Assembly: GCA_013314755.1 (NCBI GenBank)
Contig: JABUFA010000001.1
Coordinates: 149,594-213,593 of the forward strand
Reading direction: 5' to 3'
Source of the DNA: Chthonomonadia bacterium
Lineage (GTDB): Bacteria > Armatimonadota > HRBIN16
Length of the DNA stretch: 64,000 bases
Shown here: positions 1 through 64,000 of the stretch, piece by piece
Numbering within the stretch: the first letter of the stretch is position 1
Layout: each line of letters begins with the position of its first letter
Notes under the pieces: generated by a model
Told to the model about the DNA's origin: nothing
The model's input: only the letters and a program-made list of their open reading frames with translations
Databases searched by the model: none
Position numbers and translations under genes: made by a program

Positions 1-1
1 T

Positions 2-949
2 GCCCTGCAAAAGATTCGTATCTGGCGCAAACACGCCGTGCCCCAGCCCATCTATATCAACCTCGCACGCAGTCGCCGGTTTGGCGAGTTTGCTCCCCTT
101 GCCGACATTCCCTCCTACGATGCCTATCGCGTGGGCGCACCGATGCCCGACGATTCACCGCATCCCTGGGGCAATCGACTGGAGCTGGCTGGCGAGTATA
201 CCTCCGACCTGCGGGCGAACAGCCTGTGTCGCCCCATCTGGGTATGGGCGCAGGGGATACACACGTGGGACGAGCGCGTGTGGGTGGACAACGAGCTCGG
301 CAGGGCAGTGCCCACCCCGGAAGAGGCGCGAGTGCAGCTCTGGTTCCAGCTCAGCCGGGGCGCAAAAGGCGTGATGTGGTTCCGCACTCTGCCCGAACAG
401 GAAGTGCGTCGATACTACACCGAGCTCGCCCAGAAAGCGATGCCGTCAATGGAGCAGGCGAAGGTAGAAGAACTGGTGGAGCAGATTGTCGGGCAGTGCC
501 GGGAAACCCTGGAAGAGATGACCCGGCTCAATCGCGTGATACACAGCATTCGCCCGTTCCTCCTGCGAAGCGACGCGGGCTACAGAGGATACGTTCGCGC
601 TGCCACCGAGCCGGACAAGCTGGATGTGATGTCGCTGGTGGGCGAGCGTGTGACGCTGGTGTTCGTCACAAACTTCGCGTACGACATGCATCCTAAAGGC
701 TATCGCTTCCGTGAGCAGAAGAACGTGACGGTGGTAGCACGCCTGCCGAACTGGTTGAAAGCGATTGACGTGTTCGCCGTGACCCCGGAGGGCGTGAAGC
801 CGGTGACATGGCATCTGGAGAAGGGACACGTTCGCCTGACGTGGCGTACGCTGGACGAGCAGGTCGCGCTGGTGGTGGTCTCTTCCGACGGTCAGGCACG
901 ACAGCAGATACAGCAGGCGTTCAGGCAGAGCCTCTCCTTGCCCGATTGA
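2..949 (+). CDS. Partial glycoside-hydrolase-like protein (C-terminal part); 5' end lies outside the window
   Basis: The frame is open from base 2 upstream of the listed start (ALQKIRIWRKHAVPQPIYINLARSRR...). The C-terminal sequence has a TIM-barrel glycosidase look (RPIWVWAQGIH, GAKGVMWF) followed by a beta-rich tail. Confidence 0.55.
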   Translation, partial: ALQKIRIWRKHAVPQPIYINLARSRRFGEFAPLADIPSYDAYRVGAPMPDDSPHPWGNRLELAGEYTSDLRANSLCRPIWVWAQGIHTWDERVWVDNELGRAVPTPEEARVQLWFQLSRGAKGVMWFRTLPEQEVRRYYTELAQKAMPSMEQAKVEELVEQIVGQCRETLEEMTRLNRVIHSIRPFLLRSDAGYRGYVRAATEPDKLDVMSLVGERVTLVFVTNFAYDMHPKGYRFREQKNVTVVARLPNWLKAIDVFAVTPEGVKPVTWHLEKGHVRLTWRTLDEQVALVVVSSDGQARQQIQQAFRQSLSLPD

Positions 950-1619
950 CCAGCTCGTGCGCCAGGCGCAGAGGTTCGGGGATGCGATGCCGGCGCACAC
1001 AGCGGCGCACCATCTCCAGGGCGGAGGGCAGGTCTACCCTGTGCCCAATGGAGACGTACACCGGTCGTGCGCTGGGCTGGGTGAGCAGTGCCGCGCCAAG
1101 CAGCTCCTCACCCTCGCGAATGGGGAACCAGTCCCGCATGGGTGACATCGTTTCCACCTCGCCGCACAGCAGGCTCTTTGCACAGCCGATGGTGGGGGTG
1201 TCTATCAGCAGACCAAAGTGGCACGCCATGCCGAACCGTCGAGGATGCGCTCTGCCATGCGCGTCGCACAGCACCACGTCTGGCTTTATCCTCAGCCCGC
1301 GCCACGCTTCCAGCAACGGGGGCGACTCGCGAAAGGAAAGCAGACCGGGCACATACGGGAAGCTGATGGACGTGCGCACCACCACCTGGTCCACCACCTG
1401 CATGTCCGCCACCTGCAGCACGACAATACCCGCCCACGCCTCCGAACCGAACCGCTCGAAGGACACATCAGTCCCCGCCACCAGCCGCACGGAATCGACG
1501 TTCAGAGGCTCTTCAATCACCTGCTCGCGCAGGCGCATCTGCACGTCTATGGCTTCCGCAACCGTCTGCGGAAAGAGAAATCGCCGTGCCTCACTCAACG
1601 CCTTCGCTCCTCTCGGCAC
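921..1619 (-). CDS. nfi: Endonuclease V (deoxyinosine 3'-endonuclease)
   Basis: Motifs AGTDVSF, PDVVLCDAHGRAHPRRFGMACHFGLLIDTPTIGCAKS and PVYVSIGHRVDLPSALEMVRRC are characteristic of endonuclease V. Confidence 0.93.
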   Translation of the reverse strand: MPRGAKALSEARRFLFPQTVAEAIDVQMRLREQVIEEPLNVDSVRLVAGTDVSFERFGSEAWAGIVVLQVADMQVVDQVVVRTSISFPYVPGLLSFRESPPLLEAWRGLRIKPDVVLCDAHGRAHPRRFGMACHFGLLIDTPTIGCAKSLLCGEVETMSPMRDWFPIREGEELLGAALLTQPSARPVYVSIGHRVDLPSALEMVRRCVRRHRIPEPLRLAHELVNRARRGSA

Positions 1620-3009
1620 TATCTGTCTGCCCCATCAGCGCACCCGCGCACAACCACATACACCACGAAACGGGCGGTAGGAAGGTGGAAAAGTTCACCA
1701 GATTGCCCACCGCACTCTGGAGCAGAATGCTCCATGCCACAACTGCGCCCGTGCGCTCCGGCGAGCGTGGCATCCCTCTTATCTTACGCCAGCCGACCAC
1801 CAGAATGCTCCCCAGCGCCCACAGATACAGCAGAAGTCCCACCCATCCCGTCTCCACAAGGATGTACAGGTAGTTGTTGTCTGCCCCGGTGGTGTAGCCG
1901 AACAGGCGCGGGCTATCCTCGCTCCACCTGCCGATGCCCAGCGTGCCCAGCCCCATGCCGAAAGGATGCTGCCACACCTCCTGCAGAGCCTTCTTCCAGA
2001 AGGTCATGCGCGCGGTGACGGTAGAGGTGGGCGCAAAGGGCGCACGCACGTCCTGCGTCCTCTCCCTCCATAACCCTTCCACAGGTATCTGCAGGGCTAT
2101 CAGCGCGCCAATCGCCAGCGCAATGACTAAACGACTGCGCGTCCACAACCCAAAAGATACGTATCCCACCCACAGCATCACCCACGCATACCGCGCCAGC
2201 GAGAGCACCGCTCCCGCAGAGGTCAACAACGCTGTTACCAGCCAGCGAAACGCTCCTTTTTCGCCCCGAAACGCCATTCCCAGCGCGGCAACCGTTCCAA
2301 AGCTCATCAGCGCACCGAACAGATAGGGATCCATGGTCGAAAACGAGCGAGTGTATCCTCCCACCATCGTGCCCGATGGCGCGTTTGGGCGGGTGGCTCC
2401 TACCTCCATCAGCCAGGGGTAGGGGATAAACTGCTGGACGATGCCATACACGGCGTGCACACCCGACAGGAATCCGATAAAGACAAGCAGTGTGCTCAGC
2501 CGCTCACCGGCGAAGATGTCCCTGCCCATAAAGTATAGCAACAGCGGCATGGTCATCCAGCGCACGTCCGCCAGTGCAGACGAAAGCGAGTAGATATTGG
2601 GATTGAACAGGTGGACAACGGTCAACAGGGCAAAGGTGGTCAGCACCCATTCGGTGGTTCCCCATCGCAGGGTGCGCCCTTTCGCTCCCCAGCGGTGCAC
2701 CAGCCACATCAGCACCAACCACAAAAGCGCCCCGTCCTTCCACACCCGGGCGAGGGGATGCTCTTCGTAGACCACCTTCACCAACACAGGGTGGAGGCTG
2801 GTATAAGCCAGAAGCGTCAGCAAGCCTGCTGTCGGGTTGAGCAGGGCGAGAATCACCCATCCGCCAGCCCCTGCCACCGCCAGCGCAATCGGGGGCGACC
2901 ACGCAAACCCAGCTCCTGCCGCAAGGCACACCAGCAGGCTGACCAGCACAAACAGGCGCAGAGACGAGCCTGCGCCTACAGATGCACCTGATGCGAGTCG
3001 CTGTTCCAT
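1591..3009 (-). CDS. O-antigen ligase family membrane protein
   Basis: 472-aa polytopic protein with a WaaL-like segment HPFGMGLGTLGIGR...ADNNYLYILVETGWVGLLLYL. Confidence 0.85.
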   Translation of the reverse strand: MEQRLASGASVGAGSSLRLFVLVSLLVCLAAGAGFAWSPPIALAVAGAGGWVILALLNPTAGLLTLLAYTSLHPVLVKVVYEEHPLARVWKDGALLWLVLMWLVHRWGAKGRTLRWGTTEWVLTTFALLTVVHLFNPNIYSLSSALADVRWMTMPLLLYFMGRDIFAGERLSTLLVFIGFLSGVHAVYGIVQQFIPYPWLMEVGATRPNAPSGTMVGGYTRSFSTMDPYLFGALMSFGTVAALGMAFRGEKGAFRWLVTALLTSAGAVLSLARYAWVMLWVGYVSFGLWTRSRLVIALAIGALIALQIPVEGLWRERTQDVRAPFAPTSTVTARMTFWKKALQEVWQHPFGMGLGTLGIGRWSEDSPRLFGYTTGADNNYLYILVETGWVGLLLYLWALGSILVVGWRKIRGMPRSPERTGAVVAWSILLQSAVGNLVNFSTFLPPVSWCMWLCAGALMGQTDSAERSEGVE

Positions 3010-5516
3010 GCCTCAACGGATACCGTGCCCTTCCCGACCATGTTGACCACGCGCGTCTCGCCGGGCATGAGGCAGAAATAGTCCTCTTCCGGCAGAAGCC
3101 ACTGCCCATCGTGCGGGAAGAAGCGCACAAACAGTGCCACCGCCTCGCTGATGTTCTTGATGCCGACCTGCCCGCCGCGATGCCACACGCGGAGCCTGGT
3201 GAGGGGGGCGTGGAGCAGAGGTCGGAAGGGCGGTTGAGCGGTGCTGAACAGGTAATCGTTCAGGGAGAGCGTGCCCCCGCGCCCGTCGTGCAGGCAGATG
3301 CGCAGGTACCACACACCCGCTTCATCAGGCAGGGGATACTCCATCTGTCCGCCCTGTGTCGCGCTCTCCGGCGGGACGTCCACTGCTCCCCCAAACCGGG
3401 CTATCTCGCGCCCGTCTATCGCCAGCAGATACGCCGACCATAGAGCATGAATCTCGCGTTCAGTAGAGTTGTTCACCCACACTTGCGCCTGCCACCTTTC
3501 GCCTGCCTGCCACGTGAGCCGTTCGTAGCGCAGGCTGATATGCACCGGTTCGTACGCGCGGCGCACCCACCAGTAGACAGGCTTCGGTTGCCCCAGATAG
3601 TCCACCGCGTTGGTGCACGCCGTGTTCGGAAAAGGCTCATTGAACTGCCAGGGCGACACGCCACTGCAGTGCCATTTGCGCCGACGGTTCGCCTCAATCG
3701 CATACCGAAGCCCCTCCGCCTGCATCCACTGGCTGGCGCGGATAAAGGTTTCCAGATTGCCTGTCTCTCCAAAAAGTACCTCCAGCTTGTCCCGGTGAAT
3801 CCACCAGCTGCCGTGATGGAGCCACACCATGTTAGACGCATCGGGCGGGAAGTGGTACCGGGGTGAGATAAACCGCTGGAAAATCTCGGCATTTGCCGCG
3901 CCCTCCACGCCGAACTCGGAATGGTACAGCGGGTCAATCGCATTGTAGAAGCGATAATGCTCCTCCGCACCGAGGTAGAGCCAGGGACCATGCACGTCGT
4001 GCATCCTTCCCGTGCCCGCCAGCTCTGCCGAAGCCCCTTCCACCGGTCCCGAGGCAGAGGTGGGAAGCCAGATGCGGTCGGGGTCCAGCTCCTGCGCCAC
4101 TGATTTCAACCGTGCGAGTGCGGGATGAGCGTCGGTGAGCGGTACAAACTGGTCATCCATCAGCTCGTTGCCGCCGCACCATATCACCAGCGAGGGATGA
4201 TTGCGTCGCAGAGGTATCATCTGGCGAGCCTGCTGTTCGATATACCGCAGGTACTCCTCGTCCTCGGGTGGAGCGTTCTGAATGCCCGATGAAGAATGCA
4301 TGAACTCCTGCCACACCATGATGCCCAGCCGGTCGCACAGGTCATAGAACTCCTCGCGTTCCTGCAGACCACCGCCCCACACGCGAAGCAGGTTGCAGTG
4401 GGCATGTTTTGCCAGCATCACCAGCCGTTCGTATCGTTCCGGGCAAACACGCCCGTACATCTGCTCGTGCGGCGTCCAGTTCCAGCCTTTCACAAACACG
4501 CGCCTGCCGTTGACCTCCAGCGTGTAGGGCAGGGCATCGGGCGGTGCGCCCTCGTTGGGTATGGCGCGAACCGTTCGGATACCGAAGGTTACTTTGCGTT
4601 CATCGGAGGTTGTGCCGTCCCGCACCAGTGAGAGGTGCGCTTCGTAAAGCGGCTGTTCGCCCATGCCGTTGGGATACCACAGGCGCGGGTGGGGTATTTC
4701 AAACTCCACACTCTGGATGTAGGTATCATCATCCAAACGTATCGGAACAGTGCTGTTGGTGATGGTCTGCCCGTCGGGGTTGCTCAGGCGAACCTGCAGG
4801 CTCCAATCGCCCCGTACAGAGGGCAAACAGCGCAGAGCCGTGCTCACCGTAACCTGTGCTTTCTCTCCATTCACGCGCGGGCGTACCCACACATCCTCTA
4901 TCCACGCGCCATCGGTTGCCACCAGGCTAACACTCTGCCAGATGCCCAGCGGAACCAGTCTGGTGCACCAGTCCCAATCGTAAGCGAAGCGCGATTTCCA
5001 CACCCGCGCTCTGCTCGTCCAGCCGATTTGCCCCTGCACCACGTCCACCGGCGGCTTGTGCTGTACCAGCACCACCAGCGTGTTGCTGTCGCCGTAACGC
5101 AGGTGGTCGGAGACGTCGAACTCGAAGGGGGTGAACATCCCTTCATGCTCGCCAAGCCGTTGCCCGTTCAGGTACACGGCGCACGCATAGTCCACCCCAT
5201 CAAAGCGCAGACGCACATTTTTCCCCCGCCAGTCGTCGGCTACGGTAAACTCCTTGCGGTATACCCAGTCGCGTTCGGAAAGCCATTCACAGGCGAGGCT
5301 GTTGAGGTCTTCATAGGGGTGGGGGATAAGCCCAGCGTCCAGTGTGTCGGCAATCACGTCCCCGGGCACCTGTGCCCGTATCCACCTGCCCCAGGGGGGA
5401 CAGCCGGCTGGTGTCCATTCCTCTTTCCATGCCTGCCTCCACCAGAACTCATGAGGCATCAGCGGCGCCAGAAGCCAATCGCTACCGTCCAGCAAAAGGC
5501 GCATCGTTCCCTCCAT
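2976..5516 (-). CDS. Glycoside hydrolase family 2 protein, beta-mannosidase-like
   Basis: GH2 domain order; WRGKNVRLRFDGVDYACAVYLNGQRLGEHEGMFTPFEFDVSDHL, LLRVWGGGLQEREEFYDLCDRLGIMVWQEFMHS and HPSLVIWCGGNE. Confidence 0.9.
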   Translation of the reverse strand: MEGTMRLLLDGSDWLLAPLMPHEFWWRQAWKEEWTPAGCPPWGRWIRAQVPGDVIADTLDAGLIPHPYEDLNSLACEWLSERDWVYRKEFTVADDWRGKNVRLRFDGVDYACAVYLNGQRLGEHEGMFTPFEFDVSDHLRYGDSNTLVVLVQHKPPVDVVQGQIGWTSRARVWKSRFAYDWDWCTRLVPLGIWQSVSLVATDGAWIEDVWVRPRVNGEKAQVTVSTALRCLPSVRGDWSLQVRLSNPDGQTITNSTVPIRLDDDTYIQSVEFEIPHPRLWYPNGMGEQPLYEAHLSLVRDGTTSDERKVTFGIRTVRAIPNEGAPPDALPYTLEVNGRRVFVKGWNWTPHEQMYGRVCPERYERLVMLAKHAHCNLLRVWGGGLQEREEFYDLCDRLGIMVWQEFMHSSSGIQNAPPEDEEYLRYIEQQARQMIPLRRNHPSLVIWCGGNELMDDQFVPLTDAHPALARLKSVAQELDPDRIWLPTSASGPVEGASAELAGTGRMHDVHGPWLYLGAEEHYRFYNAIDPLYHSEFGVEGAANAEIFQRFISPRYHFPPDASNMVWLHHGSWWIHRDKLEVLFGETGNLETFIRASQWMQAEGLRYAIEANRRRKWHCSGVSPWQFNEPFPNTACTNAVDYLGQPKPVYWWVRRAYEPVHISLRYERLTWQAGERWQAQVWVNNSTEREIHALWSAYLLAIDGREIARFGGAVDVPPESATQGGQMEYPLPDEAGVWYLRICLHDGRGGTLSLNDYLFSTAQPPFRPLLHAPLTRLRVWHRGGQVGIKNISEAVALFVRFFPHDGQWLLPEEDYFCLMPGETRVVNMVGKGTVSVEAWNSDSHQVHL

Positions 5517-5615
5517 AGCAACCGATGGCGTTGAAAGCGTTCGTCACAGAGCGATTCGCGAGCTGTTTCGCCTTCACCTGCGTCATTATCTGATGGCACT
5601 GTGCTGACATGCACT

Positions 5616-5644
5616 TTGACAGCCTGGGTTCTCAGTGGTATACT
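5616..5644 (+). promoter_or_regulatory. Sigma70-type promoter for the ABC exporter gene
   Basis: TTGACA (5616-5621), 17-nt spacer, TATACT (5639-5644), upstream of the start codon at 5671. Confidence 0.7.
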
Positions 5645-5670
5645 TCTATTGAGCAGAGGAGTGTTGCCCT

Positions 5671-7914
5671 ATGCCTTTGTTGGAACCTGTACCCAGCGCC
5701 CTGAAAGAACGGGTGGGTGAAGACCAGATACGCCTCAGCGCGTATACGGACATTGGCGCAGACGGACTGTTTGGTATTCGATGGATTGTCATAACGGATG
5801 ATTGCGTGCAGGTGTACTCGCCCCCTCCCGGCTGGTCGCCCCCGGTGATGGGCAATGGATTGAACAACCTTATCGAACCGCCGGGTCTACAGTGCGATAT
5901 TGACCTGCCCCTCAGCTGTATCTCGGATGCGACCACCGAAAGCCTGGTGGGGTGTGGCGCGCTTGTGGTGACCAGAGACGGCAAGCCTCTGGAGCTCCTG
6001 CGCTACTCCAACGCCCGGGCAGCCGTTTTCGCAGAGGTGGCGCGTTACCTGTCTGCCGTGGCAAAGCAGGAGCCTCCACCGGAACCGGTGGAGCAAAAGC
6101 CTACCCACTGCCCCACCTGTGGATTCCGTCTGCCCGGCGACACGCAGGTCTGTCCGCGCTGTTCGCGCAAAGGACGGGTGGTGTGGCGGTTACTGGGGTT
6201 CGCCAAACCGTACAAATGGCAGCTGGTGCTCTCCGGGGTGCTGATGCTGGCGGGCACTATTTTAGAGCTGGCGCCGCCCTATCTGACCAAAATCCTGGTG
6301 GACTCGGTGCTGGTGCCGCGCCAGAACCCACACCTGCTGGTGCTTATCCTGGTGGTGCTTGCGCTCACCCGCCTGGCAGGCGTGGGGCTGTCCATCTGGC
6401 GCGGTAGACTGTCCGCATGGCTGGGAGCGCGGCTCGTGTTCGAGGTGCGGGCGAAGCTGTTCCAACATCTGCAATGGCTGTCGCTCTCCTTCTACGACAA
6501 GCGGCACACGGGCGCCATCATGTCGCGTATCACCCAGGACACGGGCGCGCTGTATGACTTTCTGGTGGACGGCGTCAGCGCGTTGCTGGTGAACGTGCTC
6601 CTGCTGGTGGGCATTACCGTTGTGCTCTTCATGATGAACGCTCAGCTCGCTGCGCTGATCCTTCTGCCGACGCCGGCGGTGGTGCTCGCCACGATGTGGT
6701 TCTGGAAGACGGTTCGGCGGGTGTTCCATCAGTTCTGGCATCGCTGGTCGCGCCTGTCCGCCACGCTCAACAGCACGCTGTCGGGCATCCGCGTGGTGAA
6801 AGCGTTCGCGAAGGAGAGCGACGAAATCGCCCGGTTCGAACGGCGCAACTATGACCTGATGAGCACCGGCGTGCAGGCAGAGACCATGTGGGCAACCTTC
6901 TTCCCCCTGCTGAACCTGCTGACGAACCTGGGCTTCTTTATGGTGTGGGCGTTTGGCGGATACGGCGTCCTGCGGGGCGAGGTACAGTTGGGCACGCTGG
7001 TTGCCTTCCTGGGCTACCTCGGCATGTTCTATGGTCCCCTGCAGATTCTGACGCGCGTGAGCCAGTGGTTGACCCGCACGTTCACTGCCGCCGAGCGCGT
7101 GTTTGAAATCCTGGACACCGAGCCCGATGTGCGCGATGCCGAGGATGCCATCCCCCTGCCCGACGTGCGCGGCGAGGTGGAGTTCCGCAATGTGACCTTC
7201 GGCTACGACAAGCACAAGCCCGTGTTGAAGAACATCTCCTTCAAGGTGGAAGCGGGCGAGATGATTGGGCTGGTCGGGCACAGCGGCGCCGGTAAATCCA
7301 CCACCATTAACCTTCTGCTTCGCTTCTACGACCCCGACGAGGGGCAGATACTGATCGACGGCGTGGACATCCGCAAGATACGAATGGAAGACCTGCGCCG
7401 ACACGTGGGCGTGGTGCTTCAGGAGCCGTTCCTGTTCCCCGGCACCATCCGCGAGAACATCGCCTACGCCAAGCCCGACGCCACTCAGGAAGAGATTATC
7501 GCGGCGGCGAAGGCAGCAAACGCCCACGACTTCATCCTGCGCTTCCCCGACGGCTACGACACCCAGGTGGGCGAACGCGGTCAGCGACTGTCCGGCGGCG
7601 AGAGACAGCGCATCTCCATCGCACGCGCCATCCTGCACAACCCGCGCATCCTGATTCTGGATGAAGCCACCTCACAGGTGGACACCGAGACCGAGCGCCA
7701 GATTCAGGAGGCTATCGCGCGGCTGGTGCAGAACCGCACCACCGTTGCCATCGCACACCGACTGTCTACTCTGCGCAACGCGAACCGCCTGGTGGTGTTA
7801 GAGCAGGGGCAAATGGTGGAAATCGGTACGCACGACGAACTGATGGCGAAAGAGGGCGTGTACCACCGCCTGGTCACCCTGCAAAGCGAGATTAACAGGA
7901 TACGCGCTGTATAA
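5671..7914 (+). CDS. ABC exporter (fused permease and ATPase) with N-terminal PH-like region and zinc ribbon
   Basis: Zinc ribbon CPTCGFRLPGDTQVCPRC, then transmembrane domain, Walker A GHSGAGKST, signature LSGGERQR, Walker B ILILDEATSQVD. Confidence 0.93.
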   Translation: MPLLEPVPSALKERVGEDQIRLSAYTDIGADGLFGIRWIVITDDCVQVYSPPPGWSPPVMGNGLNNLIEPPGLQCDIDLPLSCISDATTESLVGCGALVVTRDGKPLELLRYSNARAAVFAEVARYLSAVAKQEPPPEPVEQKPTHCPTCGFRLPGDTQVCPRCSRKGRVVWRLLGFAKPYKWQLVLSGVLMLAGTILELAPPYLTKILVDSVLVPRQNPHLLVLILVVLALTRLAGVGLSIWRGRLSAWLGARLVFEVRAKLFQHLQWLSLSFYDKRHTGAIMSRITQDTGALYDFLVDGVSALLVNVLLLVGITVVLFMMNAQLAALILLPTPAVVLATMWFWKTVRRVFHQFWHRWSRLSATLNSTLSGIRVVKAFAKESDEIARFERRNYDLMSTGVQAETMWATFFPLLNLLTNLGFFMVWAFGGYGVLRGEVQLGTLVAFLGYLGMFYGPLQILTRVSQWLTRTFTAAERVFEILDTEPDVRDAEDAIPLPDVRGEVEFRNVTFGYDKHKPVLKNISFKVEAGEMIGLVGHSGAGKSTTINLLLRFYDPDEGQILIDGVDIRKIRMEDLRRHVGVVLQEPFLFPGTIRENIAYAKPDATQEEIIAAAKAANAHDFILRFPDGYDTQVGERGQRLSGGERQRISIARAILHNPRILILDEATSQVDTETERQIQEAIARLVQNRTTVAIAHRLSTLRNANRLVVLEQGQMVEIGTHDELMAKEGVYHRLVTLQSEINRIRAV

Positions 7915-7960
7915 ACTTCTCCAGAAACTTCGGGGCACGGTTGCCCGTGCCCCTGCACTC

Positions 7961-8899
7961 CTAGACGGACACCGTACCGAGTTTGATCTTTGCCTTGCGT
8001 GGCGGGTTTGCCAGGATCGCCGCGACCGCGATGGACAGCATCTTGGACTCGGCGGAATCTGCACGGCTTGTCAGTACAACGGGCGCGGACGCGCCAACCA
8101 GTATACCCGCAATGCGTCCTCCAGTGGTATGTGCGAATATCTTCACCAGCGCATTTCCCGCTTCGATATCAGGCACCAGCACGATATCCGCGCTACCCGC
8201 TACCGGACTGTTAATCTTCTTCAAACGCGCCGCCTCTTCCGAGAGGATGTTATCCATCTGGAAGGGACCATCCACGATACAGTCCTTAATCTGTCCACGC
8301 TCTGCCATCTTGGAAAGGATCGCCGCGTCGATGGTGGAAGGCACGTCGGGGTTCACGGTCTCCACCGCCGCCAGCACCGCCACCTTCGGCTTGCGGATGC
8401 CCAGCCCCTGAGCCACGTACACCGCGTTGCAGATAATCTGCGCCTTCTGCATCAGGTCGGGCTTGATGTTCATCGCGCCGTCGGTCACGAGCAACAGCCG
8501 GTCGCGAAGCTCGAGGATGAACACGTGGCTCATGATACGCCCGGCGCGCAGTCCCGCCTCACGGTCCAGGATGGCTCGCAAGAGGTCTGCGGTGTGGATT
8601 TGTCCTTTCATCAGCACATCGCACTCGCCCTCGCGAACCGCCTGTACGGCGCGACGTGCGGCGGCGTTGTCGTCGGGCTCATCCAGCACCATCTCGGAGG
8701 TGATGGCGTACTCCAGGTCGTGGGCGATGGCGTAGATTCGCTCGGCGTCCCCTATAAAAAGCGGCTGCGCCAGATTGGCGTTCTGTGCCAGGCGCAGCGC
8801 TTCCATGATCGAATGCTCGTGTGCACAGGCTACCGCGACTCTGTTGCGCTTTAGCCGTGCGGCATCGTCCAGAATCTGGTCAAAGTTTGTATAAGCCAT
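7961..8899 (-). CDS. Phosphate acetyl/butyryltransferase family protein
   Basis: VMKGQIHTADLLRAIL, VTDGAMNIKPDL, DGPFQMDNILSEEAA and PDIEAGNALVKIF are typical of the PTA/PTB family. Confidence 0.88.
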   Translation of the reverse strand: MAYTNFDQILDDAARLKRNRVAVACAHEHSIMEALRLAQNANLAQPLFIGDAERIYAIAHDLEYAITSEMVLDEPDDNAAARRAVQAVREGECDVLMKGQIHTADLLRAILDREAGLRAGRIMSHVFILELRDRLLLVTDGAMNIKPDLMQKAQIICNAVYVAQGLGIRKPKVAVLAAVETVNPDVPSTIDAAILSKMAERGQIKDCIVDGPFQMDNILSEEAARLKKINSPVAGSADIVLVPDIEAGNALVKIFAHTTGGRIAGILVGASAPVVLTSRADSAESKMLSIAVAAILANPPRKAKIKLGTVSV

Positions 8900-9008
8900 A
8901 GGCTCCTCCTTGCCGCTTAAGCCGCTCTATCTACAGTATAGCATAGGTAGAATGACTTTGCCACCCAGATTCCTCGTGCATGGCATAACATATCGCTCAT
9001 GCACCCGT

Positions 9009-9176
9009 TCACCGGGAGGACGACCTGGTCGGGCGACGGCGTTTTGCCGGGGTGCGACGCCGCGTATTGCGACGCGACCGGGCAGGGTCGGGCAGGGGAT
9101 ACTTCACCCGAACCCACACAATCAGCACCACGCACGCAGCGATAAACGCCATCGCCCACCAGGTGGCAGGTGTCAC
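9009..9176 (-). CDS. Small single-TM protein with a strongly basic C-terminus (55 aa)
   Basis: GTG start (9174-9176) overlaps the aminotransferase stop as GTGA. One hydrophobic helix (WWAMAFIAACVVLIVWV), then an Arg-rich tail. Confidence 0.5.
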   Translation of the reverse strand: MTPATWWAMAFIAACVVLIVWVRVKYPLPDPARSRRNTRRRTPAKRRRPTRSSSR

Positions 9177-10363
9177 AGCGCGACCGCCTCCTTGACCGCC
9201 CGACGGCATTGCTCAATCCGCCGGGTGACTTCTTCTTCACTCCAATCGGGGTGCAGGGAGATGAAAACGGTTCGTGCCAAGATGTCCAGTGTGCGCGGGC
9301 ACATATCGCGGGTGTAGTCCATGCGCAGACCCTGGTTGCGCGGATGGTTGAACGGGTTCGTGTCGGGATGGTGCATGATTCGCTTCTCCAGCAGTGGCTC
9401 CCAGTTCGAGTAGACGTGCTTGCCGCTATCAATGGGGAGCCAGCCACCTGTCTGTCCCGCAAAAGCGCGCGCCTCTGCCTCCGAATCGAACTGGAACGCC
9501 ACCACCACGCCGCAGTCTCCTTCAGGGTCGTTGTTGGGCGCGAGTCGCAAACCGGGCACGTCGGCAAGCTCCTGCTCGAACCGCTTGCGGATGCGGCGCA
9601 GGTCGTTCAGGATGCCATCCAGCCGGCGCAGCTGCACGCGCAATATCGCCCCCATCACCTCGTCCGCGCGCAGCTGAATGCCCACAAAGATGGGAATGCC
9701 CAGCTCCTTAGCATAGGGGCGAAACGCCGCGCCTCCATCGTGGAACACCAGCGCACGCTCGTAGAGGGTGCGGTCGTTCGTCGTCAAAGCACCGCCTTCT
9801 CCGCACGAGATAATCTTGAAGTAGTTGAAGCTGAACGCGCCCGCCGTGCCCCAGCTGCCCAATCGCCTGCCGCCGTAGCTGCCGCCGTCCGCCTGACAGC
9901 AGTCCTCCAGTACCATCAGCCCGTGCTCGCGCGCGATATCGAGAATCGCCTGCATGTTGGCAGGACGTCCTACCATGTGCACGGGGATAATCGCCCGGGT
10001 GCTGGGAGCTATCTTGCGGCGCACATCTTCGGGGTCTATCGCCAGCGTTTCGTCCACCTCGGCAATCACCGGTATCGCGCCCACCGCCAGCACCGCCGTC
10101 GCCGTAGCCATCCAGGTGTAGCCGGGCACAATCACTTCGTCGCCCGGCCCGATGCCCATGCCCACCAGTCCGCAAATCAGCGCGGCGGTTCCGCCACCTG
10201 CCATACACAGCGCGTACCGCGTGCCCACCAGCTGCGCCCACTCGCGCTCGAACTGGTCTACCTCATGCAGGTGCCCTTCCACGCCCTCGCCCACGCGGAA
10301 CAGATGTCCGCTCAGGAGCACCTTGCGTACCTCTTCCACTTCCTCTTCGCCAATGCGATACAT
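9173..10363 (-). CDS. DegT/DnrJ/EryC1/StrS family PLP-dependent aminotransferase
   Basis: GDEVIVPGYTWMATATAVLAVGAIPV, HMVGRPANM, LEDCCQADGGSYGGR, FNYFKIISCGEGGALTTND. Confidence 0.93.
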   Translation of the reverse strand: MYRIGEEEVEEVRKVLLSGHLFRVGEGVEGHLHEVDQFEREWAQLVGTRYALCMAGGGTAALICGLVGMGIGPGDEVIVPGYTWMATATAVLAVGAIPVIAEVDETLAIDPEDVRRKIAPSTRAIIPVHMVGRPANMQAILDIAREHGLMVLEDCCQADGGSYGGRRLGSWGTAGAFSFNYFKIISCGEGGALTTNDRTLYERALVFHDGGAAFRPYAKELGIPIFVGIQLRADEVMGAILRVQLRRLDGILNDLRRIRKRFEQELADVPGLRLAPNNDPEGDCGVVVAFQFDSEAEARAFAGQTGGWLPIDSGKHVYSNWEPLLEKRIMHHPDTNPFNHPRNQGLRMDYTRDMCPRTLDILARTVFISLHPDWSEEEVTRRIEQCRRAVKEAVAL

Positions 10364-10385
10364 TTGCCTGACCTCCGTTGTATGC

Positions 10386-11285
10386 TCACAGCGGCAGGAT
10401 GTCTGCGCCGGTGCCGCGCACCGCTCTGTCCATCTCGCCGCTGGCTATCAGCTCGCCCATTGTGGCGAAATCGCCCAGACCGTTTGCTCGCACGTGCTCA
10501 ACCACCGTGCCCACCAGCCGGAAGGCGTAGTCGATATTATCGCCCACTCCGTGCGTGTGCGTGAGTAGAACCGCTACCGTGCTCTCCTGCGCGATGCGGC
10601 TGACATCCTCCTTTGCCAGCGCGATGAACTCTTGCTCCCTCTGCCATGCGCCGCGCCAGGTGTATTCGTTCAGGATGGGAACCTCTACCACGTCGCTGTA
10701 CCAGCGGAAGGGCGTGTGCGGGATGTTGTTCTCCCAGCGCTGGGCAATCACTCCCGAACGGTGGGGCAGGTGCTCGTAGCCCGTGCCGCTGATATACATG
10801 GCGGATTCGTAGCCGATACCCACCTGCCTGAGCGCGGTGAACATCGCCTTACACATCGCCCCACACGGCGCCCGGAAGGCTGTGGGGTGCACGTCCAGAG
10901 CATCCTGCATGATGACGATGCCCTCTTCCATCCGCACTCGCAGATTCTCCACCGTGTAGCGAGGCAGAAGCTCCTCTTTCCGACGCTCAAACTCCTCGAT
11001 GAAAGCAGGCATAATCGCGGTGGCGGGCCAGTTGGGCGGACCGAATTCGTAGCAGTCGGCATGTGTCAGTCCGTGCAGTTGCAGGTCGTGCCCGCTGTCA
11101 CGCAGTTCGCGCAGAGCATCTATCCACTCTGGCGACATAGGCTGACCCCCCGCTTTGGGTACAACGAACAGCGTTGCCCGTGCGCCAAGCGACTCTAAGA
11201 ATCGACAGAACCGGCGCGTGGCGTCCACCATATCGCTTCCACCCGCGCCCACATCGTCCATGCTCCAGATGTACCAGGTTGCCAC
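10386..11285 (-). CDS. Polysaccharide deacetylase-like protein
   Basis: WSMDDVGAGG...HDLQLHGLTHADCYEF and AFRAPCGAMC resemble NodB-type motifs. The listed ORF runs further 5' and overlaps the divergent gene, so the GTG at 11285 is preferred. Confidence 0.72.
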   Translation of the reverse strand: MATWYIWSMDDVGAGGSDMVDATRRFCRFLESLGARATLFVVPKAGGQPMSPEWIDALRELRDSGHDLQLHGLTHADCYEFGPPNWPATAIMPAFIEEFERRKEELLPRYTVENLRVRMEEGIVIMQDALDVHPTAFRAPCGAMCKAMFTALRQVGIGYESAMYISGTGYEHLPHRSGVIAQRWENNIPHTPFRWYSDVVEVPILNEYTWRGAWQREQEFIALAKEDVSRIAQESTVAVLLTHTHGVGDNIDYAFRLVGTVVEHVRANGLGDFATMGELIASGEMDRAVRGTGADILPL

Positions 11286-11412
11286 GGTGATACCCCCTGT
11301 TGCTCTGCTTTTCTGTTCTCCACGCTGCGGAGAGCCTCCTGCCGTTTTTTGAACCCTTCTGGGGCAACGCCGTCTATATGTACGGCAACAATGCACAGAG
11401 GAGGGTTTGCGT

Positions 11413-12045
11413 ATGAAACGGTTGATGACGGGTTTTCTGGTACTTCTGGCTATGTTGACGATATACCCCGTTGCGGTAGCCCAGGCTGCAGGCAAAGACA
11501 TCAGGCCGGGCAAGCCGGCATATCAGCGTGTTCGGCGGTGGGAAGCCATCGCCAGGTGGCTGAACCTGACCGATGAACAGAAGGCAAAAATCAAGAACAT
11601 CTGGCAGAACGCCCGTGAGCAGGCACAGAAAATCCGCAGTGATACCTCCCTGAAGCCAGAAGAGAAGCGTGCTCGCCTGCGAGAGCTGCGGCGCAGTACC
11701 CGCCAGGAGATAGGCTCTGTACTGACGCCCGAGCAGCGCACAAAGTGGGAGCGTCTGCGCCTGTGGGCGTGGCATCGCTGGCAGATGGCACGGGCGTATC
11801 GTGCAGGCAAAATCGCCAGGGCGTTGGGGCTGAGCAAAGCGCAGGAAAAGGAGATGGCGCGCATCTTCGGGCGAGCACGGGAGGCACGCCGGCGCATCTG
11901 GATGAATCCTGACCTGACGCCCGGGCAGAAGTGGCAGAGGCTGATGGAGCTGAGGCGCCGCAACTGGGGCGAAATCTATCGGAACCTCACCCCGGAGCAA
12001 CAGCGCAAGCTTCGCGCCTTCATCGGGGCTGGCAGACGGCGATGA
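11413..12045 (+). CDS. Secreted Spy/CpxP-like (LTxxQ-type) helical protein with internal duplication
   Basis: Signal peptide-like N-terminus; LNLTDEQKAKI, LTPEQRTKW and LTPEQQRKL motifs. Confidence 0.65.
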   Translation: MKRLMTGFLVLLAMLTIYPVAVAQAAGKDIRPGKPAYQRVRRWEAIARWLNLTDEQKAKIKNIWQNAREQAQKIRSDTSLKPEEKRARLRELRRSTRQEIGSVLTPEQRTKWERLRLWAWHRWQMARAYRAGKIARALGLSKAQEKEMARIFGRAREARRRIWMNPDLTPGQKWQRLMELRRRNWGEIYRNLTPEQQRKLRAFIGAGRRR

Positions 12046-12059
12046 TGTCAGCCTAACGC

Positions 12060-12365
12060 CTTTCCCTTCCTCTCCCCCGACGCAGGACAGCCCCTCCTGA
12101 CCTCCCCGCAGGCGGGGAGGAAAACCCCTCTCCCGACCTCTCCCCGACGCGGGGAGAGGAGTGCCGAAAGAAGCCCTCACCCTGACCCTCTCCCACAAGG
12201 AGAGGGCAAAACGGTTCGGCGGGAGCCTCGCCCTCCAGAGAGGAAACACCTCTCCCAACCTCTCCCCGACGCGGGGAGAGGTGAATCTCCACTTCCCTCG
12301 CAGGGAAGGGGCTGGGGGTTAGGTTTGCAATGCACCCCTCCTGGAGGACGAACCTCCCGGTGAGC
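12060..12365. repeat. Composite intergenic hairpin repeat region, inverted relative to the 30 kb array
   Basis: Contains CCTCTCCCCGACGCGGGGAGAGG twice, CTTCCCTCGCAGGGAAGG, CGGCGGGAGCCTCGCCCTCCAGAG and GGGGCTGGGGGTTAGG, the reverse complements of modules at 30006-30460. Confidence 0.88.
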
Positions 12366-12374
12366 CGAGATGCT

Positions 12375-13676
12375 CTATCCTCTGGTCGTTCTGGGGTGAG
12401 GGAGACCGGGGAACACCTGCGCGATGTTGGGATTGCCCAGCCGTTTGCGCACTACCTCGGCGAGCACCTCGCGGTAGTCGGTGGTCACGCGCAGGTCGCC
12501 CGGTTCCTCCAGCTGGTGTGGCTCCAGCCCGGGCCAGCGGGCGTGCACTTTGCCGCCGAGTATACCGCCACCCATCAGCCACATCACCCCGGCGCGTCCG
12601 TGGTCGGTTCCTAAGCCGCTGTTCTCGCGCACCCGCCTGCCGAATTCGGTCATTGCTACGAGGGTTACGTGCTTCATCCCCTCGCCCATGTCGCGGGCGA
12701 AGGCGGAAAGGCTCTGTGCCAGGTCGCTCAGGTTTGCCGGCATCCAGCCGGTGGTACTGCCCTGTGCCACGTGGGTGTCCCATCCGCCCTTGTCCAGACA
12801 CGCAACCTCCAGCCCGACCTGCGCCTTGATCAGCGCGGCAACCTGCTTCAAGCCGCGTCCCAGGTCGCTATCGGGGTAGACCGCGCCGTTTGCCGGGCGA
12901 TAGCGCGTGGGGTCGACGCGCCGCAACGTTTCCAGCACCTGCAGGGTGTCCTGCGCCGCCTGCGCCACCTCGTCCCTGCCCTGACCGGCGTACAGTTCCC
13001 GCAGGGTGTGCTGAAGCTCTTCCGCCTGAGTAATGCCCATGGTCTTGGGCATCGCAAGCCGGAAGTCGGAGAGGGTCTGGAGTACCACCGCATCGGTGCT
13101 GCCGCGCAGGGATTCGGGGAGCACGTTGCCGAAAGCCACCGCCCGCAGAGGTGAGGAGCCTTTGCGCGGCACGCTCAGCAGATGGCGTGCAATCCAGCCG
13201 CTGACCACACCCGCCTTCGCCTCGGCAACGCCCCGCTCCATCGCGGACATGGCTTCAAAGTGCGAACGCGACCTCTCCGCCGAACCGCAGGCGTGCACTA
13301 TCGTCAGTTTGCCTTCCGCAAACAGCGGGTACAGCGGTTTGAGCGCGGGATGCAGGGCAAAAAAGTCGTTCAATGCTATCGCGCGTTCGCCCGCAGAACG
13401 TCGGCGATCGTTGGGGGCAGGGATCGCCAGTGAAGGGCGGTTGCGATAGTAGGCGTCCTCTCCATAAGGAATCACCATGTTCAAGCCGTCCGCTCCACCG
13501 CGCAGGAACAGGCAGACCAGCACGTCGCCTCGTCGCTCGGCGGGGACGGGTTTGAAAGCAATTTGTGCCAGTGCGCTGCCTCCGCCCAGGAACCAGCCCA
13601 GCACGGCAGAGACACCGGTCAGCACTATCTGACGCCTCACAGGTGAGTAGTCGTCGTTCGGTTCGCCTCGTAACAT
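12375..13676 (-). CDS. DUF1501 domain-containing protein
   Basis: LFLRGGADGLNMVIPYGEDAYYRNRPSLAIP, LDKGGWDTH, TEFGRRVRENSGLGTDHGRAGVMWLMGGGI. Confidence 0.93.
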   Translation of the reverse strand: MLRGEPNDDYSPVRRQIVLTGVSAVLGWFLGGGSALAQIAFKPVPAERRGDVLVCLFLRGGADGLNMVIPYGEDAYYRNRPSLAIPAPNDRRRSAGERAIALNDFFALHPALKPLYPLFAEGKLTIVHACGSAERSRSHFEAMSAMERGVAEAKAGVVSGWIARHLLSVPRKGSSPLRAVAFGNVLPESLRGSTDAVVLQTLSDFRLAMPKTMGITQAEELQHTLRELYAGQGRDEVAQAAQDTLQVLETLRRVDPTRYRPANGAVYPDSDLGRGLKQVAALIKAQVGLEVACLDKGGWDTHVAQGSTTGWMPANLSDLAQSLSAFARDMGEGMKHVTLVAMTEFGRRVRENSGLGTDHGRAGVMWLMGGGILGGKVHARWPGLEPHQLEEPGDLRVTTDYREVLAEVVRKRLGNPNIAQVFPGLPHPRTTRG

Positions 13677-13691
13677 CTCTTCCCTCCCACG

Positions 13692-15128
13692 CTACCGCCA
13701 TTGGAACTGTGGTGATGCCAGGATCAGCCCCGCCTGCTGTGCCAGCATACCGCTCAGCCTCTCGCGCAGAGAGCGCAGGCTCGGTGAGTCCGGCGGCAGG
13801 CAGAAGACCGTCTGGAGCAAAGTCTCTGTCGGTGTGTCTGTGCCCGCCAGCGCCTGCAGGTCCACCCAGGTGCCCTGTATCTGATTAGCGCACAACGCCA
13901 TTGCAAAGTTCCACCGTGCCAGCATGGTTCCCTTCCACGCTTCCTCCCCATGCGGGTATCCATCGGGCAGGGGCCACTGGTACAGGGGCTGTCCCATCCT
14001 CTTCAGGTGCTCCTGCAGGGGGCGGTTGCCGTCGGTCAGCGCATACAGTGCACGCAGGGCGGATATCATGTAGTCGAAGGGGCGTTTGAAAACAGGCGGC
14101 GATTGCAAAAGCTGTTCGGAAAGCAGGAGTTCGCGAAGCACCGCGCCGATGTCGCCGCCGGTGTTCAGGTAGACCTGGCTCAACTCTTCGACGGTCTCCT
14201 CCGGGGCGCGCGCCATGAAGTACAGGCACAGCTTTCGGCAGAGATGTCTGGCGGTGGAGGGATGCAGAGCCAGCAGTTCCAGCACCTGCTCTCCGTCCCT
14301 TTTGTCGCCTGCTGAAACCGTTTGACCGAGCACGCGTTTTGGCAAAGGGTCATGCTGAGCGGGGTCAAAGCGAAACCTGCCGCGCGGGCGCAGGAAACGC
14401 TCCTCCACCGTCCAGCCGGTGAAACAACGGGCGACCTCCTGCACATCCTTCTGGGTGTATCCACCGTGCACGCCCAGCGTATGAAGTTCCATCAGTTCAC
14501 GGGCATAGTTCTCGTTGGGCACGCCGCGACGGTTCACGTGGTTGTCCAGATAGTACAGCATCGCCGGGCTGTGGGCGGTTGCTTTCAGCAGGTCGGGAAA
14601 CCTGCCCAGGGCGTGTTTGCGCAGCACCTCCTGCTCAAACTGGGGCAGGAAGTACGCGCAGTCCGCCTTCAGCGCATACACGTTGAAGTGGTCACGCCAG
14701 AAGTCCACCATACGCTCCTGCAGTTGCCATTTGCTGTATACAGCGCGAAGGATGGCGTGTTGCTGCAGCTGCCTCAGCACCTCGGGGTAGGGCAGGTCTG
14801 CCAGCTCGGTGGGTGGGGCGTGAAAGACGTCAAAGCCCCGCAGGCGCAGGCGTACCGTCCACTCTTCGCCGGCGTCGTTGGGGTGCAGTTGCTGTTCCAG
14901 ATAGGCGATTTGCCCCAGTTCCGCCAGCCTGTCCAGCTCGGTGGGAGTGACGCCAAAGGTGACGCGATTCAGCCATCGGCTGGCGGTGGACAGGTCACGC
15001 ATGGATGACAGGGCGTGGAGGGGAGGACGCGGAACGAAAGCTCTGCGCAGGGGCGTTTGACAGCCGCATAGCATCCCTGTCCCCATCGCCAGTGCGAGCT
15101 GAAGGCACTCCCGACGGCTCAGTTTCAC
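13692..15128 (-). CDS. DUF1800 domain-containing protein
   Basis: WLNRVTFGVTPTELDRL, ERMVDFWRDHFNVY, NENYARELMELHTLGVHGGYTQKDVQEVARCFTGWTV. Confidence 0.93.
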   Translation of the reverse strand: MKLSRRECLQLALAMGTGMLCGCQTPLRRAFVPRPPLHALSSMRDLSTASRWLNRVTFGVTPTELDRLAELGQIAYLEQQLHPNDAGEEWTVRLRLRGFDVFHAPPTELADLPYPEVLRQLQQHAILRAVYSKWQLQERMVDFWRDHFNVYALKADCAYFLPQFEQEVLRKHALGRFPDLLKATAHSPAMLYYLDNHVNRRGVPNENYARELMELHTLGVHGGYTQKDVQEVARCFTGWTVEERFLRPRGRFRFDPAQHDPLPKRVLGQTVSAGDKRDGEQVLELLALHPSTARHLCRKLCLYFMARAPEETVEELSQVYLNTGGDIGAVLRELLLSEQLLQSPPVFKRPFDYMISALRALYALTDGNRPLQEHLKRMGQPLYQWPLPDGYPHGEEAWKGTMLARWNFAMALCANQIQGTWVDLQALAGTDTPTETLLQTVFCLPPDSPSLRSLRERLSGMLAQQAGLILASPQFQWR

Positions 15129-15143
15129 CGCTCCGCTCCCGGG

Positions 15144-15668
15144 CTAAGTGGCGGTGGCGTTGGTCGGCTGTGAGGGGGCGACCGCCGGCGCCCGCTCCAG
15201 AATCGCCTGCGTACCCGCTCCCAGCGAGGCAAACAACGTCAGCGGCGCAACTACGAACCAGCCGAGAATGGGCAACAGCGTGGCAATCACGCAAAGGAAC
15301 GCCGCGCGACTGAGCGCACCATAGGGCGAAAGCGACGGCTCCATTTGCGCCAGATGCTGTGCCAGCAGTCCCGCCAGCCCACTCAAGCCGATTGCTGTCG
15401 CAACCAGCATCAGCAGGAAGATCACCCATCCGACCAGCTTGCCGGGCGGGGCCGGTTGATGAAGCAGTGCAACGACGATGAAGCCCAGTATCAGCGCTAT
15501 CACCGCGCCCAGCAGGACGGTTTTCACGGGAGCCTGTTCTATCCGCGCCTGTGCGCGCACCGTGCGCCTGCCGAACAGAATGGAGACCGTGATGACCAGA
15601 GCCCATGTGGAAAGCACAATCGCGGCTACTATTCCTATCACGGCGAGCACGTCTCCGATAGTGGTCAT
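15144..15668 (-). CDS. Small polytopic membrane protein, unknown function
   Basis: Starts MTTIGDVLAVIGIVAAIVLSTWAL; about 4 hydrophobic segments. ATG at 15668 preferred. Confidence 0.55.
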   Translation of the reverse strand: MTTIGDVLAVIGIVAAIVLSTWALVITVSILFGRRTVRAQARIEQAPVKTVLLGAVIALILGFIVVALLHQPAPPGKLVGWVIFLLMLVATAIGLSGLAGLLAQHLAQMEPSLSPYGALSRAAFLCVIATLLPILGWFVVAPLTLFASLGAGTQAILERAPAVAPSQPTNATAT

Positions 15669-15815
15669 GAGTTTCACCTCCACCCATACAGACGCTGGAA
15701 CGTTACAGAAGTTCTGTGCGACCGATGGGAGTCCTGCCTGTCGGCGGATTCGTCTTGATGCCATGAGCTGGGGCATTTGAAATCAGGCAACGGTCCACAA
15801 TTCCAATCCGCCTGC

Positions 15816-15844
15816 TTGACTTTTCGGCGGGGATTCAGTAATAT
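15816..15844 (+). promoter_or_regulatory. Sigma70-type promoter for tRNA-Arg
   Basis: TTGACT (15816-15821), 17-nt spacer, TAATAT (15839-15844), 17 nt before the tRNA 5' end. Confidence 0.75.
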
Positions 15845-15861
15845 TGTAGTCGGTACATGGT

Positions 15862-15937
15862 GCCCTCGTAGCTCAGTGGACAGAGCGCCTCCGTCCTAAG
15901 GAGGGCGTCGGGGGTTCGAATCCCTCCGAGGGCGCCA
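15862..15937 (+). tRNA. tRNA-Arg (anticodon CCT), CCA encoded
   Basis: Acceptor GCCCTCG/CGAGGGC; D arm GCTC/GAGC; anticodon stem CCTCC/GGAGG with loop GTCCTAA; T arm GGGGGTTCGAATCCCTC; G discriminator and CCA. Confidence 0.96.
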
Positions 15938-15955
15938 TTTTTGTTTATATCCCCC

Positions 15956-16987
15956 TCACTCCGCATACATTGCCACTTTTGCCTTCTGGAAGGTGGCGCC
16001 AGGTGGAGGCAGTCGCTTGATTGCCTCGTCGTAGTTCACGATGTACTCCCACCAGTTGTTGTAAAAGCCATCGGTGACGCCGGGCGCCTTGGGAATACGC
16101 TCCATCCACCACTTGTGATGGCGCACGATGGCGGGCACGCCGGGCAGGGAACCCCAGTCCTTATTGCTCATCAATTTGCGTCGGCGCGGCAGGTTGGGAT
16201 AGGTCAGCCAGTCATCCGCATAGCTCCACACGGGCGTGGGGTTATCCCAGTCGTAATCGCTGCGCGAGTTGGGCGCATAGTGTACACTGCCCACCTCCGA
16301 CTCGCCGGGAAAGTCCTTGTCCACGCGCGTGAAGCGGTTCCAGATGTTATCGCCGTTGCGCTTGTGGTCCCAGATGCCTTTGCCCACCGTCAGCGACAGC
16401 ACGCTTTCAATCCGGTGGCAGTAGCTCTCCAGCATCTCGCCCTCGCCGCGCTCGTAGTTCCAGCCCATAATCCACAGCGTCTTGCCCACGTCGGGGATGT
16501 CGTAGGGGCGGTAGAACCAGGGGGTATCGGTCTGATAGGGGATGCGGTCGCCGGGCGTCTTCCAGTGAAACTCGTCCCAGTCAAAATAGGGTGCGCCCCA
16601 CAGCCAGATTTCACTGACGCCCTTAGTGCGGATCTTGCGGTACAGGTCAAACTGTTCGAACATGCGCTTGAAGCTGGTCATGCCCGGCACGTGCTTGTTT
16701 CGGTCTTTTTCCCACATCTCCAGAAACTGCTCTTCGGTGTAGGTGAAGCCGGTGCGCTTGGTGGGGAAGCCGTTGTAGTCGATGTACTCGACCACGCGGT
16801 AGTTCACGTAGCCGCCGCTGGTCTCGCGCGCATCGTCGATCATCGCCTGGGTGAGCTGGCGCGGGTTGTGCCACTTCATGTATTGCGTCAGCCTCTGATT
16901 CCCGCGCGTGCGCAGGATGGGGTCGTACACAATCACGATCACATTGAAGGTCTTCGGACGCACCTTCGGCTGGCTATTCCCAAACAT
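15956..16987 (-). CDS. Conserved protein of unknown function
   Basis: 343 aa from MFGNSQPKV, with distinctive strings VIVYDPIL, GWNYERGEGEMLESYCHRIES, VGSVHYAPNSRSDYDWDNP and FYNNWWEYI. I recognise these as recurring in uncharacterised proteins. Confidence 0.7.
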   Translation of the reverse strand: MFGNSQPKVRPKTFNVIVIVYDPILRTRGNQRLTQYMKWHNPRQLTQAMIDDARETSGGYVNYRVVEYIDYNGFPTKRTGFTYTEEQFLEMWEKDRNKHVPGMTSFKRMFEQFDLYRKIRTKGVSEIWLWGAPYFDWDEFHWKTPGDRIPYQTDTPWFYRPYDIPDVGKTLWIMGWNYERGEGEMLESYCHRIESVLSLTVGKGIWDHKRNGDNIWNRFTRVDKDFPGESEVGSVHYAPNSRSDYDWDNPTPVWSYADDWLTYPNLPRRRKLMSNKDWGSLPGVPAIVRHHKWWMERIPKAPGVTDGFYNNWWEYIVNYDEAIKRLPPPGATFQKAKVAMYAE

Positions 16988-17163
16988 CGCTCTTCTGCCT
17001 CCTGAGTGAGTATACACAGTGTATTATAACCGAATACGGGCGCCTCTTGGCAAAGAGGAAAAGAATCTGATACAATGCCCCTGTGAGCGCATCCCAAACA
17101 TGTCCCCTTGCTGGGCAGACGGAGCAATGAGCGGGGTAACTAAACTAAGGGCAGGGAGACTGA

Positions 17164-19095
17164 TTGAGCATGGTTGACGAACTTCTTTATCGAATGGCGC
17201 TGGAGCAGGCACTGGAGGCTGTGCTCCTCCTCACCACCGACCCGAACCCACCCGGTCCACAGGTAGTCTACGTGAACTCCGCATTCACCGCTCTTACCGG
17301 CTACGCCCCCGAAGAGATGCAGGGCAAACCTGTCAGCCTGCTGGAGGGTGCGAAAACCCGTCCCGCCATGCTCGACGCGCTGGCAGAAGTGCGACAGCAT
17401 GGACAGCCGCGTTCGTGGCGTGCGGTGCACTACCGCAAAGGAGGCGCGGAGATTCTGCTGGAGGTATCCGTTGCTCCGCTGCGTGACCAATCAGGCAATA
17501 TCGCTTACTTTATGGCAGTGCTTCGTGACGTCACTGAACAGTCGCGAGTGGAGGAGGCGCTGCGCCAGAACGAACGCCTCTTACAGCACATCTCCGATAC
17601 CCTCCCCGCCGTGCTGTATATCTATAACCTGGAAGCGGGCAGATTAACCTACGTCAGCCGCGAGTCGCTGACCATCGTGGGCTACCTGCCCACCGAATTG
17701 ACCGCAGGAGACCTCCCTTTGCAACAGATGCTTCATCCCGACGACCTGCCCCGTGTCCAGCGAGAGATGCTGAGGCTCCTTCATGCCCCAGAAGGGGCGA
17801 TGGTAGAGGCGGAGTGCCGGGTACGGCACCGCACGGATGAATGGAGATGGCTGATGCTTCGCACCACTGTGTTCGACCGCTCTCCCGACGGGGAAGCAAA
17901 GCAACTGTTGGGCGTGGCGATAGATGTTACCGAATCGCGCCGATTGCGTGAGCAGGTCATCCAGTCTTCGAAGCTGGAGGGGTTGGGCCGGCTGGCGGGA
18001 GGTGTGGCGCACGATTTTAACAACCTGCTGACCATCATCCAGAGCTATGCTGAGATGGCAGAAGCCTCCCTGCCCGAGGAGCATCCCGCTCGCGTCAGCA
18101 TCCAGCAAATCCTGAAAGCCTCGGAGCAGGCTAGTAACCTCACGGGTCAGATGCTGACCTTCGCCCGACGGGGGATTATCTCCCCAAAGGTATTGAACCT
18201 GAACGATATCGTGCGAGAAGCAGAGGCGTTCCTCCAGCGCGTCATGCCAGAGAACATTCGCCTGGTGACCGCCCTGGCGCCCGACCTGTGGCACGTGTAC
18301 GCGGACCCTACCCAGATCGAACAGGTCATCCTGAATCTGGCGCTCAACGCCCGCGACGCCATGCCCGAAGGCGGCGTGCTGACCATCGAAACGGCAAACG
18401 TCATCCTGGATGACTCGTATGTCTCGCGTCACGCGGAGGTGCAGGCAGGCGAATTTGTGCTGCTGGCGGTCAGCGACACCGGCGTCGGCATGGACGAACG
18501 CACCCTCGCCCGCGTGTTTGAACCCTTCTTCACCACAAAGGAGACGGGCAAAGGCACCGGTCTGGGACTGTCTACCTGCTACGGAATCGTGAAACAGGCG
18601 GGAGGCAGTATCTGGGTGTACAGCGAGCCGGGCAAGGGCACGACCTTCAAGGTGTACCTGCCACGTACTCTGCAGACCCCCGCTCCGTCAGCCGAGCAGA
18701 CCGCTCAGCGCAAAGCCCGAACGGGCAGCGAGACAATCCTGGTGGTGGAAGATAACGACGATGTGCGAGCCGTCGCGGTGGAATCCCTGCGACTGCACGG
18801 TTATCGGGTGCTGGAGGCGAGCAGCGGCGAAGAGGCACTGCAGCTGATGAGCAACCTGACCGAGGCGGTGCACCTCCTGCTGACCGATGTGGTGATGCCG
18901 GGCATGAGCGGGGCAGAGCTTGCCCTCGAACTGCATCAGCGATACCCGCACCTGAAAGTGCTGTACACCTCAGGCTACACCGAGAACGTGATTGTGCATC
19001 ACGGCGTGCTGAACGAGGGCATCGCCTTCCTGCCCAAGCCCTACCGCCCTGCCGAACTTGCCCAGCGCGTGCGCGAGGTGCTGGACGCAGAGTGA
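17164..19095 (+). CDS. PAS-domain hybrid sensor histidine kinase with C-terminal receiver domain
   Basis: PAS motif VNSAFTALTGYAPEEMQGK; H-box GGVAHDFNNLLTIIQSYAEM; HATPase DTGVGMDERTLARVFEPFFTTKETGKGTGLGLS; receiver LLLTDVVMPGMSG and LPKPYRPAEL. Confidence 0.95.
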   Translation: MSMVDELLYRMALEQALEAVLLLTTDPNPPGPQVVYVNSAFTALTGYAPEEMQGKPVSLLEGAKTRPAMLDALAEVRQHGQPRSWRAVHYRKGGAEILLEVSVAPLRDQSGNIAYFMAVLRDVTEQSRVEEALRQNERLLQHISDTLPAVLYIYNLEAGRLTYVSRESLTIVGYLPTELTAGDLPLQQMLHPDDLPRVQREMLRLLHAPEGAMVEAECRVRHRTDEWRWLMLRTTVFDRSPDGEAKQLLGVAIDVTESRRLREQVIQSSKLEGLGRLAGGVAHDFNNLLTIIQSYAEMAEASLPEEHPARVSIQQILKASEQASNLTGQMLTFARRGIISPKVLNLNDIVREAEAFLQRVMPENIRLVTALAPDLWHVYADPTQIEQVILNLALNARDAMPEGGVLTIETANVILDDSYVSRHAEVQAGEFVLLAVSDTGVGMDERTLARVFEPFFTTKETGKGTGLGLSTCYGIVKQAGGSIWVYSEPGKGTTFKVYLPRTLQTPAPSAEQTAQRKARTGSETILVVEDNDDVRAVAVESLRLHGYRVLEASSGEEALQLMSNLTEAVHLLLTDVVMPGMSGAELALELHQRYPHLKVLYTSGYTENVIVHHGVLNEGIAFLPKPYRPAELAQRVREVLDAE

Positions 19096-19108
19096 TGGAG
19101 AACCCACC

Positions 19109-19714
19109 ATGCACGGCTTTCGCTTTCTCTGGTCACGGGCGATAACTCGTTTTGACCCTGCCGACCGGGCGCGGGTGCAAAACATCCGTCTGGCTGTGCA
19201 AAAACTGCAGGCATACACCCTGCCGGGCGGGGCTACCCTGTCGTTCAACAGGGTGGTGGGCTCGCGCCAGTCGCCCGATTCCGCCTACGAACCGGCTCCG
19301 GTCTTCTCGGACAGGGGGCGTGTGCGTGCGCTGGGCGGAGGGGTCTGTCAGGTGTCCAGCACGCTCTACGCGGCGGTGTTGCTGACCGACCTGCAGGTGC
19401 TGGAACGCCACGCCCACGCGATGCCCGTGCCCTACCTCGCGCCCGGGCTGGATGCCACCGTCAGCAACGCCCTGGACCTGAAGATACGCAACCCTCACCC
19501 CTTCGCGGTGCAAATCCGCATGAGCGTGGAGGGTCAAAGGCTTCAAGCCGAAGTGTGGGCAGAACAACCTCTGCGGCAGAAGGTCAGCATCTCGCGCATC
19601 GCCAGCCGGTGCTTTCGGGACGGCGTGCCTGCCCTGCAGGTGGTGGTGTGGCGCGTATACGCCGGCGGCCAGCGCGAGAAGATGTCGGAGGACGTGTACT
19701 ATCTGGGCAGGTAA
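19109..19714 (+). CDS. VanW family protein
   Basis: GATLSFNRVVGSRQSPDSAYEPAPVF...ALGGGVCQVSSTLYAAVL...DATVSNALDLKIRNPHPFAV. ATG at 19109 preferred. Confidence 0.9.
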   Translation: MHGFRFLWSRAITRFDPADRARVQNIRLAVQKLQAYTLPGGATLSFNRVVGSRQSPDSAYEPAPVFSDRGRVRALGGGVCQVSSTLYAAVLLTDLQVLERHAHAMPVPYLAPGLDATVSNALDLKIRNPHPFAVQIRMSVEGQRLQAEVWAEQPLRQKVSISRIASRCFRDGVPALQVVVWRVYAGGQREKMSEDVYYLGR

Positions 19715-19732
19715 GCAACCGCAAACACGCCC

Positions 19733-20551
19733 CTATCCTCTCCACCACCAGACCGCCAGCACCAGAAGCCCCAGCGCGAGGCGATACCACAGGAACAGGT
19801 TCACCGAATGCGTGCGCAGGTAACGCAGGAGGAAGGCAATGGACAGGTAGCCCACGATGCCCGAGGTGAGTATCCCAGCCGCTAACACCTGCAGGCTGTC
19901 GGCGGTTGGTGGAGAGTGTATCAGGTGGCGGAAGGTCCACAGTGTCGCCCCCAGGGTGATAGGCGCAGAGAGCAGGAACGAGAAGCGTGCGGACGCCTCG
20001 CGGGTAAGCCCAAGCAGAAGCCCTGCGGTAATCGTGGCGCCCGAGCGGGACACGCCCGGTACCAGCGCAAGCGCCTGCGCACAGCCAATCAGAAAGCCCT
20101 CAAAGACTCCCAGCGACTCGATATGCCGTTCACGCCTGCCGAAGCGGTCAGCCAGATAGAGCACGATTCCCATCGCCATCAGGAGCACCGCTATCAGCGC
20201 GATGCGGGTACGGATGCTCTGTTCAATCACGTCCTCGAATAGCGCTCCCGCTAAGGCGCCCGGGATGCACGCCAGCAGAATCATCCACGCCAGGCGTCGG
20301 TCCTCAGGATGGGGATTGGCGGGACGGAACAGCGCACGCGCCAAACGCCACAGGTCATGCCGGAAGTAACCGATAACCGCCACCGTCGTGCCGAGATGCA
20401 GCGCCACGTCGAAAATCAACTTCTCCTGTGGAGTGCCCTCACTCCAGCCGAACAACCACGGGGCAATCAGCAGGTGCGCCGAGCTGGAAATCGGCAAAAA
20501 CTCACCCAGCCCCTGCAGGATGCCCAGTACCACCGCCTCTATCAGATTCAT
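19733..20551 (-). CDS. uppP: Undecaprenyl-diphosphatase
   Basis: GILQGLGEFLPISSSAHL and PGVSRSGATITAGLLLGLTREASARFSFLLSAP. Confidence 0.96.
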   Translation of the reverse strand: MNLIEAVVLGILQGLGEFLPISSSAHLLIAPWLFGWSEGTPQEKLIFDVALHLGTTVAVIGYFRHDLWRLARALFRPANPHPEDRRLAWMILLACIPGALAGALFEDVIEQSIRTRIALIAVLLMAMGIVLYLADRFGRRERHIESLGVFEGFLIGCAQALALVPGVSRSGATITAGLLLGLTREASARFSFLLSAPITLGATLWTFRHLIHSPPTADSLQVLAAGILTSGIVGYLSIAFLLRYLRTHSVNLFLWYRLALGLLVLAVWWWRG

Positions 20552-21678
20552 GTTCGGACAACTTCCTCCGTTCTTGGGGTCAGACGCTTTGTCCGCTGGG
20601 GGGCAATCCAGTAGCGATGCAGAGCCACACGAATAACTGCCGCCACCGGCGGCGCAAGGAACATGCCCATCAACCCGAAGAATTGCGCTCCAATCAACAG
20701 CACCAGGATCACCGTCACCGGATGCAGTTTCACCCGCTCGCCAATCAGGATGGGCAGGATGAGCTTACTCTCGATGAAGTGCAGGGCGGTGAAGAATATC
20801 AACACGTGCACCGCCACCATCAGGTTCTGAGGGTATTGCAAAACCACCAGCAGCACGATGGGGATACCGCCCAGAATGGGACCAATGATTGGAATAGCCC
20901 GGGTGATGCCAGCCAGCACCGCCAGCACCAGAGTATATTTCACCCCCAGCAGACCCAGCCCGATACCCACCACCACGCCAGCGATAATGCACAGCAGGAG
21001 CTGCCCGATCACATAGTTTTCCAGTATCAGGTTCGCATGGCGCATCAACCACAACGTATCGCGCCACCACCTGCGCGGCACCAGCGCCACAAACTCGTGC
21101 TTGAGACTGCGCGAATCGGTCAGGAAGTAAAACGCCAGCACCGGGATTAACACGATTTCCACAATATGCCCTATCATGGAGGCGGTCCTTGTAACCAGCC
21201 CACTCGCCCACTGTCGGGTCATCTCCACCACGCCGGTGATGTTCTGGCTTTCCACCAGGCGGCGGATGTCGGGGGGCAGGGTTTTGTACCACTCCTGCAC
21301 GTCGCGCGAGAACTGCTCAATCTCCTGCTGGTACTGCGGCCAGTTTGCCACCAGAGCGCGAAGCTCCGCCTGAAATGGGGTCATTAACAAACGGATGCTC
21401 AGGTAGGTCAGGTAACCATACAGCACAAACACCGCCAGCGTGATGACCGGACGCGCTACCTTGCGGGGAATACGCGATGGGATGAAGCGACACAGCCAGT
21501 GCACCAGCCAGCCCGCCGGATAGGCAAACAAGCCCGAAATAATCAGGGTTGCCAGAATCGAACGGATACGCACCACCACGTACACCGCCAGCACGATTGC
21601 CAACACCCTCAGGATGAACCATCCTGTGGCGCGTGCGACGAACCGAACCCGGTTTTGCCAGGAGTACAGGTCGTTCAT
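20548..21678 (-). CDS. AI-2E family transporter
   Basis: Polytopic 376 aa, with GITRAIPIIGPILGGIPIVLL and PVTVILVLLIGAQFFGLMGMFLAPPVAAVIRV. Confidence 0.9.
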   Translation of the reverse strand: MNDLYSWQNRVRFVARATGWFILRVLAIVLAVYVVVRIRSILATLIISGLFAYPAGWLVHWLCRFIPSRIPRKVARPVITLAVFVLYGYLTYLSIRLLMTPFQAELRALVANWPQYQQEIEQFSRDVQEWYKTLPPDIRRLVESQNITGVVEMTRQWASGLVTRTASMIGHIVEIVLIPVLAFYFLTDSRSLKHEFVALVPRRWWRDTLWLMRHANLILENYVIGQLLLCIIAGVVVGIGLGLLGVKYTLVLAVLAGITRAIPIIGPILGGIPIVLLVVLQYPQNLMVAVHVLIFFTALHFIESKLILPILIGERVKLHPVTVILVLLIGAQFFGLMGMFLAPPVAAVIRVALHRYWIAPQRTKRLTPRTEEVVRT

Positions 21679-22808
21679 CCCTTCACCCCGAAATGCTCAA
21701 AAAGCACCTGTCGGATTCGCTGGGCGGCTTTTCCGTCGCCATAGGGGTTTACCGCTCGTGCCATCTGCTGGTAGGCGTTCTGGTCGCTTAACAATCGGCT
21801 CGCCTCCTGCACGATGCGCTCGGTGTCCGTGCCCACCAGTTTCGCCGTTCCTGCCTCCACGCCCTCCGGTCGCTCGGTGGTTTCGCGCAGCACCAGCACG
21901 GGCTTGCCCAGACTGGGCGCCTCTTCCTGCACGCCTCCCGAGTCGGTCAGGATGAGATATGCGCTCTGCATCAGCTTCACGAACGGCGCGTAGTCGGGCG
22001 GCTCGGTCAGGACAACACGCGGCACATCTGCCAGCACCTTCGTCGCCGTCTGGCGTACCAGTGGGTTGCGATGCATGGGGAAAACCACCTGAATGTCGTC
22101 AAACCGTTGAACCAGCTGCTTGACCGCTGTACAGATACGCTCCAGCGGCTCGCCCCAGTTCTCGCGACGATGAGCAGTTAACAGAACCGTACGCAGTGGC
22201 GACGCCATTGCCTGTTGCAGCAAGGGGTCAGCGATTGGATAGTCCATCCCGGCGACCATCAGCAGGGCGTCGATACCGGTGTTGCCGGTTACCCAGATGG
22301 ACTCTGCGCGGATGCCTTCGCGAAGCAGGTTCTCACGCGCCTGTGGGGTGGGGGCAAAATGGAAATCGGCAATCGCGCCTGCCAGCCGGCGGTTCATCTC
22401 TTCCGGGAAGGGGTTGTATTTGTGGTGGGTGCGCAAGCCCGCCTCCACATGCCCAAACGCTACCTGATGGTAAAACGCCGCCAGCCCGGCAACGAACGTG
22501 GTGGTGGTGTCGCCCTGCGCCAGAATCACGTGCGGCTTTTGCTCCCCCAACAGGCGGTCCAGCCCCTCCAGCACGCGCACAGTAATCTGCGTCAGGGTCT
22601 GACCGTGCTGCATGATGTTCAGGTCATGGTCGGGGACGATTTGGAAGACCTGCAGTACCTGGTCCAGCATCTCGCGGTGTTGCCCGGTGACCACCACCCG
22701 AACCTGCACGTGCGGCTGGTATCGCTGGAGCTCTTTCACCACCGGTGCCATTTTCACCGCGTCGGGGCGCGTGCCGAAGACCGTCATCACCTGCAGGGGG
22801 TCAGGCAT
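21675..22808 (-). CDS. wecB: UDP-N-acetylglucosamine 2-epimerase (non-hydrolysing)
   Basis: VFGTRPDAVKMAPVV, VTGQHREMLDQVL, GDTTTTFVAGLAAFY, HVEAGLRTHHKYNPFPEEMNR, LTDSGGVQEEAPSLGKPVLVLRETTERPE. Confidence 0.95.
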   Translation of the reverse strand: MPDPLQVMTVFGTRPDAVKMAPVVKELQRYQPHVQVRVVVTGQHREMLDQVLQVFQIVPDHDLNIMQHGQTLTQITVRVLEGLDRLLGEQKPHVILAQGDTTTTFVAGLAAFYHQVAFGHVEAGLRTHHKYNPFPEEMNRRLAGAIADFHFAPTPQARENLLREGIRAESIWVTGNTGIDALLMVAGMDYPIADPLLQQAMASPLRTVLLTAHRRENWGEPLERICTAVKQLVQRFDDIQVVFPMHRNPLVRQTATKVLADVPRVVLTEPPDYAPFVKLMQSAYLILTDSGGVQEEAPSLGKPVLVLRETTERPEGVEAGTAKLVGTDTERIVQEASRLLSDQNAYQQMARAVNPYGDGKAAQRIRQVLFEHFGVKG

Positions 22809-22814
22809 ATGGGG

Positions 22815-23786
22815 CTACCTCGTCATCCGGTAGAGGGTGAATGCTACCACGCTGAACAGTGCGCCAATCGCCCAGATGACCACCACCGCCCGCCGATGCC
22901 CGAGATGGGTCACCAGCCAGTGGTGAAAGTGCCTCTTATCCGCCTTATGCAGGGGTTGACCGGCAAGCACACGCCGCGAAACCACAAAGAAGGCATCAAA
23001 CAGCGGCACCCCCAGCACCAGCAAAGGAACGAGCACCGAAATGGTCGCCGCCACCTTGAACGTGCCGACCACCGCCAGCGTCGCCAGCACGAAGCCGATG
23101 AACTGCGCGCCGACGGTTCCCATGAAGATGGAAGCAGGATTGATGTTGTGGCGCAGGAAGCCTACACACGCCCCCGCCAGCGCCGCCGCGGGGATGGCTA
23201 TCGCCAGCTGTTTCTCGGAGACCGCCATCAGGGTCAGCGTGCTGGCGGAAATCGCGGTCACTCCCGCTGCCAGCCCATCCAGCCCGTCAATGGCATCCAC
23301 CGTCTTCGTGACCACAAACACCCACAGCACGGTCACCGGCACACTCCACACACCCAGCGGTATCCAGTACTCTGGACGATATTCGCCCGGAGTCAGCGGT
23401 ATCAGCGGATTGGTTACTCCTTCGATGCGAACACCGAACAGCGTGGCAAGCAGAATCCCTGCCCCCAGAAGCACCACCATCTGCTGGAACGCAGAGAGCT
23501 GGTACCTGTCGTCGTAAATCCCCGCGAGGGCGATAATGGTTCCTACCACCAGTATGGCGGTCAGGGCGTTGTTCCAGAGGTTCAGCCACAGGGCGATGGG
23601 TATCACCGCCAGCCAGAACCCGATGTAGATGGCGATACCGCCCCAGCGCGGCGTCGGTCTGTCGTGCACACGCCGTTCATCGGGCTGGTCAATCACACCC
23701 ATTCGGATGGCGAACGCTCTTACTGCAGGTGTTATCAGCGCAGCCGCCGCCATCGCAATCAGAAAGGTGAGAAAGGCTATTCGCAT
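22815..23786 (-). CDS. MraY/WecA-type polyprenyl-phosphate sugar-1-phosphate transferase
   Basis: [72 protein letters not shown]. Confidence 0.94.
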
Positions 23787-24253
23787 TCGTGCTCGCCTCT
23801 GCGGGGGAAGATGACCTCGGGCACTCCATCGCGCAGGCGCACCAGCTCCAGACCCGCCTCCTCGAACAGCTCCATCGCGAAGGGGTCGGGATAGTCGCCC
23901 TCAAACACCACGCGCACGATGCCCGCGTTGATAATCATCTTGGCGCAGGCGTTGCACGGCTGGCAGGTAACGTACACCGTTGCGCCGCGCGTGGAGACGC
24001 CGTTAAGCGCTGCCTGCAGGATGGCGTTCTGCTCGGCATGTAAGGCACGCTGGCAGTGCCCATCCACTATCTTGCATCCAACCTCTGTGCAGTGCGCCAG
24101 TCCGTGCGGTGCACCGTTATAACCGGTGGTCAGGATACGCCTGTCCAGTACAATCACCGCCCCGACGGAGCGTCGCGGGCAGGTCGCGCGGGTAGCGACC
24201 TCTTTGGCGATGCGCATAAAATACTCATCCCACGATGGTCTGGTGTCGCCCAT
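23777..24253 (-). CDS. dCMP deaminase family protein
   Basis: [55 protein letters not shown]. Confidence 0.95.
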
Positions 24254-24271
24254 CTTCCTCCCCGTGAATCA

Positions 24272-25555
24272 TTATGCCAGTACCGGAAACTCGTTGCAGA
24301 GAGCCAGAACCTCTTCACGCACCGTGTGCAAGCGTGCCTCGTCTTCAGGGGCTTCCAGCGTGCGGGCAATCAGCTCGGCGATACGCTCCATCTCCGGCTC
24401 AGCCATACCGCGCGTGGTGACCGCCGGCGTGCCCAGTCGGATGCCGCTCGTGACAAAGGGCTTTTCGGGATCAAAGGGTATCATGTTGCGGTTGACGGTG
24501 ATATGCACGCTGTCCAGCACCACCTGCGCTTTGCGTCCGGTGAGCCTGTGCGGGCGCAGGTCTATCAGCATCAGGTGGTTATCCGTGCCGCCCGATACCA
24601 GCCGGAAGCCTCGTCGCGCCAGCGCATCTGCCAGCGTTCGCGCGTTTCGGCGCACCTGGCTCTGGTACACCTTGAACTGCGGTTGCAACGCCTCTTTGAA
24701 GCACACCGCTTTTGCCGCAATCATGTGCATCAGCGGACCGCCCTGCATGCCCGGAAACACCGCCTTGTCAATCGCCTGTGCGTACTCCGCTTTGCACAAA
24801 ATCATGCCGCCTCGCGGTCCGCGCAGGGTTTTGTGCGTGGTGGTGGTGACGAAATCGGCATAGGGAACGGGCGAAGGATGCTCGCCGGCGGCAACCAGCC
24901 CTGCGATGTGCGCCATATCCACCATGAACTTTGCTCCCACCTCATCGGCGATTTCGCGGAAGGCGGCGAAGTCGATGATGCGCGGATAGCAGCTGGCTCC
25001 CGCCACAATCAGTTTGGGGCGATGCTGGCGGGCGAGGTCACGCACCTGGTCATAGTCGATCTCTTCGGTGTCGGGGCGCACGCCGTAATGCACCGCGCGG
25101 TACAACGTGCCCGAGAAGTTCACCGGACTGCCGTGCGTCAGGTGTCCGCCCATCGACAAGTCCATGGCGAGGAAGGTATCGCCCGGCTGAAGCACCACGC
25201 TATATACTGCCTGGTTTGCCTGTGCGCCCGAATGGGGCTGAACGTTGGCATGTTCCGCGCCGAACAGCTGTTTTGCCCGCTCGATGGCGAGGCTCTCCAC
25301 GACGTCCATGTTCTCACAGCCGCCGTAGTAGCGTTTGGCGGGATAGCCTTCGGCGTACTTATCGGTCATCACCGAGCCCATCGCTTCCAGCACCGCCTTG
25401 CTGGCGATGTTTTCGGAGGCAATCAGTTCCAGGTGGTTGTGCTGACGCTTCTTCTCGTTCTCGATGGCGGCGAATACTTCGGGGTCCACTTCCGACAGCG
25501 GAGCGGTACGGTGATACTGCATATACAGGCGATTATCCAGCAGGCTCACTTCCAC
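24272..25555 (-). CDS. glyA: Serine hydroxymethyltransferase
   Basis: [89 protein letters not shown]. Confidence 0.98.
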
Positions 25556-26012
25556 TTTCTCCTTCAGTGTAACGTTGCTCCAGCATTTTCACCTTATGCA
25601 CCCGGCGGACATGGCGCTCCTCGCTGGTGAACGAGGCGTTCAGGAAGGCGTTCACGATATCCATCGCCAGTTCCGCGCCGATGATGCGCCCGCCCATACA
25701 CAGGATGTTGGCGTCGTTATGCTGGCGTGCCAGACGCGCGGTTACGGGGTCCTGAGCGTGCGCGGCGCGAATGCCCTTCACTTTGTTCGCGCTGATGCAC
25801 ATGCCAACGCCGGTGCCGCAGATGAGTATACCCAAAGTGCAATCCCCCTGCGCAACCGAATTTGCCACCATCAGCGCGAAGTCAGGATAGTCACAGGGGG
25901 AGTCGGTATGTGTGCCGAAGTCGCGTACGGTGATACCCTGCTGTTGAAGATACGAACGCACGATATTTTTCAGATGGTAGCCCGCATGGTCTGCGCCCAA
26001 CCCGATAATCAT
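25533..26012 (-). CDS. rpiB: Ribose-5-phosphate isomerase B
   Basis: [80 protein letters not shown]. Confidence 0.96.
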
Positions 26013-26089
26013 GGAAAGCCCTCCGCCGGCAGGTTAGCAGGTGTATTGTAACACGAGAGGGGAGGGAGATGCAAGCAGTGGGGGATGCC

Positions 26090-26449
26090 CTACCTTTCCC
26101 TCCGAATCCGCACCCCTGTTGCCTGAGCGGGAACGCGCATGGGGGGCAGGAGCTTGCGCACCGTTACCTCCACTGCCGTAGCGGGAAAGTTCTGCAGGAT
26201 GTCCGCGGCGATGCGCTCCGCCAGCGTCTCTATCAGCCGAAACTGATTCTCTGTGCCGATTGCCAGCACGCGCTTCGCCACCGCCGAGTAGTTGATGGTG
26301 CGCGACAGGTCGTCGCTTTGCGCGGCGAGGCGGATGTCATACTCCAGCACCACGTCCACGCTGTAGCGATGCCCCACCGCCTGTTCCTCATCGGAAGCTC
26401 CGTGGTAGGCGTGAAAGGTGATGCCTTCTATCAGGATAGTGTCGTTCAC
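26090..26449 (-). CDS. folB: Dihydroneopterin aldolase
   Basis: ILIEGITFHAYHGASDEEQAVGHRYSVDVVLEYD...DDLSRTINYSAVAKRVLAI. Confidence 0.94.
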   Translation of the reverse strand: MNDTILIEGITFHAYHGASDEEQAVGHRYSVDVVLEYDIRLAAQSDDLSRTINYSAVAKRVLAIGTENQFRLIETLAERIAADILQNFPATAVEVTVRKLLPPMRVPAQATGVRIRRER

Positions 26450-26452
26450 AAG

Positions 26453-26587
26453 CTATTCCACCCGTCGTAACCATGAGCTTTCCAGAACGTCCGCCGAGCC
26501 GTCCAGCAGTATCTCGCGTATCCGCTCCCGCCACTCGGGGTGTTCCTGCAGGATGCGTACCAGGTCGTCAACCGTGTGTATATCCAT
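26453..26587 (-). CDS. 44-aa protein, unknown function
   Basis: MDIHTVDDLVRILQEHPEWRERIREILLDGSADVLESSWLRRVE; its stop is 3 nt upstream of the folB GTG start. Not in the ORF list. Confidence 0.5.
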   Translation of the reverse strand: MDIHTVDDLVRILQEHPEWRERIREILLDGSADVLESSWLRRVE

Positions 26588-26612
26588 GCGCTTTCACCGT
26601 GTCCATTATACC

Positions 26613-29600
26613 TTACCGCAGGGGGACGCTGACCTTGCGAACCGCAATCACCTCCACCTCGCCCAGCAGTCCCGACGGGCGCAGAGGGGCGTCCTTTGTC
26701 CAGTGCTTCCAAGTGGTGAAGGTGAGCCGCTGGGGCACAGGACGCGGTTTGCCCTGCAGGAACCACTCCGGGAAGGCTTTTAACCGACTGCCCTCCCACT
26801 CGCAATCGTCGGGGTACTGCTCGTCGCCGATGAGGCGGTTCACCCACAGGTTGGTCACGCGTACCTCCAGTCGGTTCAGTCCCGCGCGTGCCACGCCCGT
26901 GATGTCTACCCGGAACGGCGGCTTCCACAGAATGCCCAAATACTTCCCGTTCAGCCACACCTCGCACAGGTTCTTCACCTCGCCCAGCGACAGGTATACC
27001 CGGCGGTCGGCGGCAAGCAGTTGCGCCGGTATCTGAATCATCGTCTCGTAGCGAGCGGTGCCCGAGAAGTAGCGCACACCGGGGTCGGGGTGCTCGGTCC
27101 ACGAGATGAGGCGGTCAAATACCATCTGCTCGGGCGCGCCCCAGCCGCTGGGGAAACGAACCGTCCACTTGCCCGCTATCGCTATCCGCCGTGCCGGGCT
27201 ATTCGATCGTATCCGAATCACGCGCCCGGTGGCGGTGCGCAGTTCGTAGGTTCCCGCCTGCCAGGTTAGCAACTCCGCTTTGCCGTCGAGCGTGAGATGC
27301 AATTCGTACGCGGGCAGGACATCTGCTCCCTCGTGCGCGGGGATGTCCAGGTCGGCGTTTTCGTTCACGATGATGGTATGCTCTTTGCCGTTCAGCGTGT
27401 ATTCCACGCGCAGGCGTTTGTAGTGCAGGGGAGTGGGGTCGCCGCCCATCGTGGTGTTGTTCACATTGACGGACAGCGTGCCGTTGCGCACCATCTTCTG
27501 CAGTCGCTCCGTCACGTCCGCGCCGCCTGCTCCATCCACCGCCTCGTAGACCGCGCGACGTATCACCAGCTGATACGCTCTGCGAGCCGAAGCGACACCG
27601 GGCGCCCGCACCGCCACCAGATGCGACCCCGCGCGAACAGGCTTGCGGAACACCACAAACACCGAACCCGCCGGCTCCAGCCGCAGGGGCACAATCGTGC
27701 GCCCACCCTGCACGCGATACACAGGGGCAGGTTCTATCCGTCCAGTATCGGGATGCCACAGCTCAGGTGCCTTGCCGCTGACTCGGAAGGTGAGTTCCAC
27801 CCCTTCGCTGCGCTGGCGCTGGTTGGACACGAAGTAGATATCGGTGTTCCCGACCACGCGATGGATAAAGTCCAACCGACTGCCCGGTGAGCCTTCGAAG
27901 TCGGGCAGGACCTTCATCTCGGCAAGCACCTGCTCCACCGATTTGCCCCAGATGACCCTGCCTCTGCCATAACGGTGTTCCTTTACCGTCACGCCGTCGC
28001 ATCCGCCCCATACCTCGTTCGCCAGGCGGCGCACCTCTTCGTCGCACTGCGGGTATCCGCTGAGGCTGGGCGACTTCTCCGGCTTGGGACCGATGACCAC
28101 CGCGCCCGCTCGCACCAGTTCCGCTATCTTCCTCAGCACGCGAGGCGTCATGAAACGGGTCTCCGGCAGCACCAGCACGCGATAGGTCATCCCGCTTGGC
28201 AGGACGATTCTGCCATTACGAACCGATGCCCGGAGTAACACCTCCTTATTGAGGCTGTCGTAGTCATAGCCCTTCGCTCGCAGGTCGGGTCGGAAGGGGG
28301 CGGAGACGGGCTGGTGCTCTCCCACATACAGGCACACATCCGCCACAAACCGCCCCTGCTGGAGCAGATACTGACACCGCGCCAGATATTTCAGCCATGC
28401 TCTGCCCGGCTCCCACCATGTGTTGGTACGCTCAAAATGGAAACCCCAGGGACCCATCGTCATGCCCGGTTTGACGTCTTTCCACGGCTGATGGGCGTAG
28501 CGGTGGAAGATGAAGCGGTTGACGCCGAGGCAGAAGATTCGGTCGCCCAGCATCTTCATGGAGTAGGGGTCGTTCTGCCACCTGCCCATTTCCGGGGTGG
28601 CGGTAAACGCTTCCGCGCCGACAACTGTTCTGCCGTAGATGTGTGCAGAGGACGCGGCAAGTTTGCAGGTCTCATGGGCGCCGCCGCCTATCCAGAACTC
28701 CCCCATGGGGATGTTGGCGCGTCCGCCTGCTGCGAGGTCGTCAAATGTGCCGTTGCCGTACGGTTCGGTGGAGAAGAGCAGTCCGTGCTGTTTGCACAGC
28801 TGGGCGAAGTGTCCGTAATAGTTCTCCACGAACAGCTCAGAGACCGTCTGGCGCACATCCCACAGGAGCCGCTCGGAGATTTCGGGCGAGCCTACCACGT
28901 AGCCGGCAAACACAGGCAGGAAGGGCAGCAGGTCATAGCCTCGTCGACGGCGGAACTCCTCGCGGAAGCGCGGTGTCCAGTTCTGACTGCCCACCTCGTA
29001 GCTGTCCACCAGCGCATTGTTCAGCGTCTTGCCCGCCAGCGCACCGATATCGCGAAGCACGGTCGCCATCATGCCATCGTTCCAGAAGGCGTTCAGTGCC
29101 TCTTTGCTCATCTTGTCCACTTCCAGACCGCGCCCTTCGGGGGTAGCCGGGTGATTGTCCTTGCCGGTGGGCGTGTAGCCGACGCGCAGGATGGTCCACT
29201 CCCCTTCGGGCACGTCCCACGTTAGCTGCCCGTTCGCATCCATCAGGCTCGTCAGGTTTAACACGCCCTCGCGTGGGACGACGCTTTCGGCAGGTGCACT
29301 GGCTTCGGCAACAGGTTGGATACCGTCCTGCCGTTCATACGCCGCCTTGCCGCGAAGGTTCTGGATTCGCAGGTTTCCTCTGGGCGTGGGGAAGGCAAGC
29401 ACGGCGATATCGCGATAGAAGCCTACGCGCGTTTCAGGCTGGGGCAGCCGCTCCGAAAACCGGCGAGGTCCCTGCACCTGCACTGCGCTTGTTACCACCA
29501 TCAGCATCGCATGTTCAGGCTTGACCCAGGGACCGCCACTGCTCGACCAGCCCGCGCAGTTGTGCACGCACAGTTCAATGCCCAGCCGGTTCGCCTCTTT

Positions 29601-29897
29601 CACCGCGTGCACTATCATCTCGCGCCAGCGGTCACTCATGAAGGTCACGCCGCCCGACGGCACGCCCACATCCACATTGAATATTTGCGCCCCGCCGACA
29701 CCTGCCCGCTTCATCGCCTCCAGGTCGGCGGTGATGCCCTCTTTACTGATATTGTCATTCACCCAGTGCCACCAGGTGTGGGGCTTTGCCGAGTTCGGAG
29801 GATTGCGAAACCCTTCCTCCAGCCAATCCGCCCGGCACACTACCATCAGCACAAACGACAGGCATACGCCAATCAGTATGTTTCGTCCCATCTTCAT
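26613..29897 (-). CDS. Alpha-L-rhamnosidase-like glycosyl hydrolase (GH106 type)
   Basis: Signal peptide; PHTWWHWVNDNISKEGITADLEAMKRAGVGGAQIF, LCVHNCAGWSSSGGPWVKPEHAM; C-terminal sugar-binding domain with LGEVKNLCEVWLNGKYLGILWKPPFRVDI. Confidence 0.9.
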   Translation of the reverse strand: MKMGRNILIGVCLSFVLMVVCRADWLEEGFRNPPNSAKPHTWWHWVNDNISKEGITADLEAMKRAGVGGAQIFNVDVGVPSGGVTFMSDRWREMIVHAVKEANRLGIELCVHNCAGWSSSGGPWVKPEHAMLMVVTSAVQVQGPRRFSERLPQPETRVGFYRDIAVLAFPTPRGNLRIQNLRGKAAYERQDGIQPVAEASAPAESVVPREGVLNLTSLMDANGQLTWDVPEGEWTILRVGYTPTGKDNHPATPEGRGLEVDKMSKEALNAFWNDGMMATVLRDIGALAGKTLNNALVDSYEVGSQNWTPRFREEFRRRRGYDLLPFLPVFAGYVVGSPEISERLLWDVRQTVSELFVENYYGHFAQLCKQHGLLFSTEPYGNGTFDDLAAGGRANIPMGEFWIGGGAHETCKLAASSAHIYGRTVVGAEAFTATPEMGRWQNDPYSMKMLGDRIFCLGVNRFIFHRYAHQPWKDVKPGMTMGPWGFHFERTNTWWEPGRAWLKYLARCQYLLQQGRFVADVCLYVGEHQPVSAPFRPDLRAKGYDYDSLNKEVLLRASVRNGRIVLPSGMTYRVLVLPETRFMTPRVLRKIAELVRAGAVVIGPKPEKSPSLSGYPQCDEEVRRLANEVWGGCDGVTVKEHRYGRGRVIWGKSVEQVLAEMKVLPDFEGSPGSRLDFIHRVVGNTDIYFVSNQRQRSEGVELTFRVSGKAPELWHPDTGRIEPAPVYRVQGGRTIVPLRLEPAGSVFVVFRKPVRAGSHLVAVRAPGVASARRAYQLVIRRAVYEAVDGAGGADVTERLQKMVRNGTLSVNVNNTTMGGDPTPLHYKRLRVEYTLNGKEHTIIVNENADLDIPAHEGADVLPAYELHLTLDGKAELLTWQAGTYELRTATGRVIRIRSNSPARRIAIAGKWTVRFPSGWGAPEQMVFDRLISWTEHPDPGVRYFSGTARYETMIQIPAQLLAADRRVYLSLGEVKNLCEVWLNGKYLGILWKPPFRVDITGVARAGLNRLEVRVTNLWVNRLIGDEQYPDDCEWEGSRLKAFPEWFLQGKPRPVPQRLTFTTWKHWTKDAPLRPSGLLGEVEVIAVRKVSVPLR

Positions 29898-30005
29898 CCT
29901 GACAACCCTCCCTGCAAGCGGTTAATACCCTGTTCGTCAGGAGTGAGTGGGTTCCTGCATCTCCGGGCAGGGCGGGGCAGGTGGGGGTTCATCTACGTAG
30001 AGACA

Positions 30006-30460
30006 CCTAACCCCCAGCCCCTTCCCTGCGAGGGAAGGGGAGATTCTCCTCTCCCCGCGTCGGGGAGAGGTTGGGAGAGGGGTTTCAACTCTGGAGGGCG
30101 AAGCTCCCGCCGAGCCGTATTTGAAATCCACCTAACCCCCAGCCCCTTCCCTGCGAGGGAAGGGGAGATTCTCCTCTCCCCGCGTCGGGGAGAGGTTGGG
30201 AGAGGGGTTTCAACTCTGGAAGGCGAGGCTCCCGCCGAGCCGTATTTGAAATCCACCTAACCCCCAGCCCCTTCCCTGCGAGGGAAGGGGAGATTCTCCT
30301 CTCCCCGCGTCGGGGAGAGGTTGGGAGAGGGGTTTCAACTCTGGAAGGCGAAGCTCCCGCGGAGCCGTATTTGAAATCCACCTAACCCCCAGCCCCTTCC
30401 CTGCGAGGGAAGGGGAGTTTCACCTCTCCCCGCGTCGGGGAGAGGTTGGGAGAGGGGTTT
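30006..30460. repeat. Tandem array of a 125-bp composite hairpin repeat, about 3.6 copies
   Basis: CCTAACCCCCAGCCCC starts at 30006, 30131, 30256 and 30381 (period exactly 125). Each unit has two perfect 10-bp stems: CCCCTTCCCT-GCG-AGGGAAGGGG and CCTCTCCCCG-CGT-CGGGGAGAGG. Confidence 0.97.
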
Positions 30461-30475
30461 GTGGCTCTTATCCCC

Positions 30476-32173
30476 CTACGTATTCTGCCTGACCGCGTTG
30501 CGGATGTCTATCAGCCGTTTCATCACGTGGTACAGGTTGCCCTGCCACCCGCGCGTGCCGAAGGCGTCGTGCAGGTCTTTGTACAGCGCGAACAGCTCGC
30601 CGTATACTGCCTGCGCCTCCGGGTTCGGCTCGTAAGCGACGTCCTTCAGTCCGCACATCGCCGCCTGCGCCTCTTCAAAGGTGGCATAGCCCCCTGCATC
30701 CCTGCCAGCTACGACCGCGCCCGCAATCGCCGCGCCCAGCGCACAGGTCTGCGAGGAACGCGCCAGACGAATGGTGCGCCCGCTGACATCCGCCAGAATC
30801 TGCATCACCAGCGGGTTCTTTTCTGCCACACCGCCGCAGGCAATCACGTCCCGAATGGCTACCCCGTACTGCTCCAGCTGGTTCATAATCACCAGCGAGC
30901 CGAAACAGGTGGCTTCAATCAGCGCGCGGTAAATCTCCTCCGGCGTGGTGTGCAGGGTCTGCCCAACCAGCAGTCCCACCAGCCGCTGGTCGCCCAGAAT
31001 GGAGCGGTTGCCGTTGTTCCAGTCCAGCGCAAGTAATCCTGACTGACCGGCTTTGAGTTGCTGGGCTTTCACCGTCAGCGCCTCGTGCGAACCCAGGTCG
31101 GGACCACCCGGCTCGATGTAGTTGACGAACCAGTTATAGATGTCGCCAAATGCACTCTGTCCCAGCTCAATGCCGAAGTATCCGGGCAGGATGGAGCCGT
31201 CCACAATCCCTGTCGTACCCGGAATATCCGCCAGCGCTTCGGTGTTGGGCACGACCATCATGTCACAGCACGAAGTGCCGATGATTTTGACCAGCGTGCC
31301 CGGCTTGATTCCTGCCCCCACGCCGCCCAGATGGGCATCAAACGCGCCTACCGCCACCGGGATACCTTCGGGCAAGCCCAGTTTTGCCGCCCATTCCGCG
31401 GTGAGGCGTCCTGCAGGATGGTCGGAGGTGTAGGCAACGTCGTACAGGCGGTCGCGCAGCTCCGCCAGCTTCGGATGCAGGGCAGAGAGGAACTCCTTAT
31501 CGGGCAGACCGCCCCACTGCGGGTTATACAACGCTTTGTGTCCCGCTGCGCACACTCCGCGCAGGATGCGCGAGGGGTGGTCGTTACCGGTGAGCACGGC
31601 AGGTATCCAGTCGGCACACTCTACCCAGGTATAAGCGGACTCGAAGACCTCGGGGTCGGTGTTCAGGCAGTGCCACACCTTCGCCCAGAACCACTCGGAC
31701 GAGTAGGAGTTTCCACACTTGGCAAGGTACTGTGGGCGCAGGCGCGCGGCGGTCTCGGTGATGGTCACCGCCTCCTGGGTGGAGGTGTGGTCTTTCCACA
31801 GCCAAGCCATCGCGTTCAGGTTGTTCTTGAAACGCTCGTGGAATGCCAGAGGCACGCCGTTTTCGTCCACGGGAAGGGGGGTGCTGCCGGTGGTGTCCAC
31901 ACCGATACCGATGATTCGCTCAGGCGCAAAGTCAGGGTTGTTGCGTCGGGCATCTTCCAGCGCGGCACGCACCGATACTTCTGCTCCCTGCAGATAGTCG
32001 GCGGGATGCTGGCGGGCGAGGTTGGGGTCGGAGCTGTCCAACAGGATACCTGCGTCGCCATGGGGATATTCGAAGACGGCTGTGCCCGCCTCATAGCCGT
32101 CCTGCACCCGCACCACCAGCGTGCGCACCGAGTTGGTTCCGTAGTCCAGTCCGATGACGTACTTGGGTTGCAT
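30476..32173 (-). CDS. araB: Ribulokinase
   Basis: YVIGLDYGTNSVRTLVV, GIGVDTTGSTPLPVDENG, VKIIGTSCCDMMV, GGVAEKNPLVMQILADVSGRTI. Confidence 0.94.
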   Translation of the reverse strand: MQPKYVIGLDYGTNSVRTLVVRVQDGYEAGTAVFEYPHGDAGILLDSSDPNLARQHPADYLQGAEVSVRAALEDARRNNPDFAPERIIGIGVDTTGSTPLPVDENGVPLAFHERFKNNLNAMAWLWKDHTSTQEAVTITETAARLRPQYLAKCGNSYSSEWFWAKVWHCLNTDPEVFESAYTWVECADWIPAVLTGNDHPSRILRGVCAAGHKALYNPQWGGLPDKEFLSALHPKLAELRDRLYDVAYTSDHPAGRLTAEWAAKLGLPEGIPVAVGAFDAHLGGVGAGIKPGTLVKIIGTSCCDMMVVPNTEALADIPGTTGIVDGSILPGYFGIELGQSAFGDIYNWFVNYIEPGGPDLGSHEALTVKAQQLKAGQSGLLALDWNNGNRSILGDQRLVGLLVGQTLHTTPEEIYRALIEATCFGSLVIMNQLEQYGVAIRDVIACGGVAEKNPLVMQILADVSGRTIRLARSSQTCALGAAIAGAVVAGRDAGGYATFEEAQAAMCGLKDVAYEPNPEAQAVYGELFALYKDLHDAFGTRGWQGNLYHVMKRLIDIRNAVRQNT

Positions 32174-32309
32174 CGTTTACCCCTCCTGACGGTCGTCGCT
32201 TCTCGTAAACCGCTTCGACAGCACAGGAGGGGTTTCCTCTGGGCAATAAACAGCCAGAACCCTCCACCACCCGCAGTAAGTATGGTATCATAGAAAAAGG
32301 AGTGGCTCT

Positions 32310-32618
32310 ATGGCTCTGCATCGTACCAGGCTGACCATATTCGCGCTCTTCTGGGCGTTGTGGGTGATGGTGTTGCCCTTTGCGCACCATCATCTCATGC
32401 GCACGCCTCGGGAGGGCACGGGTATTCACTGCGGGGGGCAGTCGTGTGCGGTGCAATGCGTAGCGTGCGTCTGGGAGTCTACCAGCACCGCAGAGGTCGA
32501 GCAGACCCCGCTTTTTATCCCCCCGCTGGAAGCTCCCGATTTTTCTGTACCTGCCTTACCCTCGGTTTGCCGTCTTCTGACGGGCGGTTCCGCTCCACGC
32601 GCCCCTCCTTTGGGATAG
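32310..32618 (+). CDS. Small His/Cys-containing membrane or exported protein, unknown function
   Basis: 102 aa; SD AAGGAG before the ATG; one N-terminal hydrophobic segment, then PFAHHHLM and CGGQSCAVQCVAC. Directly upstream of the metal-uptake genes. Confidence 0.55.
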   Translation: MALHRTRLTIFALFWALWVMVLPFAHHHLMRTPREGTGIHCGGQSCAVQCVACVWESTSTAEVEQTPLFIPPLEAPDFSVPALPSVCRLLTGGSAPRAPPLG

Positions 32619-32642
32619 GAATACCTCTTGTACAGGGCTATT

Positions 32643-32668
32643 CTACTGCTCATCACATCCAGCAGTAG
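32643..32668. promoter_or_regulatory. Perfect 8-bp inverted repeat upstream of the barrel/metal ABC genes
   Basis: CTACTGCT (32643-32650), 10-nt loop, AGCAGTAG (32661-32668). No T-tract follows. Confidence 0.45.
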
Positions 32669-32714
32669 ATAATGTGTTTCATATCACCATTAGTCAAAGG
32701 AGGTTTTCGAAACA

Positions 32715-33950
32715 ATGCGCACTTTTCTGCTGACAGTGTTGCTGTTGGCGTGCGGCGCTGTGGGTTTTGCCCTCGCGGCGCCGGATCCCGCCCTGCAGGC
32801 GGAAATAGAGGCACTCAAAACGCAAATCCAGCAGATGACCGAACGTCTGCGTGAACTGGAGCAGAAGATGGCGGAGCAGGAGGCGCAACCGCCTGCCCCT
32901 GCAGCGCCGGTCACCAACCTGCCCCAGATTAGCGTGGTGGCGAACGGCAGCGCCCTGTTCCAGGACCGCAAACGCGACGAGAACCGTAACCGCTTTGAAC
33001 AGAGCGAGATCGAAATCGCCTTCCAGAGCTTTGTGTACCCCAGCATCCGCTTCGACACCATCGTCGCTTTTGATAAGGAGAAACACTTCTCGGGTTCGGT
33101 GGAGGAGGCGTACGCCACCATCATCCAGCTGGGCAACACGCCGCTTGGGGCGCGGCTGGGGCGGATGCGCCTGCCGTTCGGGCGGGTTAACCCGATACAT
33201 CCCCATCAGCTGCTGTACAGCGACCTGCCCCTGCCGCTGGTGAACCTGCTGGGCGACCACGGCGCCATCTCGAACGGCGGCACGTTGAGCTACCTCATTC
33301 CAGCACGCAACTTGTATGCCGACCTGAGGGTGGGGCTGTTCACTCTGGAGGGCCATGCCGCTCTGGGTGTGCCACACGAACACGAGCACGAAGGCGAAGC
33401 GGAGGAGGAACATGACCCGGCGCAGTTCGGCGCGGAGGGGCAGCTGCTCAGGATGGCTCGGCTGACGCTGGCGCCCGTGATTAACCCCGATAACGAGCTG
33501 GAAATCGGGCTGTCGGGGCTGACCACAAAGGCAGTCAACGGCGACAACCTGCGCGTGCTGGGAGTGGATTTCCAGTACCGTCGGTTCTACGGCGCCGCGC
33601 AGAGGCTCCTGCTGTCGGGCGAGTGGTTCCAGCATCGGCGAGAGAGCGCAGGGCGCGGCGTCAACCGACAGGGCTACTACTTACTCGCCTCCTATAAGCC
33701 CGACCGCTACTGGGAGTACGGCGTGCGCTATGACTGGTCTCAACGAGCATACCTGCACGAGGAGGACGACGTGACCGGTGCTGACCGCGCGCTCAGTGCG
33801 ATACTCACCTATCGCCTGAACGAACAGTCCTACCTTCGCCTGCAGTGGCGTAACCTGAAGCCCGCCGATGACGACATGCGCAACGAGCTGATTTTTCAGC
33901 TGATGTTCGGCTTCGGACCGCACTCGCATCCGCTGGAGAGCACGCAATAA
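32715..33950 (+). CDS. Putative outer-membrane porin-like protein (coiled-coil N-terminus plus beta-barrel), metal-uptake associated
   Basis: Signal peptide; coiled coil LQAEIEALKTQIQQMTERLRELEQKMAEQ; alternating beta strands; His/Glu-rich loop VPHEHEHEGEAEEEHD; upstream of znuA-like gene. Confidence 0.7.
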   Translation: MRTFLLTVLLLACGAVGFALAAPDPALQAEIEALKTQIQQMTERLRELEQKMAEQEAQPPAPAAPVTNLPQISVVANGSALFQDRKRDENRNRFEQSEIEIAFQSFVYPSIRFDTIVAFDKEKHFSGSVEEAYATIIQLGNTPLGARLGRMRLPFGRVNPIHPHQLLYSDLPLPLVNLLGDHGAISNGGTLSYLIPARNLYADLRVGLFTLEGHAALGVPHEHEHEGEAEEEHDPAQFGAEGQLLRMARLTLAPVINPDNELEIGLSGLTTKAVNGDNLRVLGVDFQYRRFYGAAQRLLLSGEWFQHRRESAGRGVNRQGYYLLASYKPDRYWEYGVRYDWSQRAYLHEEDDVTGADRALSAILTYRLNEQSYLRLQWRNLKPADDDMRNELIFQLMFGFGPHSHPLESTQ

Positions 33951-33962
33951 GGAGGTTCAGCC

Positions 33963-34862
33963 ATGAGATACATTCTAATAACGCTATATGCCATGCTGGC
34001 AACGCTTCCGGCGATGGCGCAGGTGCGCGTGGTAGCCACCTTCACCGACCTCGCCGACATCACCCGCCAGATTGGTGGAAACCGTGTGCAGGTGACCGCA
34101 CTCGCTCGTCCACAGGACGACTTCCATCTGGTCACTCCTCGTCCGAGCATGGCGCTGGAGCTGTCCCGTGCCAAACTGTTCGTCCGGGTGGGGATGGACC
34201 TCGACCTGTGGGCGGATGACCTGTTGAGCGCGGCCCGAAACTCGTACATCCTGCGCGGCTCGCCGGGCTACGTGGACTGCTCGGTGCGGGTCAAGAAGCT
34301 GGAAGTGCCCACCACCCGGGTAGACCCCTCCATGGGCGACATCCACATCTACGGCAACCCGCACTATCTGTTTGACCCTGCCAACGCCAAACTCGCAGCG
34401 CAGGAGATACTGGAGGGGCTGAAGCGCGTGGACTCCGCCCATGCCGCCGAATATGAGCAACGCTACAGGGCGTTTGTCCAGCGGCTGGACGAGTACCTCA
34501 AGCGATGGCAGGAGATCATGGCGCCCTATAGAGGCAAGCCGGTGGTGGTGTACCACAAGAGCCTGCCCTACTTCCTGCAGCGGTTCGGTCTGCAGGAACT
34601 GGCAACGGTGGAGCCCAAGCCGGGCATTCCTCCTTCACCGGGCTACCTGCGCGAGGTGATTGCCCGCATGAAAAGCGCGAACTGCCGGGTTATCCTGCTG
34701 GAGCACTTCCGACCGCGGCGGTTCGCCGATGCCATCGCGCGGGAGACGGGTGCCAAGGTGGTGGTGCTGCCCGCCGCCGTGGGGGCAGAGGGTACTACCG
34801 ATTACTTCAGCATGATAGACGCGATGGTGCGTCGCGTAGCGTCTGCGCTGTCCGGTTCGTAA
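33963..34862 (+). CDS. Metal (Zn/Mn) ABC transporter substrate-binding protein, ZnuA-like
   Basis: VVATFTDLADITRQIGGNRVQVTALARPQDDFHLVTPRPSMALELSRAKLFVRVG, NPHYLFDPANAKL, VVVYHKSLPYFLQRFGL. Confidence 0.93.
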   Translation: MRYILITLYAMLATLPAMAQVRVVATFTDLADITRQIGGNRVQVTALARPQDDFHLVTPRPSMALELSRAKLFVRVGMDLDLWADDLLSAARNSYILRGSPGYVDCSVRVKKLEVPTTRVDPSMGDIHIYGNPHYLFDPANAKLAAQEILEGLKRVDSAHAAEYEQRYRAFVQRLDEYLKRWQEIMAPYRGKPVVVYHKSLPYFLQRFGLQELATVEPKPGIPPSPGYLREVIARMKSANCRVILLEHFRPRRFADAIARETGAKVVVLPAAVGAEGTTDYFSMIDAMVRRVASALSGS

Positions 34863-34913
34863 GCAACAGGCTGGGGGGCGTTCATGCCCCCAGCAACGCA
34901 TGGAGGTAACGAG

Positions 34914-35687
34914 ATGCAAACCGCACCGCTCGTACGGTTCCGGAACGCCACGCTGGGCTATGGTCGGCGGCAGGTCGTGCTGGACAACGTGAATATGGAC
35001 ATCCTGCCGGGTGACTTTTTCGGGCTGGTCGGTCCCAACGGTTCAGGGAAGACCACTCTGCTTCGTGCTATCTTGGGGATACTCAAGCCCCTCTCTGGCG
35101 AGGCGATTCGTCAGCCCGGTCTGCGTATTGGCTATGTGCCTCAGCGCGAGATGCTGGACCCGCTGTTTCCGCTGACCGCCTTGGACATCGTGCTGATGGG
35201 CAGGTATCCGCAGGTTGGAGTGCTTCGTTCGCCCGGGCGGGCGCATCGCGAGCGAGCACTGGAGTGCCTCGACCAGGTGGGGATGGCAGAGCACGCGCAC
35301 AAACTCTATCGCGACCTCTCGGGCGGACAGCGCCAGCGTGTGCTGATTGCCCGCGCCCTTGCCGTCGAGCCGAGCCTGCTGGTTCTGGATGAGCCCACCA
35401 ACGGACTGGACCTACCCACCGAGGCATCCATTTTAGACCTGATGGAGCACCTCCACCGACGGCAGGCGATGACCATCGTGCTGGTGAGCCACGTGCTGAA
35501 CGTGGTGGCGCGCTATGCCACACGAATCGGGGTGCTGATGGACGGCAGGCTGATAGCAGGCACAGCGGAAGAGATGATGCGCGAAGGGGTGCTGCGCGAG
35601 GTGTACGGCGTGGACGTATGCGTTCAGCAGATAGACCATCATTACCTGGTGACCGTTCGCGAGGCGCAGGAGGTGTGTGGGGCATGA
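34914..35687 (+). CDS. Metal ABC transporter ATP-binding protein, ZnuC-like
   Basis: GPNGSGKTTLLRAILG, GYVPQREMLDPLFPLTALDIVLMGRY, DLSGGQRQRVLIARALA, LLVLDEPTNGLD. Confidence 0.95.
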   Translation: MQTAPLVRFRNATLGYGRRQVVLDNVNMDILPGDFFGLVGPNGSGKTTLLRAILGILKPLSGEAIRQPGLRIGYVPQREMLDPLFPLTALDIVLMGRYPQVGVLRSPGRAHRERALECLDQVGMAEHAHKLYRDLSGGQRQRVLIARALAVEPSLLVLDEPTNGLDLPTEASILDLMEHLHRRQAMTIVLVSHVLNVVARYATRIGVLMDGRLIAGTAEEMMREGVLREVYGVDVCVQQIDHHYLVTVREAQEVCGA

Positions 35688-36499
35688 GCGAGTGGATAGA
35701 GACCTGGCGTTCTCCGATAGTGCAGGATGCCCTGCGTGTTGGCGTTGTGCTTGCAATAGTAGGGGGCTGTTTGGGCGTGTATGTGGTTTTGAAGCGTATC
35801 GTATTCGTGGGCGCAGCGCTGGCGCAGGTGAGCGCAGCGGGAGTGGCGCTGGCTCTGCTGGTGGGCTGGAATCCGCTGTGGAGCTCCGCTCTGTTCGCCC
35901 TGGCGGCGTCTGCCTTCTTCGCACAGTCATGGGGCGAGCGGCGCATATCGCGCGAGTCGCTTATCGGCGCGGTGTTCCTGACCTTTTCTGCGCTGACCGT
36001 TCTGCTTGCTTCTAAAGGCGCGCACGGCATGGAAGAGGTCCAGCACCTGCTGGCTGGGGACATCCTTGCCGTCGCGCCCGAAGAGGTCGTCCGTATCGCA
36101 TTGCTGGGTACGGCGGTGCTGGTGGTGTTTTTGCTGTTACGCAAGCAGTTTTTGCTGGTGGCGTTTGACGCGGAGACCGCGCAATCGCTGGGATACCGAA
36201 CACGCTGGTGGGAGTTCGCCTTCTACCTGATGCTGGGTGGGTTTATCGGGGTGGTTATTCATCTGGTCGGGCTGGTGCTTATTTTCGGTTATCTGGTCCT
36301 GCCTGCGGTTGGTGCATTGATGCTGGTTCGGCGTATGACGCTGGTGGCTGGTGTGGCGGTGGTCAACGCCCTGCTGGCAACGGTGGCGGGACTGCTGGTG
36401 TCTGTACTCTTTGACCTGCCGACCACCGCCACGATACTGGTTTTCATGAGTGCGCTGGCTGGGGTAGAATCTCTGGCAGGCATTCGGATTGCCAGATAA
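35684..36499 (+). CDS. Metal ABC transporter permease, ZnuB-like
   Basis: Overlaps the ATPase stop as ATGA; GCLGVYVVLKRIVFVGAALAQVSAAGVALALL, LLVAFDAETAQSLGYRT. Confidence 0.93.
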   Translation: MSEWIETWRSPIVQDALRVGVVLAIVGGCLGVYVVLKRIVFVGAALAQVSAAGVALALLVGWNPLWSSALFALAASAFFAQSWGERRISRESLIGAVFLTFSALTVLLASKGAHGMEEVQHLLAGDILAVAPEEVVRIALLGTAVLVVFLLLRKQFLLVAFDAETAQSLGYRTRWWEFAFYLMLGGFIGVVIHLVGLVLIFGYLVLPAVGALMLVRRMTLVAGVAVVNALLATVAGLLVSVLFDLPTTATILVFMSALAGVESLAGIRIAR

Positions 36500-36521
36500 A
36501 CTGATACCGGAGACTTGAAAA

Positions 36522-37625
36522 TTGGAAACAGCAGGGTTGCTCATCGGGGGGTTGGTATTGCTTCTTTTGGGCGGCGAGTGGCTGGTGCGAGGAGCATCGC
36601 GCCTTGCGCTGTCGCTGGGCGTTTCGCGCGTGATTATCGGGCTGAGCCTGGTGGCTTTTGGCACCAGCGCGCCAGAGATGGCGGTATCTGTGCTGTCCAG
36701 CTATAGAGGGCAATCTGGCATTGCGGTCGGCAATGTGGTTGGCAGTAACATTGTGAACGTGCTTCTGATACTGGGACTATCGGCGGTCGTGGCCCCTCTG
36801 GCGGTCAGCAAGCGCATCATTCGCATCGAGGTGCCCTTCATGATTGCCTGCTCCCTGCTGTTCCTTGCGCTGGGCTACGACGGTCTGCTTTCACGACTTG
36901 ACGGATTCATTTTGGTAGCGATTTTCCTCTCCTACATGGCGTGGATGATGCACACCGCCAAAAAGGAGTCTGATATAGAAAAGGACCTGCCCGTCGGCGA
37001 TACCGCAGCGCCGCCCTCTGCGCTGGGCTATCTGTATCTCGCAGGGCTGGTGGTTGCTGGGCTGGCGGGGCTGGTGCTGGGCTCGAACTGGCTGGTGGAG
37101 GGCGCGGTGGCTCTGGCGAGAACGATGGGCGTGAGCGAAGTTATCATTGGTTTGACGATAGTGGCGGTGGGCACGTCCCTCCCGGAGATGGCTACATCGG
37201 TCATCGCCAGCATCCGCGGGGAACGAGAGATTTCTGTCGGCAACGTAATCGGAAGCAACATCTTTAACATCCTCTCTATACTGGGCTTCAGCACGGTGGT
37301 TGCGCCTGCGGGGTTGGAAGTGCCTTCCGCGGTGGTGCGCTTCGATGCGCTGGTAATGATTGCGGTGTCGCTGGCGTGTTTGCCCATCTTCTTCAACGAT
37401 TTCGAGATTAAGCGGTGGGAAGGTGGGCTGTTCGTGGCGTATTACATTTTTTACGTGGGCTATTTGATCCTGTACGCCAGCCAGCACGATGCGCTGAACG
37501 AGTACACTTTAGCCATGCGCTGGTTCGTGCTACCGTTTGTGGCGCTAACGCTGACACTTGTGCTCTTTCTGGCATGGCGGAAGCATGTCTGGCTGCCGCG
37601 CCGAGCAGTGGACGATCAGACGTGA
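36522..37625 (+). CDS. Calcium/sodium antiporter (CaCA family)
   Basis: Duplicated signature GLSLVAFGTSAPEMAVSVLSSYRGQSGIAVGNVVGSNIVNVLLILGLSA and GLTIVAVGTSLPEMATSVIASIRGEREISVGNVIGSNIFNILSILG. Confidence 0.96.
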   Translation: METAGLLIGGLVLLLLGGEWLVRGASRLALSLGVSRVIIGLSLVAFGTSAPEMAVSVLSSYRGQSGIAVGNVVGSNIVNVLLILGLSAVVAPLAVSKRIIRIEVPFMIACSLLFLALGYDGLLSRLDGFILVAIFLSYMAWMMHTAKKESDIEKDLPVGDTAAPPSALGYLYLAGLVVAGLAGLVLGSNWLVEGAVALARTMGVSEVIIGLTIVAVGTSLPEMATSVIASIRGEREISVGNVIGSNIFNILSILGFSTVVAPAGLEVPSAVVRFDALVMIAVSLACLPIFFNDFEIKRWEGGLFVAYYIFYVGYLILYASQHDALNEYTLAMRWFVLPFVALTLTLVLFLAWRKHVWLPRRAVDDQT

Positions 37626-37651
37626 ACTGGGCGTAAAAAGGGGGGAGCGCG

Positions 37652-39067
37652 ATGCAACGGTTTGGACTCTGGCTGGACGGTAGATGGCATGAAACCGACC
37701 GCTGGATAGAGGTGCATTCACCGTACGATGGTTCGCTGGTGGGCATGGTATCCGCAGGGGACGCTGAACATCTGGCGCAGGCGGTGGAGGCGGCACGGCG
37801 GGCAATGGCGCACCCTCTGCCGGCGTATCAGCGAGCGGAGATACTCAGCCGGGCAGCGGGGCTGGTGGAACAGCGACGTGAAGATTTCGCACGCACCATT
37901 GCCCTAGAGGCTGGCAAGCCCATCAGAACAGCACGTATTGAGGTCATGCGGGCGGTCGCGACCCTGACTTTCTCGGCGATAGAGGCGCGTACCCTGACGG
38001 GAGAGGTTGTGCCGATGGAAGGGGCGTCTGCCGGGGCAGGCAAAATGGCGTTCACCGTGCGCGAGCCGATTGGCGTGGTGGGGGCGATTACTCCGTTCAA
38101 CTTCCCGCTGAATCTGGTCTGTCACAAGGTGGGTCCCGCCATCGCCGCGGGGTGCGCGGTGGTGCTCAAGCCTGCCAGTGCCACGCCCATCACCGCGCTG
38201 AAACTGGCAGAGGTATTTATGGAGGCTGACCTGCCACGCGGCTGGCTGAACGTTATCCCCGGCTCCGGCGGCGAGGTGGGCAACGCGCTGGTGGACCACC
38301 CTGATGTGCCCCTTATCTCCTTCACAGGCAGTGTGGAGGTCGGGCGGGCAATTCGGGAACGTGTACCCCACAAGAAGGTGCTGCTGGAGCTGGGCAATTC
38401 GTCGCCGCTGATTGTGCTGGAGGATGCCAACCTGGAGAGCGCAGCGCAGGCGGTAGCAACACACGGCTTCTCGCACGCGGGACAGAGCTGCATCTCCGTA
38501 CAGCGCGTGCTGGTGCACGAACCCGTCGCCGATGCCTTTGAACAGCTGGTGGTGCAGAAGGTGCAGGAGCTGGGAGTGGGCGACCCCTTAGACGAGAAGA
38601 CGCACGTGGGACCCCTGATTACCACCGCCGACCGCGACCGCGTGAAGGCATGGATTGACGAGGCGGTTTCGGCGGGGGCGCGCCTGTTGGCCGGGGGAAC
38701 GATAGAGGGGAACCTGCTCCTGCCGACGGTGCTGGCAGACGTCACGCCCGACATGAAGGTGTTCTGCAGGGAGGTTTTCGGTCCGGTGGTGGCGTTAACG
38801 CGCTTCCGCACGGTGGACGAAGCGATTGAGCTGGCAAACGCTACCGAATACGGCTTGCAGGCAGGGGTGTTCACTGCCTCCATCCATATCGCCCTCGAGA
38901 TGGCGAAACGTCTGCATTTCGGCGGCGTGCTGATTAACGAAGCGCCCACCTACCGCACCGACCAGATGCCGTACGGCGGGGTCAAAGCCAGCGGGAACAC
39001 CCGCGAGGGACCCCACTACGCCGTACGCGAGATGACGATAGAGAAGCTGGTGGTGATTCAGACATAG
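37652..39067 (+). CDS. NAD(P)-dependent aldehyde dehydrogenase family protein
   Basis: VGAITPFNFPLNLVCHKVGPAIAAGCAVVLKPAS, FTGSVEVGRAI, LLELGNSSPLIVLEDA, FSHAGQSCISVQRVLV. Confidence 0.95.
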   Translation: MQRFGLWLDGRWHETDRWIEVHSPYDGSLVGMVSAGDAEHLAQAVEAARRAMAHPLPAYQRAEILSRAAGLVEQRREDFARTIALEAGKPIRTARIEVMRAVATLTFSAIEARTLTGEVVPMEGASAGAGKMAFTVREPIGVVGAITPFNFPLNLVCHKVGPAIAAGCAVVLKPASATPITALKLAEVFMEADLPRGWLNVIPGSGGEVGNALVDHPDVPLISFTGSVEVGRAIRERVPHKKVLLELGNSSPLIVLEDANLESAAQAVATHGFSHAGQSCISVQRVLVHEPVADAFEQLVVQKVQELGVGDPLDEKTHVGPLITTADRDRVKAWIDEAVSAGARLLAGGTIEGNLLLPTVLADVTPDMKVFCREVFGPVVALTRFRTVDEAIELANATEYGLQAGVFTASIHIALEMAKRLHFGGVLINEAPTYRTDQMPYGGVKASGNTREGPHYAVREMTIEKLVVIQT

Positions 39068-39161
39068 CGTGGTGGGGACTTTGCCTGATGTCAGGGGATA
39101 GGGCAGGAACGGGTGGTGGAATACCGACAACCCTTCCTCACGCGCGCATCAGAAACATTGC

Positions 39162-39368
39162 TCAATCGCCCCGCCATTCCAGTGCCTTCTTCTGTAGCTC
39201 CATAGAGGTGTATTCATGCCGATATTCCCGGAGATCTCCTGCCCAATCCTGCCGCAGGGGCTTGCCTGTCCTGCGACTTCGCTTCTCCAGCAGAAACTGA
39301 ACGAAGTCAGTGACCTCTTGCTGCAGTTCAGGCGGAAGCTGGCGTATCATCTCCTCTAGATTTTGCAT
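39162..39368 (-). CDS. DUF2281-like small protein (putative antitoxin-type)
   Basis: MQNLEEMIRQLPPELQQEVTDFVQFLLEKRSRR followed by a variable tail. Confidence 0.65.
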   Translation of the reverse strand: MQNLEEMIRQLPPELQQEVTDFVQFLLEKRSRRTGKPLRQDWAGDLREYRHEYTSMELQKKALEWRGD

Positions 39369-39536
39369 GGCTTTCTCCTTAAAGCTCCGTGCATGCCTTG
39401 CTACGACTCTTCAGCAACGGGCCGGTTACGTTAGCGCGATGTCTTCTAGCACCAATCGCCGAAATACTTCCGGGTCGCTGAGCTTCGCGCCTCTTTGATT
39501 ATAAGCCGCCGGGCGGGGGTAAGTCAACCGCACCGG

Positions 39537-40310
39537 TTAAACCTCGAACTCCACCCGCATGCCGTCATAAGCCAGCTCGATGCCATCGGGCAGATGGGCG
39601 CTGGTGGTGGCGTGGTCGTAGTCGTGCGACAGGTGGACGAAGGCAGTGCGTCGCGGTCGCAAACGCCGTACGACCTCAATAGCCTGCTCCAGGCAGAAGT
39701 GCGTGGGGTGAGGCTCGTAGCGCACTGCGTCCAGAAACAACCATTCCAGCCCCCGCAGGCGTGCCTCGGTCTCCGGCGGGATGTAAGACACATCAGTCAC
39801 ATAGGCAAACCCGCCCACACGAAACGCCAGAATGGGCAGCTGCCCGTGATACACGCGCAGGGGTTCAATCGTCGCGCCGCACAGGTGAAGTGGTGCCTCC
39901 AGCGGATACAGGCGCAGCTGGGGCTTGCCGCCCGCCAGCTGGGTGGGCATGAACACATACGCGAACGCCCGCTGGATGGTCTCCAGCACCTCCCGCTCAG
40001 CATAGATGGGCATCTCGCACCCCTGCAATTCGTTGAAGCGACGAATATCATCCAGCCCGAACAGATGGTCGGCGTGCGCGTGGGTGTACAGCACCGCGTC
40101 CACCCGCTCCACCCCGAAACGGATGCACTGCAGGCGCAGTTCGGGCGGAGTGTCAATCAACACGTTGCCTTCGGGAAGCTCTAACAGCACGCAGGGGCGG
40201 GCGCGCTGGTTGCGTACATCCTCAGAAGTACAAACAGGGCAACGGCATCCGATCATCGGCACGCCGTGCGAAGTGCCACTGCCCAGTACCAGAACGCCTG
40301 CAACAGCCAT
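39537..40310 (-). CDS. MBL-fold metallohydrolase, PhnP-like
   Basis: LGSGTSHGVPMIGCRCPVC, NVLIDTPPELRLQ, YTHAHADHLFGLDDIRRF, HLSHDYDHA. Confidence 0.92.
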   Translation of the reverse strand: MAVAGVLVLGSGTSHGVPMIGCRCPVCTSEDVRNQRARPCVLLELPEGNVLIDTPPELRLQCIRFGVERVDAVLYTHAHADHLFGLDDIRRFNELQGCEMPIYAEREVLETIQRAFAYVFMPTQLAGGKPQLRLYPLEAPLHLCGATIEPLRVYHGQLPILAFRVGGFAYVTDVSYIPPETEARLRGLEWLFLDAVRYEPHPTHFCLEQAIEVVRRLRPRRTAFVHLSHDYDHATTSAHLPDGIELAYDGMRVEFEV

Positions 40311-40383
40311 AGCAGGAATATCTTACCCCGAAAGTCAAAAGGAAAGGAGGCACTCAAACGTTTAAGATGCAGGAGGATATCGG

Positions 40384-41952
40384 ATGCAGATTCGTCTCAA
40401 CACCATTGGCTATCTGCCTTCCGCACCCAAGCGGGCGTCGGTTGCAGGCAGTTTCTCGCGCTTTCGTGTAGTGCGCGTGAAGGATGGCAAGACGGTATAC
40501 AGCGGCGAGGCGGAAGGACCCATCACCAACGCCGACACCGACGAACAGCTCACCATCGCCGACTTCAGCGCACTCAAAACCCCCGGCGAGTACCGTCTGG
40601 AGATACCGGGCATTGGCTCCTCACCACCGTTCAGGATTGGCGCGGACGTCTATAACTTCGCCTTCTACACGGCAACGCGCGCGATGTACCTGTGGCGCTG
40701 CGGCACGGCGGTCTCCGGCAAACACGGCGGCGATACCTTCGCCCACGCCGCCTGCCACCTGCAGGACGCCTACATGGACTATGTGGGCGGGGGAAACGTG
40801 CGCCGGGATGCAACGGGCGGCTGGCACGATGCGGGCGACTACAACAAGTACGTGGTCAACGCCGGCGTGACGGTGGGCGTGATGCTGAGGGCATGGGAGG
40901 ATTTTGGCAGCCGCCTGCGCCGGGTACGCCTGAACATCCCCGAATCGGGAGGCAAACTGCCCGACTACCTCGCTGAGATAAAGTGGGAGATGGACTGGCT
41001 GTTGAAGATGCAGGCGGATAACGGTTCGGTGTACCACAAGGTCAGCACGCTTCGGTTCGGTGGATTCATCCTGCCCGAGCAGGAGAAGGAGCCTCGCTAC
41101 TACGCCGGATGGAGCACCGCCGCCACCGCCGATTTCGTGGCGATGACCGCCGGCTTTGCGCGGGCGGTCAAACCGTATGACCCGGAGTATGCGAACCGCT
41201 GCCTGCAGGCTGCGCAGAAGGGCTGGCGCTTCCTCCAGCAGAACCCTCGCAACATCCCTGCCGACCTGCGCGGCTTCTTCACCGGAGCGTACCAGAGTGA
41301 CGACACAGATGACCGCCTGTGGGCGGTGGCAGAGCTGTGGGAGAGTACCGGCGACCGTGCACTCCTGCGCGATTTGGAGGAGCGTATCCGCGCTTACCAG
41401 GGGCAGTTCGAGCCTGTTTTCGACTGGGGCAACGTGCGCAATCTGGGGATGCTGGTGTATCTGTTCTCGCGCAAGGGCGGACGCGACCCCAAACTGCTCG
41501 CGCAGGTGAAGGAGAACCTGCTATCGGTTGCAGACGGCATCGTACGCACCGCGAAGGCACACGGCTACGCCCGCCCGTTAGGAAGCCTCTATTACTGGGG
41601 CTGTAACGGCGCGGTCGCCCGACAGACGGTGCTCCTGTACGCCGCCTATCGCCTGACGAAGAAGCCGGAATACCTGCACACTGTTCTGGACGCGCTCAAT
41701 CACCTGTTCGGGCGCAACTATTTCGGGCGTTCGTTCGTCACCGGGCTGGGCTATCAGCCGCCGATGCGCCCCCATGACCGCCGCTCTGGTGGCGACAAAG
41801 TGGATGCTCCCTGGCCTGGCTATCTGGTGGGCGGCGCGGAACGGGGCGCCAAAGACTGGCGCGATGAAGAGGCAGACTATCGCACCAACGAAATCGCCAT
41901 CAACTGGAACGCTGCGCTCATCTACGCGCTGGCAGCGTTCGTATCAGTCTGA
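40384..41952 (+). CDS. Glycoside hydrolase family 9 protein (endoglucanase-type)
   Basis: N-terminal Ig-like domain (NTIGYLPSAPKRASVAG), then GGWHDAGDYNKYVVNAG and FGRNYFGRSFVTGLGYQPPMRPHDRRS. Confidence 0.93.
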   Translation: MQIRLNTIGYLPSAPKRASVAGSFSRFRVVRVKDGKTVYSGEAEGPITNADTDEQLTIADFSALKTPGEYRLEIPGIGSSPPFRIGADVYNFAFYTATRAMYLWRCGTAVSGKHGGDTFAHAACHLQDAYMDYVGGGNVRRDATGGWHDAGDYNKYVVNAGVTVGVMLRAWEDFGSRLRRVRLNIPESGGKLPDYLAEIKWEMDWLLKMQADNGSVYHKVSTLRFGGFILPEQEKEPRYYAGWSTAATADFVAMTAGFARAVKPYDPEYANRCLQAAQKGWRFLQQNPRNIPADLRGFFTGAYQSDDTDDRLWAVAELWESTGDRALLRDLEERIRAYQGQFEPVFDWGNVRNLGMLVYLFSRKGGRDPKLLAQVKENLLSVADGIVRTAKAHGYARPLGSLYYWGCNGAVARQTVLLYAAYRLTKKPEYLHTVLDALNHLFGRNYFGRSFVTGLGYQPPMRPHDRRSGGDKVDAPWPGYLVGGAERGAKDWRDEEADYRTNEIAINWNAALIYALAAFVSV

Positions 41953-42017
41953 GCGCAAGGAAAAGGGGGCTGAGAGGCAGAAACGTTCCATAAAGACCCG
42001 TTCTGAGGAAGAGCAAC

Positions 42018-43139
42018 ATGACGCACAAAGAGAGACTGTTAGCGGTGTTCCAGGGACGGCGCCCCGACGTCATCCCCTGGTACGCCGATTTGACCTACTG
42101 GTACAGCGCGGAAGTGGTTAAGGGGACGCTGCCGGAAAAGTACCGCGGCGATGGCGTGGTGCAACTCTATAAAGACCTGAACGTGGGCGCGCACGAGCAT
42201 GTGCTCAACTGTCCCTGGCGCACCGAATACGAGGACGTGCGGATACAGGTGGAAGAGGAGCGCGACGCCGATGGGCGACCGATACGCACCCGAACCAGCT
42301 GGATTACGCCCATCGGCACGCTGTCGCAGGTGCAGGAGTTCGAACCCAACTCCTACTGCTGGGCGTATCGCGAGTACCCGGTCAAAAGCCCCGAAGACCT
42401 GAAAATACTGCGCTTCATCTTCCAGCACCAGCACGTCATCCCTGACTACACCGAGCAGTACCGCCAGATCGAACTGTTTGGCGACTGGGGCGTGGCGGCG
42501 TCCATGCCCAACCGCACCCCGATGGCGAACCTGTTCGTGATATGGATGGGCGTGACCAACACCAGCTATGCCCTGGCAGATGCCCCCGAAGAGATTGAAG
42601 AGACCATCGAGGTGATGTCGGCGGCGGAGGACGCCATATACGAAATCATCTGTCACTCCCCGGCGCCTCTGGTATACTTCCCCGATAACATCACGGGCGA
42701 GGTGGTCAGTCCGCGAATCTTCCAGAAGTACTACGCGCCGTACTACCGACGACGGGCGGAACAGCTCCATCGGGCGGGCAAATACATCTTCGTGCACATC
42801 GACGGCACGTTCAAGAACCTCTTGCCCTACGTGGGACCGACCGGCGTGGATTGCGCCCAATCGTTGACGCCCGCACCGGTGGGCGACGTGCCTCTGGAAG
42901 ACTTCCGAACGCTTGCCGGACCCGACCTGATCCTGTGGGGAGGCGTGCCTGCCGCCTTTTTCAGCCCCATCTATCCCGAAGAGGCACTGCGCGACATCGT
43001 GCTCAAAGCCATTCGCCTCTACAAGCACGACCCGCGATTCATGCTATGTGTGTGCGACCAGGTACCGCCTGATGGCATCATCGAGCGCGTCAGGATGGTC
43101 AGCGACCTGGTGGAAGAGCACGGGCGAATCGAGGAGTGA
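42018..43139 (+). CDS. Uroporphyrinogen decarboxylase-like (URO-D/methyltransferase superfamily) protein
   Basis: MTHKERLLAVFQGRRPDVIPWYADL; FPDNITGEVVSPRIFQKYYAPYYRR; VHIDGTFKNLLPYV. Confidence 0.85.
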   Translation: MTHKERLLAVFQGRRPDVIPWYADLTYWYSAEVVKGTLPEKYRGDGVVQLYKDLNVGAHEHVLNCPWRTEYEDVRIQVEEERDADGRPIRTRTSWITPIGTLSQVQEFEPNSYCWAYREYPVKSPEDLKILRFIFQHQHVIPDYTEQYRQIELFGDWGVAASMPNRTPMANLFVIWMGVTNTSYALADAPEEIEETIEVMSAAEDAIYEIICHSPAPLVYFPDNITGEVVSPRIFQKYYAPYYRRRAEQLHRAGKYIFVHIDGTFKNLLPYVGPTGVDCAQSLTPAPVGDVPLEDFRTLAGPDLILWGGVPAAFFSPIYPEEALRDIVLKAIRLYKHDPRFMLCVCDQVPPDGIIERVRMVSDLVEEHGRIEE

Positions 43140-44189
43140 TTACCGGTGGAGCAGTTCCACCACTTTGTGCGCAATCTGGGGCAGGGGAAGCACAAACTCT
43201 GCCCCACCTAAGGCGATAGCCTCGCGCGGCATCCCGAATACCACGCAGGTCTGTTCATCCTGGGCGATGGTGCACGCACCGGCGTCGCGCATCTTCTTCA
43301 TGCCCCTTGCACCGTCCGCGCCCATGCCGGTCAGCAGAACCCCCACCGCCGCAGAGCCGCTGGTCTGCGCCACCGAATCGAACAGCACATCTACCGATGG
43401 ACGGTGGCGGTTGACCGGCTCGGTCTGCACCACCCGGGCGCGGTACTGCGAGCCGTTACGGCTCACCTGCAGGTGGTAATCGCCCGGCGCGATGTAGGCG
43501 TGCCCCGGTTCCAGCAGGTCGCCGTCTTCGGCTTCCTTCACGCGCACCGTGCACAGCTTGTCCAGCCGTTCGGCGAACGAGCGGGTAAACACCGGCGGCA
43601 TGTGCTGAACAATCACAATGGGGGGCACTTCGGCGGGCAAGCCTTGTAGAACCTGCCGAATCGCCTCGGGACCGCCGGTGGACGCGCCGATGGCTATCAA
43701 ATGTGCGGTGCACTGTCCACGCTTCGCCAGCGGTGGGGAAGCCACTGGTGTTACCGCCTCAGTATGCGCCGTTCGCACCCGCGCCCGCGCGGCGGTTTTC
43801 ACCTTCATCACAATCTCGTGGGACAGGGCGGACATTCCCGTGAAGATGCTCTCGGTGGGCTTGGCGATGAAGTCCACCGCGCCTATCTCCAGCGCCTTCA
43901 GGGTGACCTCACTGCCCTGGCGGGTGAGCGTGGAGACCATCACCACAGGCATCGGATGGGTGCGCATCAGCTTCGAGAGGAACGTGATGCCGTCCATGCG
44001 CGGCATCTCCACGTCCAGCGTCAGCACATCAGGCTTGAGCTGAACGATTTTGTCGTAGGCGTCAATGGGATCAGTCGCCGTGCCTACGACCTCGATCTCG
44101 CTGTCCCGCGACAGGATGTCCTTGAGCAGCTGGCGAATAACAACCGAGTCGTCAACAATCAGCACACGAACGGGGCGACCTTCTGCCAT
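43140..44189 (-). CDS. cheB: Chemotaxis protein-glutamate methylesterase CheB
   Basis: Receiver domain (LIVDDSVVIRQLLKDIL, LTLDVEMPRMDGITFLSKLM), CheB domain (AIGASTGGPEAI, QHMPPVFTRSFAERLD, LTGMGADGARGM). ATG at 44189 preferred from SD spacing. Confidence 0.95.
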   Translation of the reverse strand: MAEGRPVRVLIVDDSVVIRQLLKDILSRDSEIEVVGTATDPIDAYDKIVQLKPDVLTLDVEMPRMDGITFLSKLMRTHPMPVVMVSTLTRQGSEVTLKALEIGAVDFIAKPTESIFTGMSALSHEIVMKVKTAARARVRTAHTEAVTPVASPPLAKRGQCTAHLIAIGASTGGPEAIRQVLQGLPAEVPPIVIVQHMPPVFTRSFAERLDKLCTVRVKEAEDGDLLEPGHAYIAPGDYHLQVSRNGSQYRARVVQTEPVNRHRPSVDVLFDSVAQTSGSAAVGVLLTGMGADGARGMKKMRDAGACTIAQDEQTCVVFGMPREAIALGGAEFVLPLPQIAHKVVELLHR

Positions 44190-44196
44190 CGGCATG

Positions 44197-44257
44197 CTCC
44201 TGAAGCCATGGTGTGCACGTTCCCATTATCGGCAGGAACGCGATGGGGCTTCAGGAG
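44197..44257 (-). promoter_or_regulatory. RNA hairpin spanning the peptide stop codon and the cheB Shine-Dalgarno
   Basis: Minus strand CTCCTGAAGCC...GGCTTCAGGAG, a perfect 11-bp stem, with a nested CGTTCC/GGAACG stem. The 5' arm contains the peptide TGA and the 3' arm contains AGGAG, 7 nt before ATG. Confidence 0.65.
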
Positions 44258-44427
44258 TTGCGCTCGATGGTGCTGCAGGCGAACTGCGAGAACGGTCCCG
44301 AGGTGCACTTGCCGCACGCCAGCGCGGTGGTTTCGAATATCGCCTCCGTCAGGATTTGCGGCTTGCGATAGGGCTTGCGCTCCCTTGAACGGTTCTGAGA
44401 TGTCTCTGTTTCACGGTGTTTATCCAA
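44251..44427 (-). CDS. 58-aa Cys-containing peptide, putative RiPP precursor
   Basis: MDKHRETETSQNRSRERKPYRKPQILTEAIFETTALACGKCTSGPFSQFACSTIERNS. TTG start preceded by GGGAGGTG with a 6-nt spacer, overlapping the PqqD stop (TTGGATAA). The listed ORF 44251-44451 is longer. Confidence 0.72.
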   Translation of the reverse strand: MDKHRETETSQNRSRERKPYRKPQILTEAIFETTALACGKCTSGPFSQFACSTIERNS

Positions 44428-44773
44428 CCTGTTCACCTCCCGCCTGTTCAATCTCCTCTTCCGAGGTGGGATGGTCGCTGATGAACGCCACTCCTTTATC
44501 CCTCAGCGCCTGGGCAAAAGCCAGCACGTCGGGCAGAACCTCTTCCGCCGTGACGTCGTACGTCTGCGTCAGCTCCTGCGCTATCTGTGCCAGTGTGCGG
44601 CTGCCGTCTGCCAGCCGCCAGATGGCGGTTCCCACCTCGTTCAGGCTGTGCAGTTCCCGCTCCTGCGGCGAGATGACCACTGCCTCCCCTTCAATAATCC
44701 GCCATGCCAGAAACGGCGAACGCACCAGATAGTGCTCTGGAGTTACTTGAACTGTCGACGTCTCCATCTCCAT
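44420..44773 (-). CDS. PqqD family protein (peptide-binding chaperone type)
   Basis: AVVISPQERELHSLNEVGTAIWRLADGSRTLAQIAQELTQTYDVTAEEVLPDVLAFAQALRDKGVAFI matches the PqqD/RRE pattern. Confidence 0.88.
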   Translation of the reverse strand: MEMETSTVQVTPEHYLVRSPFLAWRIIEGEAVVISPQERELHSLNEVGTAIWRLADGSRTLAQIAQELTQTYDVTAEEVLPDVLAFAQALRDKGVAFISDHPTSEEEIEQAGGEQVG

Positions 44774-45198
44774 ACCTTGCGAAGCCCGTGCACGACGCGC
44801 GGGGCGCGCGTCTGCAGTATACCGTACAACCACCACGCTCCACTATAGGGCGAGAAACGCTTCTTGCCGCGCCAGACGGTGCGCACCTCGCCCAGCACCT
44901 GTTCGCGAACCACCTGCTCTTCGTCCTCCAGGCTGTCGCCGCGCAGAACAATCTTCCCATCCGCTACCGATACCACGCGGTGACAGCGAAGCCCCCACGG
45001 CGTGTTGACCAGCGCAATCATGCCCGGCTTAATCCGCAGGGAAGGCACAATCTCTAACACATCCCCGCCCCGAATAAGGGGCGACATACTTGCGCCGCGC
45101 GCCTTCAGCCATACGCTCTCTCCCGCCCGGAGGCGCGACAGCAGGTCTGCGCTGTCAGGATTTAGCGGTTGGAACTCCCCTTCTGGTTCTTTCGCCAT
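44743..45198 (-). CDS. S24/S26 family peptidase, Ser/His (SipW/Sec11-like) type
   Basis: GASMSPLIRGGDVLEI (Ser box), CHRVVSV (His box) and KIVLRGDS (GD box). Starts MAKEPEGEF at 45198, overlapping the upstream gene. Confidence 0.82.
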   Translation of the reverse strand: MAKEPEGEFQPLNPDSADLLSRLRAGESVWLKARGASMSPLIRGGDVLEIVPSLRIKPGMIALVNTPWGLRCHRVVSVADGKIVLRGDSLEDEEQVVREQVLGEVRTVWRGKKRFSPYSGAWWLYGILQTRAPRVVHGLRKVWRWRRRQFK

Positions 45199-46358
45199 TG
45201 CCACATCACCTCGCTCAGGGTCGCCAGAGACGCGCCCGGATAGTACGCCTGCAGGATTTGCTCCATGCTCTGCCCCGCTCGCGCTCTGCCCGCCGCGCCC
45301 CACTGACACAGCCCTTTGCCGTGCCCGGAGCCACTGCCCTCGAACACAATCATGTTGCCCTGGTCCAGCCGCACGCTGAACAGCGTGGACGGCAGAGATA
45401 AACGACTGCGCAGCTGTACCCCACTGACCTCGCGCACCACCTCGCCACAGCGGATGCGCAGATTCAGCACGCGCCCGCCCGCGTCGGATTGCGCGATTTG
45501 CACGTCAACTTCTCCTTTCGGCGGCTCCTGGGCGGAATCCTGCTCGCCCGCCGCCTGCCATACCTCCATAAAGGCAAAGCCAACCTGCCAGCGATGCCGC
45601 GGGTTGTCGGCGCAGTAGTCCCTGCCCGCGTCGTCGCGGTCGGCAGGAGGGGGTTCTACCCCGTTGCCCAAGGCAGGCTGCCCCCCGCAGTCGGCGGTGT
45701 ACACACCGTCCACCGGCAGGTCGCTGTTGACCAGTATTACCCCAGCTGTACCTCTGACCGCTGTGGTGGTGCTTTCCTTTTCGGCGTTCATCCCGCCGTA
45801 CACCTGACAATGTATTCCGTCGCACACATCTGCGCCGTCTGCCTCATGTCTGAAACGGTTGCGCACCGTCCAGCTTCGCGCAGCGACTGCCTGTGCCTTC
45901 AACGCTTCGGCGGGAAAGCCGGGCGGCATCTCCAGCGGGACAACCCCCAGCAGATAGTCTTCCAGAGGCAGAACGTTCAGCACCTGAAGCCTGCTTCGAT
46001 ACACCCGCACCACGATTTTGCCCCGGTAACTGCGTCCGTTGTTGCCCTGTGCATCGGAGAGGGAGAGGGGAGCTTCACCCTGCAGGTTCCATTCCTTCGC
46101 CTCCAGCCGTTCGTCGCCAATCTGTAGCGCCACCTGCTCGCCGGCACGCTCGACCAGCACCGTTTCGCCCGCCGGAATCTCCCTCTGCGTTTCGCCCGAA
46201 ACCACCTGCCAGCGTGCGCTGCAGGTAATATGCAGAGAGCTGTTCCGCCAGCGCGTCAGCCACACCCTGACCTCGGGATTGAAAGCCTGCTGTGCCAGCG
46301 ATGGGAGGGCGAGCGCAAAGAGCAGGAAAAACAGCGCTATGGTATGTTTGCCTCTCAT
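45162..46358 (-). CDS. SpoIID/LytB domain-containing secreted protein
   Basis: Signal peptide MRGKHTIALFFLLFALALPSLA; VLNVLPLEDYLLGVVPLEMPPGFPAEALKAQAVAARSWTV; GSGSGHGKGLCQWGAAGRARAGQSMEQILQAYYPGA. Confidence 0.93.
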   Translation of the reverse strand: MRGKHTIALFFLLFALALPSLAQQAFNPEVRVWLTRWRNSSLHITCSARWQVVSGETQREIPAGETVLVERAGEQVALQIGDERLEAKEWNLQGEAPLSLSDAQGNNGRSYRGKIVVRVYRSRLQVLNVLPLEDYLLGVVPLEMPPGFPAEALKAQAVAARSWTVRNRFRHEADGADVCDGIHCQVYGGMNAEKESTTTAVRGTAGVILVNSDLPVDGVYTADCGGQPALGNGVEPPPADRDDAGRDYCADNPRHRWQVGFAFMEVWQAAGEQDSAQEPPKGEVDVQIAQSDAGGRVLNLRIRCGEVVREVSGVQLRSRLSLPSTLFSVRLDQGNMIVFEGSGSGHGKGLCQWGAAGRARAGQSMEQILQAYYPGASLATLSEVMWQWRKNQKGSSNR

Positions 46359-47158
46359 GCTTGCAGGCTCCGCAGGAATCGTTCGCGAGCTCGTTCGGAT
46401 AACAGCCACAGCGGGTTCTGCCGCAGGATGGGCAGGATAACCTGGCGAAGCATCCCCGCATGGATCAGACGGCAGTAGGCGTTGCCCACCATCTCCTCGC
46501 GCATGGCGCCCGCTTCGCGCAGGGGCTCGTCTACGACCGTAAAGTCGCGCTCCCACCGCCACAGGTGCAGACGGTTGCGCACCACGATTTCACCTCCCTC
46601 GGCATCAATCACGATACCATCCGTCCACTCGTCCTGCAGGTGGTAGGGAACCTCCGCCAGCTCCTCCAGGGCGTGCAGACTGGTGTTACTTTGCTGGTTA
46701 CACCCGAGCAGGAGGATATATCCGTTCATGTCCATCAGCTTCACGTATGGACTGCCCTCGCCGCAGGGGGTAGCACAGCGCTCATGTCCCTCGGTGTAGA
46801 AGTCGGCGCGTGCGCCCAGCGCGGTGACCGAATGCGTGGGATGCAAACTGCGCCGTACGCCCGGGTAGCGTCGGAATGTTTCCGGGATAATGCCAATCCA
46901 CTTGGGGCAAGGTGTCGTGCGCACATCCATGCGCGGCGGGTTCTGCGGAGAATCCTGCGGTGAGCCGTTCAGCGCGGGCATCAGTATCGTCCCTGCCGGC
47001 GACACCGCCGACAGCAGTGCCTGAATGACGGTCTCCGCGCCTCCCTCCACCCAGCCGATACTGCTGAGCGACGAGTGCACCAGCAGGTCCATTCCCCGCT
47101 GAACACCCAGCCGACGCAGTTCCTGCGTCAGTGTCTCTCTGTCGATTCCTATCTGCAT
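46355..47158 (-). CDS. Aminoglycoside N(3)-acetyltransferase family (YokD-like) protein
   Basis: RGMDLLVHSSLSSIGWVEGGAETVIQALLSAVSPAGTILMPAL; RRSLHPTHSVTALGARA; LLLGCNQQSNTSLHALEELAEVPYH. Confidence 0.9.
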   Translation of the reverse strand: MQIGIDRETLTQELRRLGVQRGMDLLVHSSLSSIGWVEGGAETVIQALLSAVSPAGTILMPALNGSPQDSPQNPPRMDVRTTPCPKWIGIIPETFRRYPGVRRSLHPTHSVTALGARADFYTEGHERCATPCGEGSPYVKLMDMNGYILLLGCNQQSNTSLHALEELAEVPYHLQDEWTDGIVIDAEGGEIVVRNRLHLWRWERDFTVVDEPLREAGAMREEMVGNAYCRLIHAGMLRQVILPILRQNPLWLLSERARERFLRSLQA

Positions 47159-47275
47159 CGGATCAGCCGCCTCATCTTTATTATGCTATACTATTCCGTT
47201 TGCATACGGCGCATGCCTGCTCTGTGGATGATGAGGCGAGACTGTAAGTAAAGGTTACATAAACTGGCGCAGGTA

Positions 47276-47304
47276 TTGACATTTTTATTTGCGTCGCATA
47301 GAAT
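47276..47304 (+). promoter_or_regulatory. Consensus sigma70 promoter for the RelE-helicase fusion gene
   Basis: TTGACA (47276-47281), 17-nt spacer, TAGAAT (47299-47304). Confidence 0.72.
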
Positions 47305-47339
47305 CGGTGCAGAAGTCTGTGCACTGAGAGGTGTAGAGG

Positions 47340-49391
47340 GTGTTAGGGCAGGTCTCATTGGCTAACACGTTTGGGGACTCGTTGAAAAAGCTCTCACCTG
47401 CCGAGCAGAAGGCGGTAAAGCTCACCGTCTTCGACTTCTTCGAGAACCCTGCCTCGCCCGGACACTCGCTCCATCAGGTAGACAAAGCCCCCTGGCCCCA
47501 CTGGTGGTCCCTGCGCGTGAATGACGACCTGCGCATTATCCTCGCACATCAGGCAGATTCTTATGTTCTGTGTTATGTGGGCCATCATGACGAGGCGTAT
47601 CGCTGGGCGCAACGTCGCCGGTTTGAGCAGGATATTACCGGAACACTGCGCGTCGTGCTGATAGAGGAGGAGATACAACACGTTATCCAGACGGTGGAAG
47701 TCAACGCTCCTCTGAGCCGTTATGATAGAGAGTATCTCATGCGCATTGGTATTCCCGCTTCGTGGGTGGATTATGTTCGGCACGCTTCCGAAGAAGACCT
47801 TATTGAACTCATTGACGAGTTCCCTGAAGAGGTCTGGGAGCGTGTGGAGGAACTGCTGAAGGGCAACGTGGTGAAGATTCCGGAGCGTATCGCCGTGGAA
47901 AACCCTCTGCACCACCCCGACAGTCGGCGTCGCTTCTGGACGCCAGCCAGTTTGGAAGAGCTTAAGCGGTCGCTGGACATGCCCTGGGAAAAGTGGCTGG
48001 TGTACCTTCATCCCCTGCAACGTGAGGCGGTGGAGGCACATTACAGCGGACCGGCACGTGTGTCGGGAGGCGCGGGCACCGGCAAGACGGTGGTGGCAGT
48101 ACATCGGACGGCGGAGCTTTCGCGTCGCTATCCCGGTGAGCGCATCCTGCTAACCACCTTCAGCCGTACGCTGGCTCAGCACCTCCGCCATCACCTGCAG
48201 CTGCTGATGGGCAGTGTGCACCCCAGAGTGACAGTGGCAAACTTGCATTCTCTGGCGCGCGGCTGGTGCTCACATCTCTATGGCGACAGATTCACCATTG
48301 CCGAGGACCAGCAGGTGGCTCAGCAACTGGAGTGGCTCCGGCTGGAACTATGCCCATCGTTTTCATCAGGCTTTGTGCGGATGGAGTGGGAGCGGGTGAT
48401 TGAGCCGTGGAACATCCGAACTTTGGAACAGTATCTCCACACTCAGCGGATAGGGCGCAAAGCCCCCCTGCGGACAGAAGATAGGCAAAAGCTGTGGCAG
48501 GTGTTTGAGGCGTTGTGGCGGTGGCTGGAGGGGAACAGCCTGTTGACGTGGAGCATGTTGTGCTATAGGCTGGTGGACGACGCGGACCTGCTACCAAAGT
48601 ATCGGTGTATCGTTGTTGATGAAGCGCAGGACTTCGGTCCGGCGGAATTGATGCTGATTCGCGCCCTGTGTCCCGAGAACCCGGACGACCTGTTCCTGTG
48701 CGCAGATGCCGAACAGCGTATCTACCGTACGGTCTCACCCTGGTCCACGCTGGGCATCCACACGCGAGGCAGGAGCACCCGTTTGCGCGTGAACTACCGA
48801 ACCACCCGCCAGATCCAGTACTATGCCGAACGCATTCTCCCTGAATACACCGAACAGGGAGACGACCTGCAGGACGAAACGCTCTCCCTGCGCCCCCTGC
48901 CACTACTGCGCGGTGACGACCCGCGAATCCGACCGGCGATTTCGGAAGACAGAGAGGCAGAACTGCTTGCCGAGTGGTTGATACTGCGTGCGCAGGAGGG
49001 CTATCAGCTCGGCGAGATGGGCGTGTTTGCCCGTACACGCAATTACCTGAAAGATTACATCGTGCCAGTGCTGGAAAAATGCGGATTGCCTGTGCACTGG
49101 TTAGACGACCACAGCCTGCCAGACTCTAACCGCGTCAACGTTGGCACGGCGCACAGGGCGAAGGGGCTGGAGTTTAAGGTGGTGGCGGTCGTAGGGGTAT
49201 GCGCCTCCCTGTTTCCCCTGCAATCCGTCCTGAGCGATATCGAAGACCCGGTGGAGCGTATAGAGTTCGAGCGGTTGGAGCGACAGCTGCTTTACGTCGC
49301 CTGCACCCGCGCCCGCGAAAAGCTGTGGGTCAGCTATTGCGGCGTGCCCAGCCCCTACCTGCCCCCAGCGCCGCAGGATAAATCGCCCTGA
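47340..49391 (+). CDS. RelE/ParE-like N-terminal domain fused to a UvrD/Rep-type superfamily 1 helicase
   Basis: N-terminus SLKKLSPAEQKAVKLTVFDFFENPASPGHSLHQVDKAPWPHWWSLRVNDDLRIILAHQADSYVLCYVGHHDEAYRWAQRR. Helicase motifs GGAGTGKTVV, VDEAQDFG, RVNYRTTRQI, NVGTAHRAKGLEFKVVAVVGV, LLYVACTRAREKLWV. Confidence 0.88.
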   Translation: MLGQVSLANTFGDSLKKLSPAEQKAVKLTVFDFFENPASPGHSLHQVDKAPWPHWWSLRVNDDLRIILAHQADSYVLCYVGHHDEAYRWAQRRRFEQDITGTLRVVLIEEEIQHVIQTVEVNAPLSRYDREYLMRIGIPASWVDYVRHASEEDLIELIDEFPEEVWERVEELLKGNVVKIPERIAVENPLHHPDSRRRFWTPASLEELKRSLDMPWEKWLVYLHPLQREAVEAHYSGPARVSGGAGTGKTVVAVHRTAELSRRYPGERILLTTFSRTLAQHLRHHLQLLMGSVHPRVTVANLHSLARGWCSHLYGDRFTIAEDQQVAQQLEWLRLELCPSFSSGFVRMEWERVIEPWNIRTLEQYLHTQRIGRKAPLRTEDRQKLWQVFEALWRWLEGNSLLTWSMLCYRLVDDADLLPKYRCIVVDEAQDFGPAELMLIRALCPENPDDLFLCADAEQRIYRTVSPWSTLGIHTRGRSTRLRVNYRTTRQIQYYAERILPEYTEQGDDLQDETLSLRPLPLLRGDDPRIRPAISEDREAELLAEWLILRAQEGYQLGEMGVFARTRNYLKDYIVPVLEKCGLPVHWLDDHSLPDSNRVNVGTAHRAKGLEFKVVAVVGVCASLFPLQSVLSDIEDPVERIEFERLERQLLYVACTRAREKLWVSYCGVPSPYLPPAPQDKSP

Positions 49392-49417
49392 GAGAAGAAC
49401 TCAAAACACCGAAAGCG

Positions 49418-51688
49418 ATGAATAGAGCTATCACGGGTGTTATAACCACCATACTCAGCCTGCTGGCGGCGTGCGCCCTGGCACAGCCTCTGGTAGAGGT
49501 CGGCGAGCCGTTCGGAAGGCTTCCGCTGGTGGACGAGGTGCTGTGCGGTGACCCGAACGACCCGCACGAGTTTGCCGAATCCGCCCCCGGCGTCTCCTCC
49601 ATAGAGACCATTCTGGGCAAGCGATGCCGGGTTCTGCCCTCCTCGCCCGAGCAGAAGGGCAGTGCATACTTCGCCTATCGCATCGGCAGGGGCAAGGGCT
49701 TGAAACCCGGCGAGGCGTACGTGCTGGCGATAGACTATCCCGAAGATAAACCGCGCACGGTGCACGTGGTGAACCGCGGCTGTGAGGTGTTCCAGGGATT
49801 TCATACGGGCAATGCGCTGGGTGATAGCATGCACGGCTATGTTGCCAGCAATCCCGAATCGCTGAAGCTGCCGCTATCGGGTTCCTATCGCACGTGGCGA
49901 CAGATGTTCTTTCTCTTTGAGCGCTTCTACCCTCTCAAACGCACCCGCGACGACCTGAACCGCCCCGAAGGGCCAGAAGACGGCTTCTGGGTGATTATCC
50001 TGCGTCCCGACCCCGCCGACGACCCCACCTCCGCAGGTCCCGCAGTGCATCGTATCCGCCTGTTCCGGGTGCCGGACGTGCGCAGGCTGTACCTGCCAGT
50101 TCGTTTTCCTCCCGACCCTCTACCCAGGCGATACATCTTCGTGCGTGAAGAGATGGCGGATACCTACGCCGAGTCCACCAATCCCCGACAGGCATCGCCG
50201 GGCGTGGACATGACCCGCTTCTTCGAGTTCAAAGCGCATACCATGCGCTTTCTGGGCATCAACACCTTCTGCAAGGACCTGCTGGAGTTCGGGCACAACC
50301 AGGGCTGGGACGCCGGGGACGACAGCTGGTATGTGCCCTCGCACGACCCGAAGCGCTGGGAGCGCATCCTGCAAATCGCCGCACAGCATGGGCTGACGGT
50401 CCTGCCCTACTACGAATACGCGGGAAGCATGGGATTGAACAGGGTGGTTCAGTGCGCGCCGCTGAAGGGACCGGGACAGCCCTATACCGGCATCTGGTGG
50501 GGCGAACTGTACCACGCCGACGTGACCGACCCGCGCACGCTGGAGGACGCCAAACGCCTGCTGGATGCCACTATTGTGCGTTTCAAGGGGCAGGTGAAGT
50601 TTCTGGGCGCGTGGTTCCGCAACAGGGTGAGCCATATCCCCATCTCGTTCGCGGACGATGTGCTGGCAAGATTCAGCGCAGAGGCAAACGGCGGACAGAA
50701 GGTAACCCGTGAAATGCTGAGGGCGGATAGCAACCTGCTGGAACGCTACCGAAACTGGTGGCTGGGCAAGCGCAAAGATTTCTTCCTCGCTCTGCGGGAC
50801 TATCTGCGCGAGAAGGTATCGCCCGACAGCCTGATATTCTGGACGAACTGGACGGGCGAACCCGGTCCACCACTGGACAGCGGCAAGACGGTGGTGACAG
50901 ACGACATAGACCTGTGGAAGCCGCTATTGCCCCAGTGGTGGCAGGCGGTGAGCCTGGAGGAACTGCTTCGCACCGACCGTTACCTGCGCAGTATCACCCG
51001 CTATCCCGACACCTGGGGAAGCGATGAATGGCAACATGGGGAACCCCGCGCCGACGTGGAGAGCTACCGCGATACCGAAGGAGTGCTGTTTACCTATCCC
51101 TTCCATCGTATCTACTCAGTCTCGCGCCCGGAGGACATGGACGCCTTCCGCACCCGTTCAGGTCTGGCGATGGTGCGCATGTATTCGCTGAACGAACACC
51201 GCGACGGCGGCATCCTCGGCGATTTCCTCTCCGATGTGGAGCGGGTTGGACCGTTCTGCATGGCGGCGGAGGTGCGTGCGATGGCGTTCGGCGACCCCTT
51301 CTATCTGGGCTATCTGGTGGGCAATACGCACTATCACGGCTTCCCCGAATATGTGCGCCGGTTCAACGCTGCTTTTCTCGCTCTGCCTGCCCTGCCCAGC
51401 CGGCGGTTGAAGGACGCCTGTTCAGACCCGGAAGTGGTGGTGCGGATGATTCCCACGCCGGGCAATCGGTTCGGCACCTACGTGGCGATTGCACACATCG
51501 GCTGGCGGGCGAAAAGGGATGTGCGCATTGTCCTGCCTCTCGCCGGCAGAGTGGTAGACGCGGTCAGCGGACGCGAGATAAAACCCATTCGCACCGACGG
51601 GAAAGGAATTGTGCTAAAACTCTCGCTGGACGCCTGCGAACTGCGTGCCCTGCGCATCCTTGCGCCCTCCACCCCACCCAGAAGATAG
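49418..51688 (+). CDS. Large secreted protein of unknown function, possibly a TIM-barrel carbohydrate-active enzyme
   Basis: Signal peptide; 756 aa; FFEFKAHTMRFLGINTFCKDLLEF, HGLTVLPYYEYAGSMG and a C-terminal beta domain (VVDAVSGREIKPIRTDGKGIVLKLS). Confidence 0.55.
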   Translation: MNRAITGVITTILSLLAACALAQPLVEVGEPFGRLPLVDEVLCGDPNDPHEFAESAPGVSSIETILGKRCRVLPSSPEQKGSAYFAYRIGRGKGLKPGEAYVLAIDYPEDKPRTVHVVNRGCEVFQGFHTGNALGDSMHGYVASNPESLKLPLSGSYRTWRQMFFLFERFYPLKRTRDDLNRPEGPEDGFWVIILRPDPADDPTSAGPAVHRIRLFRVPDVRRLYLPVRFPPDPLPRRYIFVREEMADTYAESTNPRQASPGVDMTRFFEFKAHTMRFLGINTFCKDLLEFGHNQGWDAGDDSWYVPSHDPKRWERILQIAAQHGLTVLPYYEYAGSMGLNRVVQCAPLKGPGQPYTGIWWGELYHADVTDPRTLEDAKRLLDATIVRFKGQVKFLGAWFRNRVSHIPISFADDVLARFSAEANGGQKVTREMLRADSNLLERYRNWWLGKRKDFFLALRDYLREKVSPDSLIFWTNWTGEPGPPLDSGKTVVTDDIDLWKPLLPQWWQAVSLEELLRTDRYLRSITRYPDTWGSDEWQHGEPRADVESYRDTEGVLFTYPFHRIYSVSRPEDMDAFRTRSGLAMVRMYSLNEHRDGGILGDFLSDVERVGPFCMAAEVRAMAFGDPFYLGYLVGNTHYHGFPEYVRRFNAAFLALPALPSRRLKDACSDPEVVVRMIPTPGNRFGTYVAIAHIGWRAKRDVRIVLPLAGRVVDAVSGREIKPIRTDGKGIVLKLSLDACELRALRILAPSTPPRR

Positions 51689-51698
51689 GCACGACCGT

Positions 51699-52643
51699 TC
51701 AGCATCCTTCCGGGTGATGCTCAGGCTGGCATGTTATCGCCGTTCCGTCCTCCAGCCTCAGCCAGGTGCGGAAGTCGCGCACACCCTGTTCCAGCTCGAT
51801 CACCCGCGCTCCGCACAGAAAACCCTCTTTGCCATAGCCTCCATATCCGCTTACCCTGCCGTAGCACAGGCGAATGCCGTACAGGTTGCCCCAGTAGTCG
51901 TTGATATGCTCATGCCCCACGAAGGTGCCGACCACCTCGCCTACCTCATGCAAGGCGGCGAAGAAGCCCGTGTTGATTTTGGGAGCGCACACGTCCTCAT
52001 GCTTTTCGCCATAGCAGACCTGCGTGCGCCATACCTCATCGTACTCGGGCAGGGGGATATGAAAAAAGGCGAGCGACGGGATGGTCTTTGCCTCCTCAGG
52101 TGCGATGCCCCATCGCTGGCGAACCTGCTGAGCGGTGCGCACGTACCACCCTATCTGGTCACGGGTAATCCAACCCCACCCGCCGATGTCGGTGGTAGCA
52201 TAGCTGTTGGAATCGATACCCCACAGGAAAGCGGCAGGTCGCTCACCGTTCCTGCTCATGATGGGCAGGACATAGTTGCCCACTCCCGTAACGTTCTTCG
52301 GTCCGCGCCTGCCCACAAAGTGCGGACAGGTCTCCATCACGCGCCACAGCGCATCGCGGCTGAGGGATCCCTCGTCATCGTGGTTGCCCATCACCGCCGT
52401 CCACAGGAGGGAACGCTCCTCTATCGGCTGGACGAGCTGAAGCATTCCCTGCGCCGGGTCATGGCAATCCGCCCCGCCCAGCATATCGCCGGTGAGGAAC
52501 ACCAGGTCGGGCTGTTCGCAATCCAGCACGGCTTGGATCACCTCGCGCGTGCGTCGGTCGCGCTCGTCAAAGTTTGTCCAGTGCGTATCGGTCAATTGCA
52601 CGATTTTGAAGGTGTCCGCACGGAATCGCAGAGTTCTGGACAT
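51699..52643 (-). CDS. Calcineurin-like metallophosphoesterase
   Basis: IVQLTDTHWTNFDERDRRT, LVFLTGDMLGG, AVMGNHDDEGS, FFHIPLPEY, GTFVGHEHINDYWG. Confidence 0.92.
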   Translation of the reverse strand: MSRTLRFRADTFKIVQLTDTHWTNFDERDRRTREVIQAVLDCEQPDLVFLTGDMLGGADCHDPAQGMLQLVQPIEERSLLWTAVMGNHDDEGSLSRDALWRVMETCPHFVGRRGPKNVTGVGNYVLPIMSRNGERPAAFLWGIDSNSYATTDIGGWGWITRDQIGWYVRTAQQVRQRWGIAPEEAKTIPSLAFFHIPLPEYDEVWRTQVCYGEKHEDVCAPKINTGFFAALHEVGEVVGTFVGHEHINDYWGNLYGIRLCYGRVSGYGGYGKEGFLCGARVIELEQGVRDFRTWLRLEDGTAITCQPEHHPEGC

Positions 52644-52726
52644 CGGTTACTCCTTTCGGCATGGGTTCGCCTCTTTCTACGCCGTCTCGGGTAACCACTC
52701 CTGCCGGGAGAGACGTCTAATAGCAC

Positions 52727-53479
52727 GTGATGACAGAAACATCTCAGCACCGACATGCACGACGCAACCTCTGGAGACTCGTCGTGCAGACAGCGCTAGT
52801 GTGGGCAACGGCACAGGTTACGCTCGTGACCCTGCTCACGTGGGGCAGTCGGCGTGAGCGAGCAGTAGTGCTGATGGCGGATGGACTGTTCCTGCTGTGG
52901 TGCGTTCTGGGCGGGTGGCTGATGTGGCGATACCGCGCACCCTTCGCCCGGTGGGTGGGGAAATGGCGGTTGGGCTGGCAGGTGAAGTTCGTTCTGCTCT
53001 GCACGCTCTTTGCGCTGATAGAGGAAGCCGTGACCACCACCATGACCAACCTGGCGCCTCTGTTCGGTGTGCGCGTCGGCGAGGCGTACATCACCGCCTC
53101 CACAAACTATCTGGACGTGGTGCTGGGGCACAGCGTGATCCTGTTCGTGCCGATGTTTGCGGCGTGGGCGTGGATGCTGTCGCGCTGGTCGTTTCACCCC
53201 GTGTCGGTAATGGTGCTGTTCGGGCTGACGGGCACGCTGGCGGAAACGGTTTCGTTCGGCTGGCACAATCTGCTGGGCTGGGGGTTCTGGCTGATGGTGT
53301 ATGGCTTGATGGTGTATCTGCCCGCGTATGCCGTGCGAGACCACGTGGGGAAGCATCCGCCGCGTCCGAAACACTACGTGATGGCGGTACTTCTGCCGTT
53401 CGCGTTCGCGGCGCCGGTGGCAGGCTTGGTCGGATACCTGCATCCGGTGAAGATACACTTCCCGCAAGTGGGGTCTTGA
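52727..53479 (+). CDS. Polytopic membrane protein, unknown function
   Basis: 250 aa with about 6 hydrophobic segments; start codon not certain. Confidence 0.65.
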   Translation: MMTETSQHRHARRNLWRLVVQTALVWATAQVTLVTLLTWGSRRERAVVLMADGLFLLWCVLGGWLMWRYRAPFARWVGKWRLGWQVKFVLLCTLFALIEEAVTTTMTNLAPLFGVRVGEAYITASTNYLDVVLGHSVILFVPMFAAWAWMLSRWSFHPVSVMVLFGLTGTLAETVSFGWHNLLGWGFWLMVYGLMVYLPAYAVRDHVGKHPPRPKHYVMAVLLPFAFAAPVAGLVGYLHPVKIHFPQVGS

Positions 53480-53528
53480 GTATTCAGCATGATTATACTA
53501 CAATACCAATGGTGCGTGGAGATGAAAA

Positions 53529-53882
53529 ATGGAAACCTCTGTTACCGTCAAACAGCAAAAAGCGATACGACAGATTGAGCAACTGTACGATGAGATAGAG
53601 AACGTCGACGAAGTGAGGCGTTTTCTGGAGCGCGATACGTTTCTCGTTGACATTCTTCAAGAAGCTCCCGCCCGGGTTCGGGAGTTTTTCGGGGATGTAC
53701 CAATTGGACTGACGATACACCACGACCCCGAAGAGGGATGGGATGAACTCTTTATCGTCATCAAGTCGCCTTATTCGCCTCACGAGACCTTAATGCGAGA
53801 CGAAGCGTTGTTTCGCGAGTGGTTCGCTTATCGGCTGGGCGGTGCGCAGGGCAAACTGAACATCACTGAGGAGCTGATGTGA
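53529..53882 (+). CDS. Hypothetical protein, first gene of a two-gene cassette
   Basis: 117 aa; ...VREFFGDVPIGLTIHHDPEEGWDELFIVIKSPYSPHETLMRDEALFREWFAYRLGGAQGKLNITEELM; stop overlaps a downstream GTG as GTGA. Confidence 0.65.
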   Translation: METSVTVKQQKAIRQIEQLYDEIENVDEVRRFLERDTFLVDILQEAPARVREFFGDVPIGLTIHHDPEEGWDELFIVIKSPYSPHETLMRDEALFREWFAYRLGGAQGKLNITEELM

Positions 53883-54789
53883 GTTTCGACTGGTCAGAGT
53901 ACATCACCCGCTTGCGAAAGGCGGACAGTTCGGCGGCGAAGAGCACATTGTGCGCCCAGCCCGCGTAATCGCCGAAACGCGCCCGGAAGAAATCGCCGAC
54001 CTGCCAGTACACCCGCTCCGTCAGGCTCCGGCCGTTCAGCTCGGGCAGGTAGTCGCGTCTGGCAATCTGCCACACGTGTGTATCCACCGGTATCGCCTGC
54101 GGCTTGTCCAGCGAGAACAGACACACGCAATCGGCGATTTTGTGCCCTACGCCGGGCAGGGTGGTCAGCGCGTGATGGGCTTCCTCGTAAGAAACCTCTC
54201 GCAGGCGGAACAGCCATTCCTCCCCGCGCTCTGCCAGTTCTCTCGCCGCACGCACCAGCACCCGCGCCCGGTAACCGAACCCCAGCGCGAACAGTTCTTC
54301 CTCCGATGCCTGTGCCAGCGCGTCAACCGATGGAAAGCGATGGTAAACCACCCCGTCCACCTCTGCCAGCGGTTGTCCATAGCGAGCGCACAGGTTGTTC
54401 ACCATGCGGGTAATGCGCGCGATATTGTTGGCGCTGGAGCAGAGAAAGCTGAAGAGGCACTCCACGGGGTCGGTGCGCAACACACGCAAGCCCGGGAAGG
54501 CGGGAGCGACCCTTGCAAAACGGTCATCCGCCCTCTGCCACTGCTGGTACAGCGGCGCGAGGGGGATGTGCAGATGAAAATAGTCGCGCAGGAGGCTGGT
54601 GATGTCGGCGTCCGGGATGCAGTGGTAGAGCACGTCCCGCTCGGTCTGGTGCAGGGTCACCACGTACGAACCGACCACGCCGCGCCATGTGTTCGCGCCG
54701 AGGGGCTTCCAGCGAAAGGACTGCCCGCACACCAGCGTGACATCACAGCGCAATTCTTCCGGCGGTACGTGCAGAGAGCGCCACATCAC
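53863..54789 (-). CDS. 8-oxoguanine DNA glycosylase (OGG1-type)
   Basis: TLVCGQSFRWKPLGANTWRGVV, LFSFLCSSANNIARITRMVNNLCARYG, GFGYRARVLVRAA, LTTLPGVGHKIADCVCLFSLDKPQAIPVDTHVWQIA. Confidence 0.94.
   Translation of the reverse strand: MMWRSLHVPPEELRCDVTLVCGQSFRWKPLGANTWRGVVGSYVVTLHQTERDVLYHCIPDADITSLLRDYFHLHIPLAPLYQQWQRADDRFARVAPAFPGLRVLRTDPVECLFSFLCSSANNIARITRMVNNLCARYGQPLAEVDGVVYHRFPSVDALAQASEEELFALGFGYRARVLVRAARELAERGEEWLFRLREVSYEEAHHALTTLPGVGHKIADCVCLFSLDKPQAIPVDTHVWQIARRDYLPELNGRSLTERVYWQVGDFFRARFGDYAGWAHNVLFAAELSAFRKRVMYSDQSKLTSAPQ
53879..53968 (+). pseudogene. Truncated second gene of the two-gene cassette
   Basis: GTG start overlapping the upstream stop; VSFDWSEYITRLRKADSSAAKSTLCAQPA then TAA. 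The N-terminus MSFDWSEY resembles HEPN-like partner proteins I recall; the remainder reads antisense to ogg. Confidence 0.45.
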
Positions 54790-55481
54790 ACGCCGTCAAT
54801 CTGGTGGGCAGAGTATGCGCCAGCGCGCTCTTCCTCGTGCTCCAGGTGATACGACAGCACCGCCAGCTCCTGCAAGAAAGACACATTGCGCACCGTTACT
54901 CCTTCGGGGACGCGCAGGATGGTTGGCGCAAAGTTCAGGATGGCTTTGACTCCCGCCTCCACCAGCCTGTCGGCGACCTCCTGCGCCGCGCTGGCGGGAA
55001 CGGCAATGATACCGATGCGTGCCCGGATGCGCTCGTTGACCTCTTTGAGCCGATTCACGTCCAGTATCTCGTGGTCCCACAACAGCCTGCCTATTTTGGC
55101 ATAGTTGTTATCAAACACAGCGGCGATAATGAACTTGTGCTCACGCAGTCCGGGATACCCTACCAGCGCAGACCCCAGGTTGCCCGCGCCGACCAACAGC
55201 ATGGGCTGTTCCCTGTGGATTTTGAGGATACGAGCGATTCGCTGATGAAGTTCGCTTACCCGATAGCCAACACCCGGCTTGCCGAATTCGCCGAAATAGG
55301 AGAGGTCTTTGCGGAACTGCGCGGCGTTGATGCCCGTCTGTTTCTCAATCTCGGCGGAGGAGACGGTGTGAACCTTCGCCGCTTCCAGGTCACTGAGCAG
55401 GCGCAGATAGGTTGCCATACGCTCCAGCGTGGGAATGGGTACGCGATGATTGCCCGATTCCGCCTTTTTGCGATTTGTCAT
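54786..55481 (-). CDS. rex: Redox-sensing transcriptional repressor Rex
   Basis: VSSAEIEKQTGINAAQFRKDLSYFGEFGKPGVGYRVSEL, LLVGAGNLGSALVGYPGLREHKFIIAAVFDN. ATG at 55481 preferred. Confidence 0.97.
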   Translation of the reverse strand: MTNRKKAESGNHRVPIPTLERMATYLRLLSDLEAAKVHTVSSAEIEKQTGINAAQFRKDLSYFGEFGKPGVGYRVSELHQRIARILKIHREQPMLLVGAGNLGSALVGYPGLREHKFIIAAVFDNNYAKIGRLLWDHEILDVNRLKEVNERIRARIGIIAVPASAAQEVADRLVEAGVKAILNFAPTILRVPEGVTVRNVSFLQELAVLSYHLEHEEERAGAYSAHQIDGV

Positions 55482-55627
55482 CTTCCCTGGACAACGCTCC
55501 TCTCGTAATGACGCGTTTGTAAATATAGCATAACTAAGCAAAATTATACCTTTTCTCACAAAGTAGGTCAACACGCTTCGTTTCGGATAATCAGTACCCC
55601 TTCTCCTTTTGTGATGGAGTGTTAGGC

Positions 55628-56323
55628 TTATCCGAGCCGTGTATACCTCCACGCTCGCCACAGCCGGTACAGTAAGCCCAGTGCGCCGTCGCTGTAGGCA
55701 ACGGGCACGCGAGGGAGCAGTAGCGGGTCATCCCCAATGCGCACGAGCCCTTTGCGGGTGGTGCAGGCAGATTCGTAACCGCACGCACGCACGGTCTGCA
55801 CTATCTGGTTGTTGAGGTCGCCATATGGATAGCAGAAGGCGAGTATCTCTGCACCGGTCAGCTCCTGCAGGTCATCTTTGCACTGTGCAATCTCTCGCCA
55901 GGCATCTTCCGGCGGCAGGCGGGTCAGGTAAGGGTGGGTGAGGGTGTGTGCGCCGATTTCCCATCCCTGTCGGTGCAGTTCGGCAATCTGCTCGCGATTC
56001 ATGACCCGGTGGCGATGACGGGGCGCCCAGTCGGTTACACCTCCCAGCTTCTGGCTGACGGCAAACACCGTCGCGCGCCACCCGAACCGCTGAAGAATGG
56101 GCAGAGCGTAGTGGTATACGCCGAGCAGGGCGTCGTCGAAGGTGAACACCACCGTGCGGCGGGGGAGACCACCGGTACGCAGGTGTTCCTGCAGTTCGCT
56201 CAGGGTAACGGCGCGAAACCCCATTATCTGAAGCAGACGGCACTGCCTGTACAGAGCCTGCGGCGAAACATTGAGATGGCGTTCTCGCTCGCCCACATTA
56301 TGGTACATCAACACAGGTAGCAT
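55628..56323 (-). CDS. Polysaccharide deacetylase (NodB-type)
   Basis: VLMYHNVGERERHLNVSPQALYRQ, VVFTFDDALLGVYHYALPIL, GWEIGAHTLTHPYLTRL, FCYPYGDLN. Confidence 0.95.
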   Translation of the reverse strand: MLPVLMYHNVGERERHLNVSPQALYRQCRLLQIMGFRAVTLSELQEHLRTGGLPRRTVVFTFDDALLGVYHYALPILQRFGWRATVFAVSQKLGGVTDWAPRHRHRVMNREQIAELHRQGWEIGAHTLTHPYLTRLPPEDAWREIAQCKDDLQELTGAEILAFCYPYGDLNNQIVQTVRACGYESACTTRKGLVRIGDDPLLLPRVPVAYSDGALGLLYRLWRAWRYTRLG

Positions 56324-56325
56324 GT

Positions 56326-57438
56326 TCAGACAGCCAGTGCACGGGCATATACCGCTTCGATGTCACGCACCATGCGTTCGGGCGTGTAGTAGCGGTGGGA
56401 GAAGATACGTGCGTTCTCGCCGAGATGTGCTCGCAAGTCGGCGCGGGTCAGCAGTTCGTTCAGCGCGTGCACCAGCGAGGCAGTGGTCAAATCCACCAGC
56501 ACCCCGGTCTCCCCGTCGCGCACCAGCTCGGGCAGTCCCCCAACCCGCGTGGCAACCACCGGCTTGCCCAGCGCCATCGCCTCCAGCGCCGCCATGCCGA
56601 ACGTTTCCGAGCGCGACGGCATCGCCACAATATCCACCGCCTGCATCAGCCTCGCCACGTCCGTGCGCAAGCCGGTGAAAAGCACATGGTCCTCCACCTT
56701 CAGCTGGCGGGCGCGCTGTCGGGCACGCTCTGCAAACGCGCTATCGGTGCTCCCCACGAACAGCACATAGGTGTTGGGATGGTCACGAAGTACCTGCGGC
56801 AGGCCCTCTATCAGCAGGTCCTGCCCCTTGATGGGCGAAACCTTTGCGAACACGCCGATGAGGTTGCTGCTGGGCGGAAGGGCAAACTCGTGACGCACCT
56901 CGCGGGAAGCCTGTGCCGCCGAGCCGTTCAGAGAGACGAAATCGGTGGCGTTGTACACGGTTTGCACCTCACTGGCGGGCACGCCGTGTTCGATCAGCCA
57001 GCGTCGCACCGCCTCGGAAACCGCGATTAACGGATTTCCCAGACGCGAAAGCCAGCGGTAGGCAGGGTCGGAGGTGAACACATGTACCGTAGACACCACC
57101 GGTTTGCGCGTGAGCAATCCCAGCAGCAGACCGTAGTATGCCGCCCGGGTGAGATGCGTATGGATAATGTCCACCCGCTGTCGGCGCACCAGACGCGCCA
57201 GTTGCAAAAAGGTCACCAGTGAGCCTGCGCCGCGCATCGTCACAGGCAGGGTGTGCACACCTGCACTCTGCAGTTCCTTCGGGAGCCAGCCATCCTGTGG
57301 GCATACGGTAAGCACCTGGTGTCCCTGTTTCTGCAGTGTTTTGGAGAGAATCACAATATGCCTCTCGGCGCCCGACGTCGCCGAGCTGGACACCACCTGT
57401 AAAACACGCCACTTTTTGGATGGTTGTGCTGTCATCAT
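56326..57438 (-). CDS. Glycosyltransferase family 4 protein
   Basis: DIIHTHLTRAAYYGLLLG, VFAKVSPIKGQDLLIEGLPQVL, LFTGLRTDVARLMQAVDIVAMPSRSETFGMAALEAMALGKPVVATRVGGLPELV. Confidence 0.95.
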   Translation of the reverse strand: MMTAQPSKKWRVLQVVSSSATSGAERHIVILSKTLQKQGHQVLTVCPQDGWLPKELQSAGVHTLPVTMRGAGSLVTFLQLARLVRRQRVDIIHTHLTRAAYYGLLLGLLTRKPVVSTVHVFTSDPAYRWLSRLGNPLIAVSEAVRRWLIEHGVPASEVQTVYNATDFVSLNGSAAQASREVRHEFALPPSSNLIGVFAKVSPIKGQDLLIEGLPQVLRDHPNTYVLFVGSTDSAFAERARQRARQLKVEDHVLFTGLRTDVARLMQAVDIVAMPSRSETFGMAALEAMALGKPVVATRVGGLPELVRDGETGVLVDLTTASLVHALNELLTRADLRAHLGENARIFSHRYYTPERMVRDIEAVYARALAV

Positions 57439-57498
57439 TCAGGCTCGGTACTTAATGATACTCGCTCCGCTGGCGTACAGGCAACACCGGACCGGGCA

Positions 57499-58080
57499 TC
57501 AATCGCACATTAAATCGCATATCTGCAGGAACGCTTCCACCACGCGGGGGTCAAACTGCGTGCCCGCACAGCGCAGGAGTTCGGCTTTCGCCTCTTCAAT
57601 GCTCAGAGGCTCTTTCCACGGTGCGCCGTGAGTAAGAATATCGTATACCTCCGCGACGGCGATAATGCGGGCGCCGAGCGGTATCTGCTCCCCTGCCAGT
57701 CCATCGGGATAGCCGGTACCATCCCAGCGTTCGTGGTGGTGCTTGATGAGCGGGAGGGTTGGTTTCAACGCCTGCACTGTGCCCAGAATCTCCAGTGCGA
57801 GCGTCGCATGCTGGCGCATAATCTTTATCTCTTCGTCGGTCAAACTGCCCAGCTTGCCCAGAATGCTGTCGGATATCGCCACCTTGCCGATATCATGCAG
57901 TTCCGCCGCACGACGCAGCACCAGCAGTTCCTCGTCGCTCATGCCCAGCTTTTCGCCGGTCGCTACAGCCAGAACCGCCACCCGCGCACTGTGACGGTCT
58001 GCGCCCTTCTCGCGCATCGCCGCCACGCGTACCAGCGCCCTGACGGTATCGTTCACAGCCCGATCGACGGCATCATGCAT
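57499..58080 (-). CDS. HD-GYP-type phosphohydrolase
   Basis: RRAAELHDIGKVAISDSILGKLGSLTDEEIKIMRQHATLALEIL, IKHHHERWDGTGYPDGLAGEQIPLGARIIAVAEVYDILT. Confidence 0.95.
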   Translation of the reverse strand: MHDAVDRAVNDTVRALVRVAAMREKGADRHSARVAVLAVATGEKLGMSDEELLVLRRAAELHDIGKVAISDSILGKLGSLTDEEIKIMRQHATLALEILGTVQALKPTLPLIKHHHERWDGTGYPDGLAGEQIPLGARIIAVAEVYDILTHGAPWKEPLSIEEAKAELLRCAGTQFDPRVVEAFLQICDLMCD

Positions 58081-59515
58081 CGCTTGCCCCTCCGCTCAGA
58101 CATTGAGTGACCGCGCGCGCCACCGCCTGCACCAGCGCATCGGTCTCGCCCGGCAGTAAGGTGCGTGGGTCAAGAACCACCTCATTGCGTTCGATTCGCG
58201 CAAATACAGCAGGCTCCTGCCAGCGCAGGGCACGCGCCATCTGCGAAGCGTCCACCTGCGAACTCCCCAAACAGACCAGCACGGTCCGTAACTGCTGACC
58301 GGGCAGACTTCCACCCCCCACCTCGGACACGCCTTCGCGCAGGGATACCGTGACACTCCCAGCAGGGACCGCCCTCTGCAATCTCCCTTTTATCTGCTGT
58401 GCTCGCTTTCTGATTTCGCCCTCCGACATCGCCAGCGCACGCAGGGTGGGGATCTCGCGCAGCGCCATCTCCGGGTTCAGGTAGAGGCGCAGGGTGGCTT
58501 CCAACGCGCTCAGTGTCAACTTGTCCACCCGAAGCGCACGGTGCAGGGGATGTTTGCGGATGCGCTGAACTATCTCCCTGCGCCCCAGGATGATGCCCGC
58601 CTGCGGACCGCCCAGCAGTTTATCTCCGCTGCAGGTAACCACATCGCTGCCCGCCTGCACACTCTCCTGCAGGGTCGGCTCATGCTCCAGCCCGAACTGC
58701 TCGGTGTTGACCAGACAGCCGCTGCCCACGTCGTCCAGCATATGCAGCCCGTGCCGATGCGCTAAGGATGCCAGCTCGCCGGTGGATACCTCTTCCGTAA
58801 ACCCCACAATGCGGAAGTTGCTGGGATGGCAGCGCAGGATAAGCGCGGTTTCGGAAGTTATTGCCCGTTCGTAATCGGAGAGACGGGTACGATTGGTTGT
58901 GCCGACCTCCACCAGCCTCGCACCGCTCTGGGCGATGATGTCGGGCATTCGAAACGCACCGCCAATCTCCACCAGCTGCCCCCGCGAGATAATCACCTCC
59001 CTGCCCTGCGCCAACACGGTAATCGCCAGTAGAACCGCCCCTGCGTTGTTGTTCACCACGGTGGCATCTTCCGCACCGGTCAGCCGGCACAGCAGGTCGC
59101 GCACATGCTCGATGCGGTCGCCGCGCTCGCCGGTGTCGCGGTCAATCTCCAGCATGGAGTGCCCCATCGCCACCTCTGCGACCGCCTGCCTCGCTGGTTC
59201 GGCAAGCACCGCCCGTCCCAGCCCTGTGTGCAGAACCACCCCGGTGGCGTTAATCGCCCGGCGCAGGGAAAGCGTGCTCCAGCGTTCCACCTCCCGCAGT
59301 ACCGCCCCGACCACCGAAGATAGGTCGGTAGGAAGTGTCTCTCCGCTCTTCAATCGCCGGCGTATCTCTTCCAGCACCTCGCGCGCGCAATCCACCACCA
59401 GGTCACGCCCATGTTCTGCTACCGCCTGTTGTATCCGCTCGTCCTGCAGGAGGCGCGACACGGCGGGCAAACCACGCAACGGGGAGGCGTCGTTGGCGGT
59501 TTCTCGCGTGCTCAT
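58073..59515 (-). CDS. selA: L-seryl-tRNA(Sec) selenium transferase
   Basis: INATGVVLHTGLGRAVLAEPA, VVNNNAGAVLLAI, VGTTNRTRLSDYERAI, DVVTCSGDKLLGGPQAGIILGRREIV. ATG at 59515 preferred. Confidence 0.96.
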   Translation of the reverse strand: MSTRETANDASPLRGLPAVSRLLQDERIQQAVAEHGRDLVVDCAREVLEEIRRRLKSGETLPTDLSSVVGAVLREVERWSTLSLRRAINATGVVLHTGLGRAVLAEPARQAVAEVAMGHSMLEIDRDTGERGDRIEHVRDLLCRLTGAEDATVVNNNAGAVLLAITVLAQGREVIISRGQLVEIGGAFRMPDIIAQSGARLVEVGTTNRTRLSDYERAITSETALILRCHPSNFRIVGFTEEVSTGELASLAHRHGLHMLDDVGSGCLVNTEQFGLEHEPTLQESVQAGSDVVTCSGDKLLGGPQAGIILGRREIVQRIRKHPLHRALRVDKLTLSALEATLRLYLNPEMALREIPTLRALAMSEGEIRKRAQQIKGRLQRAVPAGSVTVSLREGVSEVGGGSLPGQQLRTVLVCLGSSQVDASQMARALRWQEPAVFARIERNEVVLDPRTLLPGETDALVQAVARAVTQCLSGGASDA

Positions 59516-59522
59516 ACCCTGT

Positions 59523-61262
59523 CTACTCGCCGGGAGGAAACTCCAGCTGCGCCCACCATTTCGGCTCGACGTCCGGGAAGATGTTGTCGCGCTCCTCCGC
59601 CTCGCCCAGTGCGCCCCACTCTTCGGGAGAAGGCTTCTCGCCGCGTGCAACCCGCTCCAGCAGATTCACCAGCATCTGAAAACGGTCGGCGTGCCACTGC
59701 GCGCGCAGTTCCGCGTAATCCCGCGCCGACCATGTGCTGATGAGAAACTGCCAGTCGGAGGATTGCAGAAGCAGGAGCTCGCGGGCAATCTGCTTCAAGA
59801 TGGTCTGCACCTCCGGGTGGTCGCCATACTGGCGTGCCAGGCGCACCATCTCACGCTCGGCGGGATAGATGCGCCTCCATGTCCATTCGGTCCACTCGTT
59901 CAGCCACACCCAGTGGTACCCACCTTCGCCCCATGAGCCTTCGGGCAGCTGAACCACCGTCTGCGGTGGATGCTGGTGCAGATACTTCCCGCAGGTGGTC
60001 GGATGGATTTCGGGATGCGCCTCCATGCCCCGACGCACCCAGTACAGCCACTCGGGACCCTCGAACCACCAGTGACCGTACAGCTCGGTATCGTACATGG
60101 CAGTGATGATGCCGTTTTGACCGGTGGACTGCACGTGCTCGTTGAGTACCTGGTGCGCCAGGTCCACGAAGTGTTTGGCGTGTTCCTGGATGCGCTCGAA
60201 CGCCTTCGCCAGTTCGTAAGGCTGTTTCTTACCCAGGTCGTCCTTCGGGCGGGAGATGCGCCAGTATCGCAAGCCGCCGGGCGGCAGCTTCTTGTGAAAC
60301 TCCAGATAGTACTCGTCGCCGGGGTAGCCGGAGTCCGCGCTCCATACCTGCACGCCGGTGCGCGGGTCGCGCGTGAAAACGGCAATAGGCGGCTTGGGCT
60401 CGCCAGAGGAGTTGACCAGATACACACAGTACGGCGATTTCTCCGCCTCTTCCGGGCGATACTGTACGCTGAACTGCTCCCACAGTTCGCGTAGAGGCTT
60501 GAACCGCTCGGCGTACACGCCGATTGCCTCGCCGCCGCGAAGCAGGTGCGAATCGATAAAGAAGTACTCGATGCCGTTCTCGGCGAGAATCTCCTCCACT
60601 CCCTTGCGCAGCCACGGCTCAGTGGGCTTGCCTTCGAAATCCACCGGGTAGTTCCAGCGATAGCGAGGGCGGTAGGCACACTCGGGGAGCCAGAAACCGC
60701 GCGGCGACCTGCCGAACAGCCGTTTATAGGTCTGCACACCCTGTTTCACCTGCGCCTGCACCGCCTCATCGGTCCCTAGCAGGGGCAGGTAGCCGTGTGT
60801 CGCAGCGCTGGTCAGAATCTCAACATGTCCGGCATCCTGCAGGTCGCGAAACGCCCCGATGATGTCCGAACGATAGCGCTCGCGGAAGTCGCTCAGTGTC
60901 CTGCTGAAGAACCGGTGCCAGTAGTCCGCCAGCGCCGCCATACCTATCTGTTTCTCCTGCAGGAACTGCTTGCGGTTCACCTCCGCCGCGGCGATTTTGT
61001 CCTTCAGCCACGCCTCAAACTCCGCCGCGAAGGCAGGATGCGCCAGCTGTTCCGCCAGCACCGGAGTGATACCAATCGTGAACTGCGGCGAGATGCCGTC
61101 CTTAATCAAACGATGACAGGTGTTCAGCAGGGGGATATAGGTCTCGGCAGCGCTTTCCGAAAGCCAGTCCATGCCGTGCGGACTGCGCCCGTGCGCCAGC
61201 ACGTAAGGGATATGCGAGTGTAACACAAAGGCAAAATAGCCCAGCGGTTTTGCGTTTTCCAA
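59523..61262 (-). CDS. Glycoside hydrolase family 57 protein, 1,4-alpha-glucan branching enzyme-like
   Basis: FAFVLHSHIPYVLAHGRSPHGMDWLSESAAETYIPLL; GFWLPECAYRPRY; AMYDTELYGHWWFEGPEWL. Confidence 0.93.
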   Translation of the reverse strand: MENAKPLGYFAFVLHSHIPYVLAHGRSPHGMDWLSESAAETYIPLLNTCHRLIKDGISPQFTIGITPVLAEQLAHPAFAAEFEAWLKDKIAAAEVNRKQFLQEKQIGMAALADYWHRFFSRTLSDFRERYRSDIIGAFRDLQDAGHVEILTSAATHGYLPLLGTDEAVQAQVKQGVQTYKRLFGRSPRGFWLPECAYRPRYRWNYPVDFEGKPTEPWLRKGVEEILAENGIEYFFIDSHLLRGGEAIGVYAERFKPLRELWEQFSVQYRPEEAEKSPYCVYLVNSSGEPKPPIAVFTRDPRTGVQVWSADSGYPGDEYYLEFHKKLPPGGLRYWRISRPKDDLGKKQPYELAKAFERIQEHAKHFVDLAHQVLNEHVQSTGQNGIITAMYDTELYGHWWFEGPEWLYWVRRGMEAHPEIHPTTCGKYLHQHPPQTVVQLPEGSWGEGGYHWVWLNEWTEWTWRRIYPAEREMVRLARQYGDHPEVQTILKQIARELLLLQSSDWQFLISTWSARDYAELRAQWHADRFQMLVNLLERVARGEKPSPEEWGALGEAEERDNIFPDVEPKWWAQLEFPPGE

Positions 61263-61435
61263 GTCTTAAAGCCTCCTTGCACATAGCCCACGCCTGCTGT
61301 AAGCATAGCACGATGCAACGCTGAATGTCAATCACACCCAAAAGTGCTCTCTCAGAAGACAAACCGCTACCTCGCACGCGATGCCCACCAGGCGGTATAC
61401 TGTTAGCGAGAACATCATGCGGAAGCAGGGTACGG

Positions 61436-63355
61436 ATGGATACGCCAGTCTCTCAGAAGCACGTGATTATCGGTACGGCAGGACATGTGGACCACGGCAA
61501 GTCCACGCTGATTACCGCCCTCACCGGCATCAACCCCGACCGCCTGAAGGAAGAGCAGGAGCGCGGCATGACGATAGACCTGGGCTTTGCGTCGCTGAGC
61601 CTGCCGAGCGGACAGGTGGTCGGTATTGTGGATGTGCCCGGACACGAGCGGTTTCTCAAAAACATGCTGGCGGGGGCAGGCGGCGTGGACGTGGTGTTGT
61701 TGGTGATTGCAGCGGACGAGGGCATCATGCCGCAGACGCGCGAGCATCTGGACATCCTGCGCCTGCTGGACGTGAAGGCGGGCGTGGTGGCGCTGACCAA
61801 GTGCGACCTGGTAGACGCGGAATGGCTTCAGCTGGTGACCGACGAGGTGAGGCAGTTCCTGCAGGACACTCCGCTCAGCGATTCGCCTATTATTCCGGTC
61901 TCTGCGGTAACGGGGCAGGGACTGGATGATTTGCGAACTGCTCTTCAGCGGGCGGTGGAGCGCGTGCCCTCGCGGGAGGTCAATGCGCCGTTCCGCCTGC
62001 CGATTGACCGGGTGTTCACGCTGGCGGGGGCGGGCACGGTGGTGACCGGTACGCTGGTCAGCGGCAGGGTGCGCGTGGGGGATGCGGTGGAGATTCTGCC
62101 GCCGGGTCTGCAATCCCGGGCGCGACAGATACAGGTGCACGGGCGCAGGGTGGAAGAGGCGGTAGCGGGCAGTCGGGTCGCCATCAACCTGCCGGGCGTT
62201 GAAAAATCGCAGGTAGAACGCGGGATGGTGTGCACGCCGCCCGGGCTTTTCCGCCCGACGCAGGCTTTTGACGCGCAGGTTACCCTGCTTCCCGACGCGG
62301 CGAAAGGGCTGACACAGCGGGCGCGAATACGAGTGTATCTGGGCACGGCAGAGGTGATTGGACGATTGTCCCTGCTGGACAGCGAGCGACTGGACGCCGG
62401 CTCACAGGGGATGGTGCAGATAAGGCTGGAGAAGCCGCTGGTCGCGGCACGAGGCGACCGCTTCGTCATTCGTACCTATTCGCCCATGTTCACCATCGGC
62501 GGGGGCATCGTGCTGGAGCCTCACGCACCGCGCCACCGGCGATTTGACCCTGCGGTGCTAGAACGCCTGCACTCATTGCTGAAGGGTGACCCGGCGCAAA
62601 AGGTGCTGGCGATACTGGCGCAGTCCCCTGCCGGTCTGGACGAAGCGGAGCTTGCCCGTCGCGCCGAGACCGCTTCTCACCATCTTGCCACCTTGCTTCA
62701 GCAGCTGGAGCGAGAAGGGCGTGCTGTGCGCGTGGGCGATGTATGGTTTGCGCGCACTGTACTGCAGGACCTGCAGGAGCGAACAAAGCAGACTCTTCAA
62801 CGTTACCATCAACAGAACCCCCTGCGTGCGGGAATGCCCCGCGAGGAACTGCGCTCCACCGTAGCGAAGGGGCTGTCGCCGCGCCTGTTTGAGGCGTTGC
62901 TGACACGCTGGCAGGAGGAAGGTGCGATTGCCCTGCAGGGGGCGATCGTGCGGCTGGCGGATTTTACCATTCGCCTCAACGAGCGTCAACAGCGTCTGGC
63001 GGAGCGCGTCGCACAGGCGATTCGCGAGGGGAAGGCAACCCCGCCACCGGTTTCCATCATCGCCCAGCAGGTAGGTGCGCCGCCCGATGCGGTGAGAGCA
63101 ATGATACAGGTGCTGGTGGAGATGGGAGAACTGGTGCGGCTGGAGGAGGACCTGTTCTTCCACCGGGAGGTGCTGGAGGAGCTGGCGGAGCTGGTGCGCC
63201 GGGCGATTCGGGAAAAGGGTTCGCTGAGCGTTGGAGAGTTTCGCGACCTTACCGGCTCCAGCCGCAAGTTTGCAGTGCCCCTGTTAGAGTATTTTGACAG
63301 CATCCACCTGACGCGCAGGGTAGGGGATGTGCGCGTGCTGGCAGAAGGGGGCTAA
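61436..63355 (+). CDS. selB: Selenocysteine-specific translation elongation factor
   Basis: [69 protein letters not shown]-terminal winged-helix repeats ending [34 protein letters not shown]. Confidence 0.97.
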
Positions 63356-63720
63356 ACCAGGTCATCGCCTGCGCCGTCGCCCTCTCCGCCCTCGTCGCCC
63401 TCACCGGTGGCGGCTTTCTTCTCTTCCTCTACCAGCAGTTCGTCGAACTCGTCGGCGAAGTCCTCGCCCAGCTCCTTGCCCATCTCCTTCACCCAGCGAC
63501 GCATCGTCTTTGGGTCCTCGGGGTCACCGATTTTGTCGGGGTCCAGCATGTCGTCGATGATGTCGTCCTCGTTGCGCAAGCGGGCGAAGCGGGAAATCAA
63601 CCGGGTGGCATCGGTACTTCCACAACGCGGACATTGCAGGGGGTCATCCTGCGCAATCACACCCACCAGCACACTGAACCGCCTTCGGCAGGCATTACAT
63701 CGGTATTCATAGATGGGCAT
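63352..63720 (-). CDS. FmdB-family zinc ribbon protein with acidic C-terminus
   Basis: MPIYEYRCNACRRRFSVLVGVIAQDDPLQCPRCGSTDATRLISRFARLRNEDD, then an acidic tail. Confidence 0.9.
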   Translation of the reverse strand: MPIYEYRCNACRRRFSVLVGVIAQDDPLQCPRCGSTDATRLISRFARLRNEDDIIDDMLDPDKIGDPEDPKTMRRWVKEMGKELGEDFADEFDELLVEEEKKAATGEGDEGGEGDGAGDDLV

Positions 63721-63788
63721 GGACGATGCTCACCTCCCCGATAGTGTTTGCAGAAGCATTATACCCTTCCCGTCCTTATTGTGCCATA

Positions 63789-64000
63789 TCATATCCAGAA
63801 AATCTGGTTGCCCTTCGCTCCGCTGAAGTAGTCCATTACCAGCCAGAAGCCGTTGCAGGTGTACTGTCCCACAATCAGCCCTAGGAAGAAGGGCAGGGAC
63901 GCCCGGAACCAGCGTAGTCCGCCAAAGCGCAGGATGAGAAACTTCAGCAGCCAGGCGATGAAACAGGTCAGCCACAGCTCGTCCATAATCCACGTACTGC
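63789..64000 (-). CDS. Partial membrane protein, C-terminal end of a DUF6785-like protein; gene continues past the window edge
   Basis: The frame is open to the edge: STWIMDELWLTCFIAWLLKFLILRFGGLRWFRASLPFFLGLIVGQYTCNGFWLVMDYFSGAKGNQIFWI. Confidence 0.6.
   Translation of the reverse strand, partial: STWIMDELWLTCFIAWLLKFLILRFGGLRWFRASLPFFLGLIVGQYTCNGFWLVMDYFSGAKGNQIFWI

Follow-up and report, generated by a model that had tools for sequence, protein, structure and literature searches.

The fusion gene described here lies on the forward strand of the window, by which we mean the whole 64,000-nucleotide stretch of a Chthonomonadia bacterium genome that was analysed. It is an intact open reading frame of 683 amino acids with a GTG start codon and full-length homologues, and it joins an N-terminal RelE-like domain to a UvrD-type helicase. 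The features of the locus are as follows.

47159-49417, no strand: segment present in the window genome and absent from three genomes of the same genus (flanking-orthologue comparison)
47276-47304, plus strand: promoter-like TTGACA-17-TAGAAT, about 36 nt upstream of the start codon; one found against 0.6 expected by chance
47340-49391, plus strand: RelE-like/UvrD helicase fusion gene (ArmD-like)
47340-47669, plus strand: RelE/YoeB-fold domain, residues 1-110 (Foldseek and profile against the PDB; weak Pfam match)
47472-47474, plus strand: H45, equivalent of the YoeB general base E46; H in 38, E in 34 and K in 1 of 73 homologues
47532-47534, plus strand: R65, equivalent of YoeB R65, in 73 of 73 homologues
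47586-47588, plus strand: H83, equivalent of the YoeB general acid H83, in the motif HHDEAYRWA, in 73 of 73 homologues
47709-47864, plus strand: conserved helical connector, residues 124-175 (conservation and AlphaFold2 model)
48000-49343, plus strand: SF1A UvrD-type helicase core, residues 221-668 (Pfam UvrD-helicase, 3.8e-19; UvrD_C, 2.2e-20; Foldseek; motifs)

The left neighbour of the fusion gene belongs to the aminoglycoside acetyltransferase family, and the right neighbour encodes 756 amino acids without a Pfam match. No antitoxin-like open reading frame lies on either side of the gene, and no defence genes occur among the flanking genes examined. Further along the window, the selenocysteine-insertion genes selA/selB lie at 58073-59650 (minus strand) and 61325-63355 (plus strand); ARAGORN found no tRNA-Sec in the window.

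As a single sequence, the protein matches the Pfam ParE_toxin family below the cut-off (E=0.011 for the full protein; E=0.0016 when the domain is searched alone, where it scores 19.4 bits and the cut-off is 23). A single-sequence PDB search with the N-domain returned chance glycosidase matches only, and a profile was required; with a profile of 23 domain sequences, RelE-superfamily toxins made up most of the 11 PDB matches. The full-length AlphaFold2 model, built from 73 sequences, reaches a pLDDT of 91.5, and its first 91 residues follow the order β-α-α-β-β-β-β-α, followed by two short strands. The isolated domain of 117 amino acids, modelled from the single sequence, has a pLDDT of 81. When this model was compared with the PDB by Foldseek, the best folds were nearly all RelE/YoeB/YafQ-type toxins, with probabilities of about 1.0, TM-scores mostly between 0.5 and 0.71 and modest E-values (best 0.005). 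The viral Foldseek library added only weak ParE-like phage proteins. The predicted structure confirms a RelE/YoeB fold for the N-domain.

In YoeB, E46 is the general base, R65 the essential arginine and H83 the general acid (PMC12620021, PMC2807027). The profile alignment to YoeB (2a6q) places these residues on window positions 45, 65 and 83. Across the 73 homologues of the conservation alignment, which come from 14 named phyla, D84, A86, Y87 and W89 are also invariant or nearly so. This residue pattern is as predicted for a retained active site, from which we infer ribonuclease activity. Compared with the copy in a related genome of the same genus (G184), the window protein is better conserved in the RelE-like domain than in the helicase (identity 0.60 versus 0.54; dN 0.32 versus 0.44). 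Between G184 and a further genome, G183, dN/dS is 0.33 in the RelE-like part and 0.11 in the helicase, based on few changes. The domain is therefore maintained rather than decaying. The window protein shares its fold and catalytic positions with the type II toxins of the YoeB/RelE superfamily; it differs from them in being fused to a helicase, in lacking an adjacent antitoxin gene and in carrying an extra C-terminal motif, HDxAYxWA. The residue at position 45 follows genomic context: the ARMADA, BrxL and TOTE-linked rows described below have E, and almost all rows that are restriction-linked or lone have H.

The helicase motifs are complete, comprising GGAGTGKT (243), DEAQD (427), ADAEQRIY (455), HRAKGLEF (605) and ACTRA (654), and the UvrD Pfam scores lie far above the cut-off. 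Among the 50 best Foldseek matches of the full-length model only helicases are found, headed by UvrD/PcrA/Rep and including HelD. The housekeeping equivalog models fall well short of their cut-offs (PcrA 86 versus 911 bits, UvrD 69 versus 1144), and among defence models the helicase part scores best with NERD+UvrD (PADLOC C3a187) and GajB of Gabija. The window locus departs from both in that no GajA/OLD nuclease lies among the flanking genes examined and in that its N-domain is RelE-like, rather than NERD or none.

These results bear out an earlier sequence-only reading of the locus, which had proposed a RelE/UvrD fusion at 47340-49391 on the plus strand, a RelE-family fold at its N-terminus, all major SF1A motifs and no neighbouring antitoxin gene. 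That reading had also called for an inspection of the catalytic residues, which revealed the YoeB-type set H45/R65/H83. The fold is RelE-like and the catalytic set is kept, so two of the outcomes that would have spoken against the reading, a different fold and missing RNase residues, were not found. The linker of about 150 amino acids that it described does exist as an intervening region, although part of it is a conserved segment. Here G137 is found in 72 of 73 homologues, and P162 and G175 in 67 of 73 each; the AlphaFold2 model shows helices across this connector, and a Pfam search with it matched no family. Because no antitoxin gene is adjacent, we propose, as a guess, that the connector is a candidate for internal restraint or coupling; since it matches no known family, a cryptic internal inhibitor is conceivable.

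The fusion architecture is already published as ArmD and is thus not a new kind of fusion; the window gene belongs to the ArmD family and stands by itself. In the available sections of the ARMADA paper (PMC12458937), ArmD of the type II anti-phage system combines an N-terminal RelE-like domain with a GajB-like UvrD helicase, and all four ARMADA genes are required for defence in E. coli. In the ArmD Walker A mutant K266A activity is lost, and D454N is partly inactive. The ArmD mutations described under anti-phage activity concern the helicase part only; the available sections give the function of the RelE-like domain as a prediction. We found an E. coli plasmid locus with the gene order SNF2-methyltransferase-YprA-like that encodes a homologue of 704 amino acids, in which K and D stand exactly at positions 266 and 454, where the published ArmD was mutated. 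Across its entire length the window protein shares 34% identity with this E. coli ArmD, with the same domain order and the same predicted catalytic positions; the base position is E48 in E. coli ArmD and H45 in the window protein. ArmD is encoded directly after ArmA-ArmB-ArmC, whereas the window gene stands alone with its own promoter-like sequence.

We propose that the lone ArmD-family gene encodes a module passed between anti-invader systems, a motor-tethered YoeB-type ribonuclease acting on invader transcripts, and consider this an even call. The SF1A motor would load on single-stranded or damaged invader DNA and translocate along it, presumably in the 3'-5' direction. The tethered nuclease, with H/E45 as putative base, R65, and H83 as putative acid, would then cut RNA near the invader DNA, its targets being transcripts of the invader that are still nascent or bound to ribosomes. 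What holds the nuclease in check may be its tether and the connector instead of a free antitoxin, with the helicase possibly gating it. Alternatively, the RelE-like fold could be a non-catalytic dock through which the helicase reaches RNA, ribosomes or RNA polymerase, leaving the protein solely a DNA translocase. ParE members of the superfamily do lack the RNase residues (PMC11980606), position 45 accepts H, E and once K, and HelD, a remodeller of RNA polymerase from SF1, is among the fold matches of the helicase part; the non-abortive protection reported in the accessible parts of the ARMADA paper (PMC12458937) would also suit a dock. We nevertheless regard this as unlikely, as none of the 73 sequences, drawn from 14 named phyla, departs from R65 or H83, and 72 of them have H or E at position 45, a pattern that fits a base-acid pair and is unneeded for a docking surface.

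Support for a motor-tethered ribonuclease with a defence role comes in part from the family as a whole. The RelE-UvrD architecture recurs in more than 100 homologues, and the contexts of 120 full-length homologues were compared. ARMADA-type genes accompany 30 of them, with the fusion gene mostly overlapping or abutting ArmC. A BPTD_3080-family restriction endonuclease and/or a type III methyltransferase neighbours 46 of the 120; in these operons the fusion gene lies 3' of the methyltransferase, the spacing ranging from -8 to several thousand bases. In three (Thermaceae) the neighbours are BrxL, tubulin-like and vWA genes, and in one DUF4011. No reference context was assigned to 40 of the 120, an upper bound for lone genes, since this set includes loci on short contigs as well as operons too divergent for the reference set to recognise. 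Some homologues lie beside CRISPR genes, and family members occur on viral contigs; phage records yielded no full-length match and two weak helicase matches. Homologues of the fusion gene do sit in defence loci, namely in ARMADA, type III-like restriction-modification and CRISPR neighbourhoods. Type III-like restriction operons, loci with BrxL/tubulin-like genes and loci with parts of TOTE conflict systems are new settings for the family. Our literature search found no paper on its restriction or TOTE-like associations, though such work may exist.

Operons of BPTD_3080 and type III methyltransferase with a downstream RelE-UvrD accessory gene are found in L025:2037-10097, L029, L031, L033, L042, L046 and many of L054-L092. 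The same layout occurs on the viral contigs L133-L151, and overall it is distributed over plasmids, chromosomes and IMG/VR contigs; no description of this accessory was found in the literature searched. In Thermus/Meiothermus (L026:2027-17149, L024 and L053), genes for vWA, tubulin-like, unknown, BrxL and RelE-UvrD proteins stand in one row. The row of L026 also encodes a protein of 1716 amino acids matching DEDDh, DinG and RecQ/DpdF-like models.

In the family tree, the window protein clusters with two copies from the same genus and seven other Armatimonadota rows (support 93). None of the rows in this clade has ARMADA or restriction genes adjacent, and the clade adjoins Thermaceae rows seated in ARMADA or BrxL loci. 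In five genomes within or beside the clade, a TPR-DUF7017-S1/CSD-TOTE-2 gene adjoins the fusion gene, together with a HEAT-repeat gene in four of the five. These loci of Armatimonadota (family f17; PADLOC PDC-M16B), in which the two genes are divergent to the RelE-UvrD gene, are L043:4961-10874, L045:8633-14439, L050:11951-16912, L052:6370-10784 and L228:3-2428; in the partial L228 the HEAT-repeat gene was not seen. A strong DUF7017 match occurs in seven genomes of the phylum, five of which also belong to the 18 genomes that carry the fusion (p ~1e-5, without correction for kinship). The window fusion itself has no adjacent TPR-S1/CSD gene, and S1CSD-TOTE-2 has no match in the window genome or in the genus. 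The HEAT/TPR-S1 loci possibly represent a TOTE-like system. The TOTE naming follows the ARMADA paper and the titles of PDB, Pfam and PADLOC entries.

At the window site, 2,259 bp separate the two neighbouring genes, with the fusion gene as the sole gene inside. In three relatives of the same genus (G179, G184 and G186), the orthologues of both neighbours are directly adjacent, with about 115-120 bp between them. The fusion gene is present in three of ten genomes of the genus, at differing sites; the copies in G183 and G184 are 56-57% identical to the window gene and are located elsewhere. No convincing terminal repeats or target-site duplication flank the inserted gene, the one 19-nt pair being 74% identical and probably due to chance. 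From this comparison, the window copy is best read as a single-gene gain; loss in the three relatives is the less parsimonious account, given that the carriers have the gene at different sites. Patchy distribution at different sites is typical of accessory genes. A lone copy with its own promoter-like sequence, at a site empty in three genomes of the same genus, is a new setting for the family.

The lone Armatimonadota copies might instead be domesticated helicases of repair or of transcription-replication conflicts, with no role in defence. The lack of defence genes around the window gene, its nearly ordinary G+C, its own promoter-like sequence and the grouping of the lone copies in one clade would fit such helicases. 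Against this stand the patchy presence in the genus with differing loci and an empty site in three relatives, the sister rows in ARMADA or BrxL loci, the TOTE-linked part of the clade and the scores far under the housekeeping UvrD/PcrA/Rep models (86 versus 911 bits). We judge domestication to be as doubtful as the docking alternative.

The motor-tethered ribonuclease is favoured by the YoeB fold with its catalytic positions, the retention of the RelE-like domain in close relatives, full-length homology to ArmD, the K266/D454 correspondence in E. coli, the defence contexts, the TOTE-linked clade-mates, the patchy presence and the viral contigs. Counting against it are the absence of defence neighbours around the window copy, the loss of S57/R59 in some relatives of the window clade (L038-L041) and K at position 45 in one homologue. 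The earlier proposal of a defence effector stands in part: the homologue ArmD is required for phage defence in the available text (PMC12458937), while the genes examined around the window gene include none for defence. A toxin acting abortively, in which infection leads the helicase to free the RelE domain and cellular mRNA is cleaved, killing or arresting the host, appears improbable. RelE/YoeB toxins do cleave mRNA at the ribosome (PMC2807027). The fold matches include Cami1, solved on the 70S ribosome (8phb, 8phj), in which a RelE-like domain is likewise joined to a second domain; the partner in the window protein is a DNA helicase and not a CARF sensor. We take Cami1 to be a CRISPR-linked, sensor-fused RelE effector with a CARF cyclic-nucleotide sensor. 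ARMADA, however, the sole tested system with such a protein, is described in the accessible sections as protecting directly and non-abortively, without viability loss or metabolic shutdown (PMC12458937). A broad mRNA interferase is therefore unlikely, and a simple self-toxicity effector is disfavoured.

Were the motor-tethered ribonuclease correct, DNA sensing and RNA cutting would be coupled in one polypeptide without an antitoxin, one module would be common to four or more types of defence locus, and the lone copy would offer a small single-gene handle on the role of the ArmD RelE-like domain. Otherwise, the window gene amounts to an orphaned member of a family already in the literature. More tentatively, ArmD-type proteins may be exchangeable defence effectors outside ARMADA, serving as an accessory of BPTD_3080 restriction, as a TOTE-like HEAT/TPR-S1 effector in Armatimonadota and as single-gene defence in the window, with a DNA motor aiming a YoeB-type RNase at transcripts of foreign DNA; we consider this possible, though less probable than the narrower proposal.

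The window genome (G000) carries ArmA-, ArmB- and ArmC-like genes without ArmD on contig 5 (L237:475-13923), and G183 has ArmB- and ArmC-like genes, also without ArmD. Their ArmC proteins belong to a clade of 16 rows, beside none of which ArmD was found; these loci therefore look like ARMADA type I and are probably independent of the lone gene. It is thus highly improbable that the lone gene supplies in trans the ArmD that the locus in its own genome lacks. Such a role is suggested by these ArmD-less loci and by the higher frequency of ArmC among carriers of unlinked fusions (5 of 16, against 30 of 289 genomes overall; p=0.017, without correction for kinship). It is weakened by the ArmC tree, by members of the ArmC clade in which no fusion gene reached the threshold applied (G245, G205 and G132) and by G184, which carries the fusion yet no ARMADA. 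The gene preceding the ARMADA-like locus on contig 5 reads like a putative tyrosine recombinase.
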